Of a DNA stretch of 64,000 bases, positions 1-64,000 are shown one piece after another. Source of the DNA: Sodalis ligni (GTDB lineage: Bacteria; Pseudomonadota; Gammaproteobacteria; Enterobacterales; Enterobacteriaceae); assembly GCF_016865525.2 (NCBI RefSeq), contig NZ_CP075169.1, positions 4,526,337 to 4,590,336 of the forward strand, in the 5' to 3' direction. Each line of letters begins with the position of its first letter. Positions within the stretch are counted from its first letter, which is position 1. The notes beneath the pieces were generated by a model. The model saw only the letters and a list, made by a program, of their open reading frames with translations, was not told where the DNA came from and searched no databases. The position numbers were made by a program, and so were the translations under genes.

Positions 1-825
1 GCGGCGTCCGGGGTCATGACCATATCGGCCAGGCCCAATTCAACGCCGGCCGCCGACATAAAACAGGCCGCCTGCGTATCTCGGATGGTTTTTTCAGATA
101 TCCCGCGGTTGCGGGCGACGGTGCTCACAAACAATCGGCCGATTTCATCGACATCCGACTGTATGGCCTCGCGGGCGGTGTCGGACAGCTCAACGTAGGG
201 GTTTCCCTCGTATTTCCGGTCGCCATAAGTGATGATGGTGACCTGCAGCCCGTCGCTCTTAATCTTCTGCGACCAGTCAACATGCATCACAATGACGCCG
301 ACCGAGCCCACTCCGCCGGTGCGCGGCACACAGATGCAATCCGCGGCGCTGGCCAGGGCATAGGCGGCGGAATAGGCGTTCTCGGTCAGGATGGCGTGTA
401 TCGGTTTATCGCCACGGGATTTGTAAATGGTGTCCACCAGGTCGAAACAGCCCGCCACCTCACCGCCCGGGGAGTCAATATCCAGGCAGATGCCCTTAAC
501 GTCGGGGTCATATAGGGCGGCCAGGAAACTCTGTCGGATGCCGTCATAGCCAGTCATGCCGCTGTAGGGCCGGAGTGAGCCGAGTTTTGCACCAGCGTGC
601 CTTGGATAGGATCACTGCGATGCCCTCTACCAGCTCATAACCGGTATCACTGCCCTTTTTACGGCTGAACGAGTCAACCTCATCGTCGCCCCAGACGGAA
701 GCTGATTTGATTTGGGTAATGCCGAACCGCTCAGATAGCGCCGCCATAACCACTTCGGCTTTGAGCGGGTGAATGGCCAGCGGCACATTAAATAGCCGCT
801 GGGCCAGGTGTGGTAAATTAATCAT
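1..825 (-). pseudogene. Prophage head maturation protease (S49 family, lambda gpC-like), frameshifted and cut by window edge
   Basis: The gene starts at 825 and overlaps the portal gene by 4 bases (ATGA), as in lambda B-C. Residues 1-68 read in one frame and end with GYELVEGIAVI. The family continuation then appears in two other frames: a QGTLV-like stretch, then a long open frame containing SGMTGYDG, the nucleophile region ENAYSAAYALASAAD and IDSPGGEVAGC, running off the window at position 1. Restoring the protein needs one extra base near 612 (a C run) and one near 583 (an A run). S49 proteases of this type cleave the scaffold and portal during capsid assembly. With the frame broken twice, the prophage should be defective in head assembly unless these are sequencing errors. 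Confidence 0.8.
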
Positions 826-2462
826 CGTGTTTCCGGGTCCGTTATGGTTTTTTGCGCCGGTGTATCGACCTGAGCCCAGCTAGGCGGCGTCAGGCCACGC
901 TCTTTGAACGCTTCAACCTCTCGCTTGCGCTGATCGAGCGTTTCCTCCCAGTCTTCGCCCTCGTTTTCCGCCACTTCGTGTTCGAGAGTGGACAATCCGG
1001 CATCCATGCCGAGAATTGCGCCTTTTTTCTCAGCGACTGGATCGACCCAGCCGCGCCCCGGTCCCATCCAGTTAGCCCGACAGTATTCCGTCCGAGCATC
1101 CAGAAAATCCGGCGCGCCGGCAGGCAGCGGCAGATCACCGATATCGAACACCTCTTCAGTGAAGGCGGTTGCAATTGGTTGACAAAAACCCATGGAATAA
1201 TCGGAACGGCGCCGGCTCATCGTCTTATAAGCCTCAAGCATCGCGGCACGGGCACTGGAGTAGTTCACATCCGACCAATCCTGGGAAATCTGCTGTGCAG
1301 ATTGTCCCGTGGCCGCAGCGATGTTGCGCAACACCGCGTTTTCAAACTCCTTAAAATTGCTGTTTGGCCGGGCGGCGTTGACGGTACCGATTTCCTCCCC
1401 TGGGTACAGAGCAACCATGCGGGAACCATTTTGTAGCGAAATACGCCGGTCATGATGAAATTCGGCTCGGCCCTGTTGATATCGCCCTAACTCGTTGTCA
1501 TTCCCGGGACCGAGAGCATCTTCCGCCATCGCAGGATCATACGGGGATTGGATATATGCGCCGAAAATCGAATTGATGATGGCCGCTTCCAGTTCGGTGT
1601 GATCGTACTTAATGAGCATTTTCATTTTTTGTACGATCGGTGCCAAGATACCGATGCCGCGATGCTGCGCCCCTCGTTCATGGTCAAAATCATGAATAAC
1701 GACAGGCCGGCCCCACGGGGTTTCGCGCTGGACTTTTTTCCAAGTCAGGCTTTTTTCTGCCGCCCACCAGTCGCCCATATGCGCCTGGCGTATCCAGTAA
1801 GCTACGGGCGCGCCATCCTCGTCGATTTCCACTCCACCGCGAGTATGCGGCAAATCGAATTGCTGCTGGGGATTGCTCAGCCTGTCGGGATCCACAATCT
1901 GAACCGCTGTGGCGTAACGGGCCCTGCCTCTTCCCAGGCGGTCCCGCCGATATTGCAGTATGGCCAGCGCATCGCCATCAATAAGTTTGTGACGAAATCC
2001 CAGCCGGATCATTTGCGAAACGGTCTGCTTGCGCTCAACGTCGCAATAGCGCCCGGTGTCATTCGCCCATGTGCGCCATGCGGCCTCTAAAACGCGTCCG
2101 TATTCGTCCGCCCAGGTAGCGTCGAACGCTTTATTGCCGCTTATGATGGCCAGCGCACGATAATCCGGCTTGAAAATAGGCCGAAAATTGGCGCCGATGG
2201 CGTTATCCAAAATACGGGTGACGCTGCCGGCGGCCCAGCCGTCATTCCGCACCAGGTCCCGGATCCGCGATACCATGCGGTCGCGGTAGATATTGATCTC
2301 ATTATCCGACGACCAAAGCGCGGGCTGCCAGTTTGCCAGCTGATCGCTGAAGGTGTCGGCGGCATCATAGGGAACCCGGCCGCTCCCGTTAAGCGCTGCC
2401 GGCCTTGGTCGTGTCGGCGCCAGAGGCTGGCCGTTTGGGCCTAAGATTCTGACTTCGCCCAT
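822..2462 (-). CDS. Phage portal protein, lambda gpB family
   Basis: 546 residues, close to the usual length for lambda-type portals. It forms the dodecameric ring at the capsid vertex through which DNA is packaged and to which the tail joins. The N-terminal part has the family pattern around residues 40-75 (NEINIYRDRMVSRIRDLVRN and GWAAGSVTRILDNAIG), and the C-terminal third carries the SYSSARAAMLEAYK-like stretch (VNYSSARAAMLEAYKTMSRR). The gene is the middle of a tight terminase-gpW-portal-protease run: it abuts gpW by one base (2462) and overlaps the protease by 4. Reading frame intact. Confidence 0.93.
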   Translation of the reverse strand: MGEVRILGPNGQPLAPTRPRPAALNGSGRVPYDAADTFSDQLANWQPALWSSDNEINIYRDRMVSRIRDLVRNDGWAAGSVTRILDNAIGANFRPIFKPDYRALAIISGNKAFDATWADEYGRVLEAAWRTWANDTGRYCDVERKQTVSQMIRLGFRHKLIDGDALAILQYRRDRLGRGRARYATAVQIVDPDRLSNPQQQFDLPHTRGGVEIDEDGAPVAYWIRQAHMGDWWAAEKSLTWKKVQRETPWGRPVVIHDFDHERGAQHRGIGILAPIVQKMKMLIKYDHTELEAAIINSIFGAYIQSPYDPAMAEDALGPGNDNELGRYQQGRAEFHHDRRISLQNGSRMVALYPGEEIGTVNAARPNSNFKEFENAVLRNIAAATGQSAQQISQDWSDVNYSSARAAMLEAYKTMSRRRSDYSMGFCQPIATAFTEEVFDIGDLPLPAGAPDFLDARTEYCRANWMGPGRGWVDPVAEKKGAILGMDAGLSTLEHEVAENEGEDWEETLDQRKREVEAFKERGLTPPSWAQVDTPAQKTITDPETR

Positions 2463-2722
2463 CAGTAACGAAACCTTATCGCCCTACGCGGGCGAGTCAC
2501 TGTTCCCAGTTGTGCCTGCAGCAGCTGAATCAGCGCCATCAATTGCGGCAGGGTGGTGGGGGTAAACGTCACCGACCGGGGTCCGTCGCCTTGGGAATAG
2601 GAAAATGAAACGCCCTTCGCGCCCGTGGATAATTCCAGATATGCCTGTTGGGCGTTAGCCAGCGCCGTTTGCAACTGCGCGGTGCTCATGCCCGCCAGCA
2701 GGCTGGTATTTTTATCAAACAT
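2462..2722 (-). CDS. Head-tail joining protein, gpW family
   Basis: 86 residues, slightly longer than lambda gpW (68). gpW closes the portal and provides the surface for tail attachment after packaging. The residues MSTAQLQTALANAQQAYLEL near the N-terminus and the following GAKGVSFSYSQGDGPRSVTF strand region match the family pattern, and the position between the large terminase and portal is diagnostic. The start ATG has a reasonable AGGATTTCC-type ribosome site 8-10 bases upstream. The C-terminus is basic (RPRRAIRFRY). Confidence 0.88.
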   Translation of the reverse strand: MFDKNTSLLAGMSTAQLQTALANAQQAYLELSTGAKGVSFSYSQGDGPRSVTFTPTTLPQLMALIQLLQAQLGTVTRPRRAIRFRY

Positions 2723-2732
2723 AGGAAATCCT

Positions 2733-4715
2733 TTAGGCTAAGAGATCGGACATGCGCTTGCGCGCCGGTGGCGCATCGGGCGTCGAGATAATCACCCCGG
2801 GCATACGGAGTTGTGGTTTTTCCTCGGGCTGCGCCGGTGGCGGCTGCAATGTTTCCGGATTAGCTGCGATAGCGTCAGCCGTGGCGTTCAGTTTCAGTCC
2901 AAGATAGAGCAGTCCACAAAGCGCGCCGTAGTTGTACACCCGGCAATCGAGCGCTTCATTCGCCCTGCCCGGCAACTGTTCCCAAACGCGATAACGCTGG
3001 CCACCGGCGGTTTTCACCACGGACCGTTCCGCAAGCAGTTGGCTGAAATAATTTAAATCTCGTTCTACCGGGAAATGCATATAGCCGGCCGCGGGCTGAC
3101 CCGGCTCCGGTGGTTCAATGTGCAGTCGGGCGCGGACCGAATCTTTTGCAGCGTTGACACCCAGAATGATCGGGCGATATTGCGATTTTGTCCGAGAGGT
3201 GGGCTTTTTTGTCGGCCAGACCGGCGAACGCTTGCCGCCGCGCGCCGACTCGCCCTTGATTGCCCAGATTCGCCGGCCAATGCGTTCTTTACAGAACTCG
3301 TAGACCTTTTGCGTGTGATGACCACCAGAGTCCATGCAGCCTGCCATGACGGTAAAACCCCGGCCGTCTGCCCGGCGCCAGACCTGTTTGAGATACGCAT
3401 CCAGCCGTCTCCAGGGTTCATCCGTCTCCAGGTCGCCCTCAATGACATCGTGTGCTATCGACCAGCTTTCCTCGTTGCGGCCCCAGCCCACTATTTCCAG
3501 TTCAAACCGGTCATCTTGTGTGTCGATGCCGACTGTGATCACCACCACACCATCCGGCACCTCGGCCGGGAACACTTCGCAGCGTTCAGCTAATTTTTTC
3601 TCGCTCAATGCTTTTTCCCCGCGGTCCTCATAGGTTTCGCCCAGGGTCGTATTGATGAACGTCTGGCGCATCAGCGGATCGTCTTTAACCCGCAGCCACT
3701 CCGCTACCAGATATTTCCAGGCGGCATTGGTATGCAGGCTATAACCGGACCAAATATGGAAGCCGGCATGTCCATGAAATGGTGCCGTGGCGCGCCATTC
3801 ACCGCGCTTGACCATCCCGGGCAAATCGCTGTGATGGATAAGGCAGCCGGTATGCCGGCAGACGTAGTAAGCAGTTTCCGGCAACCCGTTACCGTTCTCG
3901 TCTTTTTCCCACTTCATGCCGTACGGCGTATCCGGTCCGCCCCACTCCAGCACCTGGTATTCACCGCACTGTGGGCAGGGCACGAAATATTTGCGCTGAT
4001 CGCTCTCGCCGTACGATTTTTCGATGCGGCTGAGCCCCTTTACGGTAGGCGTTGAGCCCAGGACAATTTTTCGATTCCAGAATGTCTCAGAGCGTTTGAC
4101 CCCCAGGGCTATCTGATCGCCCTCCATGCCGGCCCCGGCCACCGGGTAGCCGTCCACTTCATCGAACAGAATGATACGGCAGGTAATACGCCGGAAACCG
4201 CCGGGACTGTTTGCCCCCACCAGAGTGAGATTGGCGCCATTCATAAACTGCTTTTTGAGAATGGTCTGGTTACTGTCCTTGGCCTTCGGGTCGCCGGTGA
4301 TCTCCGATAGCACCGGCGTATCGCGCAGCATCGGAACAATTTCGGTTTTGCTGTAGTCCTCCGCATCCTCGACGCGGGGTTGAACAACCAGGATGGGTGA
4401 CGGGTCATGCGACAGGTAATACCCGACCACATGATCCAGAATCTTGGTGTAGCCCACCCGGGCCGATTTCATTACCGATACCTGGGTAACAGCCGGGTCG
4501 GTAATGGCATCCATGATGCCGTCCTGATAGGCAAACGAGCGAAACCGCCCGGTTTGGGCGCTGGTCTCTTTGGACAGAACGGCATGCCTATTGGCCCACT
4601 CACTCAAAGAGAGGGGCTCGGGCGGTCTGATATTGGTACGGCGGAAGAGAAGTTCGCCGGAAAAGTTATGCCATGCGGTCGGGTTAGCTATCCCCTCGGT
4701 CGTTGTTTGTATCAA
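2733..4715 (-). CDS. Terminase large subunit, lambda gpA family
   Basis: 660 residues, near the family length (641 in lambda). The protein is the packaging ATPase and cos-cleaving nuclease. The N-terminal ATPase half shows MKSARVGYTKILDHVVGYYL (Walker-like region, around residues 80-100) and ILFDEVDGYP (Walker B, around residue 185). A cysteine pair pattern CPQCGEY and YVCRHTGC follows near 240-290. The C-terminal nuclease half has VVITVGIDTQDDRFELEIVGW near 395-415, carrying the catalytic Asp residues. It overlaps the small subunit gene by 32 bases, implying translational coupling. Confidence 0.95.
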   Translation of the reverse strand: MIQTTTEGIANPTAWHNFSGELLFRRTNIRPPEPLSLSEWANRHAVLSKETSAQTGRFRSFAYQDGIMDAITDPAVTQVSVMKSARVGYTKILDHVVGYYLSHDPSPILVVQPRVEDAEDYSKTEIVPMLRDTPVLSEITGDPKAKDSNQTILKKQFMNGANLTLVGANSPGGFRRITCRIILFDEVDGYPVAGAGMEGDQIALGVKRSETFWNRKIVLGSTPTVKGLSRIEKSYGESDQRKYFVPCPQCGEYQVLEWGGPDTPYGMKWEKDENGNGLPETAYYVCRHTGCLIHHSDLPGMVKRGEWRATAPFHGHAGFHIWSGYSLHTNAAWKYLVAEWLRVKDDPLMRQTFINTTLGETYEDRGEKALSEKKLAERCEVFPAEVPDGVVVITVGIDTQDDRFELEIVGWGRNEESWSIAHDVIEGDLETDEPWRRLDAYLKQVWRRADGRGFTVMAGCMDSGGHHTQKVYEFCKERIGRRIWAIKGESARGGKRSPVWPTKKPTSRTKSQYRPIILGVNAAKDSVRARLHIEPPEPGQPAAGYMHFPVERDLNYFSQLLAERSVVKTAGGQRYRVWEQLPGRANEALDCRVYNYGALCGLLYLGLKLNATADAIAANPETLQPPPAQPEEKPQLRMPGVIISTPDAPPARKRMSDLLA

Positions 4716-5295
4716 GGCTTAACTCCTCCATCGCCTCGTAAACCACCTCCTGCAGCGCCGCCACAAACCCGGCATCATCAGTGGTTGAGGCCAGCACCCG
4801 CAGCCGGGGGCCATGCTCGGGCGCAATGGCAATTAGCCGGGTCCGCATGCGTGAGTACTCCATCCCCACAGCCTCGATCATATTTTTATAGGGCAGTAGC
4901 TGTCCGGACTTTTCCTCATATTCCAACTTAGCCAGCAGGGCAAAGAAGTTTTCCTTTAGTGTGCGAGCCTCATCCATCGACATGGTCGCACCCATCTCGG
5001 CTACCAATCTCGCAGCGATTTGCGCCGGCGATTCTTCACGATCGGCGTCATGCTTGTTACCCGATCTGTTACCTTTGCGGTTGTTACCCGACTTGTTACC
5101 CTGTTTGTTACCTTGCGTGTTACCTGCCGTTTTTTTCTCAGGGCGGGTAACAGTTTTCCGGTACCGCTCAATGTTGGCGTTTGACGCCTCGACATCAATG
5201 TCATCGCCCGCCAGAACCAGCCAGCCACGGGCCTTCCAGGTCGTTACCGTCTTGCGGCTGACGCTGTGCAATTTGGCAAAATCAGACTGGTTCAT
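4684..5295 (-). CDS. Terminase small subunit, Nu1-like, with internal Gly-Asn repeats
   Basis: 203 residues. The N-terminus MNQSDFAKLHSVSRKTVTTW is a winged-helix DNA-binding domain of the Nu1 type, which recognises cosB. The C-terminal half is helical and should bind the large subunit. Between them, residues about 58-80 form a low-complexity linker with Gly-Asn every four residues (GNTQ, GNKQ, GNKS, GNNRK, GNRS, GNK). Each Gly-Asn is encoded by GGTAAC, which creates a regularly spaced DNA repeat inside the gene (see separate repeat entry). Located just downstream of the candidate cos site, as expected. Confidence 0.88.
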   Translation of the reverse strand: MNQSDFAKLHSVSRKTVTTWKARGWLVLAGDDIDVEASNANIERYRKTVTRPEKKTAGNTQGNKQGNKSGNNRKGNRSGNKHDADREESPAQIAARLVAEMGATMSMDEARTLKENFFALLAKLEYEEKSGQLLPYKNMIEAVGMEYSRMRTRLIAIAPEHGPRLRVLASTTDDAGFVAALQEVVYEAMEELSLDTNNDRGDS

Positions 5296-5321
5296 TTTGT
5301 TACCCTGGCGGAGTTGTTACC
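5056..5321 (-). repeat. Array of GGTAAC hexamers spanning the 5' part of the terminase small subunit gene
   Basis: On the plus strand GTTACC occurs at 5056, 5068, 5083, 5095, 5107, 5119, 5243, 5299 and 5316, nine copies in one orientation in 266 bases. The inner six are spaced 12, 15, 12, 12 and 12 bases; the last two lie outside the coding region, upstream of the start codon at 5295. Because copies extend beyond the Gly-Asn linker, they are not only a coding repeat. Their position next to the cosQ-like motif suggests terminase-binding (cosB R-site) function, which is inference. Confidence 0.65.
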
Positions 5322-5400
5322 CAAATTTCAAAATTTCATAGCTAGACGCAGAACGCGGCGCGCAATGCCCGTGAAATAAGACCCTCGGGGAAGGACCCAA
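5296..5400 (-). other. Candidate phage cos (packaging) site
   Basis: The 118 bases between the tail-like gene and the terminase small subunit hold no ORF. Minus-strand GGGTCCT at 5392-5398 matches the short cosQ motif I recall for lambda. About 20-50 bases further along is a GC-rich stretch (5349-5371) with partial dyad symmetry that could hold the nicking site, followed by A/T-rich DNA and two GGTAAC hexamers. Order (cosQ, cosN, cosB, nu1) is as in lambda. The exact cut position cannot be assigned from sequence alone. Confidence 0.6.
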
Positions 5401-5413
5401 AAGAGAATGGCTA

Positions 5414-6064
5414 TCATTTGGCCGTCCTCATCGCCTCATCGAGCGCTTTGCTCATCTCACCGGGCATCAATTTTTGAGCCATCGTTTGAGCGGTTGCCAT
5501 ATAGTCCAAATGCTCGTGGACTGGCAGCGCATTACCGAACCGGATAAGCAGCCGCAGCGTGTTCGGGTTTGTACCGCGATCACGCCGCGTCCCGTTCGCT
5601 GACCGTGGTAATCGCTGCTTCTTCCCCTTGCGGCCCTTTCGCGCCTTCACCCGCTGCCATACACCATTGACGCCATCGACCGTACCGATGAAGATGTCAG
5701 TCCGCGCTTTGAGTTGCGCCATCTTGGTTCTGGTCAGGTTGCCGTACTTGTTCAGCTTGATGTCTTTGGGGTTGAGCAGCGCTGAGCTGTTGAGCTTATG
5801 CACACCGCCGAACTCGAACGGATCGAGATAGCCGGCGGCGATATCCCGGACAAATACTTTCGCGACAAGATTATCCTTGCGGGCGCCAACTGAGCCGACC
5901 GCGTTAACGGTAAATGGTGTCGGGCTTTGCAACACCTTTTGCATTTGCAGCTTTTCGGCTTCTTGTATCTGTCGAGCCACATTCGTTAGCGCTTGGGCGG
6001 TCGCAAACGGAATTTGTTTCTTTATCGTCTGAAGCTGTCGGGAAAGGTCTTTTAAATCTGCCAT
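5414..6064 (-). CDS. Phage minor tail / tail-completion-like protein (weak lambda gpZ resemblance)
   Basis: 216 residues. The N-terminus (LSRQLQTIKKQIPFATAQAL) is helical and resembles tail-terminator or completion proteins, and there is a strongly basic middle (KARKGRKGKKQRLPR, around 140-155), as in the lambda gpZ group. It is preceded by a good ribosome site (AGGA before ATG at 6064). It lies immediately before cos, at the end of the lysis-side accessory genes, an unusual place for a tail gene; the assignment is tentative and based on composition and general pattern only. Confidence 0.5.
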   Translation of the reverse strand: MADLKDLSRQLQTIKKQIPFATAQALTNVARQIQEAEKLQMQKVLQSPTPFTVNAVGSVGARKDNLVAKVFVRDIAAGYLDPFEFGGVHKLNSSALLNPKDIKLNKYGNLTRTKMAQLKARTDIFIGTVDGVNGVWQRVKARKGRKGKKQRLPRSANGTRRDRGTNPNTLRLLIRFGNALPVHEHLDYMATAQTMAQKLMPGEMSKALDEAMRTAK

Positions 6065-6240
6065 ATTCCTGCCCTATGAAACTGTCTATGATAGGTCCGC
6101 CAAACCAGCCTTCATCTATCATAATTTCTGGCGGGACCGGGATGCCGGTGTTGTATCGTCCAAGGACTTGGTAAGGATTATCCTCGACGCCCGTCATATT
6201 TATCCCCAGGGTTTGGAGTATTGTTAGTGTCTCTTAATTA

Positions 6241-6519
6241 ATGCGGAAACCATTTATGGCAAATATGAACCTCTCATGCCTTCGCTCGGCAAACTCAGTT
6301 TCGAGGATTCAATCGGGACCGGATGATCACGGCATCGCTTATGAAGCGTTATTAGTTGCGATTCTTACTGAAATCTCAAAATCAGATGATGGGCATGAGG
6401 CCATCCAAAGGATACGGAGATATCTCAACGATGCGCTTCCGGGCGGGAAATTCACTACTTCTTTGAGGATAGCGGATGATATAATCAGTGAGGCCGTAGG
6501 TGAAGCTCCTAAAGCGTAG
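6241..6519 (+). CDS. Small hypothetical protein on the opposite strand within the late region
   Basis: 92-residue reading frame, the only plus-strand candidate in the late operon. The central part (ISKSDDGHEAIQRIRRYLND) reads like a plausible helical protein and the frame ends close before the convergent neighbour. No clear ribosome site precedes the first ATG; an internal ATG at 6256 or 6265 is possible. No family recognised. A gene facing the late operon would be a classic moron position, but the evidence is only an open frame in a gap. Confidence 0.35.
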   Translation: MRKPFMANMNLSCLRSANSVSRIQSGPDDHGIAYEALLVAILTEISKSDDGHEAIQRIRRYLNDALPGGKFTTSLRIADDIISEAVGEAPKA

Positions 6520-6573
6520 CCCATGCATCTTTTAGGCATTATTGAGCGTCCACGGATAGACGCTCTGTAATGG

Positions 6574-6822
6574 CTACTCCGTTGTCACATCTGCCGGTAA
6601 CTTATTTTTCTTAACGACAAAGACGGGACCGCCGTCGTCGTCATCTTCAACCGCGGTCAATTCGTCTTCGTCGAACCACTTTTCCTCTGCCCGACCGTCC
6701 GCTGCCTTGTAGTGAACCTGATAGCCGTTTGCATGATCGGCATATTCAGCGCGGCCTTTAACGTGGCCCATTTCACCACTGATTGAAATCTCGACAAACT
6801 GATTAAGCCCAAATGTAAACAT
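6574..6822 (-). CDS. Hypothetical prophage protein with acidic centre
   Basis: 82 residues with no recognised domain. The first part, FGLNQFVEISISGEMGHVKG, followed by YQVHYKAADGRAEEKWFDED, looks like a small beta-rich SH3/Tudor-like fold with alternating strands. It ends in an acidic run (VEDDDDGG) and a basic tail. Separated by 14 bases from the upstream Acb2/Tad1-like gene, so probably co-transcribed. The ATG has GGAG at a suitable distance. Function unknown. Confidence 0.7.
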   Translation of the reverse strand: MFTFGLNQFVEISISGEMGHVKGRAEYADHANGYQVHYKAADGRAEEKWFDEDELTAVEDDDDGGPVFVVKKNKLPADVTTE

Positions 6823-6836
6823 CGTTTTCTCCGTTA

Positions 6837-7151
6837 TTACACTGTCGGTTGTGCCACGGCGCGCACCAGCGCCATGATGCCGGTTTGAATATCGGTCTTG
6901 CCGATAGCTGCCCAGCGTTGCGGCTCAGCCGCACGGAAGCGCTCCCATTCCAAGGACTCACTGGTAGCATGGGACGGACCAGCGCGGTTTGCGTCAGCCC
7001 GCTTAACTTCCGTGTCAGTGCTTAGCCGACCAACCAGCTCAGCCTGTAGTTGCAGCAATTCAGCACCCTTTGCCTTGATGCGATTCATCAGGTCGATTTC
7101 TTCCGGTATCAGCTCGCGATATCCGGTGATTTTTCGGTGTTGGTTTTCCAC
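6837..7151 (-). CDS. Acb2/Tad1-type cyclic-nucleotide sponge (anti-CBASS / anti-Thoeris)
   Basis: 104 residues. The N-terminal block NQHRKITGYRELIPEEIDLMN, then a helix ending near residue 45, and the C-terminal block WAAIGKTDIQTGIMALVRAV followed by QPT match the pattern I know for the Acb2/Tad1 hairpin domain family. Members of that family bind cyclic di- and tri-nucleotides made by CBASS cyclases, and gcADPR signals of Thoeris, and keep them from activating host effectors. The middle (residues 46-70) is variable and linker-like. It sits in the late operon between the lysis genes and cos. Recognition is from memory of the motif, not from a search; ligand preference cannot be read from sequence. 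Confidence 0.8.
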   Translation of the reverse strand: MENQHRKITGYRELIPEEIDLMNRIKAKGAELLQLQAELVGRLSTDTEVKRADANRAGPSHATSESLEWERFRAAEPQRWAAIGKTDIQTGIMALVRAVAQPTV

Positions 7152-7161
7152 GATCCCCCCC

Positions 7162-7746
7162 CTACAGCTTTTTAGCCAGCGCCACAGTTTCCTCGAATAC
7201 GTCTTCGATATCGTGACCCAAATAGATCAGGATGCCCTTCAGCTTTTCGAGAATGGATTCATGCTCGGCCACAGTGATTGTGGCCACCGTTGCAGCGGGT
7301 GCAGCCGGAGCAGCCGGAGCTGGAACAATAATGGACGCAGGCACAGCGACAAAATACAACGTGTTCACACTCGCCGTAGTTCCATCTTCCAGGATAGCGG
7401 TTAACGTTACGGGACCGACAGCAGTGCCCGTGATACTGGCCACTGCCTGTCCGTTTGCATCGGTTGTGCCCTGGGCAGGAGTAACGGCTCCAGAGGTTAC
7501 GGAGAAATTGACCACAGCACCAGCGACAGGAGCGCCTGCGTCATTAGTGATTAAAGCCTGGATGGTGTTAGCGCTTAGGCCATCAGCGGGCTGTGAATTT
7601 AACAAGATGGCAAGAGTAATTTTGTTCACGGGTTCAACCTCGGGTTTTTGAGTTTCAGTCGCCGCCGTCGCGGTAACTGGTTTAAAGTAGATGGCTGTCA
7701 CCTTCTCTTTGAGACATGCCCAGATTTTTTTAATGAATGCTTTCAT
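7162..7746 (-). CDS. Bacterial Ig-like (Big-1 type) domain protein of the lysis-side region
   Basis: About 194 residues from the ATG at 7746, chosen because GAGGAAG lies just upstream and the ATG overlaps the preceding stop (ATGA). Residues 1-15 (MKAFIKKIWACLKEK) are an amphipathic basic helix. Residues about 45-135 form one Ig-like domain with the hallmark GAPVAGAVVNFSVTSGAVTP and TTDANGQAVASITGTAVGPV pattern of invasin/intimin Big-1 domains. An Ala/Pro linker and a C-terminal helix follow. Phage Ig-like domains often decorate capsids or tails and bind surface carbohydrate; here no signal peptide is evident. Confidence 0.75.
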   Translation of the reverse strand: MKAFIKKIWACLKEKVTAIYFKPVTATAATETQKPEVEPVNKITLAILLNSQPADGLSANTIQALITNDAGAPVAGAVVNFSVTSGAVTPAQGTTDANGQAVASITGTAVGPVTLTAILEDGTTASVNTLYFVAVPASIIVPAPAAPAAPAATVATITVAEHESILEKLKGILIYLGHDIEDVFEETVALAKKL

Positions 7747-7952
7747 TTCTTCCTCACAGCTTCGATTCGCTTTATCCGCTGGTAGAGAAGCATGACCAAC
7801 TCGCCCCAACTGAAGCCGGCGCGCTCGCCCAACCGTTCTAAAGATTGTTGCGTTCCGAATTGGGCCGAATATTCCTTATAAGCCTCGCGCGCCCAGTCTT
7901 TGGGGATGTCATTCATGTTGGTTTGCTGAACGGGGAATCTTTCGTCGGTCAT
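7743..7952 (-). CDS. Hypothetical phage protein, possible small helix-turn-helix
   Basis: 69 residues. The stretch SLERLGERAGFSWGELVMLL resembles a recurrent small lambdoid phage protein found near lysis genes, with a helix-turn-helix-like pattern but no demonstrated DNA binding. The stop overlaps the start of the Ig-like gene (ATGA), so the two are probably translated together. No function can be given. Confidence 0.65.
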   Translation of the reverse strand: MTDERFPVQQTNMNDIPKDWAREAYKEYSAQFGTQQSLERLGERAGFSWGELVMLLYQRIKRIEAVRKK

Positions 7953-8022
7953 TTCTGCCTCACTTATCTATTTGCTCGACTATGCGGTGTGCGTTGATTG
8001 TTTTTGTCAGGATGGCGATAAT

Positions 8023-8241
8023 TCAGCAGCCATTGGGGAAGATGCATAAACCTATTTTCCTCGTTTTGGCGCAAACGATCACTTGCTGGCATACACCCGA
8101 TGTATCAAACGTCTCATCGTATTCATGAAGCAATTCCGCCATTTTCTCTTGCCATTGTTCCGGCATTTCATGCATCAATGAGCGTGGCAGCACCAGAAAC
8201 GACGAATAAGAAAGACCGAACCAATCCCACAATTTATTCAT
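8023..8241 (-). CDS. Hypothetical lambdoid protein downstream of Rz1
   Basis: 72 residues. The N-terminal pattern MNKLWDWFGLSYSSFLVLPR followed by LMHEMPEQWQEKM recurs in lambdoid prophages just after the spanin genes. It overlaps the Rz1 frame by 8 bases. The C-terminus (TSGVCQQVIVCAKTRKIGLC) is Cys-rich and may be altered relative to the usual ending. Function unknown. Confidence 0.7.
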   Translation of the reverse strand: MNKLWDWFGLSYSSFLVLPRSLMHEMPEQWQEKMAELLHEYDETFDTSGVCQQVIVCAKTRKIGLCIFPNGC

Positions 8242-8560
8242 TTTGCCTCTCCAGTTCGATTTTACGGATGCCGGCCAGCTGCGCGTTGCAGTTCTGCAGA
8301 TCAGTTAGCAGCAACTCATCCCATTGCAGCGCATCGCCCCAGGTTAATTGCTCACTGGGCGGCGGGCTGATTTGGCACTGCGCTGTTAGGCTGGACGGGA
8401 TCGGCGTCACCGGCGTCTTTTCGTATTTCGTTATAGTGTTTGAGCAGGACATCAGCAGCGGCAGCAGGAACAACGGTAACAGCGCAGGGCTCAGTTTTGA
8501 TAACCGTTTGGATAACGGTTTCCCGGTCCTGGCCAGCAGCGGTATTGTTGGATTGTGCAT
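8234..8560 (-). CDS. Rz1-like outer-membrane spanin lipoprotein, overlapping Rz
   Basis: Reads in a different frame inside and beyond the Rz gene. A hydrophobic signal segment (LLPLFLLPLLMSC) ends in a lipobox with Cys at residue 38 of the open frame, and the mature part is Pro-rich at first (TPVTPIPSSLTAQCQISPPP), as in Rz1 o-spanins. The true start may lie downstream of the first ATG, because the N-terminal 16 residues are unusually long for a lipoprotein signal. It would pair with the Rz product across the periplasm and fuse inner and outer membranes in the last step of lysis. Confidence 0.78.
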   Translation of the reverse strand: MHNPTIPLLARTGKPLSKRLSKLSPALLPLFLLPLLMSCSNTITKYEKTPVTPIPSSLTAQCQISPPPSEQLTWGDALQWDELLLTDLQNCNAQLAGIRKIELERQNE

Positions 8561-8768
8561 TGAGGGTTGTCCCGGCGATGGTGTTAAACAGATTGAACAG
8601 ATTGGCCTGGTTCTGCACGGCGGCCGCGTTGGCCTGATTTTCCTGCATCAGAGCGGCATTGGTCGTTTGCGCCTCGGCGTATTTGCCGTAATAGTGGAAT
8701 GCCACCCAGCTCAGAACGCCAATGATCAGGGCAATGATGGCCGTTACCGCAACCGCTATTTTGTTCAT
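8352..8768 (-). CDS. Rz-like inner-membrane spanin
   Basis: 138 residues: an N-terminal membrane anchor (residues 4-27, VAVTAIIALIIGVLSWVAFHYY) and a periplasmic helical domain. This is the type-II inner-membrane anchor with an Asn/Gln/Ala-rich coiled coil (QENQANAAAVQNQANLFNLF). Its start overlaps the endolysin stop by 4 bases, and Rz1 begins inside it in another frame, the normal lambdoid nesting. Confidence 0.82.
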   Translation of the reverse strand: MNKIAVAVTAIIALIIGVLSWVAFHYYGKYAEAQTTNAALMQENQANAAAVQNQANLFNLFNTIAGTTLNAQSNNTAAGQDRETVIQTVIKTEPCAVTVVPAAAADVLLKHYNEIRKDAGDADPVQPNSAVPNQPAAQ

Positions 8769-9259
8769 ACGTCACCCCAGGTACACAGGTCAGTTTCAAT
8801 TTCGCGCCGTTGCATCAGCCCCTTCCAGGCCCGGTTGCCGGCATAGATCCACTGGCGCAGCGCCTGGCATGCCCCAAGGGTGTCGCCGGCGTTAAGCTTG
8901 CGCAGCAAAGAAGAGTGACGAAACGCCGTGGCCCCCACGTTATAGGTAAAGGAGTAAAGCGCGGCGCGGGTGGTGTCTTTGATGGGGACTTTTACCGCCG
9001 TATCGACGGCCTTTTTTACCGGCGCCAGGTCTTTTGCCAGTAGTGCGTCGCATTCGCCATCGGTATAGCGCCGACCCTTGATAATATCCGGCCCGGTGTG
9101 GCCATCGCAGACGGTCCAGATCCCGGCCACATCCTGATAGGGCAGGTATTGCCGCCCCTCCAGGCCGTTGGGACCGCCCAGCAGCGCAACTGCTATGGTC
9201 ATTGCCCCGCCGCTGAGGGCGGCAATGATGCTTTTGCGTAACGCGGGAGACATCGCCAT
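8765..9259 (-). CDS. Endolysin, glycoside hydrolase family 24 with SAR-type N-terminus (P21 R-like)
   Basis: 164 residues. Residues about 10-30 (SIIAALSGGAMTIAVALLGG) are a weakly hydrophobic, Gly/Ala-rich signal-anchor-release segment, so the enzyme is exported by Sec and held inactive in the membrane until the holin depolarises it. The catalytic triad is visible as E34, D43 and T49 (spacing E-x8-D-x5-T, the T4/P21 lysozyme pattern). The C-terminal part keeps the SFTYNVG and WIYAGNRAWKGLMQRREIE blocks. Start overlaps the holin stop by one base. Confidence 0.92.
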   Translation of the reverse strand: MAMSPALRKSIIAALSGGAMTIAVALLGGPNGLEGRQYLPYQDVAGIWTVCDGHTGPDIIKGRRYTDGECDALLAKDLAPVKKAVDTAVKVPIKDTTRAALYSFTYNVGATAFRHSSLLRKLNAGDTLGACQALRQWIYAGNRAWKGLMQRREIETDLCTWGDV

Positions 9260-9501
9260 TATTCCGGCCTCGGTATAATAGTTTTCCCCTCGCGGGCGGC
9301 CGCTTCAATCGCCCTGGTCTGGCGGCGCTGGAAATAGAGATTCGTAAAATAGGTAGCGATACCGAGCACTATCCCGAAAATGATCGCTGCCTGACTCCAG
9401 TCGACGTGGCGAAACCAATCAATAAATTTTCCCAGCGCAATCAGTAGACCGGAAGACGAATACGCCCCGACCGTCGTTATTTTTTCAGGCATTTTGGACA
9501 T
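9259..9501 (-). CDS. Phage holin, class II-like small membrane protein
   Basis: 80 residues, with one weak hydrophobic segment (residues 14-27) and one strong one (about 37-58, AAIIFGIVLGIATYFTNLYF), then a charged cytoplasmic tail (RRQTRAIEAAAREGK). This is the P21-type pinholin arrangement, which suits a SAR-endolysin partner. First gene of the lysis cassette holin, endolysin, Rz, Rz1. Confidence 0.85.
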   Translation of the reverse strand: MSKMPEKITTVGAYSSSGLLIALGKFIDWFRHVDWSQAAIIFGIVLGIATYFTNLYFQRRQTRAIEAAAREGKTIIPRPE

Positions 9502-9658
9502 GCTCCGGCCCCCCCGATGTTCCGAGGTTTTAAATTTATGGTTGTGTGGATCGATCTCAATATAACTAACACGATAAAATTGAGATGTTGTATTAGCGAA
9601 AAAATTTTCTTGATTAATTTCTTTTACATTGTGTTAATTCATAGAGCAGCTTTGATAT

Positions 9659-10504
9659 TTACTTTCTAGTTTTTGGGCCCATTGGAAATTTTGATTTCAA
9701 TCCTTTTCTTTTATTTGCAACGTCTGAAAACAAAACCAACATTCTATTTGTACAGCGTTCCAGTGATTCAGTAGCGATATTGATAAAAGCCCACATGTAG
9801 TTGAAATCAGTGCTATTTATGCAACCTGTACCACGCCCATTTGCTTCACTTCGATAGAAGGAAATTGGTAAAATGTGAGTATAGTGTGATAAAAGATCGA
9901 ATGTCTTTTGAAATGGATTTTATCGATCCCCATTTCGTTCAGTAACTCATCTCTGGAATATATTGTTAGTAACTTACCAGCTATAGCGCGTTTTTAATTG
10001 AAACATCAAGAGATTGAAAAAGCATTTCCAGTTAACCGAGCAATAATTTCTTCTCTTTGCTGAAAGTAAAAGGCAGTTCATTGTCATTTTCCTCATCATT
10101 ATTTGAAAGTAATTCAATTCTTTTACACAGTCATTTAAATGCATTACGTTTAATTTTGCTTTCCACTCTTCCAGCGATAGTGGATCTTTAGATATGTAAT
10201 AGAAAAGTATTTCGCCTTCCATTATAGCTCTAACATGAGGGGCTATGGAGGAAACATCCCAATTCTCATATTCTCGCTTTGACCATCGTGAAATTGGAGT
10301 GGCAGCCATCAAAAATGAGGCATGGGCACATATACGTGTAAATATATATGTTGACCAAGCTTTATAAGGCTCAGTCTGCCTTACACCAATAGCATTACTT
10401 ATTGCATTGGCCTCGCAGACAGCAATATCACAGTTGCGAATCGCGAGATGATAAAAATCCCAATCATAGTTTGAATCATCGGAATTATTATGAACACGAC
10501 TCAT
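9659..10504 (-). pseudogene. Decayed accessory gene of unknown function, at least three frameshifts
   Basis: The start at 10504 opens a frame (SRVHNNSDDSNYDWDFYHLA) that is sensible to about residue 125 and then changes to low-quality sequence. From about 10,125 the logical continuation is in another frame (IELLSNNDEENDNELPFTFS), and from about 9,905 to the stop at 9659 in a third (a 70-residue stretch with NYMWAFINIATESLERCTNR and ending FPMGPKTRK). The parts fit one ancestral protein of about 280 residues. The DNA is much more A/T-rich than the neighbouring genes, suggesting recent foreign origin. No family recognised. Confidence 0.7.
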
Positions 10505-10575
10505 CGGACCTTCCCGCCTGGTTTATATCAAGAATTGATGCATTATAGTTTAATTTTAACTTTCATAACACCATA

Positions 10576-10593
10576 ACCCCGCCGAAACGGGGT
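10576..10593 (-). terminator. Stem-loop after hicB
   Basis: ACCCCG, six-base loop, CGGGGT, located 22 bases beyond the hicB stop on the minus strand. The T-run after the stem is poor, so termination would be weak. It separates hicAB from the decayed gene and the lysis genes. Confidence 0.4.
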
Positions 10594-10614
10594 GTCTATC
10601 GTACTCCGAGCAAA

Positions 10615-11022
10615 TCAAGCGGCCTGCAACTCCAACCGCCGGCCGAGCGCCGACATGGCGCGCTGTATGGTGTCGATTTTCGTTGAGTGATGCAGATCAA
10701 ACAGCCGTGTCACTTCCTGTTTTTTCACTCCCATCCGAGCCGCCAGCTCGACCTGGCTTAAGCCGGACTCGATGAAGGCGTTCAGAAGCATCACTTTAGA
10801 TGCCACGCTCAGCGGCACATCAACATAATCGCCGGTTATCGCGCTGGGCGCCGGAACCGGCCGGTTATCCTCAAAGTAGAAATCGAACGCCGTCACCAGC
10901 GCGTCGAGCGCCATCGCTAACGCTTCCTCCCGGCTATCCCCCTGCGTTAATGCCTCGGGGATATCCGGGAATGACACCACAAATCCGCCGGTGTCTGGCT
11001 GTAAAGTTACTGGATATCGCAT
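10615..11022 (-). CDS. hicB: HicB-type antitoxin
   Basis: 135 residues. The N-terminal half is the partial RNase-H-like HicB fold (RYPVTLQPDTGGFVVSFPDI, then EALTQGDSREEALAMALDAL). The C-terminal half is an XRE-type helix-turn-helix (SGLSQVELAARMGVKKQEVT), which binds the hic operator. It neutralises HicA by masking its active-site His. It is the second gene of a hicA-hicB pair on the minus strand, with a 52-base spacer containing a stem-loop. Confidence 0.92.
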   Translation of the reverse strand: MRYPVTLQPDTGGFVVSFPDIPEALTQGDSREEALAMALDALVTAFDFYFEDNRPVPAPSAITGDYVDVPLSVASKVMLLNAFIESGLSQVELAARMGVKKQEVTRLFDLHHSTKIDTIQRAMSALGRRLELQAA

Positions 11023-11046
11023 ATTGTCATAGTGAACCTGCGCGAG

Positions 11047-11070
11047 TACCAGCCCCTTTCGAGGCTGGTG
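11047..11070 (-). other. Stem-loop in the hicA-hicB spacer
   Basis: ACCAGCC and GGCTGGT can pair around a ten-base loop between the hicA stop and hicB start. It has no T-run on the minus strand, so it is more likely to affect message stability or hicB translation than to terminate. Functional role is inference. Confidence 0.4.
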
Positions 11071-11074
11071 ATTA

Positions 11075-11248
11075 TCAAAGACCTAACTGCTTGATAATGG
11101 CTTTTCTGAGTGGCTCTTTGATTTCATCCCCTGGGTGCCTCGGCATCACGCTGCGTCGGTCCTTGTATCGAAGCTTCAGATGATTGGTGCCGTCTGAAAC
11201 TTCAACCCCTTGAGATTCAAGCCATCGCCTGAACTCGCGTTGCTTCAC
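11075..11248 (-). CDS. hicA: HicA-type mRNA interferase toxin (57 residues, GTG start)
   Basis: Frame from GTG at 11248 to TGA at 11075, with AGGGGGAG directly upstream as ribosome site. The product starts MKQREFRRWLESQGVEVSDG, keeps the double-stranded-RNA-binding-like fold pattern with the catalytic-type His in GTNHLKLRY, then VMPRHPGDEIKEPLRKAIIK and ends QLGL. HicA cleaves mRNA independently of ribosome codons. Easy to miss because it is short and lacks ATG. Transcribed just before hicB. Confidence 0.9.
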   Translation of the reverse strand: MKQREFRRWLESQGVEVSDGTNHLKLRYKDRRSVMPRHPGDEIKEPLRKAIIKQLGL

Positions 11249-11280
11249 TTCTCCCCCTGTCTGTTGAACATGGGATTATA

Positions 11281-11319
11281 GTAAACAATTATGCTTACCA
11301 AGTCAACAGTTTTGTTTAC
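11281..11319 (-). promoter_or_regulatory. Probable hicAB promoter/operator
   Basis: An exact inverted repeat, GTAAACAA at 11281-11288 and TTGTTTAC at 11312-11319, brackets 23 bases. On the minus strand TTGACT lies between the arms and TATAAT follows at about 11276-11281, with a long 20-base spacer. Placement 30-70 bases before the hicA GTG is what HicB autorepression needs. Confidence 0.6.
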
Positions 11320-11330
11320 TTTTCCATGCA

Positions 11331-11357
11331 AATAAAACCCCGCTCAATGGCAGGGTT
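11331..11357 (-). terminator. Stem-loop with T-run after Q
   Basis: On the minus strand AACCC, 12-base loop, GGGTT followed by TTATTT. It lies 33 bases beyond the Q stop and before the hicAB promoter. It could be the terminator of the right operon or the early late-terminator (tR'-like) that Q overcomes; the data do not separate these. Confidence 0.5.
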
Positions 11358-11389
11358 CAAATGATAAGCTTCATGCGTTGCAACTACTC

Positions 11390-11830
11390 TTAGCACACTA
11401 CAACACTTTTTTCGGGCCGAGATAGTGTTTTTTCTTCATAACCATAAATATTTTGCTTCTGAATATAAGGATCCATTTCTAAAACCGCACCGGTCATTGA
11501 TAGGCATCCATCAATAAACCCTTCGGCGACTTGTAATTGCCGCCTTATTTCCCGCTCGTTACATCTAAACCACCGTGCTATTGCAGACTTTGATGCGCCA
11601 TAAATATAATGCAAGCAGACCAAATTATATTCATCAGGCCTCCTGATTTTTTGCAGGCACAGTACGGCAGAATCTATGATCAGCCCGTCATCGTCACAGC
11701 AAGAGTCGAATGTTTTACCTGTCCGTGGCAGAAGCCCCTTGAAGCCTGCGGCAATATGCGAAAAATCAACGCTGGAATTATCACGCGCCCAGACGCCCCA
11801 CCGTTCGAGTACTAATTGAATGTCGCGCAT
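11390..11830 (-). CDS. Late-gene antitermination protein Q (phage_antitermQ family)
   Basis: 146 residues. The N-terminus MRDIQLVLERWGVWARDNSS and FSHIAAGFKGLLP, then CCDDDGLIIDSAV and a helix-turn-helix-like region ASKSAIARWFRCNEREIRRQ, are the pattern of the 933W/21-type Q proteins. Q loads on RNA polymerase at the late promoter and lets it read through terminators into the lysis and head genes. Here its target genes begin 1.9 kb away, because hicAB and a decayed gene are inserted between Q and the holin. Confidence 0.88.
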   Translation of the reverse strand: MRDIQLVLERWGVWARDNSSVDFSHIAAGFKGLLPRTGKTFDSCCDDDGLIIDSAVLCLQKIRRPDEYNLVCLHYIYGASKSAIARWFRCNEREIRRQLQVAEGFIDGCLSMTGAVLEMDPYIQKQNIYGYEEKTLSRPEKSVVVC

Positions 11831-11838
11831 GGTTTCCC

Positions 11839-12849
11839 CTATTTTGATTTGCCTGTACTGATCACGCCGAGCGCCAGCGCCCGATCTATTGTTCGTACCA
11901 TCATCTCCAGCTGGCTGCCGTGTTTTCCCTCGAATGCAGCCGTGTCCCGGTGCAGTTCGTCATGGCACCGCCGGCACAGTGGTATTGTGAAAAGGTCGTG
12001 TGGTTTGGTAGCCATGCCGCCCAGGGCGTGGCCGGTAATGTGATGCGGATCGTCCGCCGGGCTGCCACAACCGCCGCACGGCTGCGCTTTTACCCATTGG
12101 GTGTAATGTTCATTCGTCCAGCGCCGCCGTTTCGGGATCAACATGAACGACTCCGGCGGTTCAGGGTCGATTGCCAGCGCCAGCACAGGCTTAGCTTGCT
12201 CCACCAGCACAGCGGTGGCTGATACAAACGGCTCTATGGTGGATTCCCGCATAACAGATTTAATGGGTTCAGGCTCCGGCATTTTTAATATCTTGCGCGC
12301 CGACCATTCAGGCGTCGCCTGAACCACGTTTTTCAGCATTGCCCAACATGTCAGTTCAGGTAATGAGATTTGCCGGTCCGCTGGCAACATGAACGCGCTG
12401 CGGACGGTATCCAAAATCCAATCAGCCAGATTGTGAAATGCGATTTCGCCCAGCTTCTCCATCGCCAGCCCTTGAAATTTGTGATCATGATGCCAGCACA
12501 GCCGGACTGAACCGTGGTCATAACGTCGAAACGTCATTTCGGTCATGTGAAAATCATTAGTTGACCACTGGCACCCGGCCGCGCGCTGCTCGAGCCAGGA
12601 TTCCAGCCCATCTACATGGCCGGCCGCCGCGATGACGCGCTCATCAGTAAAAAACCCGGTTAATGCCGGATCATCGGCCAGGGTTTGCGCCGCGTCCGCC
12701 AGCGCGCCGGCAGGCAAATGCTTCATGAATTCCGGCTCGTTGCTGATCAGCACCCGTCCGGCAGTGAACATCGGCAGCAGGTCGCCGCCCGGGCGGAACA
12801 GCACCAGGCCCAGGTCGCGCTGCAGGCACGGGGTTAATATTGCTCTCAA
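11839..12849 (-). CDS. DUF968 family protein with C-terminal HNH-like zinc motif
   Basis: 336 residues from a TTG at 12849, chosen because it overlaps the preceding stop as TTGA and gives the family N-terminus MRAILTPCLQRDLGLVLFRP. The C-terminal region has CGGCGSPADDPHHITGHALG then HDLFTIPLCRRCHDELHRD, a zinc-binding HNH-type arrangement. DUF968 proteins occur in the nin region of lambdoid phages, and a recombination or nuclease role is suspected. The gene is 9 bases from Q, so it belongs to the same transcript. Confidence 0.85.
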   Translation of the reverse strand: MRAILTPCLQRDLGLVLFRPGGDLLPMFTAGRVLISNEPEFMKHLPAGALADAAQTLADDPALTGFFTDERVIAAAGHVDGLESWLEQRAAGCQWSTNDFHMTEMTFRRYDHGSVRLCWHHDHKFQGLAMEKLGEIAFHNLADWILDTVRSAFMLPADRQISLPELTCWAMLKNVVQATPEWSARKILKMPEPEPIKSVMRESTIEPFVSATAVLVEQAKPVLALAIDPEPPESFMLIPKRRRWTNEHYTQWVKAQPCGGCGSPADDPHHITGHALGGMATKPHDLFTIPLCRRCHDELHRDTAAFEGKHGSQLEMMVRTIDRALALGVISTGKSK

Positions 12850-13526
12850 ACCAGACTCCCGCGGGTAACGTGCTCCGCCCACAGGCCGGCAATCCACTTA
12901 ACGCCCTTGGCGGTGAACCGGGCCTGGCTGAATGCGTAATTCGATGTCGTTGTGGTACCGGTCTTTACCTCAAACCGGCCGGCGTCGGTGTGCTGGTGGT
13001 GCGGCGTCAAAATATTGTTGAGCCGGTACATGATGTGGCGGTCCAGCAGGAACAGACGAAATTCGGGCTCTTTTGCGTTGAGCAACTTTGCCACCTGGCG
13101 GAACGACATTGAGCCGGTGGCTGTAACATACCGGTCCACGAACTCCGCTTTTGGTGCCGCCGTAGCCAGCTGGTTTTCTAACGCCTGTTTTTGCTCGACC
13201 AAATCGGCGGCCAGGCGCAGTGCTTCCGGCAAAGATTGCGGGACCGTGATCTGCTTTTCCAGTTCCTGCCAGCGATCCACAACCGCGGCGGTGAACTCAG
13301 GAGAGAGACGGGCCACCAGCACCAGGGAATCCCGTTTATTGAACCGGTACTCGGTATAGCTATTCCCGTTGTGTTCGAAATCGAACTGCGCCAACGGCGC
13401 GGTTAAAATTCCAGCGGCAACCAGGCGCTCAGCCGAACGTTTCACATCCCCATGTTTGCTTTGAACCAGGGCGGCAATCTCCCGGCTCGACATCATGATC
13501 GGTCCTGCCGTAATTGCGTTATGCAT
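12846..13526 (-). CDS. Phage regulatory protein, Rha N-terminus with KilAC/antirepressor C-terminus
   Basis: 226 residues. The Rha domain (residues about 10-95) starts with MMSSREIAALVQSKHGDVKR and includes YTEYRFNKRDSLVLVARLSP. The C-terminal KilAC-type domain (about 115-220) has GSMSFRQVAKLLNAKEPEFR and ends with FTAKGVKWIAGLW. Such proteins modulate the lytic decision or interfere with repressors. Overlaps rusA by 8 bases and DUF968 by 4. Confidence 0.88.
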   Translation of the reverse strand: MHNAITAGPIMMSSREIAALVQSKHGDVKRSAERLVAAGILTAPLAQFDFEHNGNSYTEYRFNKRDSLVLVARLSPEFTAAVVDRWQELEKQITVPQSLPEALRLAADLVEQKQALENQLATAAPKAEFVDRYVTATGSMSFRQVAKLLNAKEPEFRLFLLDRHIMYRLNNILTPHHQHTDAGRFEVKTGTTTTSNYAFSQARFTAKGVKWIAGLWAEHVTRGSLV

Positions 13527-13908
13527 CGGCTACCTCCTCCTGAATGAATTCACTGATCGTTATTTTCACCTGGCCATTTTTCATTACCGGCCCCCAGCAG
13601 GCGGTGAGTTGTTTCACCTGGCTGTCGTCTTTCCAGATGCCGGCATGCGTTAATGCGTCGAAAAGGGCTTTAAAGTAGTTATCGAGATCGCGGCGGGCGC
13701 GGTCCGGCGGGTACAGCACAAGGGAAACACTCACGTCATCCACCAGCGAAATGGGATATCTGTGAAACACCTCAAGGATTGACGCCAGCACATCCGTACG
13801 GAATAGCCGCCCTTTCGCACTGATTAAATGGGCGCCGGCCAACGGCCCCCTATTCGGGGACCGCCAGTAACTGTTCACGCTGGGTGGAAATGGAAGCATC
13901 AAGATCAT
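13519..13908 (-). CDS. rusA: RusA-type Holliday junction resolvase
   Basis: 129 residues from ATG at 13908 (ATGA overlap with the upstream methyltransferase). The family blocks are LPFPPSVNSYWRSP near the N-terminus, then RARRDLDNYFKALFDALTHA with the metal-binding Asp residues and IWKDDSQVKQL. RusA dimers resolve four-way junctions by paired nicks, here probably during phage recombination. Intact. Confidence 0.93.
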   Translation of the reverse strand: MILMLPFPPSVNSYWRSPNRGPLAGAHLISAKGRLFRTDVLASILEVFHRYPISLVDDVSVSLVLYPPDRARRDLDNYFKALFDALTHAGIWKDDSQVKQLTACWGPVMKNGQVKITISEFIQEEVADA

Positions 13909-15860
13909 GCGGCTTCCTCGGCTTTGGCTTGGCATAACTCCGGCAGATTGGCGCGAACTAGCGCCTCGGCGAACGGCGGCGGGACGGCATTGCCGCAGCG
14001 GGCAACCTGCTTATCCTTTGCGTATTTATTGCCGCGGTAATCCTGATCGATAACGTACCAAGACGGGAAGCCCTGAGCGGCGTAGAGCTCATGCGGTTGC
14101 AGCATGCGCATGCCGATATCGACTATCTGATAATCCACACCTTCGACCGTAACTAGGCCAAACCGGTCCCGGCTGGTTACCGTGTGAAGCGGCTCGGTAA
14201 TGTCCAGCCCCTCTTTTTCATTACCGTAATACTTCAGCAAAAACGCCCTCACCTCGCCGATATGCATCCCACCGGCGGTAATGGTAGGCATAGGTTGCGC
14301 GACAGGCTGGCCGTCTTTGCAGGTGCCGCGGAGCTTAATCAGATGGGAGGTAACCAGAGCTGAATCCGCTTTCGCAGTCACCGTCTGTAATGGCTCGCTG
14401 ACGTCGCGCGGACGACTTTGTCCGGCGCGGCCACCGCAACCCACCAGCTGTGCGGAAACCAGGGCGTGATGATCGACCGTCGTCACCGTATGGGCTGGTT
14501 CGTCCAGGCTGGCACCCGGGCCCGAATAATTGCCGCCGAAATGTTTTGCCAGAAAGGCTTCAACAAGCTGGCTTTTTCCTCCACCGCCGGCAGTGATCGT
14601 TCCGCTGGGCTCATCGGCGGAGTGGCCGACGCTGTTGCCGAACTGGTGGGCAATGATCGGGGCCACCAGCAGATGTTCGGCTTTGCTTGTCACTGTGGTT
14701 AGCGGGCCTTCCAGGCTGTAGGCCATGCGGTCACCGCCGAAGCCCGTTTGCCCTATACGGGCGATAACCGGCGCCACAAGACAAGAATGGTTCGTGTTGC
14801 ATAGCGTATGCAGCGGCTGTTCTACCGAACGCGGTTTCGCCTGAAATTTAGGGCCACCAGCTCCAGCTATTACCGGGCTTACCAGCGCATAGCCGTGTGT
14901 TTTGGTGATGGTCTTCAGTGGCTCATCGATTGACTGGCCCCGGAAACAATCATAAGAGCCATCCTTGGTGGAGTGATTGCACTTTACAATAAACGGCGCC
15001 GGGTTATCGATAACAAAGCGCTGGATGCCGCGCGCGATCCGCTTTAGGGTATTTTCGGCCAATGGCCGCTTGCGCTCGAATATGCTCGGACATGGGATAG
15101 ACCAGTCGATACACTCCGCCGCGGTGCGCCAGGGCTTAAGTTTCCCGCTCTGAACCTCCAGTGATTTCGGATCGCCGTGAGTCGGTTCCGGCCAGACAAT
15201 AGGCCGACCATCGCAACGCATAATCATAAAGAAACGCTTCCGAATGGTTGGTGCGCCGTAATCGCATGCCCTCAACTCTCGATAATCGACTATATATCCC
15301 AGGCCGGCGACCAGGCGGCGGCGGTCATCGCTGTCCGATGCGATACCCAGCACCTCGCAGCATTCATTCAATGCAGGGTGGTTAGCAGAAATACCGGTCG
15401 TCAGCATCGCGACGAACGCAGCGAACGTTTCCCCTGCCCGGGCAGGATCGGGATATTCGAAACCGTCGGCACCCGTCAATAGCGGCCCCCACGTTTTAAA
15501 CTCCTCGACGTTTTCCAGTGGGATCACCCGAGGACGTTTTTTCAGCACCCACCGAATGACTATCCAGGCCAAGCCCCTAATTTCCTTTTTCACTGGCTTC
15601 GAACCCTTTGCCTTTGAAAAATGGCGGCAATCGGGACTGAACCAGGCCAAAGCCACCGAGTGGCCGCCACATGCCGCAATCGGATCGACATCAAAAACCG
15701 ACTCGCATAAGTGCAACGTGTCAGGGTGATTGGTCCGGTGCATAGCGATCGCATTTGGGTCATGGTTAATGGCAATATCCACGCTGCGACCAGTGGCCAT
15801 TTCTATTCCCGTACTGGCGCCGCCGCCGCCGGCAAAATTATCAACAATGATTTCCCTCAT
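13905..15860 (-). CDS. DNA (cytosine-5) methyltransferase
   Basis: 651 residues. Motif I is FAGGGGASTG (9-18) for AdoMet binding. The catalytic Cys motif is SPDCRHFSKAKG with C78 (PDC instead of the common PPCQ). Motif VI is LENVEEF (about 115-121). A long target-recognition region with repeated EPLxTVT-like segments (SVEQPLHTLCN, SLEGPLTTVTS, SLDEPAHTVTT, DVSEPLQTVTA) follows, then a C-terminal block with MLQPHELYAAQGFP and RCGNAVPPPFAEALV (motifs IX-X). A phage-borne orphan enzyme, it could protect phage DNA from host restriction. Coupled by 4-base overlaps to both neighbours. Confidence 0.93.
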   Translation of the reverse strand: MREIIVDNFAGGGGASTGIEMATGRSVDIAINHDPNAIAMHRTNHPDTLHLCESVFDVDPIAACGGHSVALAWFSPDCRHFSKAKGSKPVKKEIRGLAWIVIRWVLKKRPRVIPLENVEEFKTWGPLLTGADGFEYPDPARAGETFAAFVAMLTTGISANHPALNECCEVLGIASDSDDRRRLVAGLGYIVDYRELRACDYGAPTIRKRFFMIMRCDGRPIVWPEPTHGDPKSLEVQSGKLKPWRTAAECIDWSIPCPSIFERKRPLAENTLKRIARGIQRFVIDNPAPFIVKCNHSTKDGSYDCFRGQSIDEPLKTITKTHGYALVSPVIAGAGGPKFQAKPRSVEQPLHTLCNTNHSCLVAPVIARIGQTGFGGDRMAYSLEGPLTTVTSKAEHLLVAPIIAHQFGNSVGHSADEPSGTITAGGGGKSQLVEAFLAKHFGGNYSGPGASLDEPAHTVTTVDHHALVSAQLVGCGGRAGQSRPRDVSEPLQTVTAKADSALVTSHLIKLRGTCKDGQPVAQPMPTITAGGMHIGEVRAFLLKYYGNEKEGLDITEPLHTVTSRDRFGLVTVEGVDYQIVDIGMRMLQPHELYAAQGFPSWYVIDQDYRGNKYAKDKQVARCGNAVPPPFAEALVRANLPELCQAKAEEAA

Positions 15861-16720
15861 GCTGTTGCTCCCATGGCTGCAGTTAATTTCACGGTCTGGC
15901 TGATAATGGCGTCGGTAGGCATGCCATCGAGTTTCATTCGATGGATGTGATGACGAATTTTGTTTTGCAGCTCGGCCGGCAGATTTTCGGCAGCAGGCAC
16001 TTGGTCAAATAAGAAATGGACCTCTTCCGGCCATACTTTGTTATTGGTTTCCGGTAATGGAATAATTTCTGGAATATTTTGCTGGTGGTTTATGCGTTGC
16101 GCCTCGCGCCTGATCTGCGCAAGAAAGGCATTGCCCTGGGCTTCGAGTTGATCGCGGCTGACATAACCCATGGCCGGGCCACGCCAGTTTTTATCGAATA
16201 CCGCGATGGCGCCCGCAAAAAACGCGCCGGTGGGCACCTGCTGTTCATCTGAGGGTTTAAACCAGACAGGAACGTCAAAACCGACACGACCACGGATGAA
16301 TGAAATATGGTCGGCCTGCTCCGGCCACCAAACCTCGGATGTGGCAGCTTTAATCAAAAACACATACCGCCCACCCCGTTCCCGCATTTCCGCCGCGTAG
16401 GCCATGATGTGCCGCATACCGGTAATGTACTGGCCGTCGTGCTGGCTGGCGCGGGAGTAAGGAGGATTAGCGAATGCGGCCCCGTTGAGTTCCACTAGAC
16501 GTGCCGACCAGTCCTGCGACAGCGCATTGTCAGCCGCGGAGTAAAACGCCTCGCATTTGGCGTTACTCTCGTCGGCAAACAGGTCCAGGACAAGCGGGCC
16601 GAACATAGCGTTAATGCCCCAGAATAGCGGATCCGGAGTACGCCACTGATCGCCAATCTCTTTCAGTTTGTGGGCGGGTTGACGGTGGAGTTGCTCCAGC
16701 GCAACGCAGTAGTGGTTCAT
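15857..16720 (-). CDS. Phage DNA N6-adenine methyltransferase (Dam, PF05869-type)
   Basis: 287 residues. QWRTPDPLFWGINAMFGPLV and LDLFADESNAKCEAFY form the AdoMet region, and the catalytic FANPPYSR (N85-Y88) is the NPPY amino-methyltransferase motif. The stretch GGRYVFLIKAATSEVWWPE is characteristic of phage Dam proteins. The last 120 residues are extra helical sequence. Sits between the cytosine methyltransferase and the PAPS-reductase-like gene with 4-base overlaps on both sides. Confidence 0.9.
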   Translation of the reverse strand: MNHYCVALEQLHRQPAHKLKEIGDQWRTPDPLFWGINAMFGPLVLDLFADESNAKCEAFYSAADNALSQDWSARLVELNGAAFANPPYSRASQHDGQYITGMRHIMAYAAEMRERGGRYVFLIKAATSEVWWPEQADHISFIRGRVGFDVPVWFKPSDEQQVPTGAFFAGAIAVFDKNWRGPAMGYVSRDQLEAQGNAFLAQIRREAQRINHQQNIPEIIPLPETNNKVWPEEVHFLFDQVPAAENLPAELQNKIRHHIHRMKLDGMPTDAIISQTVKLTAAMGATA

Positions 16721-17724
16721 TCACACACCCCCGCATATACGCTGTTGCAGACGGAGTGATCACTTGCCTCTGCCAGCAGGTCAAATTGATGTCCGCCGCG
16801 AGTTGTCATGGCCCAGTCGCGGTATGCCTCAATGCCATGCGATTCCAAAGTAATAACCTCGCTACGGCGTTCTGAGTTCATCGGATCCATGGTTGAAGTA
16901 AAAAAGCTTGAATTCTGTCGGCGGCTGCATGCGCTGACCAGCCGTTCCCATGCTGCAACGCGGGTGATCTCTTCAGGCCACCGGCTAAATATCTCAGCCA
17001 ACTCGCCTTTGCGAGCATTAACACATGGCATGCAACCCACACGGCTACAGCCCATTTTGTAGAGTGGATTTGGGTCAATGCCGTGCCGCCGCGCTAGGGC
17101 AAAAACATCCGCGTGTTTCCAATCCAGAATTGGGCGGTAGATACTTAGCCGCGGTCCAATATCGAAACCGGACTCCCAGGGGAAAAGCTTTGCTCGTTCC
17201 TTCGATTCTTCGGCTCGAATACCCTGCCAGCTCACGACCTCGGTACCGGCAGAGGTCAAGGGTTCAATTACCTGCAGGCGCATGGGTTCGTGTTTCAGCT
17301 CAGTGGTGCAGAACCGCCGTTGTGACGAAGGAAATCGCCCTTTCCACATGCAGAGATCGAGGAATGGGATACCTGTAGGATGCAGAATGAACAATGCTTT
17401 CTCGATGATTTCCGTTGCGCGCTCCGGCGTAAAACCGCATTCCTCCACCAGCGAAACCGGCCAAACTTCGGCAATAAACTTGCGCTTGCCCTCGATGCGA
17501 TCAGTAAAATCAGCCTTAACGCGGCGAATAGGACCTAAGTTGGTTTCCAAATAATCGAGATATGCCAGGGTGATGGGGTGCTCATGGCCGGTATCGGCGA
17601 ATGCGGCGAAATGGTCAACGCCAGCCTCCCGCGCCAGCAGCCAGGTGGCGAGGCTGTCTTTGCCACCAGACACACAAATGACATTTTTAACGCCTGGTGC
17701 CAGGGAGCGGCTATCAATTTTCAT
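16717..17724 (-). CDS. Phosphoadenosine phosphosulfate reductase-family (PP-loop ATPase) protein
   Basis: 335 residues. The PP-loop SGGKDS (19-24) binds ATP. FADTGHEHPITLAYLDYL and the Arg-rich CTTELKHEPMRLQVI follow. A Cys cluster CSRVGCMPCVNARKGEL near residues 230-250 could hold an iron-sulfur cluster as in DndC-type and related enzymes. Sulfate reduction is an unlikely job in a phage operon; the flanking DNA methyltransferases make a DNA- or nucleotide-modification role more likely, but that is inference. Confidence 0.85.
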   Translation of the reverse strand: MKIDSRSLAPGVKNVICVSGGKDSLATWLLAREAGVDHFAAFADTGHEHPITLAYLDYLETNLGPIRRVKADFTDRIEGKRKFIAEVWPVSLVEECGFTPERATEIIEKALFILHPTGIPFLDLCMWKGRFPSSQRRFCTTELKHEPMRLQVIEPLTSAGTEVVSWQGIRAEESKERAKLFPWESGFDIGPRLSIYRPILDWKHADVFALARRHGIDPNPLYKMGCSRVGCMPCVNARKGELAEIFSRWPEEITRVAAWERLVSACSRRQNSSFFTSTMDPMNSERRSEVITLESHGIEAYRDWAMTTRGGHQFDLLAEASDHSVCNSVYAGVCE

Positions 17725-17966
17725 GCGGCCACCCCCATATCGGTGTGATCCACCAGCCGCGCTTCAGAAATTCCGGAGTAATCACCGCAGTAGAAATTTC
17801 CGTAACTGCTGCACCGGGCCCGACGGCTGATAATTTGGTCACGCAGGCGCTCATTGGTAGCTGGTGCAATATCAAGAACTACTAACCATTGCCGCGCGGC
17901 CCGGCGCCATTGGTACTGACTTTCCAACTTTTCTGCCAGAGCTGATTCTTTTTGAAAAGGTGTCAT
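17721..17966 (-). CDS. PerC-family transcriptional regulator-like protein
   Basis: 81 residues from the ATG at 17966, which overlaps the stop of the replication gene (ATGA). The stretch ALAEKLESQYQWRRAARQWL then a short linker and RDQIISRRARC match the PerC/GrrA pattern of small phage-encoded activators. The C-terminus (ISEARLVDHTDMGVAA) is unusual and may be strain-specific. It overlaps the PAPS-reductase-like gene by 4 bases. Confidence 0.7.
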   Translation of the reverse strand: MTPFQKESALAEKLESQYQWRRAARQWLVVLDIAPATNERLRDQIISRRARCSSYGNFYCGDYSGISEARLVDHTDMGVAA

Positions 17967-19021
17967 GCTGCTTTCTCCCCGGCCTGGCGCTGGCTGCACT
18001 CGGCCCATATTTTATTCCAAGTGGATTTGGCGAAATCCTCCCGCATGGACTTAACGCTGGCGCTGTCGGCGTCTTTCCGCGCGGCCGTTTCAATAAGGCT
18101 TTTTGATTTGTTGTCCAACGAACGTTTGAGGTAGCGTCCATAGGCGGCGTCGCGTTCTGAGTGATCAGCTTCCTGATTTAACTGAGAGTTGGATTTTCGG
18201 CCTTCACTATTCCAAGCCTGGGCACCCAGAAGATTTCCACTGAATTTTGATGGGCGGAACATCGTTTCGGGGTTTAGAAATTTTGCCCATTTGGTGCCTA
18301 GCCATAGCGCAACCAGGTAATCAACAACCAGGACCAGTTCTTCAACGGTGTGGCCATCGGTAAGCCGGGCGCGGATGTTTTGCAGCGTGGTGGGGATCTT
18401 GGTGTAACGGGCGCCAGTGAGTTTATTCAGGTGATCCAGTACCGCGATCGCCTGGTCTGTGGTTATTTTTGATTGAAAAGATTCCTCTTCCCGGGCTGCC
18501 GCCGCAGGCGGTTGCCCAAAAGTGTTTTTATTTGATGGATCTGGTGTTGATCTTACTGACGGATCGGGTGCACCGGGTACAGGCTCAAGATTCGGATTTT
18601 CGCGGTCTGGTGAGCCCTCATCCTGTGAACCTTCATGTGATGAGGGTTCATGCTGTGAGCCTTCATCCTGTACAGGCTCAATAGCGGGCTTTGAGACTGT
18701 ACGGCGTACAGGCTCGGCCAGTGACTCGGCCAGGAGTTTAGCCAGATTCAGCTGATAGGTATTGCTGCCCTGCTGCCGGCGACCGTTCGCCCCTTTGACG
18801 CTTCGGGATGATTTACTTAACCAGCCGGCGGCGGACAATTCGGCCAGGGCGCGGCGCACCCCGCTATCGGATTTAAAGCTGCATTTGCGCATCAGCGTTT
18901 CGACTGACGGCCAGCTATGCCCCTCATCGTTTGCAAAGTCGGCCACCGCCAATAGCAGCATCTTGCGTGGCTGCGTCAGGCTTTGGACCTCCCAGACCTG
19001 AGACATCAACTTAATGCTCAT
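17963..19021 (-). CDS. O-like phage replication initiator (winged-helix N-terminus, Phg_2220_C-type C-terminus)
   Basis: 352 residues from ATG at 19021 (overlapping the DUF4222 stop). Residues about 5-80 are a winged helix (KMLLLAVADFANDEGHSWPS, then SGVRRALAELSAAGWLSKS). Residues about 120-185 are a Glu/Ser/Pro-rich linker whose DNA holds direct repeats, as the lambda O gene holds the origin. The C-terminal conserved phage domain spans about 190-265 (AVLDHLNKLTGARYTKIPTT, MFRPSKFSGNLLG). No DnaC-like helicase loader gene is seen nearby, so loading of DnaB must use this protein or the host. Confidence 0.87.
   Translation of the reverse strand: MSIKLMSQVWEVQSLTQPRKMLLLAVADFANDEGHSWPSVETLMRKCSFKSDSGVRRALAELSAAGWLSKSSRSVKGANGRRQQGSNTYQLNLAKLLAESLAEPVRRTVSKPAIEPVQDEGSQHEPSSHEGSQDEGSPDRENPNLEPVPGAPDPSVRSTPDPSNKNTFGQPPAAAAREEESFQSKITTDQAIAVLDHLNKLTGARYTKIPTTLQNIRARLTDGHTVEELVLVVDYLVALWLGTKWAKFLNPETMFRPSKFSGNLLGAQAWNSEGRKSNSQLNQEADHSERDAAYGRYLKRSLDNKSKSLIETAARKDADSASVKSMREDFAKSTWNKIWAECSQRQAGEKAA
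18617..18676 (-). repeat. Candidate replication origin iterons inside the initiator gene
   Basis: Four imperfect repeats on the plus strand: CTCATCCTGTGAAC (18617), CTTCATGTGATGAGGG (18631), TTCATGCTGTGAGC (18647) and CTTCATCCTGTACAGG (18661). The block GTACAGGCTC also occurs about three times between 18578 and 18715. The encoded linker is repetitive (DEGS, HEGS, EPV), but the position in the middle of an O-type gene is where lambdoid origins lie. Confidence 0.6.
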
Positions 19022-19346
19022 AACGGCCCCGTAAATTTCTTTCTGAATTGCTCGACAGGCTGCATGCACTCATGTTCGTAGCCGTCTCGCAGGAATATGA
19101 CTCGCTGGCGTTCCCGGTCCCAGCCAATGACGTGCACGGTAACCCCATACTGATCGCGGTAGCTGCGATCCACAGGGACACGATTTTCATCCACGATGCA
19201 GCCCCCTGTTCATTGAGTTCCCGCCAGGCGGTCTCCAGTTTCGCCCGCTCAACCTCCGGGCGGTAGTCGAATGGCGCGGGCTGGGCGGCAGTGAATGGCA
19301 TGCAGCGGAATTGCGTGATCGGCGGTTCAATGTGTAAACTGTCCAT
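19011..19346 (-). CDS. Small hypothetical phage protein, C-terminal half overlapping DUF4222
   Basis: 111-residue frame starting 3 bases after the YmfL-like stop. The N-terminal 50 residues (IEPPITQFRCMPFTAAQPAP, then YRPEVERAKLETAWRELNEQ) look like genuine protein. From residue 51 onward the frame runs across DUF4222 in another phase and looks like filler. The ancestral product may have ended near 19,195. Low confidence for the whole span, moderate for its first half. Confidence 0.4.
   Translation of the reverse strand: MDSLHIEPPITQFRCMPFTAAQPAPFDYRPEVERAKLETAWRELNEQGAASWMKIVSLWIAATAISMGLPCTSLAGTGNASESYSCETATNMSACSLSSNSERNLRGRYEH
19018..19194 (-). CDS. DUF4222-type small phage protein (GTG start)
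   Basis: 58 residues from GTG at 19194, with CAGGGGG as ribosome site 7 bases upstream. The sequence has DENRVPVDRSYRDQYGVTVH, then VIGWDRERQRVIFLRDGYEH and ECMQPVEQF, a recurring small lambdoid protein upstream of the replication gene. Its stop overlaps the initiator start (ATGA). Function unknown. A second frame also runs through this DNA (next entry), but this one carries the family signature. Confidence 0.8.
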   Translation of the reverse strand: MDENRVPVDRSYRDQYGVTVHVIGWDRERQRVIFLRDGYEHECMQPVEQFRKKFTGPL

Positions 19347-19349
19347 GCG

Positions 19350-19895
19350 TTATTTATCTCCATGGTAATGAGACGCCGACGCCTGAGGGTTGCAGCCCTG
19401 GGCGTCAACCTTTTCAGGAGGGCAGTACACTCGATACAGCAGCGATACATGCTCTTGCCATTTCCGCTGTACCTGGTAACTCGTCTCATCGAGATCCTGG
19501 CGTTCTGCGTTATCAATCATCCCGTCCGCGATCGCCTCTCGCACCCGGGCCGAATGCCGGCCAATCCACTCAATTGACTCCATCAGCCGTTCGTTGATGT
19601 CCGCGTTATCGATAGACTCAATGTCCACCAGCGGAACATTGACGCTGTTTGATGCGCGGGATACGGCATCGGCAACGTATTTCTCCCCGCTGGCCTGCTG
19701 GATTACCAGCGCCCAGCCGAACGGGAATATCTGATCGCCGTCGGCGCGCAGGCGGTTGAAAATCGCGTTCTCAGTGACGCCTAACCACTCCGCAGCCTCG
19801 GCATAACCGCCCGGCAGCGCCGCGATGGTCTTTTTGATTGCGGCCACCAGCCACCCCGGCTGTTTTTCTGCCTGCCAATGTGATTGTTTACCCAC
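19350..19895 (-). CDS. YmfL-like putative regulatory protein (CII position)
   Basis: 181 residues from a GTG at 19895, preceded by GAGG at proper spacing and placed 10 bases after the Cro stop. The N-terminal GGYAEAAEWLGVTENAIFNR is a helix-turn-helix-like segment, followed by RLRADGDQIFPFGWALVIQQ as in YmfL of the e14 element. It occupies the slot of the lambda CII activator. A long C-terminal extension rich in charged residues follows. Whether it activates lysogenic promoters is unknown. Confidence 0.72.
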   Translation of the reverse strand: MGKQSHWQAEKQPGWLVAAIKKTIAALPGGYAEAAEWLGVTENAIFNRLRADGDQIFPFGWALVIQQASGEKYVADAVSRASNSVNVPLVDIESIDNADINERLMESIEWIGRHSARVREAIADGMIDNAERQDLDETSYQVQRKWQEHVSLLYRVYCPPEKVDAQGCNPQASASHYHGDK

Positions 19896-19905
19896 GGTTA
19901 ACCTC

Positions 19906-20169
19906 TCACCTCTGTGGTTTTTGTTTTTCCTCAGGCAAGTTAACCTGATTACGTTCGGTGCCACGCAAATACGCCCAATCAACGTCCGGGCGAAGTTCTT
20001 CGCACGTCACCGCGCCTGATGTGGCTTTCTCAATTTCTGGGCATCGTTCTGCGGGAATGGCTCGTATACCATTTGCCCATTGGGAAATGAGTGACGAATT
20101 GACTCCCAATAATTTCCCTAAGAGAGTCGCCTGCCCCCTTTGCAGGCCGGTATAGGTTCTGAGATTCAT
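19906..20169 (-). CDS. Cro-type repressor (YdaS-like helix-turn-helix)
   Basis: 87 residues from ATG at 20169 with GGAT upstream. The block RGQATLLGKLLGVNSSLISQ followed by WANGIRAIPAERCPEIEKAT and SGAVTCEELRPDV is the YdaS/Cro family signature. It is the first gene of the right operon, read leftward, and faces the CI-like gene across operators at 20208-20276. Confidence 0.9.
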   Translation of the reverse strand: MNLRTYTGLQRGQATLLGKLLGVNSSLISQWANGIRAIPAERCPEIEKATSGAVTCEELRPDVDWAYLRGTERNQVNLPEEKQKPQR

Positions 20170-20207
20170 GCTTAATCCATGTTTCGGCTTGACTAAGGAT
20201 GAGAATA

Positions 20208-20276
20208 TAGCGAAACGCGAAATTGCGCGCAATACATTTAAGCGTAACGCGCATATAAATGTTTCGCGTTTTGCTA
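20208..20276. promoter_or_regulatory. Right operator region with pR
   Basis: Copies of a 15-16 base operator: TAGCGAAACGCGAAAT at 20208-20223, a degenerate copy near 20240-20253 (AAGCGTAACGCGCA) and TTTCGCGTTTTGCTA at 20262-20276. On the minus strand TTGCGC, 17 bases, TATATT forms a promoter for cro, with the first operator in its spacer. The same operator recurs twice at pL. The repressor gene starts 14 bases to the right. Confidence 0.78.
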
Positions 20277-20289
20277 TTAAATTTTACAA

Positions 20290-20760
20290 ATGAAAGACAT
20301 TGACGAGATTCGGCGCGACAATTTGCGCCACATTGAGCAGGAATGTGGGGGTCCATCTGCTACCGCTGAATTGGTGGGGATGTCTCCTGGACAGTTTGTA
20401 AATCTTCGGGATGGGGCAAAAGACTCAAAAACCGGGAAAGCGCGCGGCATGCGTAAAGAGACAGCGCGGCGCATTGAAGTTGCGGCTGGAAAACCAAAAG
20501 GTTGGCTGGACGTAGATCACTTAGGTGCCTTAAAGACAGATTCAACCTCGCTGAAAGCTACTGGTATCGAAGAAAAATATTTGTCATTATCAAAAGAAAA
20601 ACAATCTGTTATAGACTATTTTTTGCTATCAGATGGTGAACCAGCACCCGAGTGGGTAGACAGGGATGCGCGGGCATATGCCGATTCGCTTAAGCTAAAA
20701 GCGCGCGGATGGTTGGAGAGAGGTCAAACAAGTAGCGATATAAAGAAAAATCGCGCTTAG
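20290..20760 (+). CDS. CI-like prophage repressor without a peptidase domain
   Basis: 156 residues. The N-terminal domain has RRDNLRHIEQECGGPSATAE, then LVGMSPGQFVNLRDGAKDSK and GMRKETARRIEVAAGKPKGW, a helix-turn-helix arrangement known from lambdoid repressors of this group. The C-terminal 70 residues are short and charged, with no S24/LexA-like Ser-Lys protease, so RecA-stimulated self-cleavage is not expected. Divergent from cro. Confidence 0.8.
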   Translation: MKDIDEIRRDNLRHIEQECGGPSATAELVGMSPGQFVNLRDGAKDSKTGKARGMRKETARRIEVAAGKPKGWLDVDHLGALKTDSTSLKATGIEEKYLSLSKEKQSVIDYFLLSDGEPAPEWVDRDARAYADSLKLKARGWLERGQTSSDIKKNRA

Positions 20761-20808
20761 GCTTGTTTGGTCAGAGGGAAAACTAATCAAGTGAAATGGT
20801 AAAGTACA

Positions 20809-21224
20809 ATGTCTGATGAAATGAAATTCGCCAAAATCGCCTATATAGTTCCTTTTCAAATGGGAAAAATAACAATAGAGAGCCAGTTTTACTCATCAAT
20901 TCTCCTAAAGATAAAGAGGTAAGTTTTTCTATCTCATTGTTTTAATAGGACTTATTCCAGGAATTGTTTACTCAGTATCATGTACTATAAGGTCTGACGA
21001 TGAATCAAGTGATAGTTTTAAATACGCAGCACAAAAAAGTTTAGGGTTGAAGATGTTCTTGGGTTGGAAGGGCTATCCCTACTGCTGTTGAGATTCCTGT
21101 AACTCTCAAACCACCAGTTTTATCTGATCAGTACCGCATCGAAGCGATACTCAATAGCGAAAATGGTTCATCCCAGGAAGCTAAGTGGGCGAAATCTTTA
21201 GTCGAAATAAAGGTTGAGGAATAA
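20809..21224 (+). pseudogene. Decayed small gene after the repressor
   Basis: A start at 20809 gives MSDEMKFAKIAYIVPFQMGK, which stops after about 36 codons; the logical continuation is in another frame (EPVLLINSPKDKEVSFSISL). A third frame ends the protein with PVLSDQYRIEAILNSENGSS and KWAKSLVEIKVEE at 21224. Together they suggest one beta-rich protein of about 135 residues with several frameshifts. Family not recognised with confidence. Confidence 0.6.
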
Positions 21225-21304
21225 AGCATGTTCACCGACCAACCGATAACTATTCCACCTTATCAGCAAGGTAGTGTAAGCTATAATTTGACGATAAAAG
21301 AAGT

Positions 21305-21607
21305 ATGACTTATGACAATGCACAGTCTGGAAGTGGAAAAAGTGGTGGGGGTAATGATATGCAAAGCAGAATTGCAAAGCTTGAATCTGATGTATCATAT
21401 ATCAGGCGAGATATTGATGAACTGAAACTCGAAGTGAAGTCCGTTGACAAACGGCTATCCAACATAGAAGCCGGTATCACCTCAATGAAAACCACGCTTA
21501 AAGCGACGGGAGTGGTTATGGGTTTGGTTTTCGCGTTTTGTACCTATGTTTTCGGAAGTTATGTGTCTAGAATATTGGACGCATTGAATGGGTTAGTGCT
21601 GAAATAA
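21305..21607 (+). CDS. Small coiled-coil membrane protein
   Basis: 100 residues: a Gly/Ser-rich start, a coiled coil (residues about 20-62, RIAKLESDVSYIRRDIDELK then LEVKSVDKRLSNIEAGI) and one C-terminal membrane segment (about 69-88, GVVMGLVFAFCTYVFGSYV). The architecture resembles small phage proteins expressed in the lysogen beside the repressor, some of which act in exclusion, but no family is claimed. The initial ATG overlaps a preceding short frame. Confidence 0.7.
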   Translation: MTYDNAQSGSGKSGGGNDMQSRIAKLESDVSYIRRDIDELKLEVKSVDKRLSNIEAGITSMKTTLKATGVVMGLVFAFCTYVFGSYVSRILDALNGLVLK

Positions 21608-21765
21608 TCTACTGCCTCCAACCATTTCTCACGAGATTCCCCGATATACCCATCCTGATTTTGAAGGGTCGCCATTAGATAACCCTTCCCCAGGTAAGTA
21701 CTTTTCAAAATCCCCGCCTAAGTCCAGACGCTCAATTTAAGCGATCCGTTTTCTCTATCAAAAAA

Positions 21766-21819
21766 TTTCGCGTTTCGCTAATATTAATTGTTGACTTTCA
21801 TTTCGCGTTTCGCTAAAAA
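21766..21819 (+). promoter_or_regulatory. Left promoter pL with two operators
   Basis: Two identical operators TTTCGCGTTTCGCTA at 21766-21780 and 21801-21815, 35 bases apart. TTGACT at 21791-21796, 17 bases, TAAAAA at 21814-21819 forms a good sigma-70 promoter whose spacer contains the second operator. Both match the reverse complement of the right operator at 20208. This drives the plus-strand left operon toward int. Confidence 0.85.
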
Positions 21820-21923
21820 TATACATCAACAGCGAACAGGCAGGACGCCCACGAAGTAGCCGCCGGTGGCAAATGAATGACCGGATGATTCGCAATAAGA
21901 CACACAGCAGATGGGGCTTCTAA

Positions 21924-22232
21924 ATGAAAAAATTTAAATGGGTCATTTGTGAGTGCTGCGAAGGAAGTGGGAAAGTCGATAACCCTGCATTCAGCAACGG
22001 CATAACTTCCAGTGAATGGGCTGAATGGGGCGAAGAAGACCATCTAAATTATATCGGCGGGTTTTATGACGTCTGCTGCCCATCTTGCCGGGGTAGCGGT
22101 AAACGCCAGGTTCCCATCGTTTCCGCGCTTAGTTTCGCTGAAAAACGCGAACTGGTCCAACAACGGAGGGATAACCGGGAACTGGCTGAATGCGACCGCA
22201 TTCATGCAATGGAACGCATGCTGGGTTGTTAA
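21924..22232 (+). CDS. Small phage protein with DnaJ-like CxxCxGxG zinc motifs
   Basis: 102 residues. CECCEGSGKVDNP (about 9-21) and CCPSCRGSGKRQV (about 50-62) form a paired zinc ribbon like the DnaJ central domain. The rest is helical and charged (EKRELVQQRRDNRELAECDR). It is the first gene after pL. Zinc-ribbon proteins in this place may act in host takeover, but there is no direct evidence. Confidence 0.78.
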   Translation: MKKFKWVICECCEGSGKVDNPAFSNGITSSEWAEWGEEDHLNYIGGFYDVCCPSCRGSGKRQVPIVSALSFAEKRELVQQRRDNRELAECDRIHAMERMLGC

Positions 22233-22256
22233 TGCTGCGCCCTTCAGGGCGCTCTA

Positions 22257-22336
22257 CACAATCGCATGAGCACTGTTACGGTGGCCGGCCCATAACCCAA
22301 TCCATCGTTTTTGCCGACAGTGCTCAGCCGATTGTG
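22257..22336 (+). ncRNA. Long bipartite hairpin, first RNA element
   Basis: CACAATCG (22257) pairs with CGATTGTG (22329-22336) and GAGCACTGT (22268-22276) with ACAGTGCTC (22317-22325), separated by a symmetric 3-by-3 internal loop. The 40-base apical part contains GTGGCCGG and a CCCATAACCC segment that can pair with GGGGTTAT downstream (22353-22360), so alternative folding is possible. Confidence 0.6.
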
Positions 22337-22370
22337 TGATCCGGTGATTGTTGGGGTTATCCGCCCTGCA

Positions 22371-22387
22371 GCTGGTTCGACTCCAGC
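22371..22387 (+). ncRNA. T-arm-like hairpin 1
   Basis: GCTGG, loop TTCGACT, CCAGC: a perfect 5-bp stem with the seven-base loop of a tRNA T-arm. No acceptor-stem partner for the following bases is found within tRNA distance, and a small hairpin CCATG/CATGG follows at 22391-22410. Confidence 0.6.
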
Positions 22388-22726
22388 CGCCCATGGATGC
22401 TAACGCATGGCAACCAGGTGAGGCAGTGATAGATGGTGGACGCCGCACTTACGCTGATAAATCCAGGGAACCTGCCGGTGCATGTACGCCGGTCACACCG
22501 TGCCGCGCCACCCTTGGTTAGGTGGCAACAATAACACCTGAGAGAACTTCCCTGGGCTTGCCCAGGGAGCCGGGGCAACCAAGTATCCGGCCGCCCGGTC
22601 CCCGTTAACGGACCACTTATTCGGGACTGGATGACTTCCACTTCAAGACGGTCCCTATAAATGTCCAGAAAGTGGCGCGACTGGCGCGGGAGGCAGTGAC
22701 AAGCCGGGAGAGACCGGCACCCAACA

Positions 22727-22848
22727 GGTAAGAGCATTGACGAGCAAGGCATAGAGGCTGGTTCGATTCCAGGCGCCAGGATTGTTTTATATCTGGTGAT
22801 GGGCAGGGAAAAGGTCCGTTCGATTCGGACACCGGCAATGCTCTTACC
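22727..22848 (+). ncRNA. Closed RNA domain with two T-arm-like hairpins
   Basis: GGTAAGAGCATTG (22727-22739) and CAATGCTCTTACC (22836-22848) are exactly complementary over 13 bases and enclose two hairpins: CTGG, TTCGATT, CCAG (22758-22772) and GTCCG, TTCGATT, CGGAC (22814-22830). The layout is a closed multibranch RNA of 122 bases. Such regularity without a reading frame argues for selection on RNA structure. Confidence 0.62.
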
Positions 22849-23064
22849 GTTGTGGTGAAAGGTAAATTGTCAGGAGCTTACCTGGTATTTGATTACTTGA
22901 AACAAGCGTTGGCGAGTAGGCGCGCTAACTTTCACCACAAACCCATCGCCTTGGAACGCGATAAATGCTGTGTGTAGTTCTTGGCGGTGGCGTCGGCTCT
23001 TCAACTCAAAAGGGGTGAAGATAATGTTCTGGCCGGCGCGCCGCCCTTTTTACGCGAGGTAACC

Positions 23065-23436
23065 ATGTCTGAAACAAATCGTGCAACCAATGTCCCGGAT
23101 TTCTTGGGCGAGCTGGACGGCGGTGTCTTTGAAACCAAAATAGCCAGCGCGCTGAATGAAGTCGCGCTGGGCGTATTAAATAACGGCAGTACTGGCGAGA
23201 TCACCCTCAAATTTAAAGTGGCGCGCCTGAGTAAATCGCTCGAAGAAAAACGAGTGATGATCACGCACAAAATGTCCTATGTCCGCCCAACGCCGCGCGG
23301 CAAATTTTCCGAAGAGGATACGACGGAAACCCCAATGTATGTCAACCGCGGGGGCAAACTGACTATTTTGCTCGAAGATCAAGGGCAGTTGCTCACCTTG
23401 GCTGGCGAAATAGACGGCCAGTTGCGCTCCAAATAA
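23065..23436 (+). CDS. Conserved phage protein of unknown function preceding YfdQ
   Basis: 123 residues from ATG at 23065 (GAGGTAACC upstream). Starts MSETNRATNVPDFLGELDGG, then ALNEVALGVLNNGSTGEITL and HKMSYVRPTPRGKFSEEDTT. This small beta-rich protein recurs immediately before DUF2303 genes in lambdoid left operons. Function unknown. Intact and 35 bases before yfdQ. Confidence 0.8.
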   Translation: MSETNRATNVPDFLGELDGGVFETKIASALNEVALGVLNNGSTGEITLKFKVARLSKSLEEKRVMITHKMSYVRPTPRGKFSEEDTTETPMYVNRGGKLTILLEDQGQLLTLAGEIDGQLRSK

Positions 23437-23471
23437 TTACCCATTTAACCTATTTATTTTAAGGAAAAATA

Positions 23472-24248
23472 ATGGCACAGACTGTTGATTCAACCGCTAT
23501 CAGCCAGATCAAAGATCTGGTTCTCGGCCAGCAGGTAAACGAACGGCTAAATAACACTACCCTTTCTCCCCTTGTGGCCGTGCCGGACGGAGTGGTATTA
23601 AAAAATCTCGAACCCTATCTCACCGGCCGCGTACGTTTTCGCGGTAATTTGTCCACAGCCAGTATCGATGATTTTATCCGATATTCTACCGGTTACGCGG
23701 AAGAAGGCGCGCGGTGTTTTATTGACGCAGACAAAATGAGTGCGGTTTCGATTTTCAATCTCGGCACCACTGCATTACCAGGCCACGCGGATAATACCTC
23801 GGCACTGACGTTAAAAAGCACCGCGCCGTTCTCTGCCGTTTTGCATATTAATGGCGAGCGAAAATCACAGAAAGACCTGGCCGAATGGATCGAAGATTGG
23901 TCGGAATATATTATCGGTTTTTCGTCCGACGGCAACACGATTGATGCCAAAAAATCGGCGGCGGCACTTCGCAAAATTACCATTGAGGCCAACCAGAAAG
24001 CTGACTATGAGGACAGTGATTTCAGCGGTAAGCGGTCACTCTTTGAAAGTGTGGAAGCAAAAACGCAGGAAATTATGCCTGTCGCATTTGAATTCAAATG
24101 CATTACCTATGAAGGGCTCACTGAGCGCGCAATTAAACTTCGCCTGAGCATTATCAATTCTGATCGCCCTATCCTTGTACTGAGAATTGTACAATTAGAA
24201 GACGTTGAGGAAAAATCGCGGCCGAATTTAGGATTTGTTAATCGATAA
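23472..24248 (+). CDS. yfdQ: YfdQ-like protein (DUF2303)
   Basis: 258 residues with the DUF2303 pattern: [20 protein letters not shown], then [40 protein letters not shown] and a C-terminal beta region with [16 protein letters not shown]. Homologues sit in phage left operons beside yfdR; the role is unknown. Ribosome site AAGGAAAAATA before ATG. Confidence 0.9.
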
Positions 24249-24389
24249 ATTTAAAGGCAGCGTTGTTGAAACCTTCATCGGTAAATTCTCCGCGTAATGA
24301 TGTGATGCCCGGCAGGCATTAAATAAAAACTTAATTGAATATTGCCACTTGGCAAGGGCTTCGCTCATCCCAAATAGGGGTAATGAATA

Positions 24390-24920
24390 ATGACGTGGAT
24401 TACAACATTTAGCGGGCATCATTTTGATTATGCCGATCCGGATATTAATTCTATCTGCATTAGCGATATTGCCCATGCATTATCAAATGAATGTCGCTAT
24501 GCCGGCCACTGCCCACAATTTTATAGTGTTGCCCAGCATTCTGTCCTGACCAGTATGATTGTGCCGCCGGCGTTTGCTCTTGAAGCTCTGCTGCATGACG
24601 CCGCTGAAGCGTATTGCAAAGACATACCAAGCCCATTAAAAGCGCTGCTGCCAAGCTATCGTTCTGTAGAGGCCCGTATTGATGCAGTTATCCGGCGTAA
24701 ATTTGGTTTGCCAGCGGTTAATTCACCAGAAGTCAAGGACGCTGACCTGATCATGCTGGCCACGGAACGCCGTGACCTCGAAATAGATCCGGGCACGGTA
24801 TGGCCGATGCTGGAGGGGATTCCAGTTGCCGACCTGGTCGTTTTCCCGCTCACGCCCTGCCAGGCGGAACGCGCCTTTTTCGAGCGCTGGGACGAACTTA
24901 ACCAGAGGATAGCATCATGA
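24390..24920 (+). CDS. yfdR: YfdR-like HD-domain nucleotide phosphohydrolase
   Basis: 176 residues. HD-type metal ligands are visible as FYSVAQHSVL (H51 region) and EALLHDAAEAYCKDIPSPLK (HD dyad, about 67-68), with a later Asp in VKDADLIML. Family members hydrolyse deoxynucleoside monophosphates. It may shape nucleotide pools during phage growth. The 140 bases before it contain no gene. Its stop overlaps the next start by 4 bases. Confidence 0.88.
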   Translation: MTWITTFSGHHFDYADPDINSICISDIAHALSNECRYAGHCPQFYSVAQHSVLTSMIVPPAFALEALLHDAAEAYCKDIPSPLKALLPSYRSVEARIDAVIRRKFGLPAVNSPEVKDADLIMLATERRDLEIDPGTVWPMLEGIPVADLVVFPLTPCQAERAFFERWDELNQRIAS

Positions 24921-25939
24921 CTATCAGCGATTTTCAGATCATTAAAATAGACGGCGGCTGGAGAGTGCAACGCGGGATGAGCGAATCCCTGGTTGCCAGG
25001 AGTTATATTGAAAACGAATTGTTGTCTGATCTGCTGGATGCATTCTCCGCCGCGCGGCCATCGCTGGGCCTGCATTTTTCCACCCCTGCAGAACTGGCGG
25101 CCATGTTAGACCATGTCAGTTGCTTTCATGAATTATCGGCAGAGCTGATCGCAGAGGAAATGTTCAAGGGGGCTATCGCACAGTCGGTTAATGCCTGCAC
25201 CTGCCCGTCCGGCGATGGATCTCTACGCTGGCCCTGCCCTATTCACCCTCCCACTAGCGCGGAAAAGGCTATACCCACCATCCAGCGTATCGAGCCGATA
25301 GAGCCGCAGCGCGATGAAAACGGTTGGTGGTCACATCCAGATTATATCCCGGACCTGGAAGAAGACGCGCTGCGTGTCGAATTCGAGGTGTGGCTTGAGG
25401 TTAATGGTGTCGAATGCTCAGCCCGGCTCATGGAGGACGATGTCGAGCCAGACAGCCCGGTGGCTCAGGCATGGGAAAATGGCGACGCCGATTGCAGCAT
25501 CTGGAACCCGAAACCTCCCGAGGGTGAAGGCTGGTTCCTGGTCTCTGTCCACGATACCGAAGACGGCCCTAGCGCGGTATGGCTGCGCAAACTACCCGAC
25601 GCCCAGCCGACGACGCCATATGACGCCCTGGTGCGATTCTACCGAAAACTGCATGAAGAGCACCGGGAACTGGAAGGGAAAGCTCAACGGCTGCGTTACC
25701 GCTGCGAAAATCTCGATGGGCAATTAAAAGAGCTGAAGGCAGCGCGCTTGACGCCGACAGCACCAGCCGTGCCGGATGGGTGGAAACTGGTTCCGATAAC
25801 TGCCACGCGTTCGATGATTCAAGCCGGCGCGACAGCAGCACGACAATACATGGAAGAAACCGGCGGCAACAGTCCTTATGTTATCTATCAAGCGATGATT
25901 GCCGCCGCCCCATCACCTACCAGCACGGAGGGCAAATAA
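24917..25939 (+). CDS. Mosaic early phage protein (Ead/Ea22-like) of unknown function
   Basis: 340 residues made of modules. A start helical region, a short Cys-His cluster (ACTCPSGDGSLRWPCPIHPP, about 93-112), an acidic domain with VEFEVWLEVNGVECSARLME, a GEGWFLVSVHDTEDGPSAVW segment, a coiled coil (about 235-275, KLHEEHRELEGKAQRLRYRC) and the C-terminal VPDGWKLVPITATRSMIQAG motif that closes many enterobacterial phage proteins. Such proteins vary greatly between phages by module shuffling. Confidence 0.72.
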   Translation: MTISDFQIIKIDGGWRVQRGMSESLVARSYIENELLSDLLDAFSAARPSLGLHFSTPAELAAMLDHVSCFHELSAELIAEEMFKGAIAQSVNACTCPSGDGSLRWPCPIHPPTSAEKAIPTIQRIEPIEPQRDENGWWSHPDYIPDLEEDALRVEFEVWLEVNGVECSARLMEDDVEPDSPVAQAWENGDADCSIWNPKPPEGEGWFLVSVHDTEDGPSAVWLRKLPDAQPTTPYDALVRFYRKLHEEHRELEGKAQRLRYRCENLDGQLKELKAARLTPTAPAVPDGWKLVPITATRSMIQAGATAARQYMEETGGNSPYVIYQAMIAAAPSPTSTEGK

Positions 25940-26292
25940 TGGCTACGATAATTACACTCTGCGGATCCAGCCGGTTCAAAGACGCCTTCGAAATTGTGGC
26001 GCAGCATTACACAATTCTCGGTCATGTCGTTATCACTATGGGCAATTATGGCCACGTTGATTATCCCCTAGGTGCTAAATACCTCACAAATGATAACGAC
26101 AACGACGGGGAGGTAAAACGGCGTCTCGATATCCTGCATCTGCAAAAAATCGATATGGCAGATGAGATTATTGTTATTAACGTTGGCGGCTATATAGGCA
26201 GCAGCACGACGCGGGAAATCACGTATGCCACCGCGGCTGGAAAAAGTGTCAGATATCTATTTCCTCAACTCACCAGCGGAGAGGGCGAATAA
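25939..26292 (+). CDS. Nucleoside 2-deoxyribosyltransferase-like protein
   Basis: 117 residues from ATG at 25939, overlapping the preceding stop by one base; a longer upstream frame is a shadow. ATIITLCGSSRFKDAFEIVA gives the Rossmann-type first strand and LHLQKIDMADEIIVINVGGY followed by IGSSTTREITYATAAGKSV matches phage nucleoside deoxyribosyltransferase-like proteins with the Asp and Glu expected in the active site. Could act on nucleotide pools; signalling or immunity roles exist in the wider fold, unproven here. Confidence 0.75.
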   Translation: MATIITLCGSSRFKDAFEIVAQHYTILGHVVITMGNYGHVDYPLGAKYLTNDNDNDGEVKRRLDILHLQKIDMADEIIVINVGGYIGSSTTREITYATAAGKSVRYLFPQLTSGEGE

Positions 26293-26504
26293 TGGCAATC
26301 AGATCCATTGAGCACCTAACCGAGGAAGTAATCAAAAACGCTTTCAATGGCACCAATTTCGGTCGCACTGACTTCGCCACGATATTGGCTGAGACGGTGC
26401 TTAAGCGCGCTGCTGGCTATCATTCTGGCAGTACCGCTACTGCAATCGCTACACACCTTGGGTTGCTAAGCGCGAAAACCAAAGCGCCACAAAACTGGGG
26501 CTGA
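26292..26504 (+). CDS. Hypothetical phage protein, probably truncated by a frameshift
   Basis: 70 residues. NAFNGTNFGRTDFATILAET followed by GYHSGSTATAIATHLGLLSA recurs in lambdoid left operons. After KAPQ the frame ends with NWG and stop; another frame directly continues with LGLTFAHHLYYKQTVRDAIA, so the ancestral protein was likely longer. Start overlaps the previous stop (TAATG). Confidence 0.6.
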   Translation: MAIRSIEHLTEEVIKNAFNGTNFGRTDFATILAETVLKRAAGYHSGSTATAIATHLGLLSAKTKAPQNWG

Positions 26505-26589
26505 CCTTTGCCCATCATCTTTACTACAAACAAACCGTGCGTGATGCTATCGCCACCCTACCAGCCAGGATACCGAGCTGCTGCCGATA

Positions 26590-26772
26590 TTGATTGAAGC
26601 TTACGAGGAAGCGCGGGCCGCCACGGCACCATCGGCAAAATTGCCAGCGGCCTTCAACGTAAAAATGGGTGGCGATAAAGTAACACGCGCCATGTTCCAG
26701 GGCATGAACATGATGCGTCAGGACTGTATTAAGGCGCTGCGCGAACAGGGCTATCAGGTGGAGGGGAAATGA
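26590..26772 (+). CDS. Small hypothetical protein or C-terminal remnant (TTG start)
   Basis: 60 residues from TTG: IEAYEEARAATAPSAKLPAA, then FNVKMGGDKVTRAMFQGMNM and a helical C-terminus. The frame is open further upstream (QDTELLPI) and probably was fused to the sequence of the preceding gene before frameshifts. It overlaps the next start by 4 bases (ATGA), suggesting the stop is original. Confidence 0.45.
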   Translation: MIEAYEEARAATAPSAKLPAAFNVKMGGDKVTRAMFQGMNMMRQDCIKALREQGYQVEGK

Positions 26773-27095
26773 AGGCAAGAAATCCGTTGGAGGCTTATGC
26801 CGAGAGTTATGAATTAATGGCTAAAATCGGCAATGGTCGGGTCGATTGTTTAAGTGTCTCTATTGATATCCGACAGAATATGATGCCTCTCGTTGACGCC
26901 TGCCCACCAGCACAAATGAAACCGAACTCATCAGTTAGCGTTACAAGTTCGATTGAGCTGCGGGCAGAACGGGCAGCCCGGGACCTTGCGAACTATTTTG
27001 GGGATGAAGGTGCATTCGACCCGAACATGCCGGAAGAATGGGTTTTGGCAAGCATGACGCGGATTATCTCGGCCGCGTTGCGTGGAGAGGAATGA
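26769..27095 (+). CDS. Hypothetical phage early protein
   Basis: 108 residues, starting with helices (LEAYAESYELMAKIGNGRVD) and ending with a helical block (ELRAERAARDLANYFGDEGA, PEEWVLASMTRIISAALRG). No domain recognised. Coupled by 4-base overlaps to both neighbours in the left operon, so it is very likely expressed. Confidence 0.6.
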   Translation: MKARNPLEAYAESYELMAKIGNGRVDCLSVSIDIRQNMMPLVDACPPAQMKPNSSVSVTSSIELRAERAARDLANYFGDEGAFDPNMPEEWVLASMTRIISAALRGEE

Positions 27096-27370
27096 TGGCT
27101 ATCGACCTTTCTAACTTGAAAACCGGCCATGCAGCCGCAGCGGCCGCCGGCGATAGATTCTATCTCGGCCCTGAGTGTACAAAACACCCTGGTCATGGCC
27201 GCGTCAGGTACGTTATCAGTCGTGTGTGCCGGGAATGCAGTCGTGAAAAATGTGCTCGGCATCGGCTGCTTGATCAGTCAAGCCGTACAGATCCTGGCGC
27301 GTTTAGCCGCCAGGTGTTTATTCTGGGCGATCCGAAGCGAATAGCGAGCGGGGCCGGAAACGGCCATTAA
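27092..27370 (+). CDS. Hypothetical phage protein with Cys pairs
   Basis: 92 residues from ATG at 27092 (or 27095). GDRFYLGPECTKHPGHGRVR followed by YVISRVCRECSREKCARHRL has two CxxC-like pairs and His residues, a possible zinc-binding knuckle found in small phage proteins that begin with a PCxxGH-type pattern. The C-terminus (QSSRTDPGAFSRQVFILGD) is not recognised. Last gene before xis. Confidence 0.55.
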   Translation: MMAIDLSNLKTGHAAAAAAGDRFYLGPECTKHPGHGRVRYVISRVCRECSREKCARHRLLDQSSRTDPGAFSRQVFILGDPKRIASGAGNGH

Positions 27371-27386
27371 TTTTAGGGGAATTACC

Positions 27387-27590
27387 ATGCTGAGCCTGGA
27401 TTGTGTGCCGATTTCCGCTTACTGCAAAGAGACCGGCGAAAATGTAGAAGCCATTAACAAACGGATACAAAGGGGATTATGGCGGGAGGGTGTGCACGTA
27501 TTAAAAGTGGATGGCGTAAAGGAGCGGTGGATTGATTTAACTGAGGTAGCAAAATGGGCCAGGCAGAGCAATGTTTACCACGCGGAGTAA
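27387..27590 (+). CDS. xis: Excisionase (Xis family)
   Basis: 67 residues of winged-helix excisionase type: CVPISAYCKETGENVEAINK, then RIQRGLWREGVHVLKVDGVK and ERWIDLTEVAKWARQSNV. Xis bends attR DNA and directs the integrase to excision. It overlaps the integrase start by 37 bases, the standard lambdoid coupling. Confidence 0.9.
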   Translation: MLSLDCVPISAYCKETGENVEAINKRIQRGLWREGVHVLKVDGVKERWIDLTEVAKWARQSNVYHAE

Positions 27591-28726
27591 CAATCAGGAA
27601 AAATAAGACCGGCGACACGCTGATCATTACTTTCACTTATAAAGGGGTTCTTTGCAGGGAACCCTTTTCCCGTCTCGAAGTAAATAACAAAAATATCAAA
27701 TATGCCGATCGTCTGCTGGGGGAAATACAAAATAAAATTGAGAAAGGCACTTTCATTTATACCGATTATTTCCCGAAATCACCCAAACTATCACTTTTCG
27801 GAAACGTGCGGCGCGGGCGGGCCATTATCGACTATCTAACTGAATATCTAAAGATTTGTAAAACCCGGAATCTATCCCCGTCCACTCTCGACGGTTATAA
27901 AAAGTGTTTCACCGCCCTTTCCGATTTGCATAAATTACCTGTCACAGATCTGACGCCGGCCATTCTTAAAAACTGGATAATGCAGCGCCAGACCGCACTG
28001 AAGACCATCCGGAATCGACTCTCTTTTTTGCGCAGTGCTCTTGATGAGGCGGTGACGGATGGATTGATCAGCATTAACCCCGTTGGCCTGGTCACAGCAT
28101 CGCGCTACCAGTCTGAGCGCGGCGAGCATGAAAGTGAGTATATTGTTGATCCGCTTAACCCCGATGAGGTCACGGCGCTGCTCCAGGCGGCCGGCAATCA
28201 GCAGTGGGAAAACCTCTTCCGCTTTGCGCTCCATACAGGTATGCGTAGTTCGGAGCTCTGTGCGCTGCGCTGGACTGATATAGATTTTATTGGCAAGACG
28301 GCTTATATCATTTCCGCCAGCGTCAGCGGAGTGGTTAAGGGTACAAAAACCAAGGCGGGTAAACGGAAAATTGAACTGGATGAGCAGGCATTGTCCGCTC
28401 TCAGTAGCCAGAAATTATTTACCTTCTTCCGTGGCGAATATGTCTTCGAAGATCCAAAGACCGGTGAGGCGTGGGCTGGCGCGGATGCCATTCGGAAAAA
28501 GGCATGGGTTCCCACACTCCGCAAGGCCGGGATCCGCTATCGGAATCCCTACCAAACCCGTCATACCTATGCCACCCGCCATATCAGCCGCGGCGCGAAC
28601 CTGTTCTGGTTGGCCGGCCAGATGGGCCACAAAGGGCCGGAAATGCTGTTCCGCCATTACGGCTCATATCTGGAGGAATATGACGGAAATACCGGACGCC
28701 AGTCCAGCTCCCAAAATGGAAGTTGA
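27554..28726 (+). CDS. int: Tyrosine recombinase integrase of the prophage
   Basis: 390 residues. An N-terminal arm-binding domain (DUF3596-like, GVTIRKNKTGDTLIITFTYK), a SAM-like core-binding domain (about 95-175, ENYLSPSTLDGYKKC-type region), then the catalytic domain with Arg in HTGMRSSELCALRW (R231), NPYQTRHTYATRH (R336), QMGHKGPEM and the nucleophile Tyr in FRHYGSYLEEY near the end. Complete length. It ends about 115 bases before the tmRNA 3' end, which it would use as attachment site. Confidence 0.94.
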   Translation: MGQAEQCLPRGVTIRKNKTGDTLIITFTYKGVLCREPFSRLEVNNKNIKYADRLLGEIQNKIEKGTFIYTDYFPKSPKLSLFGNVRRGRAIIDYLTEYLKICKTRNLSPSTLDGYKKCFTALSDLHKLPVTDLTPAILKNWIMQRQTALKTIRNRLSFLRSALDEAVTDGLISINPVGLVTASRYQSERGEHESEYIVDPLNPDEVTALLQAAGNQQWENLFRFALHTGMRSSELCALRWTDIDFIGKTAYIISASVSGVVKGTKTKAGKRKIELDEQALSALSSQKLFTFFRGEYVFEDPKTGEAWAGADAIRKKAWVPTLRKAGIRYRNPYQTRHTYATRHISRGANLFWLAGQMGHKGPEMLFRHYGSYLEEYDGNTGRQSSSQNGS

Positions 28727-28840
28727 ATCGAAAAAACGGACAACGCAGGGATAGCATATGGACGTCAATATGCACGTAAAATGCACGTGGTAAAAATATT
28801 TAAAATAAATTATATAATAATCAATAGATTAACTGCATTT

Positions 28841-28873
28841 ATACCGGGGGTTCAAATCCCCCCAGCTCCACCA
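28841..28873 (+). other. ssrA: Attachment site (attR): 3' end of tmRNA gene
   Basis: GGGGGTTCAAATCCCCCC at 28846-28863 is a T-arm, followed by AGCTCCACCA. The acceptor strand CAGCTCC pairs with GGGGCTG, the conserved 5' end of bacterial tmRNA, which supports ssrA rather than an ordinary tRNA. The 5' part is not in the window, because the prophage separates it; the intact gene should be reconstituted at the left junction with phage-supplied sequence. A/T-rich int-side DNA directly precedes it. Confidence 0.82.
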
Positions 28874-28904
28874 TATTACCTTCTAAAGAAGTCCAAAGAA
28901 GACT

Positions 28905-28941
28905 AAAAAGCCCGCTGACTCAATGAGTTGCGGGCTTTTTT
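28905..28941 (+). terminator. Rho-independent terminator of the tmRNA gene (now displaced)
   Basis: AAAAAGCCCGC and GCGGGCTTTTT form an 11-bp stem with a T-run, 32 bases after the tmRNA 3' end. It presumably terminated ssrA before integration and may now end the int transcript. Confidence 0.88.
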
Positions 28942-28984
28942 ATGTCCTGCGCACTCTGATGTCACCTAATTAAATCCAATCCTT

Positions 28985-29368
28985 TTGGGCCCATTGATAG
29001 GCCCAACAAAATCGCTATTGTTTTCGTTGGGCCTACAAGCACTGAGACTAATCAGGGCAAGACAAACCAAGCCGTTAACCGATACGGAAATCAAAGCACC
29101 AAAACCTAAAGATGCCGATTATCTCCTCTATGATGGTGATGGGTTGGCTCTACTTATCAAATCAAGCGGCAGTAAACTCTGGCAGTTTCGCTACTATCGC
29201 CCTTTCACCAAACAGCGGACGAAGCAAAGTTTCGGAGCTTATCCAGCCGTCACGCTTTCTGATGCACGTAAACTAAGATCTGAATCGCGCATCTTGCTGG
29301 CAAAGCAGATCGATCCACTTGAGCATCAGAAAGAGCAGCTCATTTTCACCTCGGCATATGGGCAGTAA
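28985..29368 (+). pseudogene. P4-type integrase, N-terminal remnant
   Basis: The reading frame contains ARQTKPLTDTEIKAPKPKDA, then DGDGLALLIKSSGSKLWQFR and FGAYPAVTLSDARKLRSESR, the N-terminal arm domain (DUF4102) of P4-family integrases. The codon that should be the ATG start (29054) reads AGG. The frame leaves homology after about 100 residues (LEHQKEQ) and stops; functional members are about 400 residues with the catalytic domain at the C-terminus. A further piece lies at 30319. It marks an older island at the same tmRNA site. Confidence 0.88.
28998..29035. repeat. Inverted repeat TAGGCCCAAC/GTTGGGCCTA
   Basis: Exact 10-base arms at 28998-29007 and 29026-29035, with a further GGGCCCA at 28987. 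Such TGGGCC-type repeats upstream of P4-family integrases are typical of arm-binding or promoter elements; here they precede the broken integrase. Confidence 0.55.
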
Positions 29369-29537
29369 TCGAAAGATGATGAGTTAGTGCCGCCTATTCA
29401 TCAACTCATCATCGCTTAATTATATGTTTTATATGATAAAAAACTAATAATGAACAGGGTTAACAGTTTTGCGTAAAATCTTTTTTTTCCGGCAGACTCG
29501 CATAACACTGTTGCTGCCGTTTTGACTTAGTGCTAAA

Positions 29538-29561
29538 TTTAGTATCAAATATCGTACTAAA
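29538..29561 (+). promoter_or_regulatory. Operator of the Phd/RelE-type pair
   Basis: TTTAGTA (29538-29544), ten bases, TACTAAA (29555-29561): an exact inverted repeat 11 bases before the antitoxin ATG. TTGACTTAG at 29522 can be the -35 element. Autorepression by the antitoxin-toxin complex is expected for this class. Confidence 0.65.
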
Positions 29562-29572
29562 AAGGACTCGTT

Positions 29573-29824
29573 ATGTCTGTACAACCTATCCTGGCTAATG
29601 CGTCGGTGAGTATCAGCGATTTTAAAAAGTCACCCAATGGCGCCCTGAAAGAGGCCCACGGCCAACCGGTGGCGGTGTTGACCAACGGCCATATCTCCGG
29701 TTACTACATTTCACCGGAAACATGGGAAGCCATGGTGGATTATCAGGAAGATATCGAACTTGGCAAGATCGCCCGTTCACGGATGAAAGGTAAGCGCGTT
29801 AAGGTCAAGCTGGATGAGCTATGA
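29573..29824 (+). CDS. Phd/YefM-family antitoxin (StbD-like)
   Basis: 83 residues. ANASVSISDFKKSPNGALKE is the N-terminal DNA-binding Phd fold, followed by GQPVAVLTNGHISGYYISPE. The C-terminal helix (about 55-83, basic, GKIARSRMKGKRVKVKLDEL) should wrap the toxin. It is followed by the toxin gene with an 11-base overlap. A second, truncated C-terminal copy occurs at 33012. Confidence 0.9.
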   Translation: MSVQPILANASVSISDFKKSPNGALKEAHGQPVAVLTNGHISGYYISPETWEAMVDYQEDIELGKIARSRMKGKRVKVKLDEL

Positions 29825-30095
29825 GCTGGAGTTTGAAGAGCATGCCCTTAAGGAGTTTAAAAACTGGGCGCGCCGTTACGGGAGCAGTTCAAAAGAAGTT
29901 AAAGAGATTTTGGTCAATCCCCATATTCCCGCCAATCGGCTCAGCGGCATGCCTGATTGTTATAAAATCAAGCTCAGGTCTGCCGGGTATCGGTTGGTTT
30001 ACCAGGCGATCGATGAAGAGGTGATTGTGCTGGTGCTGGCCGTGGGCAAGCGTGAACGCTCAGAAGTATATAACGCCGCTAAAGCCCGGCTCTAA
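29814..30095 (+). CDS. RelE/ParE-family toxin (StbE-like mRNA interferase)
   Basis: 93 residues, the family length. YELEFEEHALKEFKNWARRY opens the RelE fold, PHIPANRLSGMPDCYKIKLR and SAGYRLVYQAIDEEVIVLVL are the hallmark strands with basic catalytic residues, and VGKRERSEVYNAAKARL closes it. It would cleave mRNA in the ribosome when the antitoxin is degraded. Intact, so it can stabilise this otherwise decayed island. Confidence 0.92.
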   Translation: MSYELEFEEHALKEFKNWARRYGSSSKEVKEILVNPHIPANRLSGMPDCYKIKLRSAGYRLVYQAIDEEVIVLVLAVGKRERSEVYNAAKARL

Positions 30096-30259
30096 CCGGG
30101 TGGCGTGTGCGGCAACAACGATTCAAAATTTGCCTTCATCATCCCATCACTTTTCCACATTGGTATACGTTCAGGTATATCCTGAAATCTGAATTGGAAT
30201 TAAATCAATATATACCAATGCATTACGTGAAAAATTCAGATTCCGCCAGCGCATGGCGC

Positions 30260-30277
30260 AAGCCCTGCGGGCTTTTT
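30260..30277 (+). terminator. Small terminator-like hairpin
   Basis: AAGCCC, TGC, GGGCTT followed by TTTAT. Located in the remnant region after the toxin-antitoxin genes. Short stem; probably active as a weak intrinsic terminator. Confidence 0.6.
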
Positions 30278-30318
30278 ATGTTAGTGGAATGCTGGGGAGA
30301 TCTTGTGACTATGCCTAA

Positions 30319-30420
30319 GATATCCGGCGCTCCCTCGAAAAGGATATCTTTCCCGCCATCGGCGATATCAGCATCACGGACATTAAAGCTCGCATGCTGG
30401 TACAGGCTTTCAACGATTAC
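30319..30420 (+). pseudogene. P4-type integrase, internal fragment
   Basis: A 34-codon stretch reads DIRRSLEKDIFPAIGDISIT then DIKARMLVQAFNDY, the core-binding region normally found 120-150 residues into P4-family integrases. Its spacing from the N-terminal remnant (about 950 bases) shows that the toxin-antitoxin pair and other DNA were inserted into or replaced the middle of that integrase gene. The catalytic domain is absent. Confidence 0.8.
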
Positions 30421-30621
30421 CCCCCCGGCTATCGGAATGGGGCGAAACATGCCCCCCTACCGAAGCCTCAAATACCCGCTGGACATAACTCGATTTATCA
30501 GCGAGAGAATGGCATATACCGGCGGAACGCATGAAAATGAACCGGGCGCATAAAACCGAGGCAACCGATGAACAGCCAAACGGTGAATGCAGCGCTGAAG
30601 CCAGATTGAGAGAGGTAAAAA

Positions 30622-30940
30622 ATGAACGCTAAACGCATACCGCCAACCAAAACCCATGCCGAAATGGTCTCTGCTTGGATGGGGCAACCGGAATTCAAGG
30701 CTGAATACAAAAAGCTGGACGGGGAATTCGCCCTGCTTGATGAGCTGTTGGCCGCACGCAAAAAAAGCCGGCCTCACCCAAGCGCAAGTCGCTGAGCGAA
30801 TGAGGACCAAAGCAACGTCTATTACACGGCTCGAAAGCGGTTTAGCCTCCGGTACACAAGGACCGTCTTATAACACGCTGAAAAAATATGCCGCTGCGGT
30901 AGGAAAAAACTGCAAATCCGTTTTGTATAATTACTCTTAG
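30622..30940 (+). pseudogene. HTH antitoxin-like regulator (HigA-type) with a one-base frameshift in an A-run
   Basis: The ATG at 30622, with AGAGGT upstream, gives AKRIPPTKTHAEMVSAWMGQ, then EYKKLDGEFALLDELLAARKK. At the seven-A run near 30757 the frame shifts. The other frame continues precisely with AGLTQAQVAERMRTKATSIT, RLESGLASGTQGPSYNTLKK and ends CKSVLYNYS at 30940. Removing one A restores a 105-residue XRE-type protein like HigA antitoxins. No HigB partner is intact beside it. A slippage-tolerant gene is conceivable, but decay is simpler. Confidence 0.8.
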
Positions 30941-31042
30941 GGAGCGGCCTGAACGGCGCACACTGATGTACAAGATTTGGCCTCAACGGTTCGTGTCGCT
31001 GCTGTCCGTCAATCCGAGGCCATCGGAAACGGTATGCTCTGG

Positions 31043-31308
31043 CTACTTTTTCCGGATAAGAAAAACAGCAAATGCCGTCAGAACGCCTATCAAGGGCATG
31101 GCTCCAGCGCCTGCTAAGAAGTTGTGGTGATCTATTCGCTTTTCCTTGCAGATATCAGCAAAGCGGGCAAGCGCGTGTTTTTATCAGTGGCGCTGACCTC
31201 TTCAAATTGTTTCTTATAACCTTGTTCAGTAAGGTAAGAGGCTACGTCCGCGTCTGATTTTTCCAGAACAACGGTTTGCTTACCCTTTTGAAAAAAGTAA
31301 TCCGGCAT
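31043..31308 (-). pseudogene. Small membrane-anchored protein, frameshifted
   Basis: The start at 31308 reads MPDYFFQKGKQTVVLEKSDA then VASYLTEQGYKKQFEEVSAT. The frame then runs into a stop at about 31,132, while another frame from 31,165 continues ALARFADICKEKRIDHHNFL and ends in a membrane segment (MPLIGVLTAFAVFLIRKK) at 31043. One missing base repairs an 88-residue tail-anchored protein. Function unknown. Confidence 0.68.
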
Positions 31309-31630
31309 TTGGCGCTCCACATAGAAGAGGATATGATTAAATAATATATCCGGTCTAACTTAATTATGTAGACATCTGTCGATATATTCGCATACACCTG
31401 ATCAACCGCTTGTATTTTAGTTGCTTAATTTCAGCGAAAATTTAAAACAGTACCAGTTAAGATAGCATGCGGAAAAGCTACATATCAATTGTTTCTGTTT
31501 GCTGGGTATGGGAATAGCCTGTTTTCATACCAGCCAAACAACTTAAGTCATCGTCATCGATTGCTAAACATTTCTGCTCATTTGCCGATATTACCTCACA
31601 GTAATTATCAGTATCCATGGAGGAATATCT
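31309..31630. other. A/T-rich spacer without a gene
   Basis: 322 bases with no supported reading frame. It is A/T-rich, with TATATTCGCATA-like promoter-like stretches but nothing I can assign. It separates two broken genes on opposite strands and may hold their promoters. Confidence 0.5.
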
Positions 31631-32100
31631 ATGTGTTACATTAAACCGGCAACTCAAATCTTAGATGTATACTGGGAAGGACCATACTCTTTAGATGCCA
31701 TCGATGAGGATAGCATCGGCGCTTTTGTAAAGAATGGCACAGCCTCTATCAGATTTATGGAGATCACCCCGCCTACGGTCGCGATGTGCTTTTATACATT
31801 GGCAAAACAGAAAGAGGTATAAAAGAAAGATTGTCGGAACATTACAGCCGTTTTTCAAATCAATGTGATGAAGTTAAGATTTTCTTCGCTTCATTTGGAA
31901 AATTTACCAGCTGGGCAGAGATGGGTAATGATCATTACAATCCAGTGAATAAAGATGATGGCATGTTAAGCGCTATTGAATCTCTGCTGATTTATGCACA
32001 TCAGCCCGCTTACAATAGCAAAGCACTTTCCGGCAAGGAATTCGGGGAAAATTTTCGTGTTTTCAACACAGGAGAAGGAAATCACTTATGCCGGAGATAA
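31631..32100 (+). pseudogene. GIY-YIG-like protein, frameshifted
   Basis: The first frame reads CYIKPATQILDVYWEGPYSL and FVKNGTASIRF, then leaves at a T-run near 31,753. The second frame continues YGDHPAYGRDVLLYIGKTER, GIKERLSEHYSRFSNQCDEV, a helical middle (GMLSAIESLLIYAHQPAYNS), to the stop at 32100. The YIGKT(E)R...KERL pattern is the core of a GIY-YIG nuclease-like domain. One added T restores about 157 residues. Such proteins are common in defence and mobile elements. Confidence 0.72.
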
Positions 32101-32283
32101 GCACTCAATTTTATCGTGATGATAAAGACGAATAGATATTATCTCACCGAATGAATACTAAGGAGGTATGAATAGGCAATAAAATAGTAGAACATAGAGA
32201 CTATTTATTTAAATCCCTGTGATAATGCAATGAATATGGTAACAAGGTGGCGTTGCAACATGAATTTGATTCGCCACAGGTCT

Positions 32284-32314
32284 TGGACTGCCCATAGGAT
32301 CGTAGACAGTCCAA
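32284..32314. other. Inverted repeat before the acyltransferase gene
   Basis: TTGGACTG and CAGTCCAA pair around 15 bases, about 75 bases before the ATG at 32388. It may be a terminator stem of an upstream transcript (no T-run) or a regulatory hairpin. Confidence 0.35.
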
Positions 32315-32387
32315 GCTGACATCACCCTGTCGTCATTTTTCTTACACAGATGCGCCATAGAGTAGTGCTATCTATCACGAGAGAAAA

Positions 32388-33011
32388 ATGATGACACTGG
32401 TTAAATTAGCAGAAACCTGGATCGACCCCAGCGTGCGCTTGCGCGAATGTAAAATCGGCCGACAGTGCGAAGTGCTTGCTAATAGCGCGATGGAATACAG
32501 TACGCTGGGTAATTTCTCCTACATCGGCGAATACTGTACCGTTGCCGACGCGCAAATCGGTAAGTTTGTCGCCATTGCCAATAATGTGCGCATCGGCGCC
32601 CCCAACCATCCCATGGCGCGCCCGTCACAGCACCGCATCACCTATTGTCCGGAATACTATTCGTCCGGCGCCGTGCGCGATCTGGATTTTTTTGCTCACC
32701 GTCGCGAAGACAGCGTTATCATCGGCAACGATGTCTGGATGGGCCATGGCGCGATTATACTGCCTGGCGTCACCATCGGCGATGGCGCGGTAGTGGCTGC
32801 CGGAGCGGTGGTCAGTAAAGATGTTGAGCCTTACCAGATTGTGGGCGGCGTACCGGCAAAAACCATTCGTATGCGTTTCTCACCGGAGGTGGGACGCCAG
32901 TTACAGCTCATCGCCTGGTGGGACTGGTCACTGGATACAATCATCGAACGGCTGGCTGATTTCCAGGATGAGGACGTTGAGACCTTTTGCGCGAAGTGGG
33001 GAAATCAGTGA
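32388..33011 (+). CDS. Hexapeptide-repeat acyltransferase (phosphonate-associated family)
   Basis: 207 residues. Left-handed beta-helix repeats are visible (CKIGRQCEVLANSAMEYSTL, then IGNDVWMGHGAIILPGVTIG and DGAVVAAGAVVSKDVEPYQI), with the catalytic His in GAPNHPMARPSQH. The C-terminus (AWWDWSLDTIIERLADFQDE) is that of the family associated with phosphonate metabolism loci. Here it stands alone, without phn genes, so the substrate is uncertain. GAGAGAAAA precedes the double ATG. Confidence 0.82.
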   Translation: MMTLVKLAETWIDPSVRLRECKIGRQCEVLANSAMEYSTLGNFSYIGEYCTVADAQIGKFVAIANNVRIGAPNHPMARPSQHRITYCPEYYSSGAVRDLDFFAHRREDSVIIGNDVWMGHGAIILPGVTIGDGAVVAAGAVVSKDVEPYQIVGGVPAKTIRMRFSPEVGRQLQLIAWWDWSLDTIIERLADFQDEDVETFCAKWGNQ

Positions 33012-33126
33012 ATCATTTCCGATTCACCCGGAAATATGGGAAGCATTGACCGACTATCGAGAGGATGTCGGACTCGCCAAAATCGCCCGTTTGAGAATAA
33101 AAGGTAAGCGTTTTAAGTCGATTTGA
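33012..33126 (+). pseudogene. Truncated Phd-type antitoxin C-terminus
   Basis: Directly after the acyltransferase stop, the DNA encodes HPEIWEALTDYREDVGLAKI then ARLRIKGKRFKSI and a stop. It aligns residue by residue with the C-terminal half of the antitoxin at 29573 (SPETWEAMVDYQEDIELGKI). The N-terminal half and the toxin are missing. It marks the right end of a partly duplicated or recombined island. Confidence 0.75.
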
Positions 33127-33159
33127 ACGAACCATGAAATTGAGCGCCGCCACCTGTCA

Positions 33160-34098
33160 TCACTCATCGGTCGTGCCGGGCAGCGGTTCTGCTTGATAGC
33201 GCCGGCGGTGTTCTCTCGGCGAGTACCCCAGTACCCGTTTGAATGCCTTGCCGAAGGCGCTTTCCGTACCGTAGCCGATTGACCAGGCGATTTTGGAAAC
33301 AGGGTCATCAGACGTCTGCAGGCGATCGCTGGCGAGCAATATTCGCCAGTGCGTAAGATATTCCATTGTGGTCATCCCTACCCTTTCCTTGAACCGTTGA
33401 GCAAAAACGGTGCGTGACATGCCGACGTGATGAGCGAGTTCCTGTATTTTCCAGGGATGCCCCGGATCGTTGTGCATGCATGCTATCGCGGCCCTCATCT
33501 GCGGGTCGGCAAGGGCAAAAAGCCACCCTACGCCCCTGGTTGCCTCGCTCTGCAGGTACAGCCTAAGGGCCTTCACCAGCAAAATATAAGCGAGCTGTTG
33601 CGCCACCAGCGATCCCCCCAGCTGAGGATCGCGTAATTCCTCCCTTAAGGATTCCAGCGACCATCGCATCACTTCTTTACTCGACTCGTTGCGGATATGG
33701 ACGATGGGAGGCAGCGCGTTCAGCAGGATGTCGGCATGCCCGCCGGTCATGAGGAAGTGCCCGCCAAGAACGGAGCATCCGCCCACGGCGTCGGAAAAGA
33801 GCGGGACATCCGGCCTGCGCGCGGCCATTTGCACGTCGAAATTCACCGGCGGAGAAGACAGGTCCGTCGCCAGGCAAAACGGCCGGCCGCGGGGAAGGAG
33901 GATAGAATCCCCCTCCCCCATGAACACCGGGTCGGTTACTCCCTCCATCGCCAGGAAACATGAACCCGCTACCACTGAGTAGCACTTCAAGCCCCGGTGC
34001 TTAGGGAATTGGATACGGGATTTTTCGTTCACCACAAAGCCCCCCGACACATAGGTCTTGAGCTTGAGCAGCGATAACACCTCTGAGAGCGGGTCCAT
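33160..34098 (-). CDS. AraC-family transcriptional regulator with cupin N-terminus
   Basis: 312 residues from ATG at 34098 (an earlier TTG is less likely). The N-terminal region (about 1-180, including FMGEGDSILLPRGRPFCLAT) matches the AraC cupin_6 sensory type, and the C-terminal double HTH (about 205-310) has WKIQELAHHVGMSRTVFAQR and DDPVSKIAWSIGYGTESAFG followed by AFKRVLGYSPREHRRRY. Divergent from the SDR gene 144 bases away, which it probably controls. The effector is unknown. Confidence 0.9.
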   Translation of the reverse strand: MDPLSEVLSLLKLKTYVSGGFVVNEKSRIQFPKHRGLKCYSVVAGSCFLAMEGVTDPVFMGEGDSILLPRGRPFCLATDLSSPPVNFDVQMAARRPDVPLFSDAVGGCSVLGGHFLMTGGHADILLNALPPIVHIRNESSKEVMRWSLESLREELRDPQLGGSLVAQQLAYILLVKALRLYLQSEATRGVGWLFALADPQMRAAIACMHNDPGHPWKIQELAHHVGMSRTVFAQRFKERVGMTTMEYLTHWRILLASDRLQTSDDPVSKIAWSIGYGTESAFGKAFKRVLGYSPREHRRRYQAEPLPGTTDE

Positions 34099-34242
34099 GC
34101 AAATCCGTACGATCAAACCAGTAATACGAACTTAAAGAATACATCGTACGGCCCTCTTTTGCTATCGTGACAACTATTGGTAAGAAGAAACGCGAGCGTC
34201 CCTCGTTGAGATAACTTATCCATTCACATCAAAGGAACAGCT

Positions 34243-35151
34243 ATGAAAATTTTCCTAACCGGCGCGACCGGGTTTATCGGCACTGCTCTGGTGCCCGAAC
34301 TCATCAACGCGGGTCATCAGGTGCTTGGGCTGGCGCGATCGGATGACGGGGCGAAACGGCTCATCGCCGCCGGGGCCAAGGTGCATCGCGGCAGCCTTGA
34401 GGACCCCGGCAGCCTGCGTCTCGGCGCAGCCGGGTCAGATGGGGTGATCCATTGCGCGTATGACCATGACTTCTCGAAGTTCGAGGAGAGCGGCAAAAAG
34501 GAAAGCCGGGCCATTGATGCCCTGGGTTCCGCGCTCATCGGCACGGATCGCCCGTTGGTCATCACCTCGGTAACCGCTATGGGTGCAGCGGCTCCAGGCC
34601 GGATCGCCACGGAGGATTATTATATTCCCAACCATCCTATCCCCCGTACCCCTACGGAAAATGCGGGAGCGGCCGTTGCCGATCGGGGGGTGAATGTGTC
34701 GGTGGTCCGCCTGCCGCAGGTGCATAATAAGGTCAAGCAGGGCCTCATCAGCCAGCTTATCGGCCTGGCTCGCGACAAAGGGGTTTCGGCTTATGTCGAG
34801 GAAGGAGTCAACCGCTGGCCGGCGGCGCATCTTCTGGATGTGGCGCGTCTCTATAGGCTGGCGTTTGAAAAGCATGAGCCGGGCAGCCGATATAACGCGG
34901 TGGCAGAGGAAGGCATACCCCTGCGCCAGATAGCGGAAGCCATTGGCAAACTGCTGCAAATCCCTGTGGTCAGCATCCGTGTGGAAGAAGCCCAATCCCA
35001 TTTCGGCTGGCTGGCCATGTTCGCCGGCATGGATATGCCCGCGTCAAGTCAGCTGACCCGGCAGCGCCTAGGGTGGCATCCCACCGGTCCGGGACTGCTC
35101 AGCGATCTTGAGCAAGATGCGCGCACGGATACTCAGGGTGGGAATTTTTAA
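34243..35151 (+). CDS. Atypical extended SDR, NAD(P)-dependent epimerase/oxidoreductase
   Basis: 302 residues. The nucleotide motif TGATGFIGTALVPEL is at 7-21 (TGxxGxxG). The active site region reads VITSVTAMGAAAPGRIATED with a Tyr shift typical of atypical SDRs. The C-terminal AHLLDVARLYRLAFEKHEPG and LTRQRLGWHPTGPGLLSDL blocks fit the group often annotated as NAD-dependent epimerase. Ribosome site AAAGGAACAG before ATG. Control by the divergent AraC gene is likely. Confidence 0.88.
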   Translation: MKIFLTGATGFIGTALVPELINAGHQVLGLARSDDGAKRLIAAGAKVHRGSLEDPGSLRLGAAGSDGVIHCAYDHDFSKFEESGKKESRAIDALGSALIGTDRPLVITSVTAMGAAAPGRIATEDYYIPNHPIPRTPTENAGAAVADRGVNVSVVRLPQVHNKVKQGLISQLIGLARDKGVSAYVEEGVNRWPAAHLLDVARLYRLAFEKHEPGSRYNAVAEEGIPLRQIAEAIGKLLQIPVVSIRVEEAQSHFGWLAMFAGMDMPASSQLTRQRLGWHPTGPGLLSDLEQDARTDTQGGNF

Positions 35152-35219
35152 TCATGGGTACTGTTGCCATTTATCTTTGGATATACTTGCCGCAGAGATT
35201 CAATCATTTGGCATAGTGT

Positions 35220-35702
35220 ATGGCTTATATATTAGGTTTGCCGACTCCGTCGGATTATGCGGTCCTGTCCACCTGGGTGGCGGATGCCACGGCCTGTATG
35301 CGCTGGGCAGGGCCTAATTTACCGTTTCCACTGGATGCGGAAAATTTGCCACAGTTACTGAATGGACAGGATGCGACCAGAAGGAGCTATATATTGTGTA
35401 ACTCTGAGCGTCCTGGCGATCCCCTCGGATTTGGCCAGGTGGTACAAAAAGAATCCGGCATTAGCCATTTGGCCCGTATTATCATATCCCCGCAAGCCCG
35501 TGGGAATGGCCTTGGCCGGGTTCTTTGCCAACAGCTTATCGCCAAAGCAACCGCAGTCAGCAGCATGAACCTATTGACGCTCAATGTGTATCGGGATAAT
35601 CGAAAAGCCATGGGGTTATATCTGTCCTTGGCTTTGCCGAGGCAGATAAACAACCTCGTTCTGACATGGTTCTCATGCAAAATTATTGAAGTGATGCGTT
35701 GA
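35220..35702 (+). pseudogene. GNAT-family N-acetyltransferase, frameshifted near the C-terminus
   Basis: Residues 1-135 follow the GNAT fold: a family start, then LARIIISPQARGNGLGRVLC (acetyl-CoA loop, about 83-102) and LTLNVYRDNRKAMGLYLSL. The last motif should read LGFAEADKQPRSDMVLMQNY, and precisely that is encoded in another frame ending at 35689. The actual frame runs ALPRQINNLVLTWFSCK instead. A missing G in a GGG run near 35,633 explains it. Activity may be impaired rather than lost. Confidence 0.75.
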
Positions 35703-36235
35703 ATTTGCGTTTTTTCAGTCCACACTGCGGACAGTTAAATATAGCTTGCTGATAGTGATAGATTCACATAAATATAGCCACTCATCAGAAACACCGTTAA
35801 TACTGCAGTATTCATCTATATTCTGTAACGTCTTTCCTTGATATTTGCTAATCCAAAAATCTGTTTTATTCATTGCTACTCGCACATATACCACCGATAT
35901 TCTGAACAGCCGCTGCAAATTTCTCATGCCGATGCAAAAATACTTTGTCTCTGAAAGCACGGTTAGTTAATGTTTCCGCGCTTCTGCATAGTCAGCAGCC
36001 GGGCGTGGAAACCCGAGTAAAACAAAGGCGACACAGCACGCGCCTGGATTTGACGCTCAATGCGCTGGAGAGCGTGATGGATGCCGTCTGCCAGGACCCT
36101 ATCGGCACGGGCAGGCTCAACGCTACCTTACACTAAGCATAGTGAGCTAACACAGAGAATGAGGGCCGGTAAACCAACCACACAGCTAAGGCCCGGCCCC
36201 ATATTGAAAAAGGGAAAGTCATCAATTCCTATTGC
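35703..36235. other. Spacer of about 530 bases with remnants only
   Basis: On the minus strand a 52-residue frame from MNKTDFWISKYQGKTLQNID (35871) and on the plus strand a fragment ending RHSTRLDLTLNALESVMDAV (to 36136) are present. Neither is convincing as a complete gene and no family is recognised. The region lies between the broken acetyltransferase and the end of the giant gene; it probably contains decayed sequence. A GC-rich inverted repeat GGGCCGG/CCGGCCC occurs near 36,160-36,200. Confidence 0.4.
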
Positions 36236-39200
36236 CTAAGGTCCAGCGCCTGCCTCCTGTAAATCAGCAACATAAATTTCAGACGCCGCATAGCTGCCGT
36301 TCCCTTTGGCATCGACGCTAAACAGCCCGATGTCATGAAAAACAACCAAGCGATCAAAGGCATTATTGAATTTCATCGCCATCTGCTTTGGCTTGGGATG
36401 GCGGGTGTCGGAGATGAGCAGCTCAGCCAACGGCAGGCTGATATGGCCCAGGGAGACCACCGCGCCTTGGTTTTCCTCATCATGGATGCGGAATATTTCG
36501 ATATAACCGTCGGAAAACCCTAGGGCTACCAGTGCGTTCAGCGAAGAAAACGCCACGCTCGCCAGCCTTCCCATACCGAAGCTTTCCGTGGAACAAGGCC
36601 GGCTGCGTTGCAGTTTTATCTGCCGGTCGCCGAAGGTATCATCCAGTACAACTTCATGGGTCAATGTACTGTCATCACGCCGGGTGTAGCCAAGAAAACG
36701 CTGGTCTGGGGAAACGAAGTCCGGCTGGTAGCCCTCAGGAGTGCCGCGGTGGGGATTATCCTCGCCCAAAAAAGACCATCCATCATCCCAGGGAGCAAAC
36801 AGGTCGCCGGTGTCGGTTACCCACCACTCTTTGCCCGGGACGCACGATCCGTCCAGGTTTGCCTCTTTATAGGGAAAGAGATCCTGTGACGCGAGCGGTG
36901 AGCCCATAGACGGCATGCTGTAAAATAACGCCGCCTCCGTATGGGACGTGCGGATATGAATCAGTACTACAATACTGCCGTCCGGCGACGTAACAATTTC
37001 ATCTATCTCCTGATCGGTATTATGGCGATACAGCGGGGTCTTAACCCCATCCGGCGTTTGCGCCCAAATCTGGCCCTCTAGATCGATCCAAAATATCGGC
37101 TGCTGTGTTTTCGATAAGGCGAATTTTGTGACTATCGTCCGTTGGCTGGCATGCTCCAGCGCCGGCAGCCAGCGGCGTAGACTGCCTTCGGGGTCAAGCG
37201 GCTTGACCGTCACCCCCTCGCGTTCCAGCAGCAAGGCATAGTCTTTCTTTTGCCACTTATGGCCATCGATGTATTCCTTGTCGCTGATAAAGAGCTGCAT
37301 ATCGGGTCGCCGGGCTATCAGTAATGGCGCGGGCAAACGCCAGACGCGGCTCTCGTCCTGCCGCCATTGCCGATGGCTCCAGGCGCTTCCTAATGGTTTA
37401 TGGGAACGGCAGAGCCAGACAACTTTCTCCAAAGTGGTCCAGAGTGAAAGCGCCTGAAAATCATTAGTCCACTCAACCTTCAGGTGGCGATCCATGCTGA
37501 AAGCACGCAGCGCCACGCTGGTAGCATGCAGCAATTCATACCGGCGTTGCACGTCAAGGCGTAGCAGCAGCGCCACCTGGCGTAAACGGGTGTACAGGTC
37601 GGACTCCGGCAGCGGCAAAGTATCAACGTCGCTATAATCCATCCCGCACAGTGTCGCCAGGGTAGGATAGATATGATTGGAATAAGTTCGTATCGCCAGC
37701 CGATCAAAGCGGGAACGGGGCTCTCGTATGCCATTATTTTTCGCGGGTAAATGGTCGTGGATATCGACAATATCAAAACTGCCGGTAAATAACTCGTAAC
37801 GGAGCGTCCAATACCTGTCGTCGGGTTTATCCCCCTTCAGGGATAAGGTATGGTAAATCCCATTGAAATGGGCAATATGTAAAATACGATCGCCTATTTT
37901 CAGGAACATTTTATTACCGTAGCAAAATGCGCCGTTAAACAGCGGCGGCAACAGAAAATCAATATGAGGTTCTTGCGTGGCCTGCGGGTTGTCTTCAATT
38001 TTCTTTCGTAGTGATTCGCCGATATGGTGGGAGTTGGAAAGCTCTACCGGCGAGGCGAAAACAAAATCGCCGCCGTCTATCACATAGGCCACGCGAAACA
38101 TCGGGGCGGCGGGTTCGCTGGGATGGCGCAACAAGAAGGTGCAGGCGTTTTTTTCGATTGAGAGATAATAATCCGCCTCGCCGATCTTGACGCTCAAATC
38201 CTTTTCGTTATGGATATTGGCGTTGTAGCTCAAAATACCGTCGTCATTCAAGGTGTAATTATGGAGCAGCCGACGCCAGTCCTGAACCCGCGGCAATGTC
38301 AGATCCCGTTTGCGCCGATGCCGCAAAGGAGACAATTTCAGCCTGAAGGACCGGTCGTCAATTCCGGGCTCAATCATCGACACCCGCTCGCCCTTCACGT
38401 TTGTTTTCGCCAGCCAATCGTCGCTGTTATCCAGGGCTTCAGTGTTGCCGGTCTGATGATCAAGGACCCAGCGGCGGTGATTGACTTCAAATGCCGACCA
38501 TTGCCGGTCGCCGAACTCCAGCATATGAAGCGGGTATACCACCAACACTTGAATAGGCAGATTGCTGGAGAGCGACCAGTAATAGGGGTTGCTTTGCGAT
38601 GATGGCGCGTACGCATTCTCATCCAGCCGCACGGCGGGATGGCGGTAGTCTGTCAGCAGGCAGCGCGGATTATCGCCGCTGTACAGGCAAAAGTATTTTT
38701 TATAAATACCGAACCGACTATGAATATCCAGTTGGGCAAACATTAAATGGCCGTCCGGCATGCGTTCCCCGGTTTCCACCGCTACCATGCTGCTGTTTTG
38801 TATTTGCAAAACCGAGTAATCGGTACCTTTTATTGTCAGGGTCAGGGGAGTATTACCATACGCGCCATAGAGAATCGTCCCCTCCAGATCGAGACTTTCG
38901 GTAACGATCTTGGGTAATTCCCCTGACACTTTGATAAGCCTAGGCTGTAACGCGCCGAGTCCCACCATCGTTTTGCCGAGCACCGCCAGATAAAGCCTCT
39001 TGCTCACGATGCTCAATGAGCGCAAGGCGGCAAAACCCGGGTCCAGGCTATTCAGCGCCTGTTTGCCCATGACATCCGCGAAGTGCCTCATTGAAGAGCT
39101 CGTACCGGCGATACCGCCGGCAATCTGTACTGAGGTAGGCACGACATTGCGGAAGATTTCCTGATTCGAGGCGCTGAACATCGGCCCCCTTAACGTCTGA

Positions 39201-41329
39201 CCGGCCCCCACCATTCCTTCCCTGAACAGGCCCAGCCCGGCCTTGACACCGGTAAAGAACAGAGGTAGCCCCACCAGGGCCCCGTCCACCAAACACTCGG
39301 CAAAGGCTGCTTGATGCTGGTTATCGATAATGGAATTGATACAGCTGTAAAAGGGAATAACGTATCCGGCCACCGTATCCAAAACCTTTGTCGGCACAGA
39401 CTCGCCGCCGGTATAACCCCTGGTGTGGATTTGCTGCCGATAGGATTGATAATGGCGCTCGGCGAAGTGCTGCAGGAAAAGCGCCACCGTCTCGTTCGAC
39501 CGCTTCATCAAGTCGGCGTTCAGCATCGAGGAGATGGCAAGCTTGAATTGAGAAATCATCGACGGCGCCGGCCAATCCACCATAAAAGGTTTTAGGGCGC
39601 TGTAATCGTGATGCCCAAGTTTGAGTTCACGCAGAAGGTAACCCTGGGAAGTGGTCTGCAACGTAAACAACCGTTCGGTATCACCCTGTTTGGCCTGGAA
39701 AAAAAGCGCATCCGGTTTGCCGAGGTATTGGAAGACAACGCTGGAATAAAACATATCCTGCGGCCGGCGGATCAACTCCAGCTTGGGGATGACCCATTTG
39801 ATCTCCGACCGCTGAAGAAAGCGCAAATCATCCGCCTGTAACGTCTCATCCCGGACGTCGCTGGGCATAAAGGCCACAGACAGCAGGGCGTTATCCAGAT
39901 CCCGGATCGTACCGGCAAAGGCATCCACTTGCTGTTGATAAAACGCATCCAGACTGGGCACCCGCTCGCCGTTATCCAGACAGTAAAAACCGGACGGCGA
40001 CATCAGCAGTTGCTGGACGGATGTCTGCGCGCTCCGCTTGGCATGTCCCTTGGGGAGGCTCAGCGTCACCAACCGGGCATCCGCGCTGCCGCAGGATTGT
40101 TTAATCAATTCCGCCGCCGCAGCCTCCCTGCTGCGCCAGGCGGGCCGATGATAAGCGGCCTGATAGTGCGTAAAGCCGTTATACAGGTTACCGACGGTGA
40201 GATGACGGGCCTCCAGCTCGGCTTTTAACGCGTCAAAGGCAGCGTCAACGGTATCGGATGCCAGTATTTCCCCTAAACCCAGATCCGGCCGCGCGCGCAG
40301 AAAATACAGCAGCAGCCCCAGATACATAATCGGCTCCACGCCGGAGGCCAGCAGGCCCTGGCGATACATACCCACCAATCCGAGACCCAGTTCGATCAGA
40401 GAATAATAGGACATCGATTTGAGCTTATCCGGATCCTCCTGATTAATTGCTCGGGCGCCGAATTGCAATAGGGTCCAGGTCAGACTGCCGACCCACAGAT
40501 TATCCAGATCAACGCCTGTCCGCGTATCGTTATTACCGGTTTCCTGGACACCGGACGCGGCATACAGGCTATTGAGATAAAATATGGGGACTTCTGGGGC
40601 TTCGTAATTTTCCCGCCATAGCCGTTGGTTAGCCTCTTGCCCCGCAGGATAGGGCCAGGATTGCACTATTCCGGCAAATTCCTGGTGGGTAATATGGCGC
40701 TGGGCGTCAAATAGTTTTACGACACGCAGGATGATACTCTCCTCACCATAAATAAAACGGCACAAAGCCTGCGCAATCAAACTCCGTTGTTGCAGGGGTG
40801 TGAGGTTCTCGCCCCGTCGCTCGCCGTAAAGATGACTGCCGTACAGGGTCAGGCGGGCAATATCCGGAATAATGTCCGGTAACCGATCGACGCTTTCAAT
40901 CAGTTTGGCGCCCAATTGTTTTACATCGACATTTTCGGGATCCACTTTTGCCGCCGCTTTTTTATTTAAATAGATTCCGAGCATGTATTGCGGATCGGAA
41001 CGGGCAAACCGGGGTGAAGGCGCCGCTTCGCGCTTTACCTTTAAGGAAGAACCTTGTCCCCGCGTCACGGCATGATCATGGCGACGGTTCCCCGACGAAG
41101 AGGCATATCGGGGCGCCTGCGGCTCTATAACGAGGTCTCGTGACATCTTTAGCGTTCGACCAGCGTAGATTGCCGCCAGATTATTATCGCCAGTGGGCAA
41201 CGTTGCTTGCGTCTGCCCTTCCCTTTGCCAAGGCGACAACACCATCAGGGCGCAAATAAACCGTTCCGCTAAATTTTTAGGCTTTGCCGGCAATCCTCCT
41301 ATAGCAGACATGGGGTTGCAATGAGTCAC
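36236..41329 (-). CDS. Giant putative toxin or effector (1,697 residues)
   Basis: A single uninterrupted frame. The start region (MSAIGGLPAKPKNLAERFIC, then ALMVLSPW) has only a weak signal-like stretch. Residues about 100-640 are mainly helical, with LIAQALCRFIYGEESIILRV and LGLGLVGMYRQGLLASGVEP. A hydrophobic module around 690-770 (GYVIPFYSCINSIIDNQHQA, LVDGALVGLPLFFTGVKAGL, then GLGLFREGMVG) resembles the putative pore or translocation segment of large dermonecrotic-type toxins and pseudomonad/enteric giant effectors. Residues about 800-1400 are beta-rich. The last 300 residues carry repeated WD-like strands (IDEIVTSPDGSIVVLIHIRT, SPDQRFLGYTRRDDSTLTHE, LGFSDGYIEIFRIHDEE), consistent with a beta-propeller. 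No chaperone or secretion genes lie next to it. Family membership is inferred from architecture only. Confidence 0.75.
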   Translation of the reverse strand: MTHCNPMSAIGGLPAKPKNLAERFICALMVLSPWQREGQTQATLPTGDNNLAAIYAGRTLKMSRDLVIEPQAPRYASSSGNRRHDHAVTRGQGSSLKVKREAAPSPRFARSDPQYMLGIYLNKKAAAKVDPENVDVKQLGAKLIESVDRLPDIIPDIARLTLYGSHLYGERRGENLTPLQQRSLIAQALCRFIYGEESIILRVVKLFDAQRHITHQEFAGIVQSWPYPAGQEANQRLWRENYEAPEVPIFYLNSLYAASGVQETGNNDTRTGVDLDNLWVGSLTWTLLQFGARAINQEDPDKLKSMSYYSLIELGLGLVGMYRQGLLASGVEPIMYLGLLLYFLRARPDLGLGEILASDTVDAAFDALKAELEARHLTVGNLYNGFTHYQAAYHRPAWRSREAAAAELIKQSCGSADARLVTLSLPKGHAKRSAQTSVQQLLMSPSGFYCLDNGERVPSLDAFYQQQVDAFAGTIRDLDNALLSVAFMPSDVRDETLQADDLRFLQRSEIKWVIPKLELIRRPQDMFYSSVVFQYLGKPDALFFQAKQGDTERLFTLQTTSQGYLLRELKLGHHDYSALKPFMVDWPAPSMISQFKLAISSMLNADLMKRSNETVALFLQHFAERHYQSYRQQIHTRGYTGGESVPTKVLDTVAGYVIPFYSCINSIIDNQHQAAFAECLVDGALVGLPLFFTGVKAGLGLFREGMVGAGQTLRGPMFSASNQEIFRNVVPTSVQIAGGIAGTSSSMRHFADVMGKQALNSLDPGFAALRSLSIVSKRLYLAVLGKTMVGLGALQPRLIKVSGELPKIVTESLDLEGTILYGAYGNTPLTLTIKGTDYSVLQIQNSSMVAVETGERMPDGHLMFAQLDIHSRFGIYKKYFCLYSGDNPRCLLTDYRHPAVRLDENAYAPSSQSNPYYWSLSSNLPIQVLVVYPLHMLEFGDRQWSAFEVNHRRWVLDHQTGNTEALDNSDDWLAKTNVKGERVSMIEPGIDDRSFRLKLSPLRHRRKRDLTLPRVQDWRRLLHNYTLNDDGILSYNANIHNEKDLSVKIGEADYYLSIEKNACTFLLRHPSEPAAPMFRVAYVIDGGDFVFASPVELSNSHHIGESLRKKIEDNPQATQEPHIDFLLPPLFNGAFCYGNKMFLKIGDRILHIAHFNGIYHTLSLKGDKPDDRYWTLRYELFTGSFDIVDIHDHLPAKNNGIREPRSRFDRLAIRTYSNHIYPTLATLCGMDYSDVDTLPLPESDLYTRLRQVALLLRLDVQRRYELLHATSVALRAFSMDRHLKVEWTNDFQALSLWTTLEKVVWLCRSHKPLGSAWSHRQWRQDESRVWRLPAPLLIARRPDMQLFISDKEYIDGHKWQKKDYALLLEREGVTVKPLDPEGSLRRWLPALEHASQRTIVTKFALSKTQQPIFWIDLEGQIWAQTPDGVKTPLYRHNTDQEIDEIVTSPDGSIVVLIHIRTSHTEAALFYSMPSMGSPLASQDLFPYKEANLDGSCVPGKEWWVTDTGDLFAPWDDGWSFLGEDNPHRGTPEGYQPDFVSPDQRFLGYTRRDDSTLTHEVVLDDTFGDRQIKLQRSRPCSTESFGMGRLASVAFSSLNALVALGFSDGYIEIFRIHDEENQGAVVSLGHISLPLAELLISDTRHPKPKQMAMKFNNAFDRLVVFHDIGLFSVDAKGNGSYAASEIYVADLQEAGAGP

Positions 41330-42186
41330 TTTCTCACTCTGCAGACTTTGCGCAAGGTAATAAAGATCGCGACCGGTTAAAGGATCATTGTTCCGGACAT
41401 TGCCATGGTTAATGGAATATGCCGCCGTGAAATAATGATTAAGATATTTTTAGAGGTATCCCCTGGAGACCCTGATAGGCCGCTGGTGAATGGATTGACC
41501 GATCAATGTTATTCATCATATTGAGTACCTATCTTATTTCCAGGCATTGTATATTTTGATCGCAGCGTATAAAACGATGGCCAAATAAACCTTATTCAAG
41601 GAATGACTATAATGGCAGAAATATTAATTAAAATAGATTTATCCAGGTTTTTCTTTGTTAAAGATATCAATAATACAATATAAATACATTCTTATATAGA
41701 ATTACATATCGTGTTTTTCTGAATACACTGAATTGATATAAAATATATCATCACTGACTGATTATAGAATTCAAAGACATTTATTGTTAAAGAGATATTT
41801 CCAAGAAAAATCTCGAAAAGCGATTTTTACGTGCTTTTGAACTTCAATATTACATATCCATGGCGATAATTTATTACCCCGAAATATAACAAACCCGTCG
41901 GCAAAATTATTACATTGGCGAAAGGCTGTTTCACCGGCCGGCTCATAATAAACGTCTCGGCGGCTATCGCAACGTTGATTCTTACGCATCCCTTCAGGCT
42001 TGGTTTACCGCCACAGTCAAGGGATTTGTACAGCGGTATGGGAAAATTCGGTCTTGAATAACTCTTTCAGTTATTTTGAACATATTAGCCAAAAATTTTT
42101 CTGGACTATTTTATTAATGCTCGTTAATATTAGTTCATCGAAAGCAAAAAGCTTTCACCCTTACAACGAGAACACAGGATACCATC
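41330..42186. other. A/T-rich 857-base intergenic region
   Basis: No convincing gene; a 72-residue minus-strand frame at 41771-41989 lacks any support. The DNA is strikingly A/T-rich compared with both sides, and contains many TATAAT-like and TTGATA-like elements, so it probably holds the promoter of the giant gene and that of the small secreted peptide. Low GC upstream of a large virulence-type gene is often a site for H-NS silencing, which is inference. Confidence 0.55.
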
Positions 42187-42333
42187 ATGAAAAAGACAAT
42201 CGCAGCACTCGCACTCATCGCCGCCATGGTCGCACCGGCAGTCTCGATGGCCGCCCAGAACGATTATCAGGATTATGCCCATACCTACCCGGTAAGCCAG
42301 GGCAATGCCCATCATGTTAACACCGCTGAATAA
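42187..42333 (+). CDS. Small secreted peptide (48 residues)
   Basis: MKKTIAALALIAAMVAPAVS is a textbook Sec signal peptide with cleavage predicted after SMA (about residue 22-23), leaving a mature peptide of about 25 residues, AQNDYQDYAHTYPVSQGNAH and HVNTAE. The ribosome site is AGGATACC before ATG, and a strong terminator follows 38 bases after the stop. The mature part is rich in Tyr, His and Asn; no family recognised. Below the length most gene finders keep. Confidence 0.72.
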   Translation: MKKTIAALALIAAMVAPAVSMAAQNDYQDYAHTYPVSQGNAHHVNTAE

Positions 42334-42370
42334 CAGCCCGGCTAACTGATACAAAAATTTTCATCATAAC

Positions 42371-42412
42371 GCCCCTCCCTGGAGCATCGCTACTGGGGAG
42401 GGGCTTTTATTT
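42371..42412 (+). terminator. Rho-independent terminator after the secreted peptide gene
   Basis: GCCCCTCCC and GGGAGGGGC form a 9-bp GC stem followed by TTTTATTT. It ends the monocistronic small gene and separates it from the minus-strand gene that follows. Confidence 0.9.
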
Positions 42413-42434
42413 GCAGGTAAGCAGTAATTCACGC

Positions 42435-42662
42435 TCAAAAAAGACTGACCTCCATTCTTTTTTCACTTGAATACCCCTCGCTCAACAGTTGGTACTTCGC
42501 CAGCGCTTCACGGCTGTTTTTTGCCAGAACGTGCAAATGTGAAATGGCGAAACTCTGGCATAATGCCGCACGTATAATTTCTCCGGCGTCCGGATCGTCC
42601 AAAGACTGCGGGGTTACCACTTCCCCTTTCAGTAAAAAGATAAAGCGTTGTTTTGACATCAT
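42435..42662 (-). CDS. Small hypothetical protein
   Basis: 75 residues from the paired ATG at 42662, preceded by AGGAG. KQRFIFLLKGEVVTPQSLDD, then EIIRAALCQSFAISHLHVLA and REALAKYQLLSEGYSSEKRM. It looks like a compact alpha/beta protein, but I cannot name its family. Alone between the terminator and the LysR gene on the other strand. Confidence 0.6.
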   Translation of the reverse strand: MMSKQRFIFLLKGEVVTPQSLDDPDAGEIIRAALCQSFAISHLHVLAKNSREALAKYQLLSEGYSSEKRMEVSLF

Positions 42663-42804
42663 GATCTCCTGAGTAAACCCCGGTAGTAACCAGTGCGGGA
42701 CGTGATGGTTATCACATGTGCGCGCCCTGAGGCCCATAAAGAGTAGATAGCAAAAAGCGATTTAAATATAATCACTTATTCTCTTCTTTCGATAACCAAT
42801 TGGA

Positions 42805-43695
42805 ATGGATACTCTGCTCTTGCGTGCCTTTGTCCTGTTGGCGGAGACACAAAACTATCGTGAGGCGTCGCAACGGCTTTTCATTACCCAGCCTGCGCTG
42901 TCAAAAAAGATCAAACTGCTGGAAAACGAGCTGGGCCTGACCCTGTTTGTCCGGGGAAGACACGGCGCTCAACTGACCCATGCTGGAGTGCTGCTGCTGG
43001 AGAAAGCGCGTGAACTGGTGGAGCAAGGGGAAGCGTTGCGGCATTATGCTCTCGATATTGCGAAAGGGACCAAGGGAAATCTGGCCATCGGTTTTGGCAT
43101 TTCCGGCATTAAAATCGCGCCGGACTGGGTGGCGCGCTTTCGCCGGGCCTATCCGGATGTCATCGTCAGCCTGGAGGATATTTCTTCCACCCAACAGACC
43201 GCCCAACTGTTATCCGGCCAGCTGCAATTGGCTTTTATGCGCATGCCGGTGGAACCGCCGCTTACCGGACTTAAACTTATTTCCGAATCACTGGTGCTGG
43301 CGGTGAAGAAAAAAACGGTACCGGCAACCACCGACCTCCAGGACTATCAGCTCATTGCTTCGCAGCCCTTTATCCAACTGTCTGCGGAAAAAGGACCGGG
43401 CCTGTTCCGGCAAATAGAACTGTTTCTGGAATTTAACCACATCGTTCCAAATATCGTGCAGCGGACGCGGGACCTGCAAACCATGCTGGCCTTGGTGGTC
43501 GCCGGTGTAGGCGTAGCCGTCGTGCCGGAAAGTACGGTTTATATTGCCCCCGAAGGCATAGATATGATCCCGCTGCGGGGCCCTTATGCCCATTGGGACG
43601 TGGGAATGTTTTGGAACCCCGCCCTGGCGGATCCGCTGCGGGATCTCTTTATCGCCATGGTGCAGAGTGCCAATGAAGGCGACCCGGCGGCATGA
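42805..43695 (+). CDS. LysR-family transcriptional regulator
   Basis: 296 residues. The N-terminal winged helix has RAFVLLAETQNYREASQRLF then ITQPALSKKIKLLENELGLT, followed by the type-2 periplasmic-binding-like sensor (about 90-290, GNLAIGFGISGIKIAPDWVA). Same strand and 240 bases ahead of the GntP-family permease, which it may regulate. Cognate ligand unknown. Confidence 0.92.
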   Translation: MDTLLLRAFVLLAETQNYREASQRLFITQPALSKKIKLLENELGLTLFVRGRHGAQLTHAGVLLLEKARELVEQGEALRHYALDIAKGTKGNLAIGFGISGIKIAPDWVARFRRAYPDVIVSLEDISSTQQTAQLLSGQLQLAFMRMPVEPPLTGLKLISESLVLAVKKKTVPATTDLQDYQLIASQPFIQLSAEKGPGLFRQIELFLEFNHIVPNIVQRTRDLQTMLALVVAGVGVAVVPESTVYIAPEGIDMIPLRGPYAHWDVGMFWNPALADPLRDLFIAMVQSANEGDPAA

Positions 43696-43776
43696 CGGCT
43701 GTGTTTACCTTCGCCCTTGATAAACACTTCAACGAGATTAATTTATCTCAAACCCTGGTTAGGCTTCGATGGTGAA

Positions 43777-43802
43777 AATTCTGTGATCAATTTCACAGAA
43801 TT
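43777..43802 (+). promoter_or_regulatory. Perfect CRP-cAMP binding site upstream of the permease
   Basis: TGTGATCAATTTCACA at 43782-43797 matches the TGTGA-N6-TCACA consensus exactly, and the dyad extends to 10 bases per arm (AATTCTGTGA and TCACAGAATT). It lies 134 bases before the permease ATG at 43936, so a CRP-activated promoter is expected downstream of it near 43,820-43,860 (TAGTATGGTAGTAT). Confidence 0.9.
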
Positions 43803-43935
43803 CAACGTCTTTAACATAGTATGGTAGTATGGAGAGTAAATGAGGATCATTATCAGATAACATCTCGTTAAGGAAATTTTGAGGCCATGCTGAGAATTAG
43901 ATCATATCCATAGTGTTTATAATAAGGTCAAGAGT

Positions 43936-45270
43936 ATGGCGCATATAATGCCTTTATTGTGGGTTTTAGTCGGGATAGCGGTGTTGGTAATATTGATTGT
44001 TAAAGTCAAAATGCACACTATTTTGGCGTTAATGGTCTCGGCAATTTTTCTTGCATTTGCCGAAGGAATGCCCATCGATAAAATAGTCGCCACGATACAA
44101 ATGGGGCTAAGCAGTATTTTAGGCACGCTAACCCTGATTGTTATTTTTGGCGCCGTGATCGGTAAATTAATGACGGAATCCGGTGCATCGCAGCAGATTT
44201 CCGATACTATTATCAACCTGCTGGGCGTGCGCTACCTGCAATATGCATTGTTGATCATCGGTACTATTTTCGGCATGGCCATGTTTTATGAGGTGGCGTT
44301 TTTGATTACCGCGCCGCTGGTGATAAGCATAGCGAAAAAAGCCAATATTCCCTATATGAGATTAATTGTGCCTTTGGTGGCCGGCGCAACCATGGGGCAC
44401 AGCATTTTTCCGCCGCAGCCGGGACCTATGGCGTTAACCACCGCGTTTCATGCCAATATCTCGCTGGTCTATATCTTTGGCCTGATAGTTATCATTCCCT
44501 CCATAATCTGTTCCGGCATCATATTGACAAAATTCATTCCGGGCATCGATAAAATGCCGCTGGGTGACATTATGGCGCCCCCCGAGTTCAAACCCGCCAA
44601 CGAGCTGCCGGGGTTCGGCATCAGTTTATTGGTGCCGTTGCTGCCTGCTATCTTGATGATTTTCTCGTCAATCATCCGGCTGATAGTGGATAAAGACAGC
44701 GAGCTGTTCAAGGTGGCAGCCTTTCTCGGCAGCGCCGAAATCAGCATGCTGATTGCCGTGCTGGTAGGCATTTTCGCACTGGGCGTTTTAAGGGGAAAAA
44801 GCGGCCAGCAGATTACGGACACCTTAAGCGTCGCCATCTCCGGCGTATCAAACGTGTTATTGGTCATTGCCGCCGGCGGCATCATGAAAGAAGTGATTAT
44901 CAACACCGGCGTCGGCAACGCCATTGTCAGCATGGTGGGGAATATTCCGGTTTCGCCGCTGATTCTGGCATGGCTCATTACCGTCATTATACGTATCCTG
45001 ACCGGGCAAGGCGCCGTAGCCGCCATCACCGCCGCGGGCATTGTGGCGCCCATGATTGATGCTTTCCACGTCAATCCGGTCTTGATGGTATTGGTGTGCG
45101 CGGTGGGCAGCAATACCATGACATTGATGTATGACGGCGGGTTTCTTTTATTTCAGCAGTCATTCAAGATTTCCATGAAAGACACCTTTAAAACCTGGGG
45201 ATTATTGGAGCTGGTAAATTCTCTGGTGGGGCTGGCGGTGGTGATGCTACTGAGCCTGTTTGTCCACTGA
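43936..45270 (+). CDS. GntP-family gluconate/sugar-acid permease
   Basis: 444 residues with 12 or so hydrophobic segments. Family blocks include MHTILALMVSAIFLAFAEGM, FGAVIGKLMTESGASQQISD, AFLITAPLVISIAKKANIPY and GHSIFPPQPGPMALTTAFHA, and the C-terminal GSNTMTLMYDGGFLLFQQSF. It should import a gluconate-like sugar acid or D-serine type substrate in symport with H+. No kinase or dehydratase gene is adjacent, so the substrate cannot be read from context. CRP control is indicated. Confidence 0.92.
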   Translation: MAHIMPLLWVLVGIAVLVILIVKVKMHTILALMVSAIFLAFAEGMPIDKIVATIQMGLSSILGTLTLIVIFGAVIGKLMTESGASQQISDTIINLLGVRYLQYALLIIGTIFGMAMFYEVAFLITAPLVISIAKKANIPYMRLIVPLVAGATMGHSIFPPQPGPMALTTAFHANISLVYIFGLIVIIPSIICSGIILTKFIPGIDKMPLGDIMAPPEFKPANELPGFGISLLVPLLPAILMIFSSIIRLIVDKDSELFKVAAFLGSAEISMLIAVLVGIFALGVLRGKSGQQITDTLSVAISGVSNVLLVIAAGGIMKEVIINTGVGNAIVSMVGNIPVSPLILAWLITVIIRILTGQGAVAAITAAGIVAPMIDAFHVNPVLMVLVCAVGSNTMTLMYDGGFLLFQQSFKISMKDTFKTWGLLELVNSLVGLAVVMLLSLFVH

Positions 45271-45349
45271 ACACCAGCGGACCTAGCAGACCTTCGGCCA
45301 CGACAAAGTCTCCCGGTTTATGACGTCGGTTATCATAGCCACATACGAT

Positions 45350-45367
45350 GGCGGGACGTGTCCCGCC
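45350..45367. terminator. Stem-loop between convergent genes
   Basis: GGCGGGAC, GT, GTCCCGCC: a strong 8-bp stem between the permease stop and the stop of the minus-strand LysR gene. The T-run is missing on both sides, so it may act bidirectionally as an mRNA 3' stabiliser. Confidence 0.5.
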
Positions 45368-45388
45368 CTAGCATGGTGCGGTAATAGC

Positions 45389-46297
45389 TTACCCGTCCCA
45401 GGGAGGACTTGGCTGGAAGGCGTCCACAAGAAAATTGATCATGACGCGGGTCTTGGCCGGGAACGCATTGCGGGTTGAGTAAACCAGATGTATACCGCCC
45501 AGATCCGCAGGCTCCGCATCCAGATTAGCGCTTTCAAGTTCGCCGCGGGCAATCGCGCCGGCAACAATGAATTCCGGTTCATAAATGATCCCCAGCCCGG
45601 CGACGGCCGCCGCCAGCAGCGCATCCCCATTGTTCGCCCATAAGTTTCCCTTTATCGCGATTTTTTTGTCGCGCTTAGCGCCAAAAAACCACTCATCGGT
45701 ATGGGCAGCGGCGGAAATCGTCGAACCAAGACAGTTATACCGGCGCAGTTCAGCAATCCGCTCCGGCCAGCCGTAACGCCGCCAATACGCGGGCGCGGCG
45801 CACACCACCATCGAGCAATCGGCCAGCTTGCGCGACACTAAGCGATTGTCTTTCAGCGGTCCGACCCGGATGGTCAAATCCCAGCCTTCATCGATAAGAT
45901 CCACGATACGATCGTTTAATCCCAGCTCCACCGTGACGTTAGGGTGTTGATGGGAAAAGGCCGTAATCAATGGCGCAATATAACGGCTGCCAAAAGACAA
46001 TGGCGCGTTGAGTCTCAATACGCCGCTGGCATCGACCCGCTGGGAAGCCAGTAGATTTTCAACGTCATCCAGCTCCGGCAACAGCCGGTTTACCACCTGA
46101 AGGTACTGCTGCCCCGCCTCGGTCAGACTTAGCTTACGCGTACTCCGCTGGAATAACCTTGCCCCCAGGCGCGTCTCCAGCGCATCAAGATGCTTGGTGG
46201 CCATGGCCGGCGACAAGCCGAGCTGCCGCGCCGCGCCGGATATACTGCCGACACGCGCGGAACGAGAGAAAACCTGCATTCCGGTGATGCGATCAAG
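45389..46297 (-). CDS. LysR-family regulator (CrgA/YafC-like)
   Basis: 302 residues from ATG at 46297 (an upstream ATG at 46351 would add 18 residues). DRITGMQVFSRSARVGSISG, LGLSPAMATKHLDALETRLG and FQRSTRKLSLTEAGQQYLQ are the DNA-binding part; DLTIRVGPLKDNRLVSRKLA lies in the sensor domain. Divergent from the oxidoreductase remnant, which it once may have controlled. Confidence 0.9.
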   Translation of the reverse strand, partial: LDRITGMQVFSRSARVGSISGAARQLGLSPAMATKHLDALETRLGARLFQRSTRKLSLTEAGQQYLQVVNRLLPELDDVENLLASQRVDASGVLRLNAPLSFGSRYIAPLITAFSHQHPNVTVELGLNDRIVDLIDEGWDLTIRVGPLKDNRLVSRKLADCSMVVCAAPAYWRRYGWPERIAELRRYNCLGSTISAAAHTDEWFFGAKRDKKIAIKGNLWANNGDALLAAAVAGLGIIYEPEFIVAGAIARGELESANLDAEPADLGGIHLVYSTRNAFPAKTRVMINFLVDAFQPSPPWDG

Positions 46298-46349
46298 CAT
46301 TGATTTCTCACTGAGAGTAAGAGCTGAATTTATTAATGAGCAGATTATC

Positions 46350-46744
46350 ATGCCGTCAGGAGAAATATATTATCGATCTGACTTTCAACGCCATGAACCG
46401 TCGGGAAAGATCATGGTTGCGGCCAGCATAAATCCGCCGGATCTAAAACTCATCTCCGGCCGGATGTTTGCTGTCTTTCCGCTGAGATTCGCCCAGGCGC
46501 CATCCTGCTGACATTGACCGATTGGACATTGATGGATAACGGCGCAATCTGTGGCGCTTTTGTCCAGCTCACCACTAGCGCCGCGTTGCTCGGAAATATT
46601 GCGCAATTGGTTTACGCCGGACAGCTGCGGGTGATTACGGATAGCGCCTATCCGTTGGCGCAGGCGCGCAACGCGCTGGGAAAGGTCGCTTTTGGCCATG
46701 GGGCGGGTAAGGTCCTGGTATCGGTCCAGTCCGCGGGCCGATAA
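46350..46744 (+). pseudogene. Quinone oxidoreductase/zinc-type dehydrogenase with internal deletion
   Basis: The 5' piece contains VAASINPPDLKLISGRM, the N-terminal substrate-domain pattern of quinone oxidoreductases. After a frame change, a 3' piece (46514-46744) holds SAALLGNIAQLVYAGQLRVI followed by PLAQARNALGKVAFGHGAGK, the family C-terminus. The Rossmann NADPH-binding centre (about 200 residues) is gone. Two ends remain of a gene formerly divergent to the LysR regulator. Confidence 0.78.
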
Positions 46745-46784
46745 GCCGCTATACCCAGACTTTCATTACCTCCAGGAGATCAGT

Positions 46785-47990
46785 ATGAAATTTTTATTTG
46801 AAAACGAATCTTTTTCCTTCGAGACACTACGCACGGCGGGATTCGCCAATTATGGCGGCGCGGATCTCGGAGAGGTCATCGTGACGGCGCGCGCCATTCC
46901 CGAGGGGGACGAAACGGCCTGGCTGGAACAGTGGGAAGCCACCGCCAATCGTGTGGCCGCCATCGGCGAGCGTTCCCTGGCGGCCGGGCATCGGGTGAGC
47001 GCACGGGAAGCCTTTCTGCGCGCGTCGAATTACTATCGCACCGCGGAATTTTTCAAACGGGCCGCGCCCATCGGTGATGCCGATGTGGCGCGACTGTCCG
47101 GCCGCATGACCCAAACGTTTATTCAGGCGGCGCAGCTGCTCGATACGCCTTTTGAACTCGTTGATATCCCGTATGAAAACACCACGTTACCAGGCTACCT
47201 GTTCCTGGCCGATAACAGCGGTGAACCCCGCCCGACGATAATCTACAACAATGGCTTTGATTCTACCCAGGAAGAATCCTATGTTGCCATCGGCGCCGCC
47301 GCGCTGCGCCGGGGTTACAACGTTCTCGCCTTTGACGGTCCGGGTCAGGGCGCCGCGTTACGCGCCGCAAAAATCACCTTCCGCCATGACTGGGAAAACG
47401 TGTTAGGCCCGGTGATTGACTTCGCGCTGACGCGCCGAGAGATTGACCGGGACCGGATCGCCCTGTTCGGCTACAGTCTGGGAGGCTATCTGGTGGCCCG
47501 CGCCGCTGCGTTTGATCACCGCCCCGCCGCCTTGATTCTCGATGACGGCCTGCTGGATTTTCATTTTGCCTTTGAACACATGCTGCCGCCGTTCCTGCTG
47601 TCATGGATTAATGAGCGGCAAGATGAACGCGCCGATGCCGTGCTGCAACTGCTGATGTCCATAAAAACCGGCGCCCGCTGGGCAATACAAAACGGAATGT
47701 GGACCTTTGGCGCCGCGTCCCCCAGCGAGTTCGTCCGTCAGACCCGGCGTTATACGCTGGCCGGTATTGCCGGCGACATCCGGACGCCGACGCTGGTACT
47801 GAATGCTGAAAACGATCAGTTTCTCAAAGGACAGCCGCAGGCCATCTACGCGCAGCTGCAAGCGCCGAAGAAGCTGGTGACCTTCACTGAAGCCGAAGGT
47901 GCCGGAGAACATTGCCATATGGGCGCCATGTCCCTGGCCCATCAAACCATTTTTGACTGGCTGGGTGATACCCTGTCCAACCGCGGATGA
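46785..47990 (+). CDS. Alpha/beta hydrolase (dihydroxypseudooxynicotine-hydrolase/FrsA-like)
   Basis: 401 residues from ATG at 46785 (AGGAGATC upstream). An N-terminal helical cap (about 20-130, AREAFLRASNYYRTAEFFKR) precedes the hydrolase core: PTIIYNNGFDSTQEESYVAI, the nucleophile elbow GYSLGG (about 225-230), PTLVLNAENDQFLKGQPQ (acid) and GAGEHCHMGAMS with the catalytic His. The cap style is that of C-C or ester hydrolases acting on bulky substrates. Followed by an old yellow enzyme gene, 69 bases away. Confidence 0.88.
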   Translation: MKFLFENESFSFETLRTAGFANYGGADLGEVIVTARAIPEGDETAWLEQWEATANRVAAIGERSLAAGHRVSAREAFLRASNYYRTAEFFKRAAPIGDADVARLSGRMTQTFIQAAQLLDTPFELVDIPYENTTLPGYLFLADNSGEPRPTIIYNNGFDSTQEESYVAIGAAALRRGYNVLAFDGPGQGAALRAAKITFRHDWENVLGPVIDFALTRREIDRDRIALFGYSLGGYLVARAAAFDHRPAALILDDGLLDFHFAFEHMLPPFLLSWINERQDERADAVLQLLMSIKTGARWAIQNGMWTFGAASPSEFVRQTRRYTLAGIAGDIRTPTLVLNAENDQFLKGQPQAIYAQLQAPKKLVTFTEAEGAGEHCHMGAMSLAHQTIFDWLGDTLSNRG

Positions 47991-48059
47991 TAGAACGATA
48001 AGGGCCGGCATCCCTCCGGCCCCATTTCATATAATCGATTATTGATAACAGAAGAAAAA

Positions 48060-49178
48060 ATGTCCGATACTTCACTGCTGTTTACATCAACCCAAATAGG
48101 TCGCTATACCGTTCCTCATCGGGTTGTCATGGCGCCGATGACCCGCTCCCGCAGTTCACAGCCAGGGGATATTCCCAATGCCATGAACGCGCAATATTAC
48201 GCGCAGCGCGCCGGCGCGGCGTTGATCGTTACGGAAGCCACTCAAATCTCTCCGCAGGGGAAAGGCTACTCCTTTACTCCAGGCATCTACAGTCCGGCGC
48301 AGATAGCCGGATGGCAAGGCGTAACCAAGGCCGTGCATGATGCCGGTGGGCGTATTTTCTTGCAACTCTGGCACGTCGGACGCATGTCGCACCCGGATTT
48401 CCACCATGGTGAATTACCGGTGGCGCCCTCAGCAGTGCCCTTTGACGGCGCGATCTGGAAGGTCGATCCTGACACTGGGAAAGGCAGTATGGCGCCCTGT
48501 CCGATACCCAGGGCATTAACCCTGGAAGAAATCAAAAATATCGTCAATGACTACCGCCAGGCGGCGCGTAACGCCATCACCGCAGGATTTGACGGGGTGG
48601 AAGTACATGGCGCAAACGGCTACCTGGTGGATCAATTTTTACGTACCACGTCTAACAAACGCACCGATGAATACGGCGGTAGCCGGGAAAACCGGCTGCG
48701 TTTCCTGCGGGAAGTGATGGATGCGATAATTGAAGAAGTCGGGGAGGACCGCGCCGCCATCCGTCTGGCGCCCTTTCTCACCGCCCGCGGCATGGCATGC
48801 CCGGATATATTGCCCACCATCCTGGCGGCCGCTGATTACCTGCAGGGAAAAGGGATTGCCTACCTGCATCTGGTTGAGGCCGATTGGGACGATGCGCCGC
48901 AGTTTACCGAGGCGTTCCGCCAGGCCATCCGCCGATACTTTCATAATCCGATCATCGTTGCCGGCAAATATGACAAGGCCCGCGCCGAATGGATACTAAA
49001 TAAAGGCTACGCCAACCTGGTCGCTTTCGGCCGAACCTTTATCGCCAATCCGGATTTACCGCGCCGGCTGGCCGAAGGACTGCCTCTGGCCGATTTCGAT
49101 AACGAAACCCTGTTCGGCGGCGGGGCGCATGGCTATACCGATTATCCCTCCTGGAGCGAGAACGGCCGCGCCGTATAG
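48060..49178 (+). CDS. NADH:flavin oxidoreductase, old yellow enzyme family
   Basis: 372 residues from ATG at 48060. TIM-barrel flavoprotein signatures: NRVVMAPMTRSR-like start (HRVVMAPMTRSRSSQPGDIP), LIVTEATQISPQGKGYSFTP, LQLWHVGRMSH (active-site His pair), GFDGVEVHGANGYLVDQFL and TDEYGGSRENRLRFL, NLVAFGRTFIANPDLPRRL. It reduces alpha,beta-unsaturated carbonyls or nitro compounds with FMN and NAD(P)H. Probably co-transcribed with the preceding hydrolase. Confidence 0.94.
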   Translation: MSDTSLLFTSTQIGRYTVPHRVVMAPMTRSRSSQPGDIPNAMNAQYYAQRAGAALIVTEATQISPQGKGYSFTPGIYSPAQIAGWQGVTKAVHDAGGRIFLQLWHVGRMSHPDFHHGELPVAPSAVPFDGAIWKVDPDTGKGSMAPCPIPRALTLEEIKNIVNDYRQAARNAITAGFDGVEVHGANGYLVDQFLRTTSNKRTDEYGGSRENRLRFLREVMDAIIEEVGEDRAAIRLAPFLTARGMACPDILPTILAAADYLQGKGIAYLHLVEADWDDAPQFTEAFRQAIRRYFHNPIIVAGKYDKARAEWILNKGYANLVAFGRTFIANPDLPRRLAEGLPLADFDNETLFGGGAHGYTDYPSWSENGRAV

Positions 49179-49209
49179 CGGCTGGCCGGCACTCCTGCCG
49201 TGGGCACCA

Positions 49210-50193
49210 TTATCCAGGTGGAAGGCACCCCAGTCCGGCCAGTGTCTCCTCCACCGCCTGATCAAGCGGGGTATGGGGCTCGCAGCCCAGCAGCGCCGTC
49301 AGACGTCGGTTGTCCAGCCTGACCGGCCGGCGCCATAAATAGCGCATCTCCAGCAATTCCCGCAGGGTGGGCGCCAGTGGGGAAGCCAGCCGCACCAGCC
49401 CCCAGGGGAAGGTACGCAGCGCCGGTTGTCCTCCGTGGCGCGCCACAACGCGGCTTATGGCCGATGCCATTTGCATGCCGTCGGCATCCCAATGGCCGCC
49501 CATATGAAACGTGGCAAAGGGCGCGAGGGAGTTCCCGCGGTCCAGCAGCGCCGCTATGGTGTTCGCCATGTCCGGCAGAAAGCACCATTGATGGCCGACA
49601 CCGCGGTCGCCGGGCTGGTTGATACGCTTCACGGCCCGTCCCGGTGCGATCAAGCCCTGCGAGAACCAGTTATTGGCAGCCCGCGGCCCGAAGAAGTCCC
49701 CTGCCCGTACCACTATCGCCCGGGCGCCCTGCCCGGTGGCCGCATACAAGCGCCGTTCCAGTTCGACGCGGATGCCGCCCTTGCGGGTCAGCGGGTGCTG
49801 CGGGGCATCTTCATCCAGCAGCGGAAAGGCATCCGGGCCATAGTTGTAAACCGTGCCCGGCAGCACGATGGTGGCGCGCTCAGCGATGGCGGCGGCAATG
49901 GTATTATCGATCATCGGCAGGACCAGTTCCCCCCAGCGGCGATAGCCGGGGGGATTAACGCCGTGCACAATGACGCCGCACCCTTGGGCCGCCCGCCGTA
50001 CGTCATCGCTATTCATTGCATCGCCGCGCAGCCAGGTGATGCCGTCGTGCCCTGCCCCGGTATCCGGCGGCCGGCGATGCAGCGCCACAACCCGCCAACC
50101 GGTGTCGCGAAGCCTGCGGGCCGTTTCTCCGCCGATACCGCCGGTGGCGCCCAGCACCAGGACCTGTTTTCTCGAATTATCCGCTCTCGTCAT
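49210..50193 (-). CDS. NAD-dependent epimerase/dehydratase-family protein
   Basis: 327 residues. The nucleotide motif LGATGGIGGETARRL is near residue 14; VLPGTVYNYGPDAFPLLDED carries the Tyr of the active site; ARAIVVRAGDFFGPRAANNW and the C-terminal LEMRYLWRRPVRLDNRRLTA follow. Members act on nucleotide-sugar or small ketone substrates; the exact reaction is unknown. Convergent with the old yellow enzyme gene and divergent from the LysR gene at 50311. Confidence 0.88.
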   Translation of the reverse strand: MTRADNSRKQVLVLGATGGIGGETARRLRDTGWRVVALHRRPPDTGAGHDGITWLRGDAMNSDDVRRAAQGCGVIVHGVNPPGYRRWGELVLPMIDNTIAAAIAERATIVLPGTVYNYGPDAFPLLDEDAPQHPLTRKGGIRVELERRLYAATGQGARAIVVRAGDFFGPRAANNWFSQGLIAPGRAVKRINQPGDRGVGHQWCFLPDMANTIAALLDRGNSLAPFATFHMGGHWDADGMQMASAISRVVARHGGQPALRTFPWGLVRLASPLAPTLRELLEMRYLWRRPVRLDNRRLTALLGCEPHTPLDQAVEETLAGLGCLPPG

Positions 50194-50310
50194 TTTTCAT
50201 CTCAGTCTATTGGCCGATGGAAAGAGTCTGCCGCCGCCGGTAGCAAAAGGAAATTGTTGATGATAGCGTATCGGCTATACATTTATGTATGGTGATGGGA
50301 GCGAAGAGGT

Positions 50311-51201
50311 ATGTCTGACGCTATTGGATGGGAGCTTTACCGGACCTTTCTCGCCGTGCTGACCGAGGGGTCGCTTTCCGGCGCGGCGCGCGCCCTCGGC
50401 ATTACCCAGCCTACGGCGGGTCGCCATATCTCGGCCCTGGAAGCATCGTTCCGCCAGCCGCTGTTCATTCGATCGCAGACGGGGCTGATACCCACGGAAG
50501 CCGCGCTGTCCCTGCGCAGATATGCGCAGGACATGCGGGATACCGCGGCGGCCCTAGCGCGCGCGGCCACCAGCCGGGGCCGGGAGGTGACGGGTACGGT
50601 GCGCGTCTCCGCCAGCGAAGTCATCGGAGTAGAAGTGCTGCCGCCGACGCTGGCGCGGCTGGGGCAATCGCATCCGCAGCTCAGGATTGAACTGGTGCCC
50701 ACCAACCAGGTGCAGGACCTGCTGCAGCGTGAAGCCGATATCGCGGTGCGCATGACGCCGCCAAAGCAGGAGTCGCTTATCGCCCGGCGAGTGGGGGAGG
50801 TGGAACTGGGGTTGTACGCCCATGCCGGCTACCTGCGGCGGCGGGGCATACCGTCGGCGCCGGCGGATTTGATGGGGCATGCGCTGATAGGGTTTGACAC
50901 GCAAACGCCCTTTTTGCGGGCCGCCAGCAAATCGCTGCCGGAGTGGACACGCGAAGGGTTTACCTATCGCACCGACAGCGATGTGGCGCAGCTGGCGCTG
51001 ATCCGCGCCGGCTGCGGTATCGGCTGGTATCAGTCGGCGCTGGCCGGACGGTCCCCGCAGCTGGTGCGCGTGCTGCCCGCCCAGTGCCAGTTCAGGCTGG
51101 AAACCTGGGTTACCATGCATGAAAATTTGCGCAACAGCCCGCGCTGCAAAGCTGTTTTTGATGCGCTGGCGCTATGTCTTCAGCAGCATACGGCGGCGTA
51201 G
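50311..51201 (+). CDS. LysR-family regulator
   Basis: 296 residues. GWELYRTFLAVLTEGSLSGA then ARALGITQPTAGRHISALEA and RQPLFIRSQTGLIPTEAALS form the winged helix. The sensor domain includes VQDLLQREADIAVRMTPPKQ and GCGIGWYQSALAG. Divergent from the epimerase gene, its likely target. Overlaps nothing; the following gene is convergent. Confidence 0.92.
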   Translation: MSDAIGWELYRTFLAVLTEGSLSGAARALGITQPTAGRHISALEASFRQPLFIRSQTGLIPTEAALSLRRYAQDMRDTAAALARAATSRGREVTGTVRVSASEVIGVEVLPPTLARLGQSHPQLRIELVPTNQVQDLLQREADIAVRMTPPKQESLIARRVGEVELGLYAHAGYLRRRGIPSAPADLMGHALIGFDTQTPFLRAASKSLPEWTREGFTYRTDSDVAQLALIRAGCGIGWYQSALAGRSPQLVRVLPAQCQFRLETWVTMHENLRNSPRCKAVFDALALCLQQHTAA

Positions 51202-51245
51202 AAAACAAGACCGGGGGCACCGCCGCCATGGACCTGGGCGCCGGT

Positions 51246-52559
51246 TTATTTGCCCAGCGTGGCAAACATGGCCACCACAGCTACGGCCATTACCGCCGTG
51301 CATATCCAGCCCAATACGCTGAGCCGGGAGGAGATGACAAATTTACCCATAATATCCTGACGCGCCGCCATCAGCATCATCACCACCATGATAGGCACGG
51401 AAATAACGCCATTGATTACCGCGCTCCAATACAGCGCCTTGATGGGATCAATGGGCATGAAACAGATTCCGATGCCAATCAGGGTCGACACGGCGATAAT
51501 GGTGTAGAACTCTTTGGCATACTTGAATTTCAATTCCAGGCTGTTTGGCAATTTAAAGGCCCCGGCGGCGGCATACGCGCCCGAGCCGGCCAAGACCGGA
51601 ATCGCTAGCATGCCGGTGCCAATGATGCCGGCGCTGAACAGCCAGAAGGCAAAATCACCGGCGACAGGGCGTAACGCGGTCGCCGCCTGCGCCGAGGTAT
51701 GGATTTCAGTCACCCCGTGCATATGCAGCGTCACCGCGGTGGTTAAAATAATGGCGAATGCCACGACATTGGAAACCGCCATGCCGATGAAGGTATCGAT
51801 TTTAATCCGGCGGAAATTGATTGTCGCCTGCTCGGGGGCATGTTTAATCGCCTCCGCCTCGTCATCGGCATGCTGCTCTTCCACCTCTTGCGAGGCCTGC
51901 CAGAAGAATAGATAGGGGCTGATGGTGGTACCGAAAATGGCGACTACTGTCGTAACATAGGCCGGCTTCCAGGATAAATGCGGCCAAAACGTATTAATTA
52001 AGACCTGTGTCCAGGGTATATGAATAATAAAAATGGTTGCCACGTAAGCAAGCAATGCCAGGGTTAGCCATTTCAATATTCGCACATAGCGTTTATAAGG
52101 AATAAAGATCTGCAGAAGTAATGATATTAAGCCAAACCCCACCACATACCAGCGGACGGGACCTTTTACCAATAAATTCAGTGCTCCCGCCATAGCGGCA
52201 ATATCAGCGCCGATATTGATGGTATTGGCAATCAGCAGCAAACCCACGATGGCATAGAGCAGCCATTTGGGATAGTGTCTGCGAATATTGGTGGCGAGTC
52301 CATGACCGCTGACACGGCCTATTTTGGCGCTGATAATCTGGATACCCACCATTAGGGGATAAGTGAGCATCAGCGTCCATAGCATGCTGTAGCCAAATTG
52401 CGCGCCGGCCTGGGAATACGTCGCAATGCCGCTGGGGTCGTCATCGGCGGCGGCGCTAATCAAACCCGGCCCGAGTTTTTTCAACCAAGATTTCGACGGT
52501 TCGTTTTTATTATCTTCGGGTTTAACTTCCACCCCTTCCAAGCCCGTGGTATTTGACAT
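51246..52559 (-). CDS. Nramp-like metal transporter with DPSG in place of DPGN
   Basis: 437 residues from ATG at 52559 (the upstream extension is unlikely). About 11 membrane segments. The first-helix metal motif reads SAAADDDPSGIATYSQAGAQ, that is DPSG rather than the MntH DPGN, and the sixth helix has FGTTISPYLFFWQASQEVEE where manganese transporters carry the metal-binding Met in MPH. These changes resemble Nramp-related magnesium or non-manganese transporters, so ion choice is uncertain. A loop EEQHADDEAEA is acidic. Confidence 0.88.
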   Translation of the reverse strand: MSNTTGLEGVEVKPEDNKNEPSKSWLKKLGPGLISAAADDDPSGIATYSQAGAQFGYSMLWTLMLTYPLMVGIQIISAKIGRVSGHGLATNIRRHYPKWLLYAIVGLLLIANTINIGADIAAMAGALNLLVKGPVRWYVVGFGLISLLLQIFIPYKRYVRILKWLTLALLAYVATIFIIHIPWTQVLINTFWPHLSWKPAYVTTVVAIFGTTISPYLFFWQASQEVEEQHADDEAEAIKHAPEQATINFRRIKIDTFIGMAVSNVVAFAIILTTAVTLHMHGVTEIHTSAQAATALRPVAGDFAFWLFSAGIIGTGMLAIPVLAGSGAYAAAGAFKLPNSLELKFKYAKEFYTIIAVSTLIGIGICFMPIDPIKALYWSAVINGVISVPIMVVMMLMAARQDIMGKFVISSRLSVLGWICTAVMAVAVVAMFATLGK

Positions 52560-53036
52560 ATGACTCCAGAGCAGACCTAGGTATGTCCGCCCATTTACTA
52601 TTGCTCTCTTTTTGAACTTCTGCCTGGAAGGCTTTGCCGCTAATAGCAAAAAATCCATTTTGACTTTAGTTCACGGCTAATGAATATGCCACTGACAGCC
52701 CGGCTCATTTTGATATCAATGTGGTCTGGAGAATCGTATAAAAAAGCTTATACAGCTCTGATGATTTTTTAATTTTTAAATCAATAGCAATCCTATAAAA
52801 GGCAATGACAATTAACCGATTCGGCGACAAATGAAACAGTCCCTTCGCAAGGAGGACGAAGGGTGGCATAAAGATTGTCCTACGAGGGACCCAATGATTT
52901 AAAACGAATTTTCCCAAGAGCAATGACCAATAATTTTTTAGGGACTGACATAAAAAAATATGACGTTTATCTCAAAATCACTGTTTAAGGAATAAAGGAT
53001 ATTTTAGATCACCAGGACAATTATTAAGCGCAATGT
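52560..53036. other. Intergenic region without a supported gene
   Basis: 477 bases upstream of the transporter. It contains the transporter promoter region (not assigned), and a small palindrome GTATAA-AAAAGC-TTATAC at about 52,736-52,752. A 72-residue minus-strand frame here lacks any sign of being real. An ion-sensing leader is possible but I cannot draw one. Confidence 0.45.
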
Positions 53037-53618
53037 TCAATTTTGCTGGCCTATACTCCTGACCATAGCGGCGGAAAGCTCGACGGATTTGTCACAGGCA
53101 TTGCCCCAACTATCCCAGCCCGGTACCCGGTTTCGGGCAAAGAGTTCGATACGCGGGACGTCGCCCACCAGTTCCACCAGTAAGCGACGAAACAAATCGG
53201 GCTTGGCGCTGTGTTCGCCGCGCGGCGCCGTCTGGTGCTGGCAGATGCCGGCGCTTGCCCGCACGGGCAATCTGCCCCGCACGGCAAACATGCAGTCTTC
53301 GGAATTAGCGCGCGTCAAATGGCCCATGCCGATAGCGGAATTCCCTTTGCACGGGTTTGTTTTATGCCAGGTGAAGCCTTTCATCGTCATAAAGCGGAAC
53401 CCCCAGGCCTCCACAACCTTCAATGCCTCAAGGGGCATAGAGGGTACGTGCCACATCGCCAACAGACAGGATGCGGGATCGGCTAAATCCCAGACCGGCA
53501 ACCGGCAGATATCGGTAACGGTCATGACGGGATACTTGAATTGAACGCCCCGCTCGCCGTCCTTGGATTTATCGCGATATTGCCAGGGCGGGTCGGCGTA
53601 AATAAGCTTAAATTTCAC
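53037..53618 (-). CDS. Orphan MT-A70-type adenine methyltransferase
   Basis: 193 residues. IYADPPWQYRDKSKDGERGV gives the catalytic DPPW (9-12) near the N-terminus; LLAMWHVPSMPLEALKVVEA and GFTWHKTNPCKGNSAIGMGH then TRANSEDCMFAVRGRL are conserved phage-type MT-A70 blocks, and ARNRVPGWDSWGNACD ends the family. Typical of prophage enzymes that make m6A in DNA. No other phage genes are beside it, so it may be all that is left of another mobile element. Confidence 0.9.
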   Translation of the reverse strand: MKFKLIYADPPWQYRDKSKDGERGVQFKYPVMTVTDICRLPVWDLADPASCLLAMWHVPSMPLEALKVVEAWGFRFMTMKGFTWHKTNPCKGNSAIGMGHLTRANSEDCMFAVRGRLPVRASAGICQHQTAPRGEHSAKPDLFRRLLVELVGDVPRIELFARNRVPGWDSWGNACDKSVELSAAMVRSIGQQN

Positions 53619-53870
53619 GCCGCACCCCAGCTTTATAAAATAAGAAAAAACCGCTCATGAGCTCAATCCTGACATTCGATGAAGGAAATTGCATAAGCCA
53701 GGGAGGGGAAGAGAAAAACATGAGCGATGGTAACGATCGAAAAATTTTTCTTTTCCGCCAATGGCCTTCAAACCTTAGGAAGGCGGTCAATATATGTCAA
53801 ATAAACAACCGGGCCAATGCCTTCACTGCAGAAAAATTAATCATTGCTAAAGAGGCTTGCCCGGCAGCAG

Positions 53871-54653
53871 CTATTCCTTGGCGATATGCACGCGCAGCCC
53901 CTCCTCTCCCGGCGCGAGATCGGGGCGCAGCGTCAGTGCCGGAATATCGTAGGCACCCGTATTCTGCGGACGGAAGGGGATAGGCGCAGCGGTCCACAGC
54001 GTATCAAGACGTTGCCCCAAGGCGTCGCGGATATGGCCATATCGTTCTTCATCGGTGCGGCCGGTACGGTAGATAACGAATGGCGGCACGACATCGAAAC
54101 CGGGGTAATACAATATCCCATGCTGAATAGGGAATAAGATATCCTCAATGGGGCCGTTAATGCCGCGGGGGCCGTAATGGGACTCCCACCCGCCGGTGGT
54201 GACCAGCAGCATCGCCCGCTTTCCCGCCATCGCACCTTCGCCGTAGCGATCGCCCCAATGGTTGTCGGAGTGTTCACCCACCCCGTAAGCGAAGCCATAG
54301 GCATAAACGCGCTCCACCCAACCCTTGAGAATGGCCGGCATGGAGAACCACCACAGGGGGAACTGCAGGATAACCGCATCCGCCCACCTGAGTTTTTCCT
54401 GCTCAAGGGCGATATCATGGCGCTGGGTGCCCGTTTCATAAGCCTCTTTGGACGCCAGGGAGGCGTCAAAGCGCGCATCGGCCGGCCACGCCGTACTGTC
54501 TTGCGCGTCGAGGGAGGCCTTCCATTTCATGGCGTACAGGTCCGATACCTGTACATGATGGCCGGCATCCTCAAGATGCCTGACCGAAAAATCCTTCAGG
54601 GAACCATTTAAGGACCGGGGTTCCGGATGGGCATAGACAATCAGGACATTCAT
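53871..54653 (-). CDS. NAD(P)H dehydrogenase (quinone), flavodoxin-like fold
   Basis: 260 residues from ATG at 54653; a much longer open frame reaching 55619 is only antisense to the LysR gene. MNVLIVYAHPEPRSLNGSLK is the FMN-binding start, AVILQFPLWWFSMPAILKGW then VERVYAYGFAYGVGEH and MLLVTTGGWESHYGPRGING are the NQO1/MdaB family marks. It reduces quinones by two electrons. Divergent from the LysR gene at 54759, probably its regulator. Confidence 0.9.
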   Translation of the reverse strand: MNVLIVYAHPEPRSLNGSLKDFSVRHLEDAGHHVQVSDLYAMKWKASLDAQDSTAWPADARFDASLASKEAYETGTQRHDIALEQEKLRWADAVILQFPLWWFSMPAILKGWVERVYAYGFAYGVGEHSDNHWGDRYGEGAMAGKRAMLLVTTGGWESHYGPRGINGPIEDILFPIQHGILYYPGFDVVPPFVIYRTGRTDEERYGHIRDALGQRLDTLWTAAPIPFRPQNTGAYDIPALTLRPDLAPGEEGLRVHIAKE

Positions 54654-54758
54654 GACTGAACCTCTGTAGTTGAAATAAGGTGTAGTTGGAATAAGGGCAG
54701 CATAGGAGCTTGTCAGGTATAGTGGAAATGAATTTCCAATATTACAGGTATTAACAAT

Positions 54759-55670
54759 ATGAATAGCCTGCGCCGCCTTGACCTTAATCTGCTGATCACG
54801 CTGGACGTACTGCTGGCGGAACACAACGTCACCCGTGCGGCGGAGCGCCTGAATTTTTCCCAACCGTCGGTAAGCGTACATCTGGCCAAACTCAGAGAAA
54901 TTTTCGGCGATCCGCTGTTGTTGCCCGGACCACGGGGGATGCGGCCCACCGCCAGGGCCGATGCTCTGCGCGAGCCTTTGCGGCAGGCGCTGGAGGCTCT
55001 TGAATCCGCGGTATCCCCCGCCAGCCCCTTTGATCCCGCCGCGTCCCAACATACCTGGCGCGTCGCCGCGTCCGATTACGGCGAATCCACTATTCTGCTG
55101 CCGGCGCTGGCGGGATTGCGCAGCGCAGCGCCCAGCGCCCGGCTGGCCTTTATTGAATCGGTTCCGTCCGGCCTTGCCAGACAGGCGGAACAGGGTGAAA
55201 TCGATCTGGCCCTTCATACCAGCGAAGGGGCGCCTTCCGGCCTGCATCGCCGGGCGCTGTTTACCGAGCGCTATGTCCTGGCCGGCCGGGCCGGTCATCC
55301 CCGCTTGAAAAAACCGCCGACCCTGGCGCAGTTCTGCGAGCTCGATCATGTGATGGTGTCGCCGGACGGCGGCGGGTTTTACGGCGTAACGGATACCGCC
55401 CTCGCCCAATTGGGCCTGACGCGCCGGGTGGTGCTTTCCGTTCCCCATTTCCTGTTGCTCAGATCGGTGCTGGCCGCCACCGACCTGGTGGCGATAATGC
55501 CCTTGCGACTGATGGACGGCCTGCCGGCGCTGCAGGTCGTCGAACCGCCCGTTGCCGTGCCGGGCTTCGAAATGTCCATGCTCTGGCATGAACGGGTTCA
55601 TCGCGATCCCGCCCATCAATGGCTGCGGGACTATATCGCGGCTTCCTGTGATTCCCCGATGGCGGGATAG
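54759..55670 (+). CDS. LysR-family regulator (NodD-like)
   Basis: 303 residues. SLRRLDLNLLITLDVLLAEH followed by NVTRAAERLNFSQPSVSVHL and LPGPRGMRPTARADALREPL is the NodD/SyrM-type N-terminus; the sensor domain includes DYGESTILLPALAGLRSAAP and IDLALHTSEGAPSGLHRRAL. Divergent from the quinone reductase gene with a 105-base spacer that should hold the shared operator. Confidence 0.93.
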   Translation: MNSLRRLDLNLLITLDVLLAEHNVTRAAERLNFSQPSVSVHLAKLREIFGDPLLLPGPRGMRPTARADALREPLRQALEALESAVSPASPFDPAASQHTWRVAASDYGESTILLPALAGLRSAAPSARLAFIESVPSGLARQAEQGEIDLALHTSEGAPSGLHRRALFTERYVLAGRAGHPRLKKPPTLAQFCELDHVMVSPDGGGFYGVTDTALAQLGLTRRVVLSVPHFLLLRSVLAATDLVAIMPLRLMDGLPALQVVEPPVAVPGFEMSMLWHERVHRDPAHQWLRDYIAASCDSPMAG

Positions 55671-55672
55671 CG

Positions 55673-56821
55673 TCAGCGTAGTGTATTAAAAAAACGCCGT
55701 ATGTCAGCCGCCAGCTCTTGCGGGCGTTCCAACGCGGCAAAATGGCCGCCGTGAGGCATGCTGCTCCAGCGCTGCAGATTGTAGCCCCTGCGCACCCAGC
55801 TTTGCGGCGGCATTGGGAGCTCTTTGGGAAAATGCGCCACCGCCAGCGGCGGACTGATGCGTTCACCGGCAGATAACAGCAGAGGATTCCGGCGCCCCTC
55901 GACATACATACGGAAGGAGGAGCCGATGGTGCGGGTAAACCAGTAAAGGGAAATATTGGTTAACAGAACATCCAGCGATATGGCCTTTTCCAGATCTCCG
56001 TCACAGTCGCTCCAGGCCCGGAATTTTTCCGCGATCCATGCGGCAAGCCCCGCCGGCGAATCGTTAAGAGCAAACGCCAGGCTTTGCGGACGCGTACCCT
56101 GCACATGCCCGTAAGCCCCTTGCTCATTGGCCCATGCGGCGCTTTGGCCTGCAAAATCCTGTTCTTCCTCGGTTAGCGGCTGTTTGTCATCTATATAAGG
56201 GCGATACGAGCCCGGAATAAAATTCAGATGCAGGCCAATCACTCTGGCCGGATAAAGCCTTGCCAGCCAGCTTGATACTCCCGCCCCCAAATCGCCGCCC
56301 TGCAGGGCGAACCTGCCGTAACCCAGCTTCCCCATCAAGGCGGCCCATAGGTGCGCGGTTTGGCCGGCGCCCACGCCGGGTACCGTCGGCGCGGACGAGA
56401 AACCATAACCGGGCAATGAAGGCACTATAACATCGAAAGCATCGGATTCACTGCCGCCGAAACGGGCCGGATCCGTCAGGTAGGGGATAATATCAAGCAT
56501 CTCCACAAAGGAACCGGGCCAGCCGTGAGTCAGGATCAGCGGCATGGGAGAAGGCCCTTTGCCGCGCTGATGGATAAAATGGATCCGCTGACCGTCAACC
56601 CCGGCGATAAAATGGGGAAAAGCATTAAGCCGGGCTTCCTGCGCCCGCCAGTCAAACCTGTCCCGCCAGTAGTCAACAAGATGCCGCATAAAATTTAACG
56701 AGGTTCCCTCACGCCAGCTGTCGTCGTCTATGGACTCAATCCAGCGGGTGGCTGCCAGGCGTAATTTCAAATCGTTTAACTCGGATTGCGCAATCCGTAA
56801 CGTAAAAGGTTGTATGGCCAT
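55673..56821 (-). CDS. Epoxide hydrolase, microsomal-type (EHN) family
   Basis: 382 residues. The N-terminal EHN segment (about 1-110, RIAQSELNDLKLRLAATRW then RHLVDYWRDRFDWRAQEARL) precedes an alpha/beta hydrolase core with LILTHGWPGSFVEMLDIIPY (oxyanion hole), the nucleophile Asp in ALQGGDLGAGVSSWLARLYP, and the catalytic His in SSMPHGGHFAALERP. It opens epoxides to diols. Its stop is 2 bases after the convergent LysR stop. Not obviously in an operon. Confidence 0.92.
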   Translation of the reverse strand: MAIQPFTLRIAQSELNDLKLRLAATRWIESIDDDSWREGTSLNFMRHLVDYWRDRFDWRAQEARLNAFPHFIAGVDGQRIHFIHQRGKGPSPMPLILTHGWPGSFVEMLDIIPYLTDPARFGGSESDAFDVIVPSLPGYGFSSAPTVPGVGAGQTAHLWAALMGKLGYGRFALQGGDLGAGVSSWLARLYPARVIGLHLNFIPGSYRPYIDDKQPLTEEEQDFAGQSAAWANEQGAYGHVQGTRPQSLAFALNDSPAGLAAWIAEKFRAWSDCDGDLEKAISLDVLLTNISLYWFTRTIGSSFRMYVEGRRNPLLLSAGERISPPLAVAHFPKELPMPPQSWVRRGYNLQRWSSMPHGGHFAALERPQELAADIRRFFNTLR

Positions 56822-57155
56822 AGTGAGAGAGCACCCGACGCTTATTGGATAAACCCAGTATAGGGGGACGTGGATCGTTCATGAAGGAACCAAACGGAAA
56901 ATTAACGTAACTCATTAAGTTAAGGGGAAAGTAAATTTTTGCGAAGACGATTCCAAGCACATGTTTTCAATTTGCATTGTTTGCAGCGATTATCTAATCT
57001 TCGTCACATAAAAATAAGTCTGCATGTCTTCATTTTTGGGCCTACCCTGGCCCATTTTTTTGTCAATTAAAGGTAGAGGTTAAGGAACCATTTAATCTGG
57101 ACCATAGCGCTGCGATACCATTCGGGCATCCTTTGCCGGCAGCCGCTGTCAATGG
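56822..57155. other. Intergenic region, no gene
   Basis: 334 bases upstream of the epoxide hydrolase and downstream of the ROK gene; both neighbours are on the minus strand. Contains the epoxide hydrolase promoter region and A/T-rich sequence, but no supported ORF. A short GGGCC-type dyad (GGGCCTACCCTGGCCC at 57,039-57,054) could be part of a terminator or operator. Confidence 0.5.
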
Positions 57156-58292
57156 CTAGAGTTCAATGTGTTCATGACGCAGTATCATCGCCAGGGCCAA
57201 TCCCTGTGCCGGGTCGTAGCTATCAGGCAGGAAGCGGATATGGGTATGGCCATAGGCAAAAGGGAGAGTACGATGCCGCGCCACGGTTAATACCCGTTCG
57301 GTAAAGAGCGGCGACACGTTGTAGACGCAATCGATAAGCAAGGTCTTGGGGTTCACCAGATGAATGATCTGGCTAAGGGCATTGCCCAGCAACTCTCCTG
57401 CCCGGGCGATCGCTTTATCCACCAGCGCCGGAGCCTGCGTTCGATCGGCCCACCGTAAGCCCGGCTGTAGCTGGCCCAGCTGCGCGTTGATGGCGGATAA
57501 TCCAATGAGCGATTCCAGGCAACCCCTCTGCCCGCAGGTACAAACAGGGCCATCGGATGCCACGTTAAGATGGCCCACTTCACCGGCGGTCCAACTGCCG
57601 CCGTAATAAACGCCGTGCCGGGTAATCAACGTGCCGCCGATACCTTCGGCAATCCGCAGGTAAAAAGCGGGTTCATCGGCGGGAGCGGTGGTTCCATGCT
57701 GGCGCGAGACCAGCGCCGCCGCCTTGACGATATTCATTACCCCCACCGGCAAAGGCACGCTGCGGCGTAGCGCCGCCAAGATGTCCACCTGCTGCCAGCC
57801 CAGATGGGATGAGACATGCATATAGCCGTTCTGCGGATCGATAATACCGGGAAAGCCGACGCCGATACCGATAAGCTCAGGATAACGACGGTGCATCCAA
57901 GCGCAGAGGCGGGCAATTTCCCCTACCACGCTGTCGGCGTCGGCGGTATCAATAACCAATGTCTTTTGTTCCAGCAGCTCGGAAAAATAATCATATACCG
58001 CCCAGTGCAGATGCTGACGCTCCACCATAATCCCGGCGGATTTCATTTTCTCCGGCCTAAGGGCGATATGAATTTTGGGGCGGCCGCTGGAGCTGGACTG
58101 GGCAACGCCGATTTCAGCAACCAAACCCGCGGCGATAAAATCGTCGATGATAAGGGAAATGGTATTTTTACTTAATGAAAGCGCGCGGGCAATATCAAGA
58201 CGTGAACTGATCCGCTGTTGGCGTAAATAAGACAGCACATGCATTTCATTATATTGACGCAGCAGCGCGGGGCCCTTTCCTGGCTCTTTCAT
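57156..58292 (-). CDS. ROK-family transcriptional repressor (NagC/Mlc-like)
   Basis: 378 residues from ATG at 58292. The N-terminal winged helix (YNEMHVLSYLRQQRISSRLD then ALSLSKNTISLIIDDFIAAG) precedes a sugar-kinase-like domain with the ROK signature GHLNVASDGPVCTCGQRGCL, including the zinc-binding Cys residues, and an ATP-like motif region GIGVGFPGIIDPQNG. It ends an amino-sugar operon and likely represses it, relieved by an amino-sugar phosphate. Confidence 0.92.
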   Translation of the reverse strand: MKEPGKGPALLRQYNEMHVLSYLRQQRISSRLDIARALSLSKNTISLIIDDFIAAGLVAEIGVAQSSSSGRPKIHIALRPEKMKSAGIMVERQHLHWAVYDYFSELLEQKTLVIDTADADSVVGEIARLCAWMHRRYPELIGIGVGFPGIIDPQNGYMHVSSHLGWQQVDILAALRRSVPLPVGVMNIVKAAALVSRQHGTTAPADEPAFYLRIAEGIGGTLITRHGVYYGGSWTAGEVGHLNVASDGPVCTCGQRGCLESLIGLSAINAQLGQLQPGLRWADRTQAPALVDKAIARAGELLGNALSQIIHLVNPKTLLIDCVYNVSPLFTERVLTVARHRTLPFAYGHTHIRFLPDSYDPAQGLALAMILRHEHIEL

Positions 58293-58360
58293 TGTTGGTT
58301 TAACCTGGCAATCGGCGGGAAATAAGCCGGCATTATGGCATAACCCGGTCAGGGTAAACA

Positions 58361-59518
58361 CTATTGCTCCCGCCAAACGCACTCGCCCTGTGCATAGGTG
58401 GACAACACCTTCAACTCCCCTGTACCGTTTTCGCCAAGCAGCGCCGCATCCAGCGGGGAGCCCACCGCCAAGCCCCCCTTCGCCGGTAAATCAAGCATGG
58501 CCGCGGGACGTACCGATGCCATATCCCACGCCTCATGCCGGCTGGCCATACCCGCTGTTATCAGGGCATTGACACCGTACAGCAGCGAACGCGCCGACCC
58601 CGCCAGCAAGCCGGGATTATCGGCCAGCGACAGACGGCCCTGCTCGCTCAGGACCACATCGCCGCCAATGTGCAATTGATAGCGTCCGGGAGGCATCCCG
58701 GCCAGGCTGGTGGTATCGCTCACCAAAAAGGCCCGCTGTCGCTTCACACGCATAAATACTTTCAGCACCGACATTGGCAAATGCTCGCCGTCGCCAATCA
58801 TGGCGCACCATAATTTATCCTGCGCCAACTGTTCCCAAATATAATTGGGATGTCTGGGCAGCAACAGGTGCGCCCCATTGCCAAGATGGGTTGACATCGA
58901 TGCGCCCGCCTCCACCGCCACGGCAATTTGGGCGGCATCAGCGCCGGTATGGCCGAGGGAGACCGTCACGCCCTCCTGCACGCAGTTCCGGATAAACGCC
59001 GCGCTACCGGGCCACTCCGGCGCCAGAGTCAGCAGTCGGATATCTCCCCTCGCAGCCTTCTGCCAGCGCTGAAACAAGGACCAATCCGGCGCCTTGACCA
59101 AAGTCCGGTCATGGGCGCCGCGCGGCCCGTCTTCGGCGGAGATAAACGGGCCCTCCAGATGTATGCCGGCCACGCCGTAACCGACCGCGGCAAACCGGCG
59201 GCGGGCGTTGGCTATCCCCCGGACCATCTGCTCGGTGTCATCATCGTTATTGGTGATAACCGTGGGCAGAAATGTTGTTACGCCCTCCTGCCATAGACGC
59301 CGGGTCACCGCCAACACCGATTCCTCGTTGATAGGGTAATGATTGAAATCCACCCCCGCGAAGCCGTTTATCTGCAAATCCACCAACCCCGGCGCAATAA
59401 TCGGCAGCGCGTCATCCTGAGGCAGCGGCCTGATTTGGCAGATCACGCCGTGCTCCGCATGGATCTCCACCGCGGCTAAATCCCGATAATCTCTGCCCCG
59501 CAGGCAAACCTTATCCAT
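58361..59518 (-). CDS. nagA: N-acetylglucosamine-6-phosphate deacetylase
   Basis: 385 residues from ATG at 59518, overlapping the preceding deaminase gene by 8 bases. Amidohydrolase hallmarks: IIAPGLVDLQINGFAGVDFN, YGVAGIHLEGPFISAEDGPR (metal-ligand Glu), TVSLGHTGADAAQIAVAVEA, SMSTHLGNGAHLL (usually H-x-F-N-A-M; here HLGNGA) and FLVSDTTSLAGMPPGRYQL with the catalytic Asp. It converts GlcNAc-6-phosphate to glucosamine-6-phosphate. Part of the SSS-nagB-nagA-ROK operon. Confidence 0.93.
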   Translation of the reverse strand: MDKVCLRGRDYRDLAAVEIHAEHGVICQIRPLPQDDALPIIAPGLVDLQINGFAGVDFNHYPINEESVLAVTRRLWQEGVTTFLPTVITNNDDDTEQMVRGIANARRRFAAVGYGVAGIHLEGPFISAEDGPRGAHDRTLVKAPDWSLFQRWQKAARGDIRLLTLAPEWPGSAAFIRNCVQEGVTVSLGHTGADAAQIAVAVEAGASMSTHLGNGAHLLLPRHPNYIWEQLAQDKLWCAMIGDGEHLPMSVLKVFMRVKRQRAFLVSDTTSLAGMPPGRYQLHIGGDVVLSEQGRLSLADNPGLLAGSARSLLYGVNALITAGMASRHEAWDMASVRPAAMLDLPAKGGLAVGSPLDAALLGENGTGELKVLSTYAQGECVWREQ

Positions 59519-60287
59519 GGAGATTTTCCCCAAAGGCATCCCGGTCGGTAAACAGCCGGCAGTGGGCATGGGTACGCAGGATGGTGGCCGGACAGCCGGT
59601 GGAAACCGGCTCTCGCAGCATGGCCGTTATCGCCGCCCGCTTTTGTGCTCCCGGCACCATGCAAAACAGCCGCCCGGCGGCCATCAAGGTAGGAACGGTC
59701 AGGGTCACCGCATGGGTGGGCACCGCGTCCAGGGTGGCGAAGCAGCCGTCGTTCACCTGCTGCTGGCGGCACACCGGATCCAGCTCCACCGTTTTCATCA
59801 CGGCAGGATCCCGGAAGTCCGCCACCGGCGGATCGTTAAAGGCCAGGTGTCCGTTCTCCCCGATGCCCAGGCAGACCATATCAATGGGCGCCTGCCGGAT
59901 CAGATCGGCGTAATGGCGGCAGATCCGGTCCGCATCCTCCCAGGCCGGGATCAGGTGTACGGTGCCCGGATGGACAACCTCGAACAAATGGCTATTGAGG
60001 TAGTGGCTAAAACGCTGCTCCGAATCCGGCGGCAGGCCGATATATTCATCCATATGAAACGCCGTCACCCGCGACCAGTCAATGCCCTCGGCTGTCCCCA
60101 GGGCCGCCAGGAATTCATTCTGCGACGGCGCGGCGGCGAAAATAATCCGCACGTTCTCCTGCCTGGCCAGGCATTGGCGCAAAGCGTCGGCCGCAGCCGC
60201 GCCGGCCGAGTTACCCAAGGCTATGCGGTCGGCAAATACCTCGACGGCAAGCTGTTCATACCGGCCGGTCAACACTGGCAATGACAT
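59511..60287 (-). CDS. Glucosamine-6-phosphate deaminase-like enzyme (NagB family, divergent)
   Basis: 258 residues from ATG at 60287. VRIIFAAAPSQNEFLAALGT then DWSRVTAFHMDEYIGLPPDS and MVCLGIGENGHLAFNDPPVA are the NagB-family active-site blocks (Asp in HMDEY, His in NGHLAFND). The early GLPTGGTP motif of E. coli NagB is replaced by AAAPSQNEF, as in the less-studied subgroup, so the substrate may be a related amino-sugar phosphate. Coupled to nagA by overlap. Confidence 0.88.
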   Translation of the reverse strand: MSLPVLTGRYEQLAVEVFADRIALGNSAGAAAADALRQCLARQENVRIIFAAAPSQNEFLAALGTAEGIDWSRVTAFHMDEYIGLPPDSEQRFSHYLNSHLFEVVHPGTVHLIPAWEDADRICRHYADLIRQAPIDMVCLGIGENGHLAFNDPPVADFRDPAVMKTVELDPVCRQQQVNDGCFATLDAVPTHAVTLTVPTLMAAGRLFCMVPGAQKRAAITAMLREPVSTGCPATILRTHAHCRLFTDRDAFGENLHG

Positions 60288-60312
60288 ATAAAACTCCTTT
60301 AGCTGAATCTGT

Positions 60313-61827
60313 TTATGACTTGCGCAGGGCAACGGCAGGACGGCCGGCGGATAACGCCGCCTGATCCTGATTCAGCGCGGCCAGCAGAGTATCCACCTGC
60401 GGGCTGACCGGGCTTCGCCGGCACAGGCCGGCCAGCGCATAGACGATTAACGATGAGAGTACGGGAATGGCAACGACTTCCGTCGTGCTCATGCCCGGAA
60501 TCGCAAATTTCACCACGAAGAACGCTACGATCCCCACGGCCCAGGATCCGATGGCTGCAAGGGGGCCGCATTTTCTGAACCAGGGCAGCAGGCCCAACAG
60601 CATAGGAATGGAGATAGGTCCCACCAGCCCGCCGAACCAGATAATCAACAGGGTCAGCACGCCGCCGAACCGGCCGGCGTTAACCGCAATCAGCAGCGTG
60701 GTGACGATAAAGGCCACCACCGTCACCCGGGCCACCACCAGCGAGGACTGGCCGTTGCCAAAGCGCCGGGGAAACAGCACCGGCAGGATATCCCGCGTGA
60801 CCACGGCGGTAATGGCATTGGAGTCGGAGGAAGTCATGGACAGGGTATGGGCAAACATGGCCACCAGCACCAGGCCAATCAGGCCGTTGGGCAATAAGTG
60901 CATCGCCATGACCGAATAAGACTGGGACGGATCGGCGATGCCGGGGAACAACACCGGCGCGGCCCACATGGGATAAAACAGCACCAGCGGCCACACCAGG
61001 TACAACACCGCCGACAGCAGCGCGGCTTTATGGGCATCCCTGCCGCGCGGTGAAGCGATAAAGCGCTGCGCCAGGTTCCAGGTACCGCCGTTATAGCTGA
61101 GGGTGTAAATCACGAAATAGGCCAGCATAAAGCCCAGCGTATAAGGCTCGCGAATGATCTGCGTGTGGGCTGGAGGCAGCCGGTCCCACACGGTGAGCAA
61201 TCCGTGCAGGCCCCCCAGATGGGCGGCAACCGCGGCCACCATCACAATGGCCGCGATAAATTGCACCACAAACTGGCCGAAGTCGTTACAGGCATCCGCC
61301 CACAGACCGCCCATCACGGTGTAAAACAGGCACAATATACCGGAGATAGCGATGCCGTAAACGGTATCCAGTCCGGTGAAAACGTTGATGATAATGGCGA
61401 TGGCCGCCCACTTGGCCCCGACATCGAAGGTCTTCAGCAATACGCCGCTCCAGGCCAGCAATTGCTGGGTCGGGACGTTATAGCGAGTGGCGAGATACTC
61501 CATCGGCGATTCGATATGCATATGGATACGCAGCCGCGCCCAGCGCGGCGCAAAGATAAACGAGCCGAGAAATACCGCGATGGAGATGGGCAGCGCCCAC
61601 CAGAAATAGATCGTGATGCCGTAACTGTAGGCAACGCCGGCATAGGCCACGAACACCGCGGCGCTGTAGCCCGACATATGATGTGAAATGCCCGACAGCC
61701 ACCATGGCATTTTACCGCCGGCGGCAAAAAAATCCTTGGTGCTGCCCACCTTACGCATCGCCCACAGGGTAATGATCACAATCATCAGGGCATACAACGC
61801 CATGACCACATAGTCTATCCCGTTCAT
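60313..61827 (-). CDS. Sodium:solute symporter (SSS family), amino-sugar operon transporter
   Basis: 504 residues, about 13 membrane segments. NGIDYVVMALYALMIVIITL, then STKDFFAAGGKMPWWLSGIS HHMSGYSAAVFVAYAG carry the SSS signature, with GLWADACNDFGQFVVQFIAA and MFAHTLSMTSSDSNAITAVV in the core. First gene of the operon, 25 bases from the deaminase gene, so it probably imports the amino sugar (GlcNAc-like or sialic-acid-like) consumed by the following enzymes. PTS genes are absent, so a kinase elsewhere must phosphorylate the sugar. Confidence 0.9.
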   Translation of the reverse strand: MNGIDYVVMALYALMIVIITLWAMRKVGSTKDFFAAGGKMPWWLSGISHHMSGYSAAVFVAYAGVAYSYGITIYFWWALPISIAVFLGSFIFAPRWARLRIHMHIESPMEYLATRYNVPTQQLLAWSGVLLKTFDVGAKWAAIAIIINVFTGLDTVYGIAISGILCLFYTVMGGLWADACNDFGQFVVQFIAAIVMVAAVAAHLGGLHGLLTVWDRLPPAHTQIIREPYTLGFMLAYFVIYTLSYNGGTWNLAQRFIASPRGRDAHKAALLSAVLYLVWPLVLFYPMWAAPVLFPGIADPSQSYSVMAMHLLPNGLIGLVLVAMFAHTLSMTSSDSNAITAVVTRDILPVLFPRRFGNGQSSLVVARVTVVAFIVTTLLIAVNAGRFGGVLTLLIIWFGGLVGPISIPMLLGLLPWFRKCGPLAAIGSWAVGIVAFFVVKFAIPGMSTTEVVAIPVLSSLIVYALAGLCRRSPVSPQVDTLLAALNQDQAALSAGRPAVALRKS

Positions 61828-62223
61828 TTTACGCTCCGGTAGTTAATCGCGATTCTCGCCGCCCCATGGGGGACGGGCAGTTTGTCTGCGCCTGGTATTC
61901 ACATACATCCTAAGTTAGGACCAATTGGTTCTGACTTAACTGTATGACCATACATAGAGTAATTATTTAGTCCTATATAAGGATTAATTAAAGCTAACAC
62001 AGCGCCATTGCCATGTACGAGAGTTATATCACAGTTAATCGGCAACACAGCGGACGGGCCATAGGGCTTTTTTATGACCCGGTTTGGCGGGGTATCATCA
62101 GCAATCGGCAATGTTTACAGGGATCGCCGTACCGTCTCATCCATCCCGGTGAACGTCATTTATCGCTTATCGAAGCGCAGCGTATTTTCTCTCTGGTAGT
62201 GAAAACCGCAGCCAGGGTTTATT
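61828..62223. promoter_or_regulatory. Promoter and operator region of the amino-sugar operon
   Basis: 396 bases without a gene. Three short palindromes cluster at 61917-61985: ACCAATTGGT (61920-61929), GTATGACCATAC (61942-61953) and TCCTATATAAGGA (61971-61983). They are suitable binding sites for the ROK repressor or another regulator. The remainder to 62223 contains only shadow frames. No consensus CRP site is seen. Confidence 0.55.
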
Positions 62224-63199
62224 TTACGCCAGTGAATTCACAAGGCTATCGAGCTCATGATTATCCATTCCGGTAGCGCGTTCAATCGCATCGCGGTCCA
62301 GGCCCATAGCCAGCAAATTACGGGCGATCTCTCTCGCTTGCTGGCTGCGTCCCTCATTTATTCCTCGGTTCAGCCCTTCTCGCAATCCTTTTGCAGACCT
62401 TCTTGTAGTCCCTCTTTCAGTCCTTCTTGCAGACCAATCTTGCGTCCCATCTGTTTTAGTTGTTCTGCGACAGTCATCATATCTTCCCTGTAACGTGGTG
62501 TATTTTCGATAAGAATACGTAAAAAGCCTCCCAGTCAAGGAGATCGGCCTCCTGCGTCAAATAGCGTATCAGACACTCCGCCTGCGCTTTACTGAGCTGC
62601 GCCAGATCCATCAGCAAGGCAATATCCAGCAGCCGGATATTGATATCCCTGTCCCGGATATGCTTTTGCACATACTCCAGCAAGGCGACTTTCTTATGGG
62701 TTTTGATTTCGTCGTCAGGAATTACCGTAACATCCACCAGGGGAAATGCCTGAACATACAGCGCTTGCGCCAATGCCGGATTGTGGAAACAGTCCAGCCA
62801 ACGCAGGCTGTAAGGATAAGGACTCTGTCTTCCGTGATAAAACAGCAGGGGTATGACCAGCGGCAGTTTTTTGTGGCCCTGCTCAAGATGGCGGTGCATG
62901 GCGGCTATGCTGTAGCGCAAAAGACGAAACGCCATCATCTCGTCCACGCTGGACTGGTGCTCTATGAGGCAGTAGACATACCCCTCTCCTTCGGAGCTGT
63001 CCAAAGAGTAAAGCATGTCTGAGTACTGAGTACGCATGTCGTCCTCGACAAAGGAGCCGGAGGTGACCGCCAGCGTGCCGAGATCGCACATTTCCCGCAG
63101 CGCCGGCGGCAGGTGTATTTGCAGAAAATCCTCCACAACGCTGACATCGCTGAAGAATTTTCTGAATAACGCATCATGAGGGGCAGGAATAGTTTTCAT
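62224..63199 (-). pseudogene. Rpn-family recombination-promoting nuclease/putative transposase, twice frameshifted
   Basis: The N-terminal part (63199 to about 62,530) reads PAPHDALFRKFFSDVSVVED, then VYCLIEHQSSVDEMMAFRLL and LPLVIPLLFYHGRQSPYPYS with the PD-(D/E)XK core (EHQS). At a T-run near 62,527 the frame leaves, and the next frame continues FLRILIENTPRYREDMMTVA and IGLQEGLKEGLQEGLQK. A second frame change near 62,397 gives GLREGLNRGINEGRSQQARE and LVNSLA to 62224. Both are one-base deletions in short runs. The EGL repeats are the usual variable tail of this family. Confidence 0.88.
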
Positions 63200-63348
63200 T
63201 GGCGCACTGTAACGGCGTCAATGAAAACGAAATATAAACGCTATACCGCGCGAGCAGGGGAGATAATCTATTTTCGGCGGGTTTCACATTTTAATGCAAC
63301 ACGGCCATGTGTTTCTGCGATGGAGCCGCCGGTGACCCGCAAAGGACA

Positions 63349-64000
63349 TTATCTCCCCCCATCCACGCTCAACACCTGGCCGGTCACCCAGTTTGCCCAA
63401 GGAGAGGCGAAAAACAGCACCGCATGCGCAATGTCCTCCGGTGCGCCGAGCCGCTTTAGGGCAATGCAATCAATGAGCTGCGCCTGGCCCTCTTTACCCA
63501 TGGCCTGCCACTGTTTCTCAGTGGAGGGATTACTGCGGATAAAACCCGGGGCAACATTGTTAACGGTGATATTCCACGGACCCAGCTCATGGGCCAACTG
63601 ACGCGTCAGTCCAATCTGCCCCGCTTTGGCGCCGGCATAGGCCTGGATGCCGGTAAGGCTGACATCCAGCCCGGCACGGCTGGAGATATTGACGATACGG
63701 CCGAATTTTTGCTGCTTCATGGCGGGCGCGGCGGCCTGTGACATCAGAAAGGCGCCGGTGAGGTTGACGTCCACTATCGCCTGCCATTGCGCCAGCGTAA
63801 CCTGCTCAATGGGCAGGCCGGTTTGTCCCGCCACGCCGCCGGCATTATTCACCAGGGTATCCACGGGGCCGTGTTTTTCAATCAGTTCGTCAAACAGCGC
63901 CGTAACGCTTTGGCTATCAGCTACATTCAGGGTAAAGGCATGGCAGGAGGGGCCGCACAGCCGGGCGGTCTCTTCAACCCCGCCGGACTGGATGTCACAG
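63349..64000 (-). CDS. Short-chain dehydrogenase/reductase, 5' end outside the window
   Basis: At least 217 residues. The first visible part (DIQSGGVEETARLCGPSCHA) follows the missing Rossmann start; the conserved VDTLVNNAGG, then RIVNISSRAG with the catalytic Ser, YAGAKAGQIG with Tyr and Lys (YxxxK) and NVAPGFIRSNPSTEKQW are present, as is the classical SDR ending SVDGGR. Intact as far as seen, perhaps 250 residues in full. Substrate not evident. Confidence 0.93.
   Translation of the reverse strand, partial: CDIQSGGVEETARLCGPSCHAFTLNVADSQSVTALFDELIEKHGPVDTLVNNAGGVAGQTGLPIEQVTLAQWQAIVDVNLTGAFLMSQAAAPAMKQQKFGRIVNISSRAGLDVSLTGIQAYAGAKAGQIGLTRQLAHELGPWNITVNNVAPGFIRSNPSTEKQWQAMGKEGQAQLIDCIALKRLGAPEDIAHAVLFFASPWANWVTGQVLSVDGGR

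Follow-up and report, generated by a model that had tools for sequence, protein, structure and literature searches.

What does a prophage of Sodalis ligni keep in the space between its repressor gene and the operon downstream, where mimics of the tRNA T-arm are crowded together? The element in question was first placed at 22233-22870 of the window (the whole stretch of DNA analysed, 64,000 nucleotides); it lies between a PHROG 12107 repressor and the downstream operon. A related element lies inside the 745-base gap from the repressor gene to yfdP in E. coli IAI39, and another in the gap ahead of the DUF2303 operon of phage phiNP. The features of the window are listed here in order of position.

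19906-20232, minus strand: YdaS/Cro-like gene, faced by the PHROG 12107 repressor gene.
20290-20757: prophage repressor, PHROG 12107, the gene 5' of the RNA element.
21765-21820, plus strand: likely pL promoter with repeated ATTTCGCGTTTCGCTA (possible operators).
22257-22336, plus strand: module A, a CACAAT...ATTGTG stem with GGCCCATAACCC in its loop, compared with related loci; its arms, 22257-22275 and 22318-22336, are CACAATCG-CA-TGAGCACTG and CAGTGCTCA-GC-CGATTGTG.
22371-22387, plus strand: T-arm 1, GCTGG-TTCGACT-CCAGC (loop 22376-22382, 5-bp stem), in the minimum-energy fold.
22411-22568, plus strand: further hairpins including TCCCTGGG-CTTG-CCCAGGGA (22549-22568), from the predicted fold and comparison with genome G003.
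22623-22675, plus strand: module Q, an H-type pseudoknot with conserved CTGGATGACTTC and TTCAAGACGG, from a 33-sequence alignment.
22623-22626 with 22652-22655, and 22639-22643 with 22670-22674, plus strand: helices a and c of module Q, from covariation.
22703-22718, plus strand: 5' flanking hairpin GCCGG...CCGGC, immediately 5' of the scaffold stem, its sequence varying among relatives.
22720-22739, plus strand: 5' arm of the scaffold stem, CCCAACAGGTAAGAGCATTG, from alignment and covariation.
22758-22772, plus strand: T-arm 2, CTGG-TTCGATT-CCAG (loop 22762-22768, 4-bp stem), from covariation.
22814-22830, plus strand: T-arm 3, GTCCG-TTCGATT-CGGAC (loop 22819-22825, 5-bp stem).
22836-22854, plus strand: 3' arm of the scaffold stem, CAATGCTCTTACCGTTGTG, from alignment and covariation.
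22850-22861 with 22929-22940, plus strand: second 12-bp stem, TTGTGGTGAAAG and CTTTCACCACAA, from the predicted fold.
22969-23051, plus strand: DicF-like hairpin, then TTTTT at about 23050, from an Rfam DicF match.
From 23065: operon gene for a phrog_204 protein, whose counterpart in E. coli IAI39 is annotated yfdP.
From 23472: operon gene for a DUF2303 protein.
From 24390: operon gene for a deoxyribonucleoside 5'-monophosphatase, yfdR in IAI39.
From 27554: operon gene for an integrase.

A scan for T-arms (TTCRANY loop on a stem of 4 bp or more, closed by a G-C pair) returned exactly three from 22233-22870, with stems of 4-5 bp as had been predicted; at least three arose in 0 of 5000 dinucleotide shuffles of this stretch (mean 0.0012). 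The 13-bp perfect inverted repeat described around two of these hairpins was recovered at 22727-22739 and 22836-22848, enclosing T-arms 2 and 3, and the long stem with a symmetric internal loop proved to be that of module A (17 pairs, 2x2 loop). Nor does any full tRNA fit, as originally stated: ARAGORN called 0 genes and Rfam gave 0 tRNA (RF00005) matches in the window. The strand from 22233 to 22960 has a predicted folding energy of -300.3 kcal/mol (z -4.36), and 20 shuffles of it average -265.5 (sd 8.0). T-arms 1 and 3 are present in the minimum-energy fold and T-arm 2 is absent, so that T-arm 2 rests on comparison with relatives. The features placed within 22233-22870 were upheld but the 3' limit was not, as structure runs on to about 23050, where the DicF-like hairpin and its TTTTT form the probable 3' end of the RNA. 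The DicF match (RF00039, 22969-23046) scores 20.9 bits with an E value of 0.098, and the gathering score is 48; a terminator scan restricted to loops of 3-8 did not list the hairpin at 22969-23051. At the other end, copies of ATTTCGCGTTTCGCTA at 21765 and 21800 stand beside a sigma-70-like plus-strand site, TTGACT-18-AAAAAT (21791-21820), one of two in the region where 1.6 are expected. From position, the repeat and this one consensus site, which is not above chance, we infer that the RNA is transcribed from pL.

Is this structure maintained as RNA? The original prediction named the absence of compensatory changes in related prophages as the result that would count against it, and such changes are present, in 13 of 34 pairs of the T-arm domain and 8 of 15 pairs of the pseudoknot. 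The first figure comes from alignment A1, which holds 40 relatives of the domain 22720-22854 (stem, T-arm, hairpin, T-arm) out of 46 candidates, six false motif hits having been left out. In A1, 93.1% of cells are paired and 109 are doubly changed, compared with 34 in shuffles (0/500 as high); sliding the partners by 1-3 columns gives 35-55% pairing. A less clear-cut measure, the count of further pair types, was equalled in 15/500 shuffles. Pairing reaches 99.0% in T-arm 3, where three pairs are doubly changed, and the helix of T-arm 2 is weaker at 80.8%; the T-loop letters are nearly invariant in both. A subset alignment, A3, consists of 29 of the 40 A1 sequences. For module Q, alignment A2 retained 33 of the 48 listed matches after removal of two poor ones and 13 that were identical or nearly so. 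Here 94.4% of cells pair, the doubly changed pairs make up 4/4 in helix a and 4/7 in helix c, and 68 cells are doubly changed as against 19 in shuffles (0/500 as high); on the less clear-cut count of doubly changed pairs, 5/500 shuffles scored as high. The pattern that fetched most module Q loci contained neither helix a nor the 3' arm of helix c. An initial 'triple pseudoknot' was cut down to the two covarying helices, as helix b changes on one side only. Stems of the form CACAAY...RTTGTG lying outside the search patterns yielded 21 arm pairs, preselected for complementarity, with 80 doubly changed cells against a shuffled mean of 21.

Because their stems change by compensation, the T-arm domain and the pseudoknot are RNA structures, and the proposed structured RNA with mimics of tRNA T-arms is borne out by both alignments. 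We regard it as very nearly certain that the region is a real structured RNA. A protein-coding reading of the T-arm domain was rejected, with a stop in 27-40 of the 40 aligned rows in each of six frames. The annotation of phage 118970_sal3 places a hypothetical protein on the strand opposite the RNA element (L010:2717-3133, minus strand), a gene call that is probably spurious.

The family is widespread. The window's T-arm domain occurs in 81/5426 E. coli genomes and in phages of Klebsiella, Salmonella, Citrobacter and Edwardsiella, and a plain DNA search matched 14/392 genomes of the host family, some only in part and the source genome included. The stem pattern found 82 stretches of viral contigs, a variant of it 31, and genome contigs supplied 15 stretches; the pattern AACCCCATCGCCNTGGAACGC hit 0 viral contigs. 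Two covariance models built here, R2 and R1, found matches in 2/369 and 1/295 genomes, respectively, the source genome counted in each, in searches whose recall was low (11-13 candidates scored per genome) and from which we conclude no absence; within the source genome, R1 matches once and R2 three times, one of these matches being strong and two weak. Module Q was present in 39 viral-contig stretches; RiverRider and Piffle have it within their tRNA clusters, and Mica has it close to a tRNA-like gene. In one metagenomic viral contig (L174:1359-2015) it stands 241 bases 5' of a tmRNA called by ARAGORN with the flag tmRNA*.

Sites of the module family include pL leaders, phage tRNA clusters and the late leader of lambda. 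In lambda the constant stem occupies 44785-44863 (L202:3650-3728), overlapping orf-64 and lying 3' of a terminator-like hairpin that we take to be tR'. The lambda version of the stem is found in 84 phage records and 162/5426 E. coli genomes, and the late-leader copy is also in strains such as BL21(DE3). Locus L202, from an assembly named Streptomyces, is lambda; L188 and L200, contigs of 48.4-48.5 kb in assemblies named Pseudomonas and Shewanella, may represent the same lambda contamination. A record entitled 'Campylobacter phage CJLB-4' is identical to lambda across 1301 compared bases.

Exchange of modules is apparent throughout. Among the 135 scaffold instances, near-identical copies included, inserts fall into 45 types, 5' flanks into 45 and 3' flanks into 55; 16 of the insert types recur in more than one flank combination, the commonest between 11 5'-flank and 10 3'-flank types. 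Loci L037-L149 were fetched by exact stem patterns, and conservation of the stem among them is therefore by construction, while their inserts and flanks were free of selection. The homologous leader of G003, a genome of the same genus, precedes the same downstream gene and keeps the neighbouring modules (90% identity over most of query 156-313, and over 701-758), and it has an unrelated 42-nt insert and no recognisable module Q. In phage BUCT610 two scaffolds stand in tandem, the terminal CACAAC of the first abutting ACACAAC. We hold with high confidence that the constant CACAAC...GUUGUG stem with its exchangeable inserts defines a modular RNA family. Among the inserts, those of L061, L064, L069 and L131 are structured, about 97-101 nt long and start C(A/G)CCGGATAT, and Rfam assigns them to no family at gathering score. 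A type I hammerhead-like sequence (L047:7921-7967, minus strand) sits inside the scaffold loop of one lambda-like late leader; it scores 24.7 bits (E 8e-4), under the gathering score of 34, and its insert type has five instances.

A constant stem around unrelated inserts could also be a processing stalk, in which the long imperfect stem would be a site for RNase III (or RNase P) that frees the insert as a small RNA, the inserts being unrelated cargo RNAs. Stalks of rRNA precursors are processing sites of this kind. The mismatch or internal loop conserved within the stem is consistent with such a role, as are the hammerhead-like sequence in one insert type and the BUCT610 element, which runs into the 3' end of a tRNA with the remainder of that tRNA absent. 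However, cleavage by RNase III would not require a stem sequence as highly conserved as this one, and we judge this explanation unlikely, while noting that it is compatible with an RNA acting in trans. The truncated tRNA of BUCT610 and the tRNA-derived look of the T-arms would equally suit functionless debris of decayed tRNA clusters, but debris would not keep its T-stems by compensatory change, nor one insert across so many flank types, and we consider this origin very improbable indeed.

The T-arms follow the stems, and they do so on one strand. Around 125 non-redundant stems, the sense strand carries 97 T-arm hairpins outside ARAGORN-called tRNAs in 131,464 bases and the antisense strand 0, with 6 elsewhere in the remaining 963,771 bases; the tRNA-like content is strand-specific. 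As tRNAs were excluded by ARAGORN only, and it missed one Rfam-called tRNA in L211, a few of the counted T-arms may be uncalled tRNAs. At least one T-arm hairpin is present at 66/125 stems. Most of the hairpins (68 of the 97) belong to the insert type of the window; the other 29 represent 23 different sequences at 26 stems, or 0.23 per kb, about 37 times the control density. A general role for T-arms is weakened because the T-loop occurs in only 7/45 insert types, and in neither the lambda insert (type 21) nor the G003 leader (type 0).

This asymmetry bears on an explanation at the level of DNA, whereby the constant stem would be a boundary sequence, a patch of homology for recombination between modules, with the RNA passively transcribed. 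The mosaic flanks are as expected of such patches, the record of phage CUS-3 labels a stretch at the lambda-type site 'bsq4; boundary sequence', and the boundary-sequence idea for phages is mentioned in an excerpt of PMC3029335. Yet compensatory changes in the stems and pseudoknot, and T-arms at 97 to 0 between strands, are properties of RNA; boundary sequences are already weakened as the sole explanation, and we find them a decidedly improbable one.

Position raises a further alternative, a cis-acting leader: a put-like antiterminator or attenuator that would govern whether transcription passes the DicF-like hairpin and enters the pL operon. The element lies between the inferred pL and the first operon genes, with a hairpin and TTTTT before them, its position is the same in IAI39 and phiNP, and the lambda copy comes right after the terminator-like hairpin. 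The stem arms also overlap in the window, where the 5' strand of the predicted 12-bp stem is the end of the scaffold stem and an alternative pairing is possible; in this model the GTTGTG arm has two possible partners, the CACAAC-type arm upstream and CACCACAA downstream, and the resulting folds exclude each other. An attenuator, however, leaves the T-arms, tags and swappable inserts unexplained, and in phages DP01 and LPST49 the element is opposite in strand to both flanking genes. In SPN9TCW and BUCT610 the closest gene upstream is on the other strand, tRNAs lie downstream on the element's own strand in SPN9TCW and DP01, and TTGACA-N17-TAGATT lies 5' of the element in DP01, LPST49 and BUCT610. 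Given this orientation and this motif, the element in such phages is not just a protein-gene leader, and it is mainly for this reason that we prefer a trans-acting RNA. We regard the cis-acting leader as somewhat unlikely; it and the processing and boundary explanations are in part compatible with action in trans.

What might such an RNA present? The loop of module A in 16 related loci reads GGGCTCAT(A/T)ACCC, and in the window GGCCCATAACCC, which by sequence is similar to the anticodon arm of initiator tRNA. The string GGGCTCATAACCC of module A relatives has three copies in the window's genome, every one within a tRNA-Met gene, and these genes we presume to encode initiator tRNAs. The anticodon-like loop of the window has only two G-C pairs.

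Several related phages carry, about 110-420 bases from the scaffold, a frame of exactly 10 codons that starts Ala-Asn and has Ala before the stop. Related loci contain 15 distinct sequences of this frame, differing by synonymous and other changes (e.g. ANDDVVLMAA, ANEEMYLAVA and ANDNTFLAVA; L021, L041, L055, L104, L209-L217 and others), and they resemble the E. coli tag, ANDENYALAA. The frames lie beside the modular RNA or in stretches of lytic phages that have no genes, and no tmRNA is called there. With the stretch 5' of the tag as query, 585/50,697 phage records matched, 6 of the 30 matches listed being flanking DNA only, and the tag was present in 9/9 fetched regions. Some of these regions are stretches without genes in the Ackermannviridae phages Marshall, EspM4VN and 2050H1, and in the P1-like phage Ro157c2YLVW the tag is directly ahead of tRNAs. 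As a control, 503 other GCN-AAY-GAN sites gave exactly 10 codons in 13 cases, 6 of them ending in Ala. Neither ARAGORN nor Rfam found a tmRNA in L209-L217, and the window region has no ssrA-like tag frame. The tag modules are suggestive, from their sequence, of trans-translation. Three Ackermannviridae stretches without annotated protein genes (L214:564-2562, from Marshall; L210:719-2201; L212:1024-3073) have the tag module together with T-arm hairpins, and in phage cp19 an STnc100 sRNA match of 53.6 bits (L216:2547-2761) lies about 1 kb 3' of the tag module.

The reading that we favour, tentatively and at somewhat short of an even chance for the statement as a whole, is a modular structured RNA that acts in trans and presents tRNA- or tmRNA-like parts to translation or to tRNA-targeting enzymes. 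The constant stem would be the mount, and the inserts and flanking modules interchangeable heads: T-arms, the initiator-tRNA-like anticodon loop, the H-type pseudoknot and, in related phages, the 10-codon ssrA-like tag. The window RNA would run from pL to the DicF-like hairpin. By tying up proteins whose recognition features are tRNA elbows or anticodon loops (enzymes that modify or cleave tRNA, SmpB, EF-Tu), it might then shield phage translation from tRNA-directed defence or divert ribosome rescue. A proposal in PMC10264068 is that phages use their tRNAs against anticodon nucleases, and tRNA-fMet is named there as the target of VapC-LT2; by analogy, partial tRNA mimics on long stems could serve as decoys.

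Action in trans is supported because the T-arm domain and pseudoknot covary with nearly invariant T-loop letters, because T-arm hairpins are so unevenly divided between the strands, and because cassettes are exchangeable, ssrA-like tags lie in the same RNAs and GGGCTCATAACCC matches tRNA-Met. It is weakened because only 12/125 stems are within 1 kb of a called tRNA (on the same strand in 11 cases), T-arm 2 is incompletely paired and outside the predicted fold, and the window region lacks a tag and has an anticodon-like loop with two G-C pairs only. It is weakened further because many copies are in operon leaders, as for a cis element, and because the tag control itself gives 10-codon frames at 13/503 sites. 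A broader version, which we hold to be doubtful, is a combinatorial RNA system of enterobacterial and other proteobacterial tailed phages, in which tRNA-, anticodon-, ssrA-tag- and ribozyme-like modules and the pseudoknot are exchanged on the constant stem and joining sequences. Its products would affect translation in trans, serving as decoys for tRNA-directed defence and as ssrA-type RNAs of a non-canonical kind, and lambda would carry a minimal copy in its late leader.

Were this true, a large class of noncoding RNA in phages would so far have had no family model despite a copy in the lambda late leader, and it would offer a handle on the gene deserts of Ackermannviridae and on the reasons for phage tRNA clusters, and bear on whether phages use RNA decoys or ssrA-like tags of their own against host defences. 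The lambda copy makes these ideas testable in an ordinary laboratory, and should the proposed mechanism prove wrong, the covarying modules would still look like new families of RNA.

How does this RNA compare with known systems? Rfam at gathering score found no family in the window, and at E up to 10 gave four matches in 21700-23050, of which only the weak DicF-like one is sensible; the elements of related loci likewise matched no family (full tRNA, C4, GOLLD/ROOL and others). A C4-like antisense RNA (RF01695), one of the identities first suggested, was not supported: its model hit nothing in the window, nor anything in 21700-23050 at E values of up to 10; C4 does occur in two related loci, L010 and L012, but away from the element. 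The prophage sRNAs Pas (PMC13192938) and svsR (PMC12803456) were set aside as different RNAs on the extracts of those papers. Within the open-access literature we found no paper on this RNA family, nor one matching strings of the stem and its 3' flank, and the family is apparently undescribed.

The window RNA shares with DicF a similar 3' hairpin and the same kind of operon setting, a pL leader, but its hairpin scores below the gathering score and the 700 nt upstream are not part of DicF. The HK022 put antitermination RNA is likewise a hairpin RNA from the early part of pL transcripts, but it is short and its hairpins modify RNA polymerase in cis. Lambdoid boundary sequences occupy the same late-region site and are linked to mosaicism (CUS-3 record; excerpt of PMC3029335), but were proposed as DNA recombination points, and RNA folds, inserts and T-arms go unmentioned in that excerpt. 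Phage-cluster tRNA genes have the T-arm sequence in common with the window RNA and, in some phages, neighbourhood and strand, whereas the window RNA does not have acceptor stem, D-arm and anticodon arm together. Complete phage-encoded tmRNAs are known (PMC9004378, in part). The present family resembles tmRNA in its T-arms and, in related phages, in a 10-codon tag frame ending in Ala; it differs in that the window region has no tag, and the tag-bearing relatives have no called tmRNA and no identified tRNA-like domain. Searches of the window with RF00023 and its relatives, and with ARAGORN, returned no tmRNA. Closest in setting are GOLLD and ROOL (PMC12286853), large ornate RNAs that phages and prophages encode, frequently in the neighbourhood of tRNA islands, and whose function is not known. 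At gathering score their models hit nothing in the window, and with the limit relaxed to E 10 they still hit nothing in 21700-23050 or in the RiverRider element. The present family is also a large structured phage or prophage RNA in the same genomic niche, and is set apart, going by the description in excerpts of that paper, by exchangeable inserts on a constant stem and by T-arm modules. The niche was already known; what appears to be new is the combination of a constant stem, exchangeable inserts and tRNA- or tmRNA-like modules.
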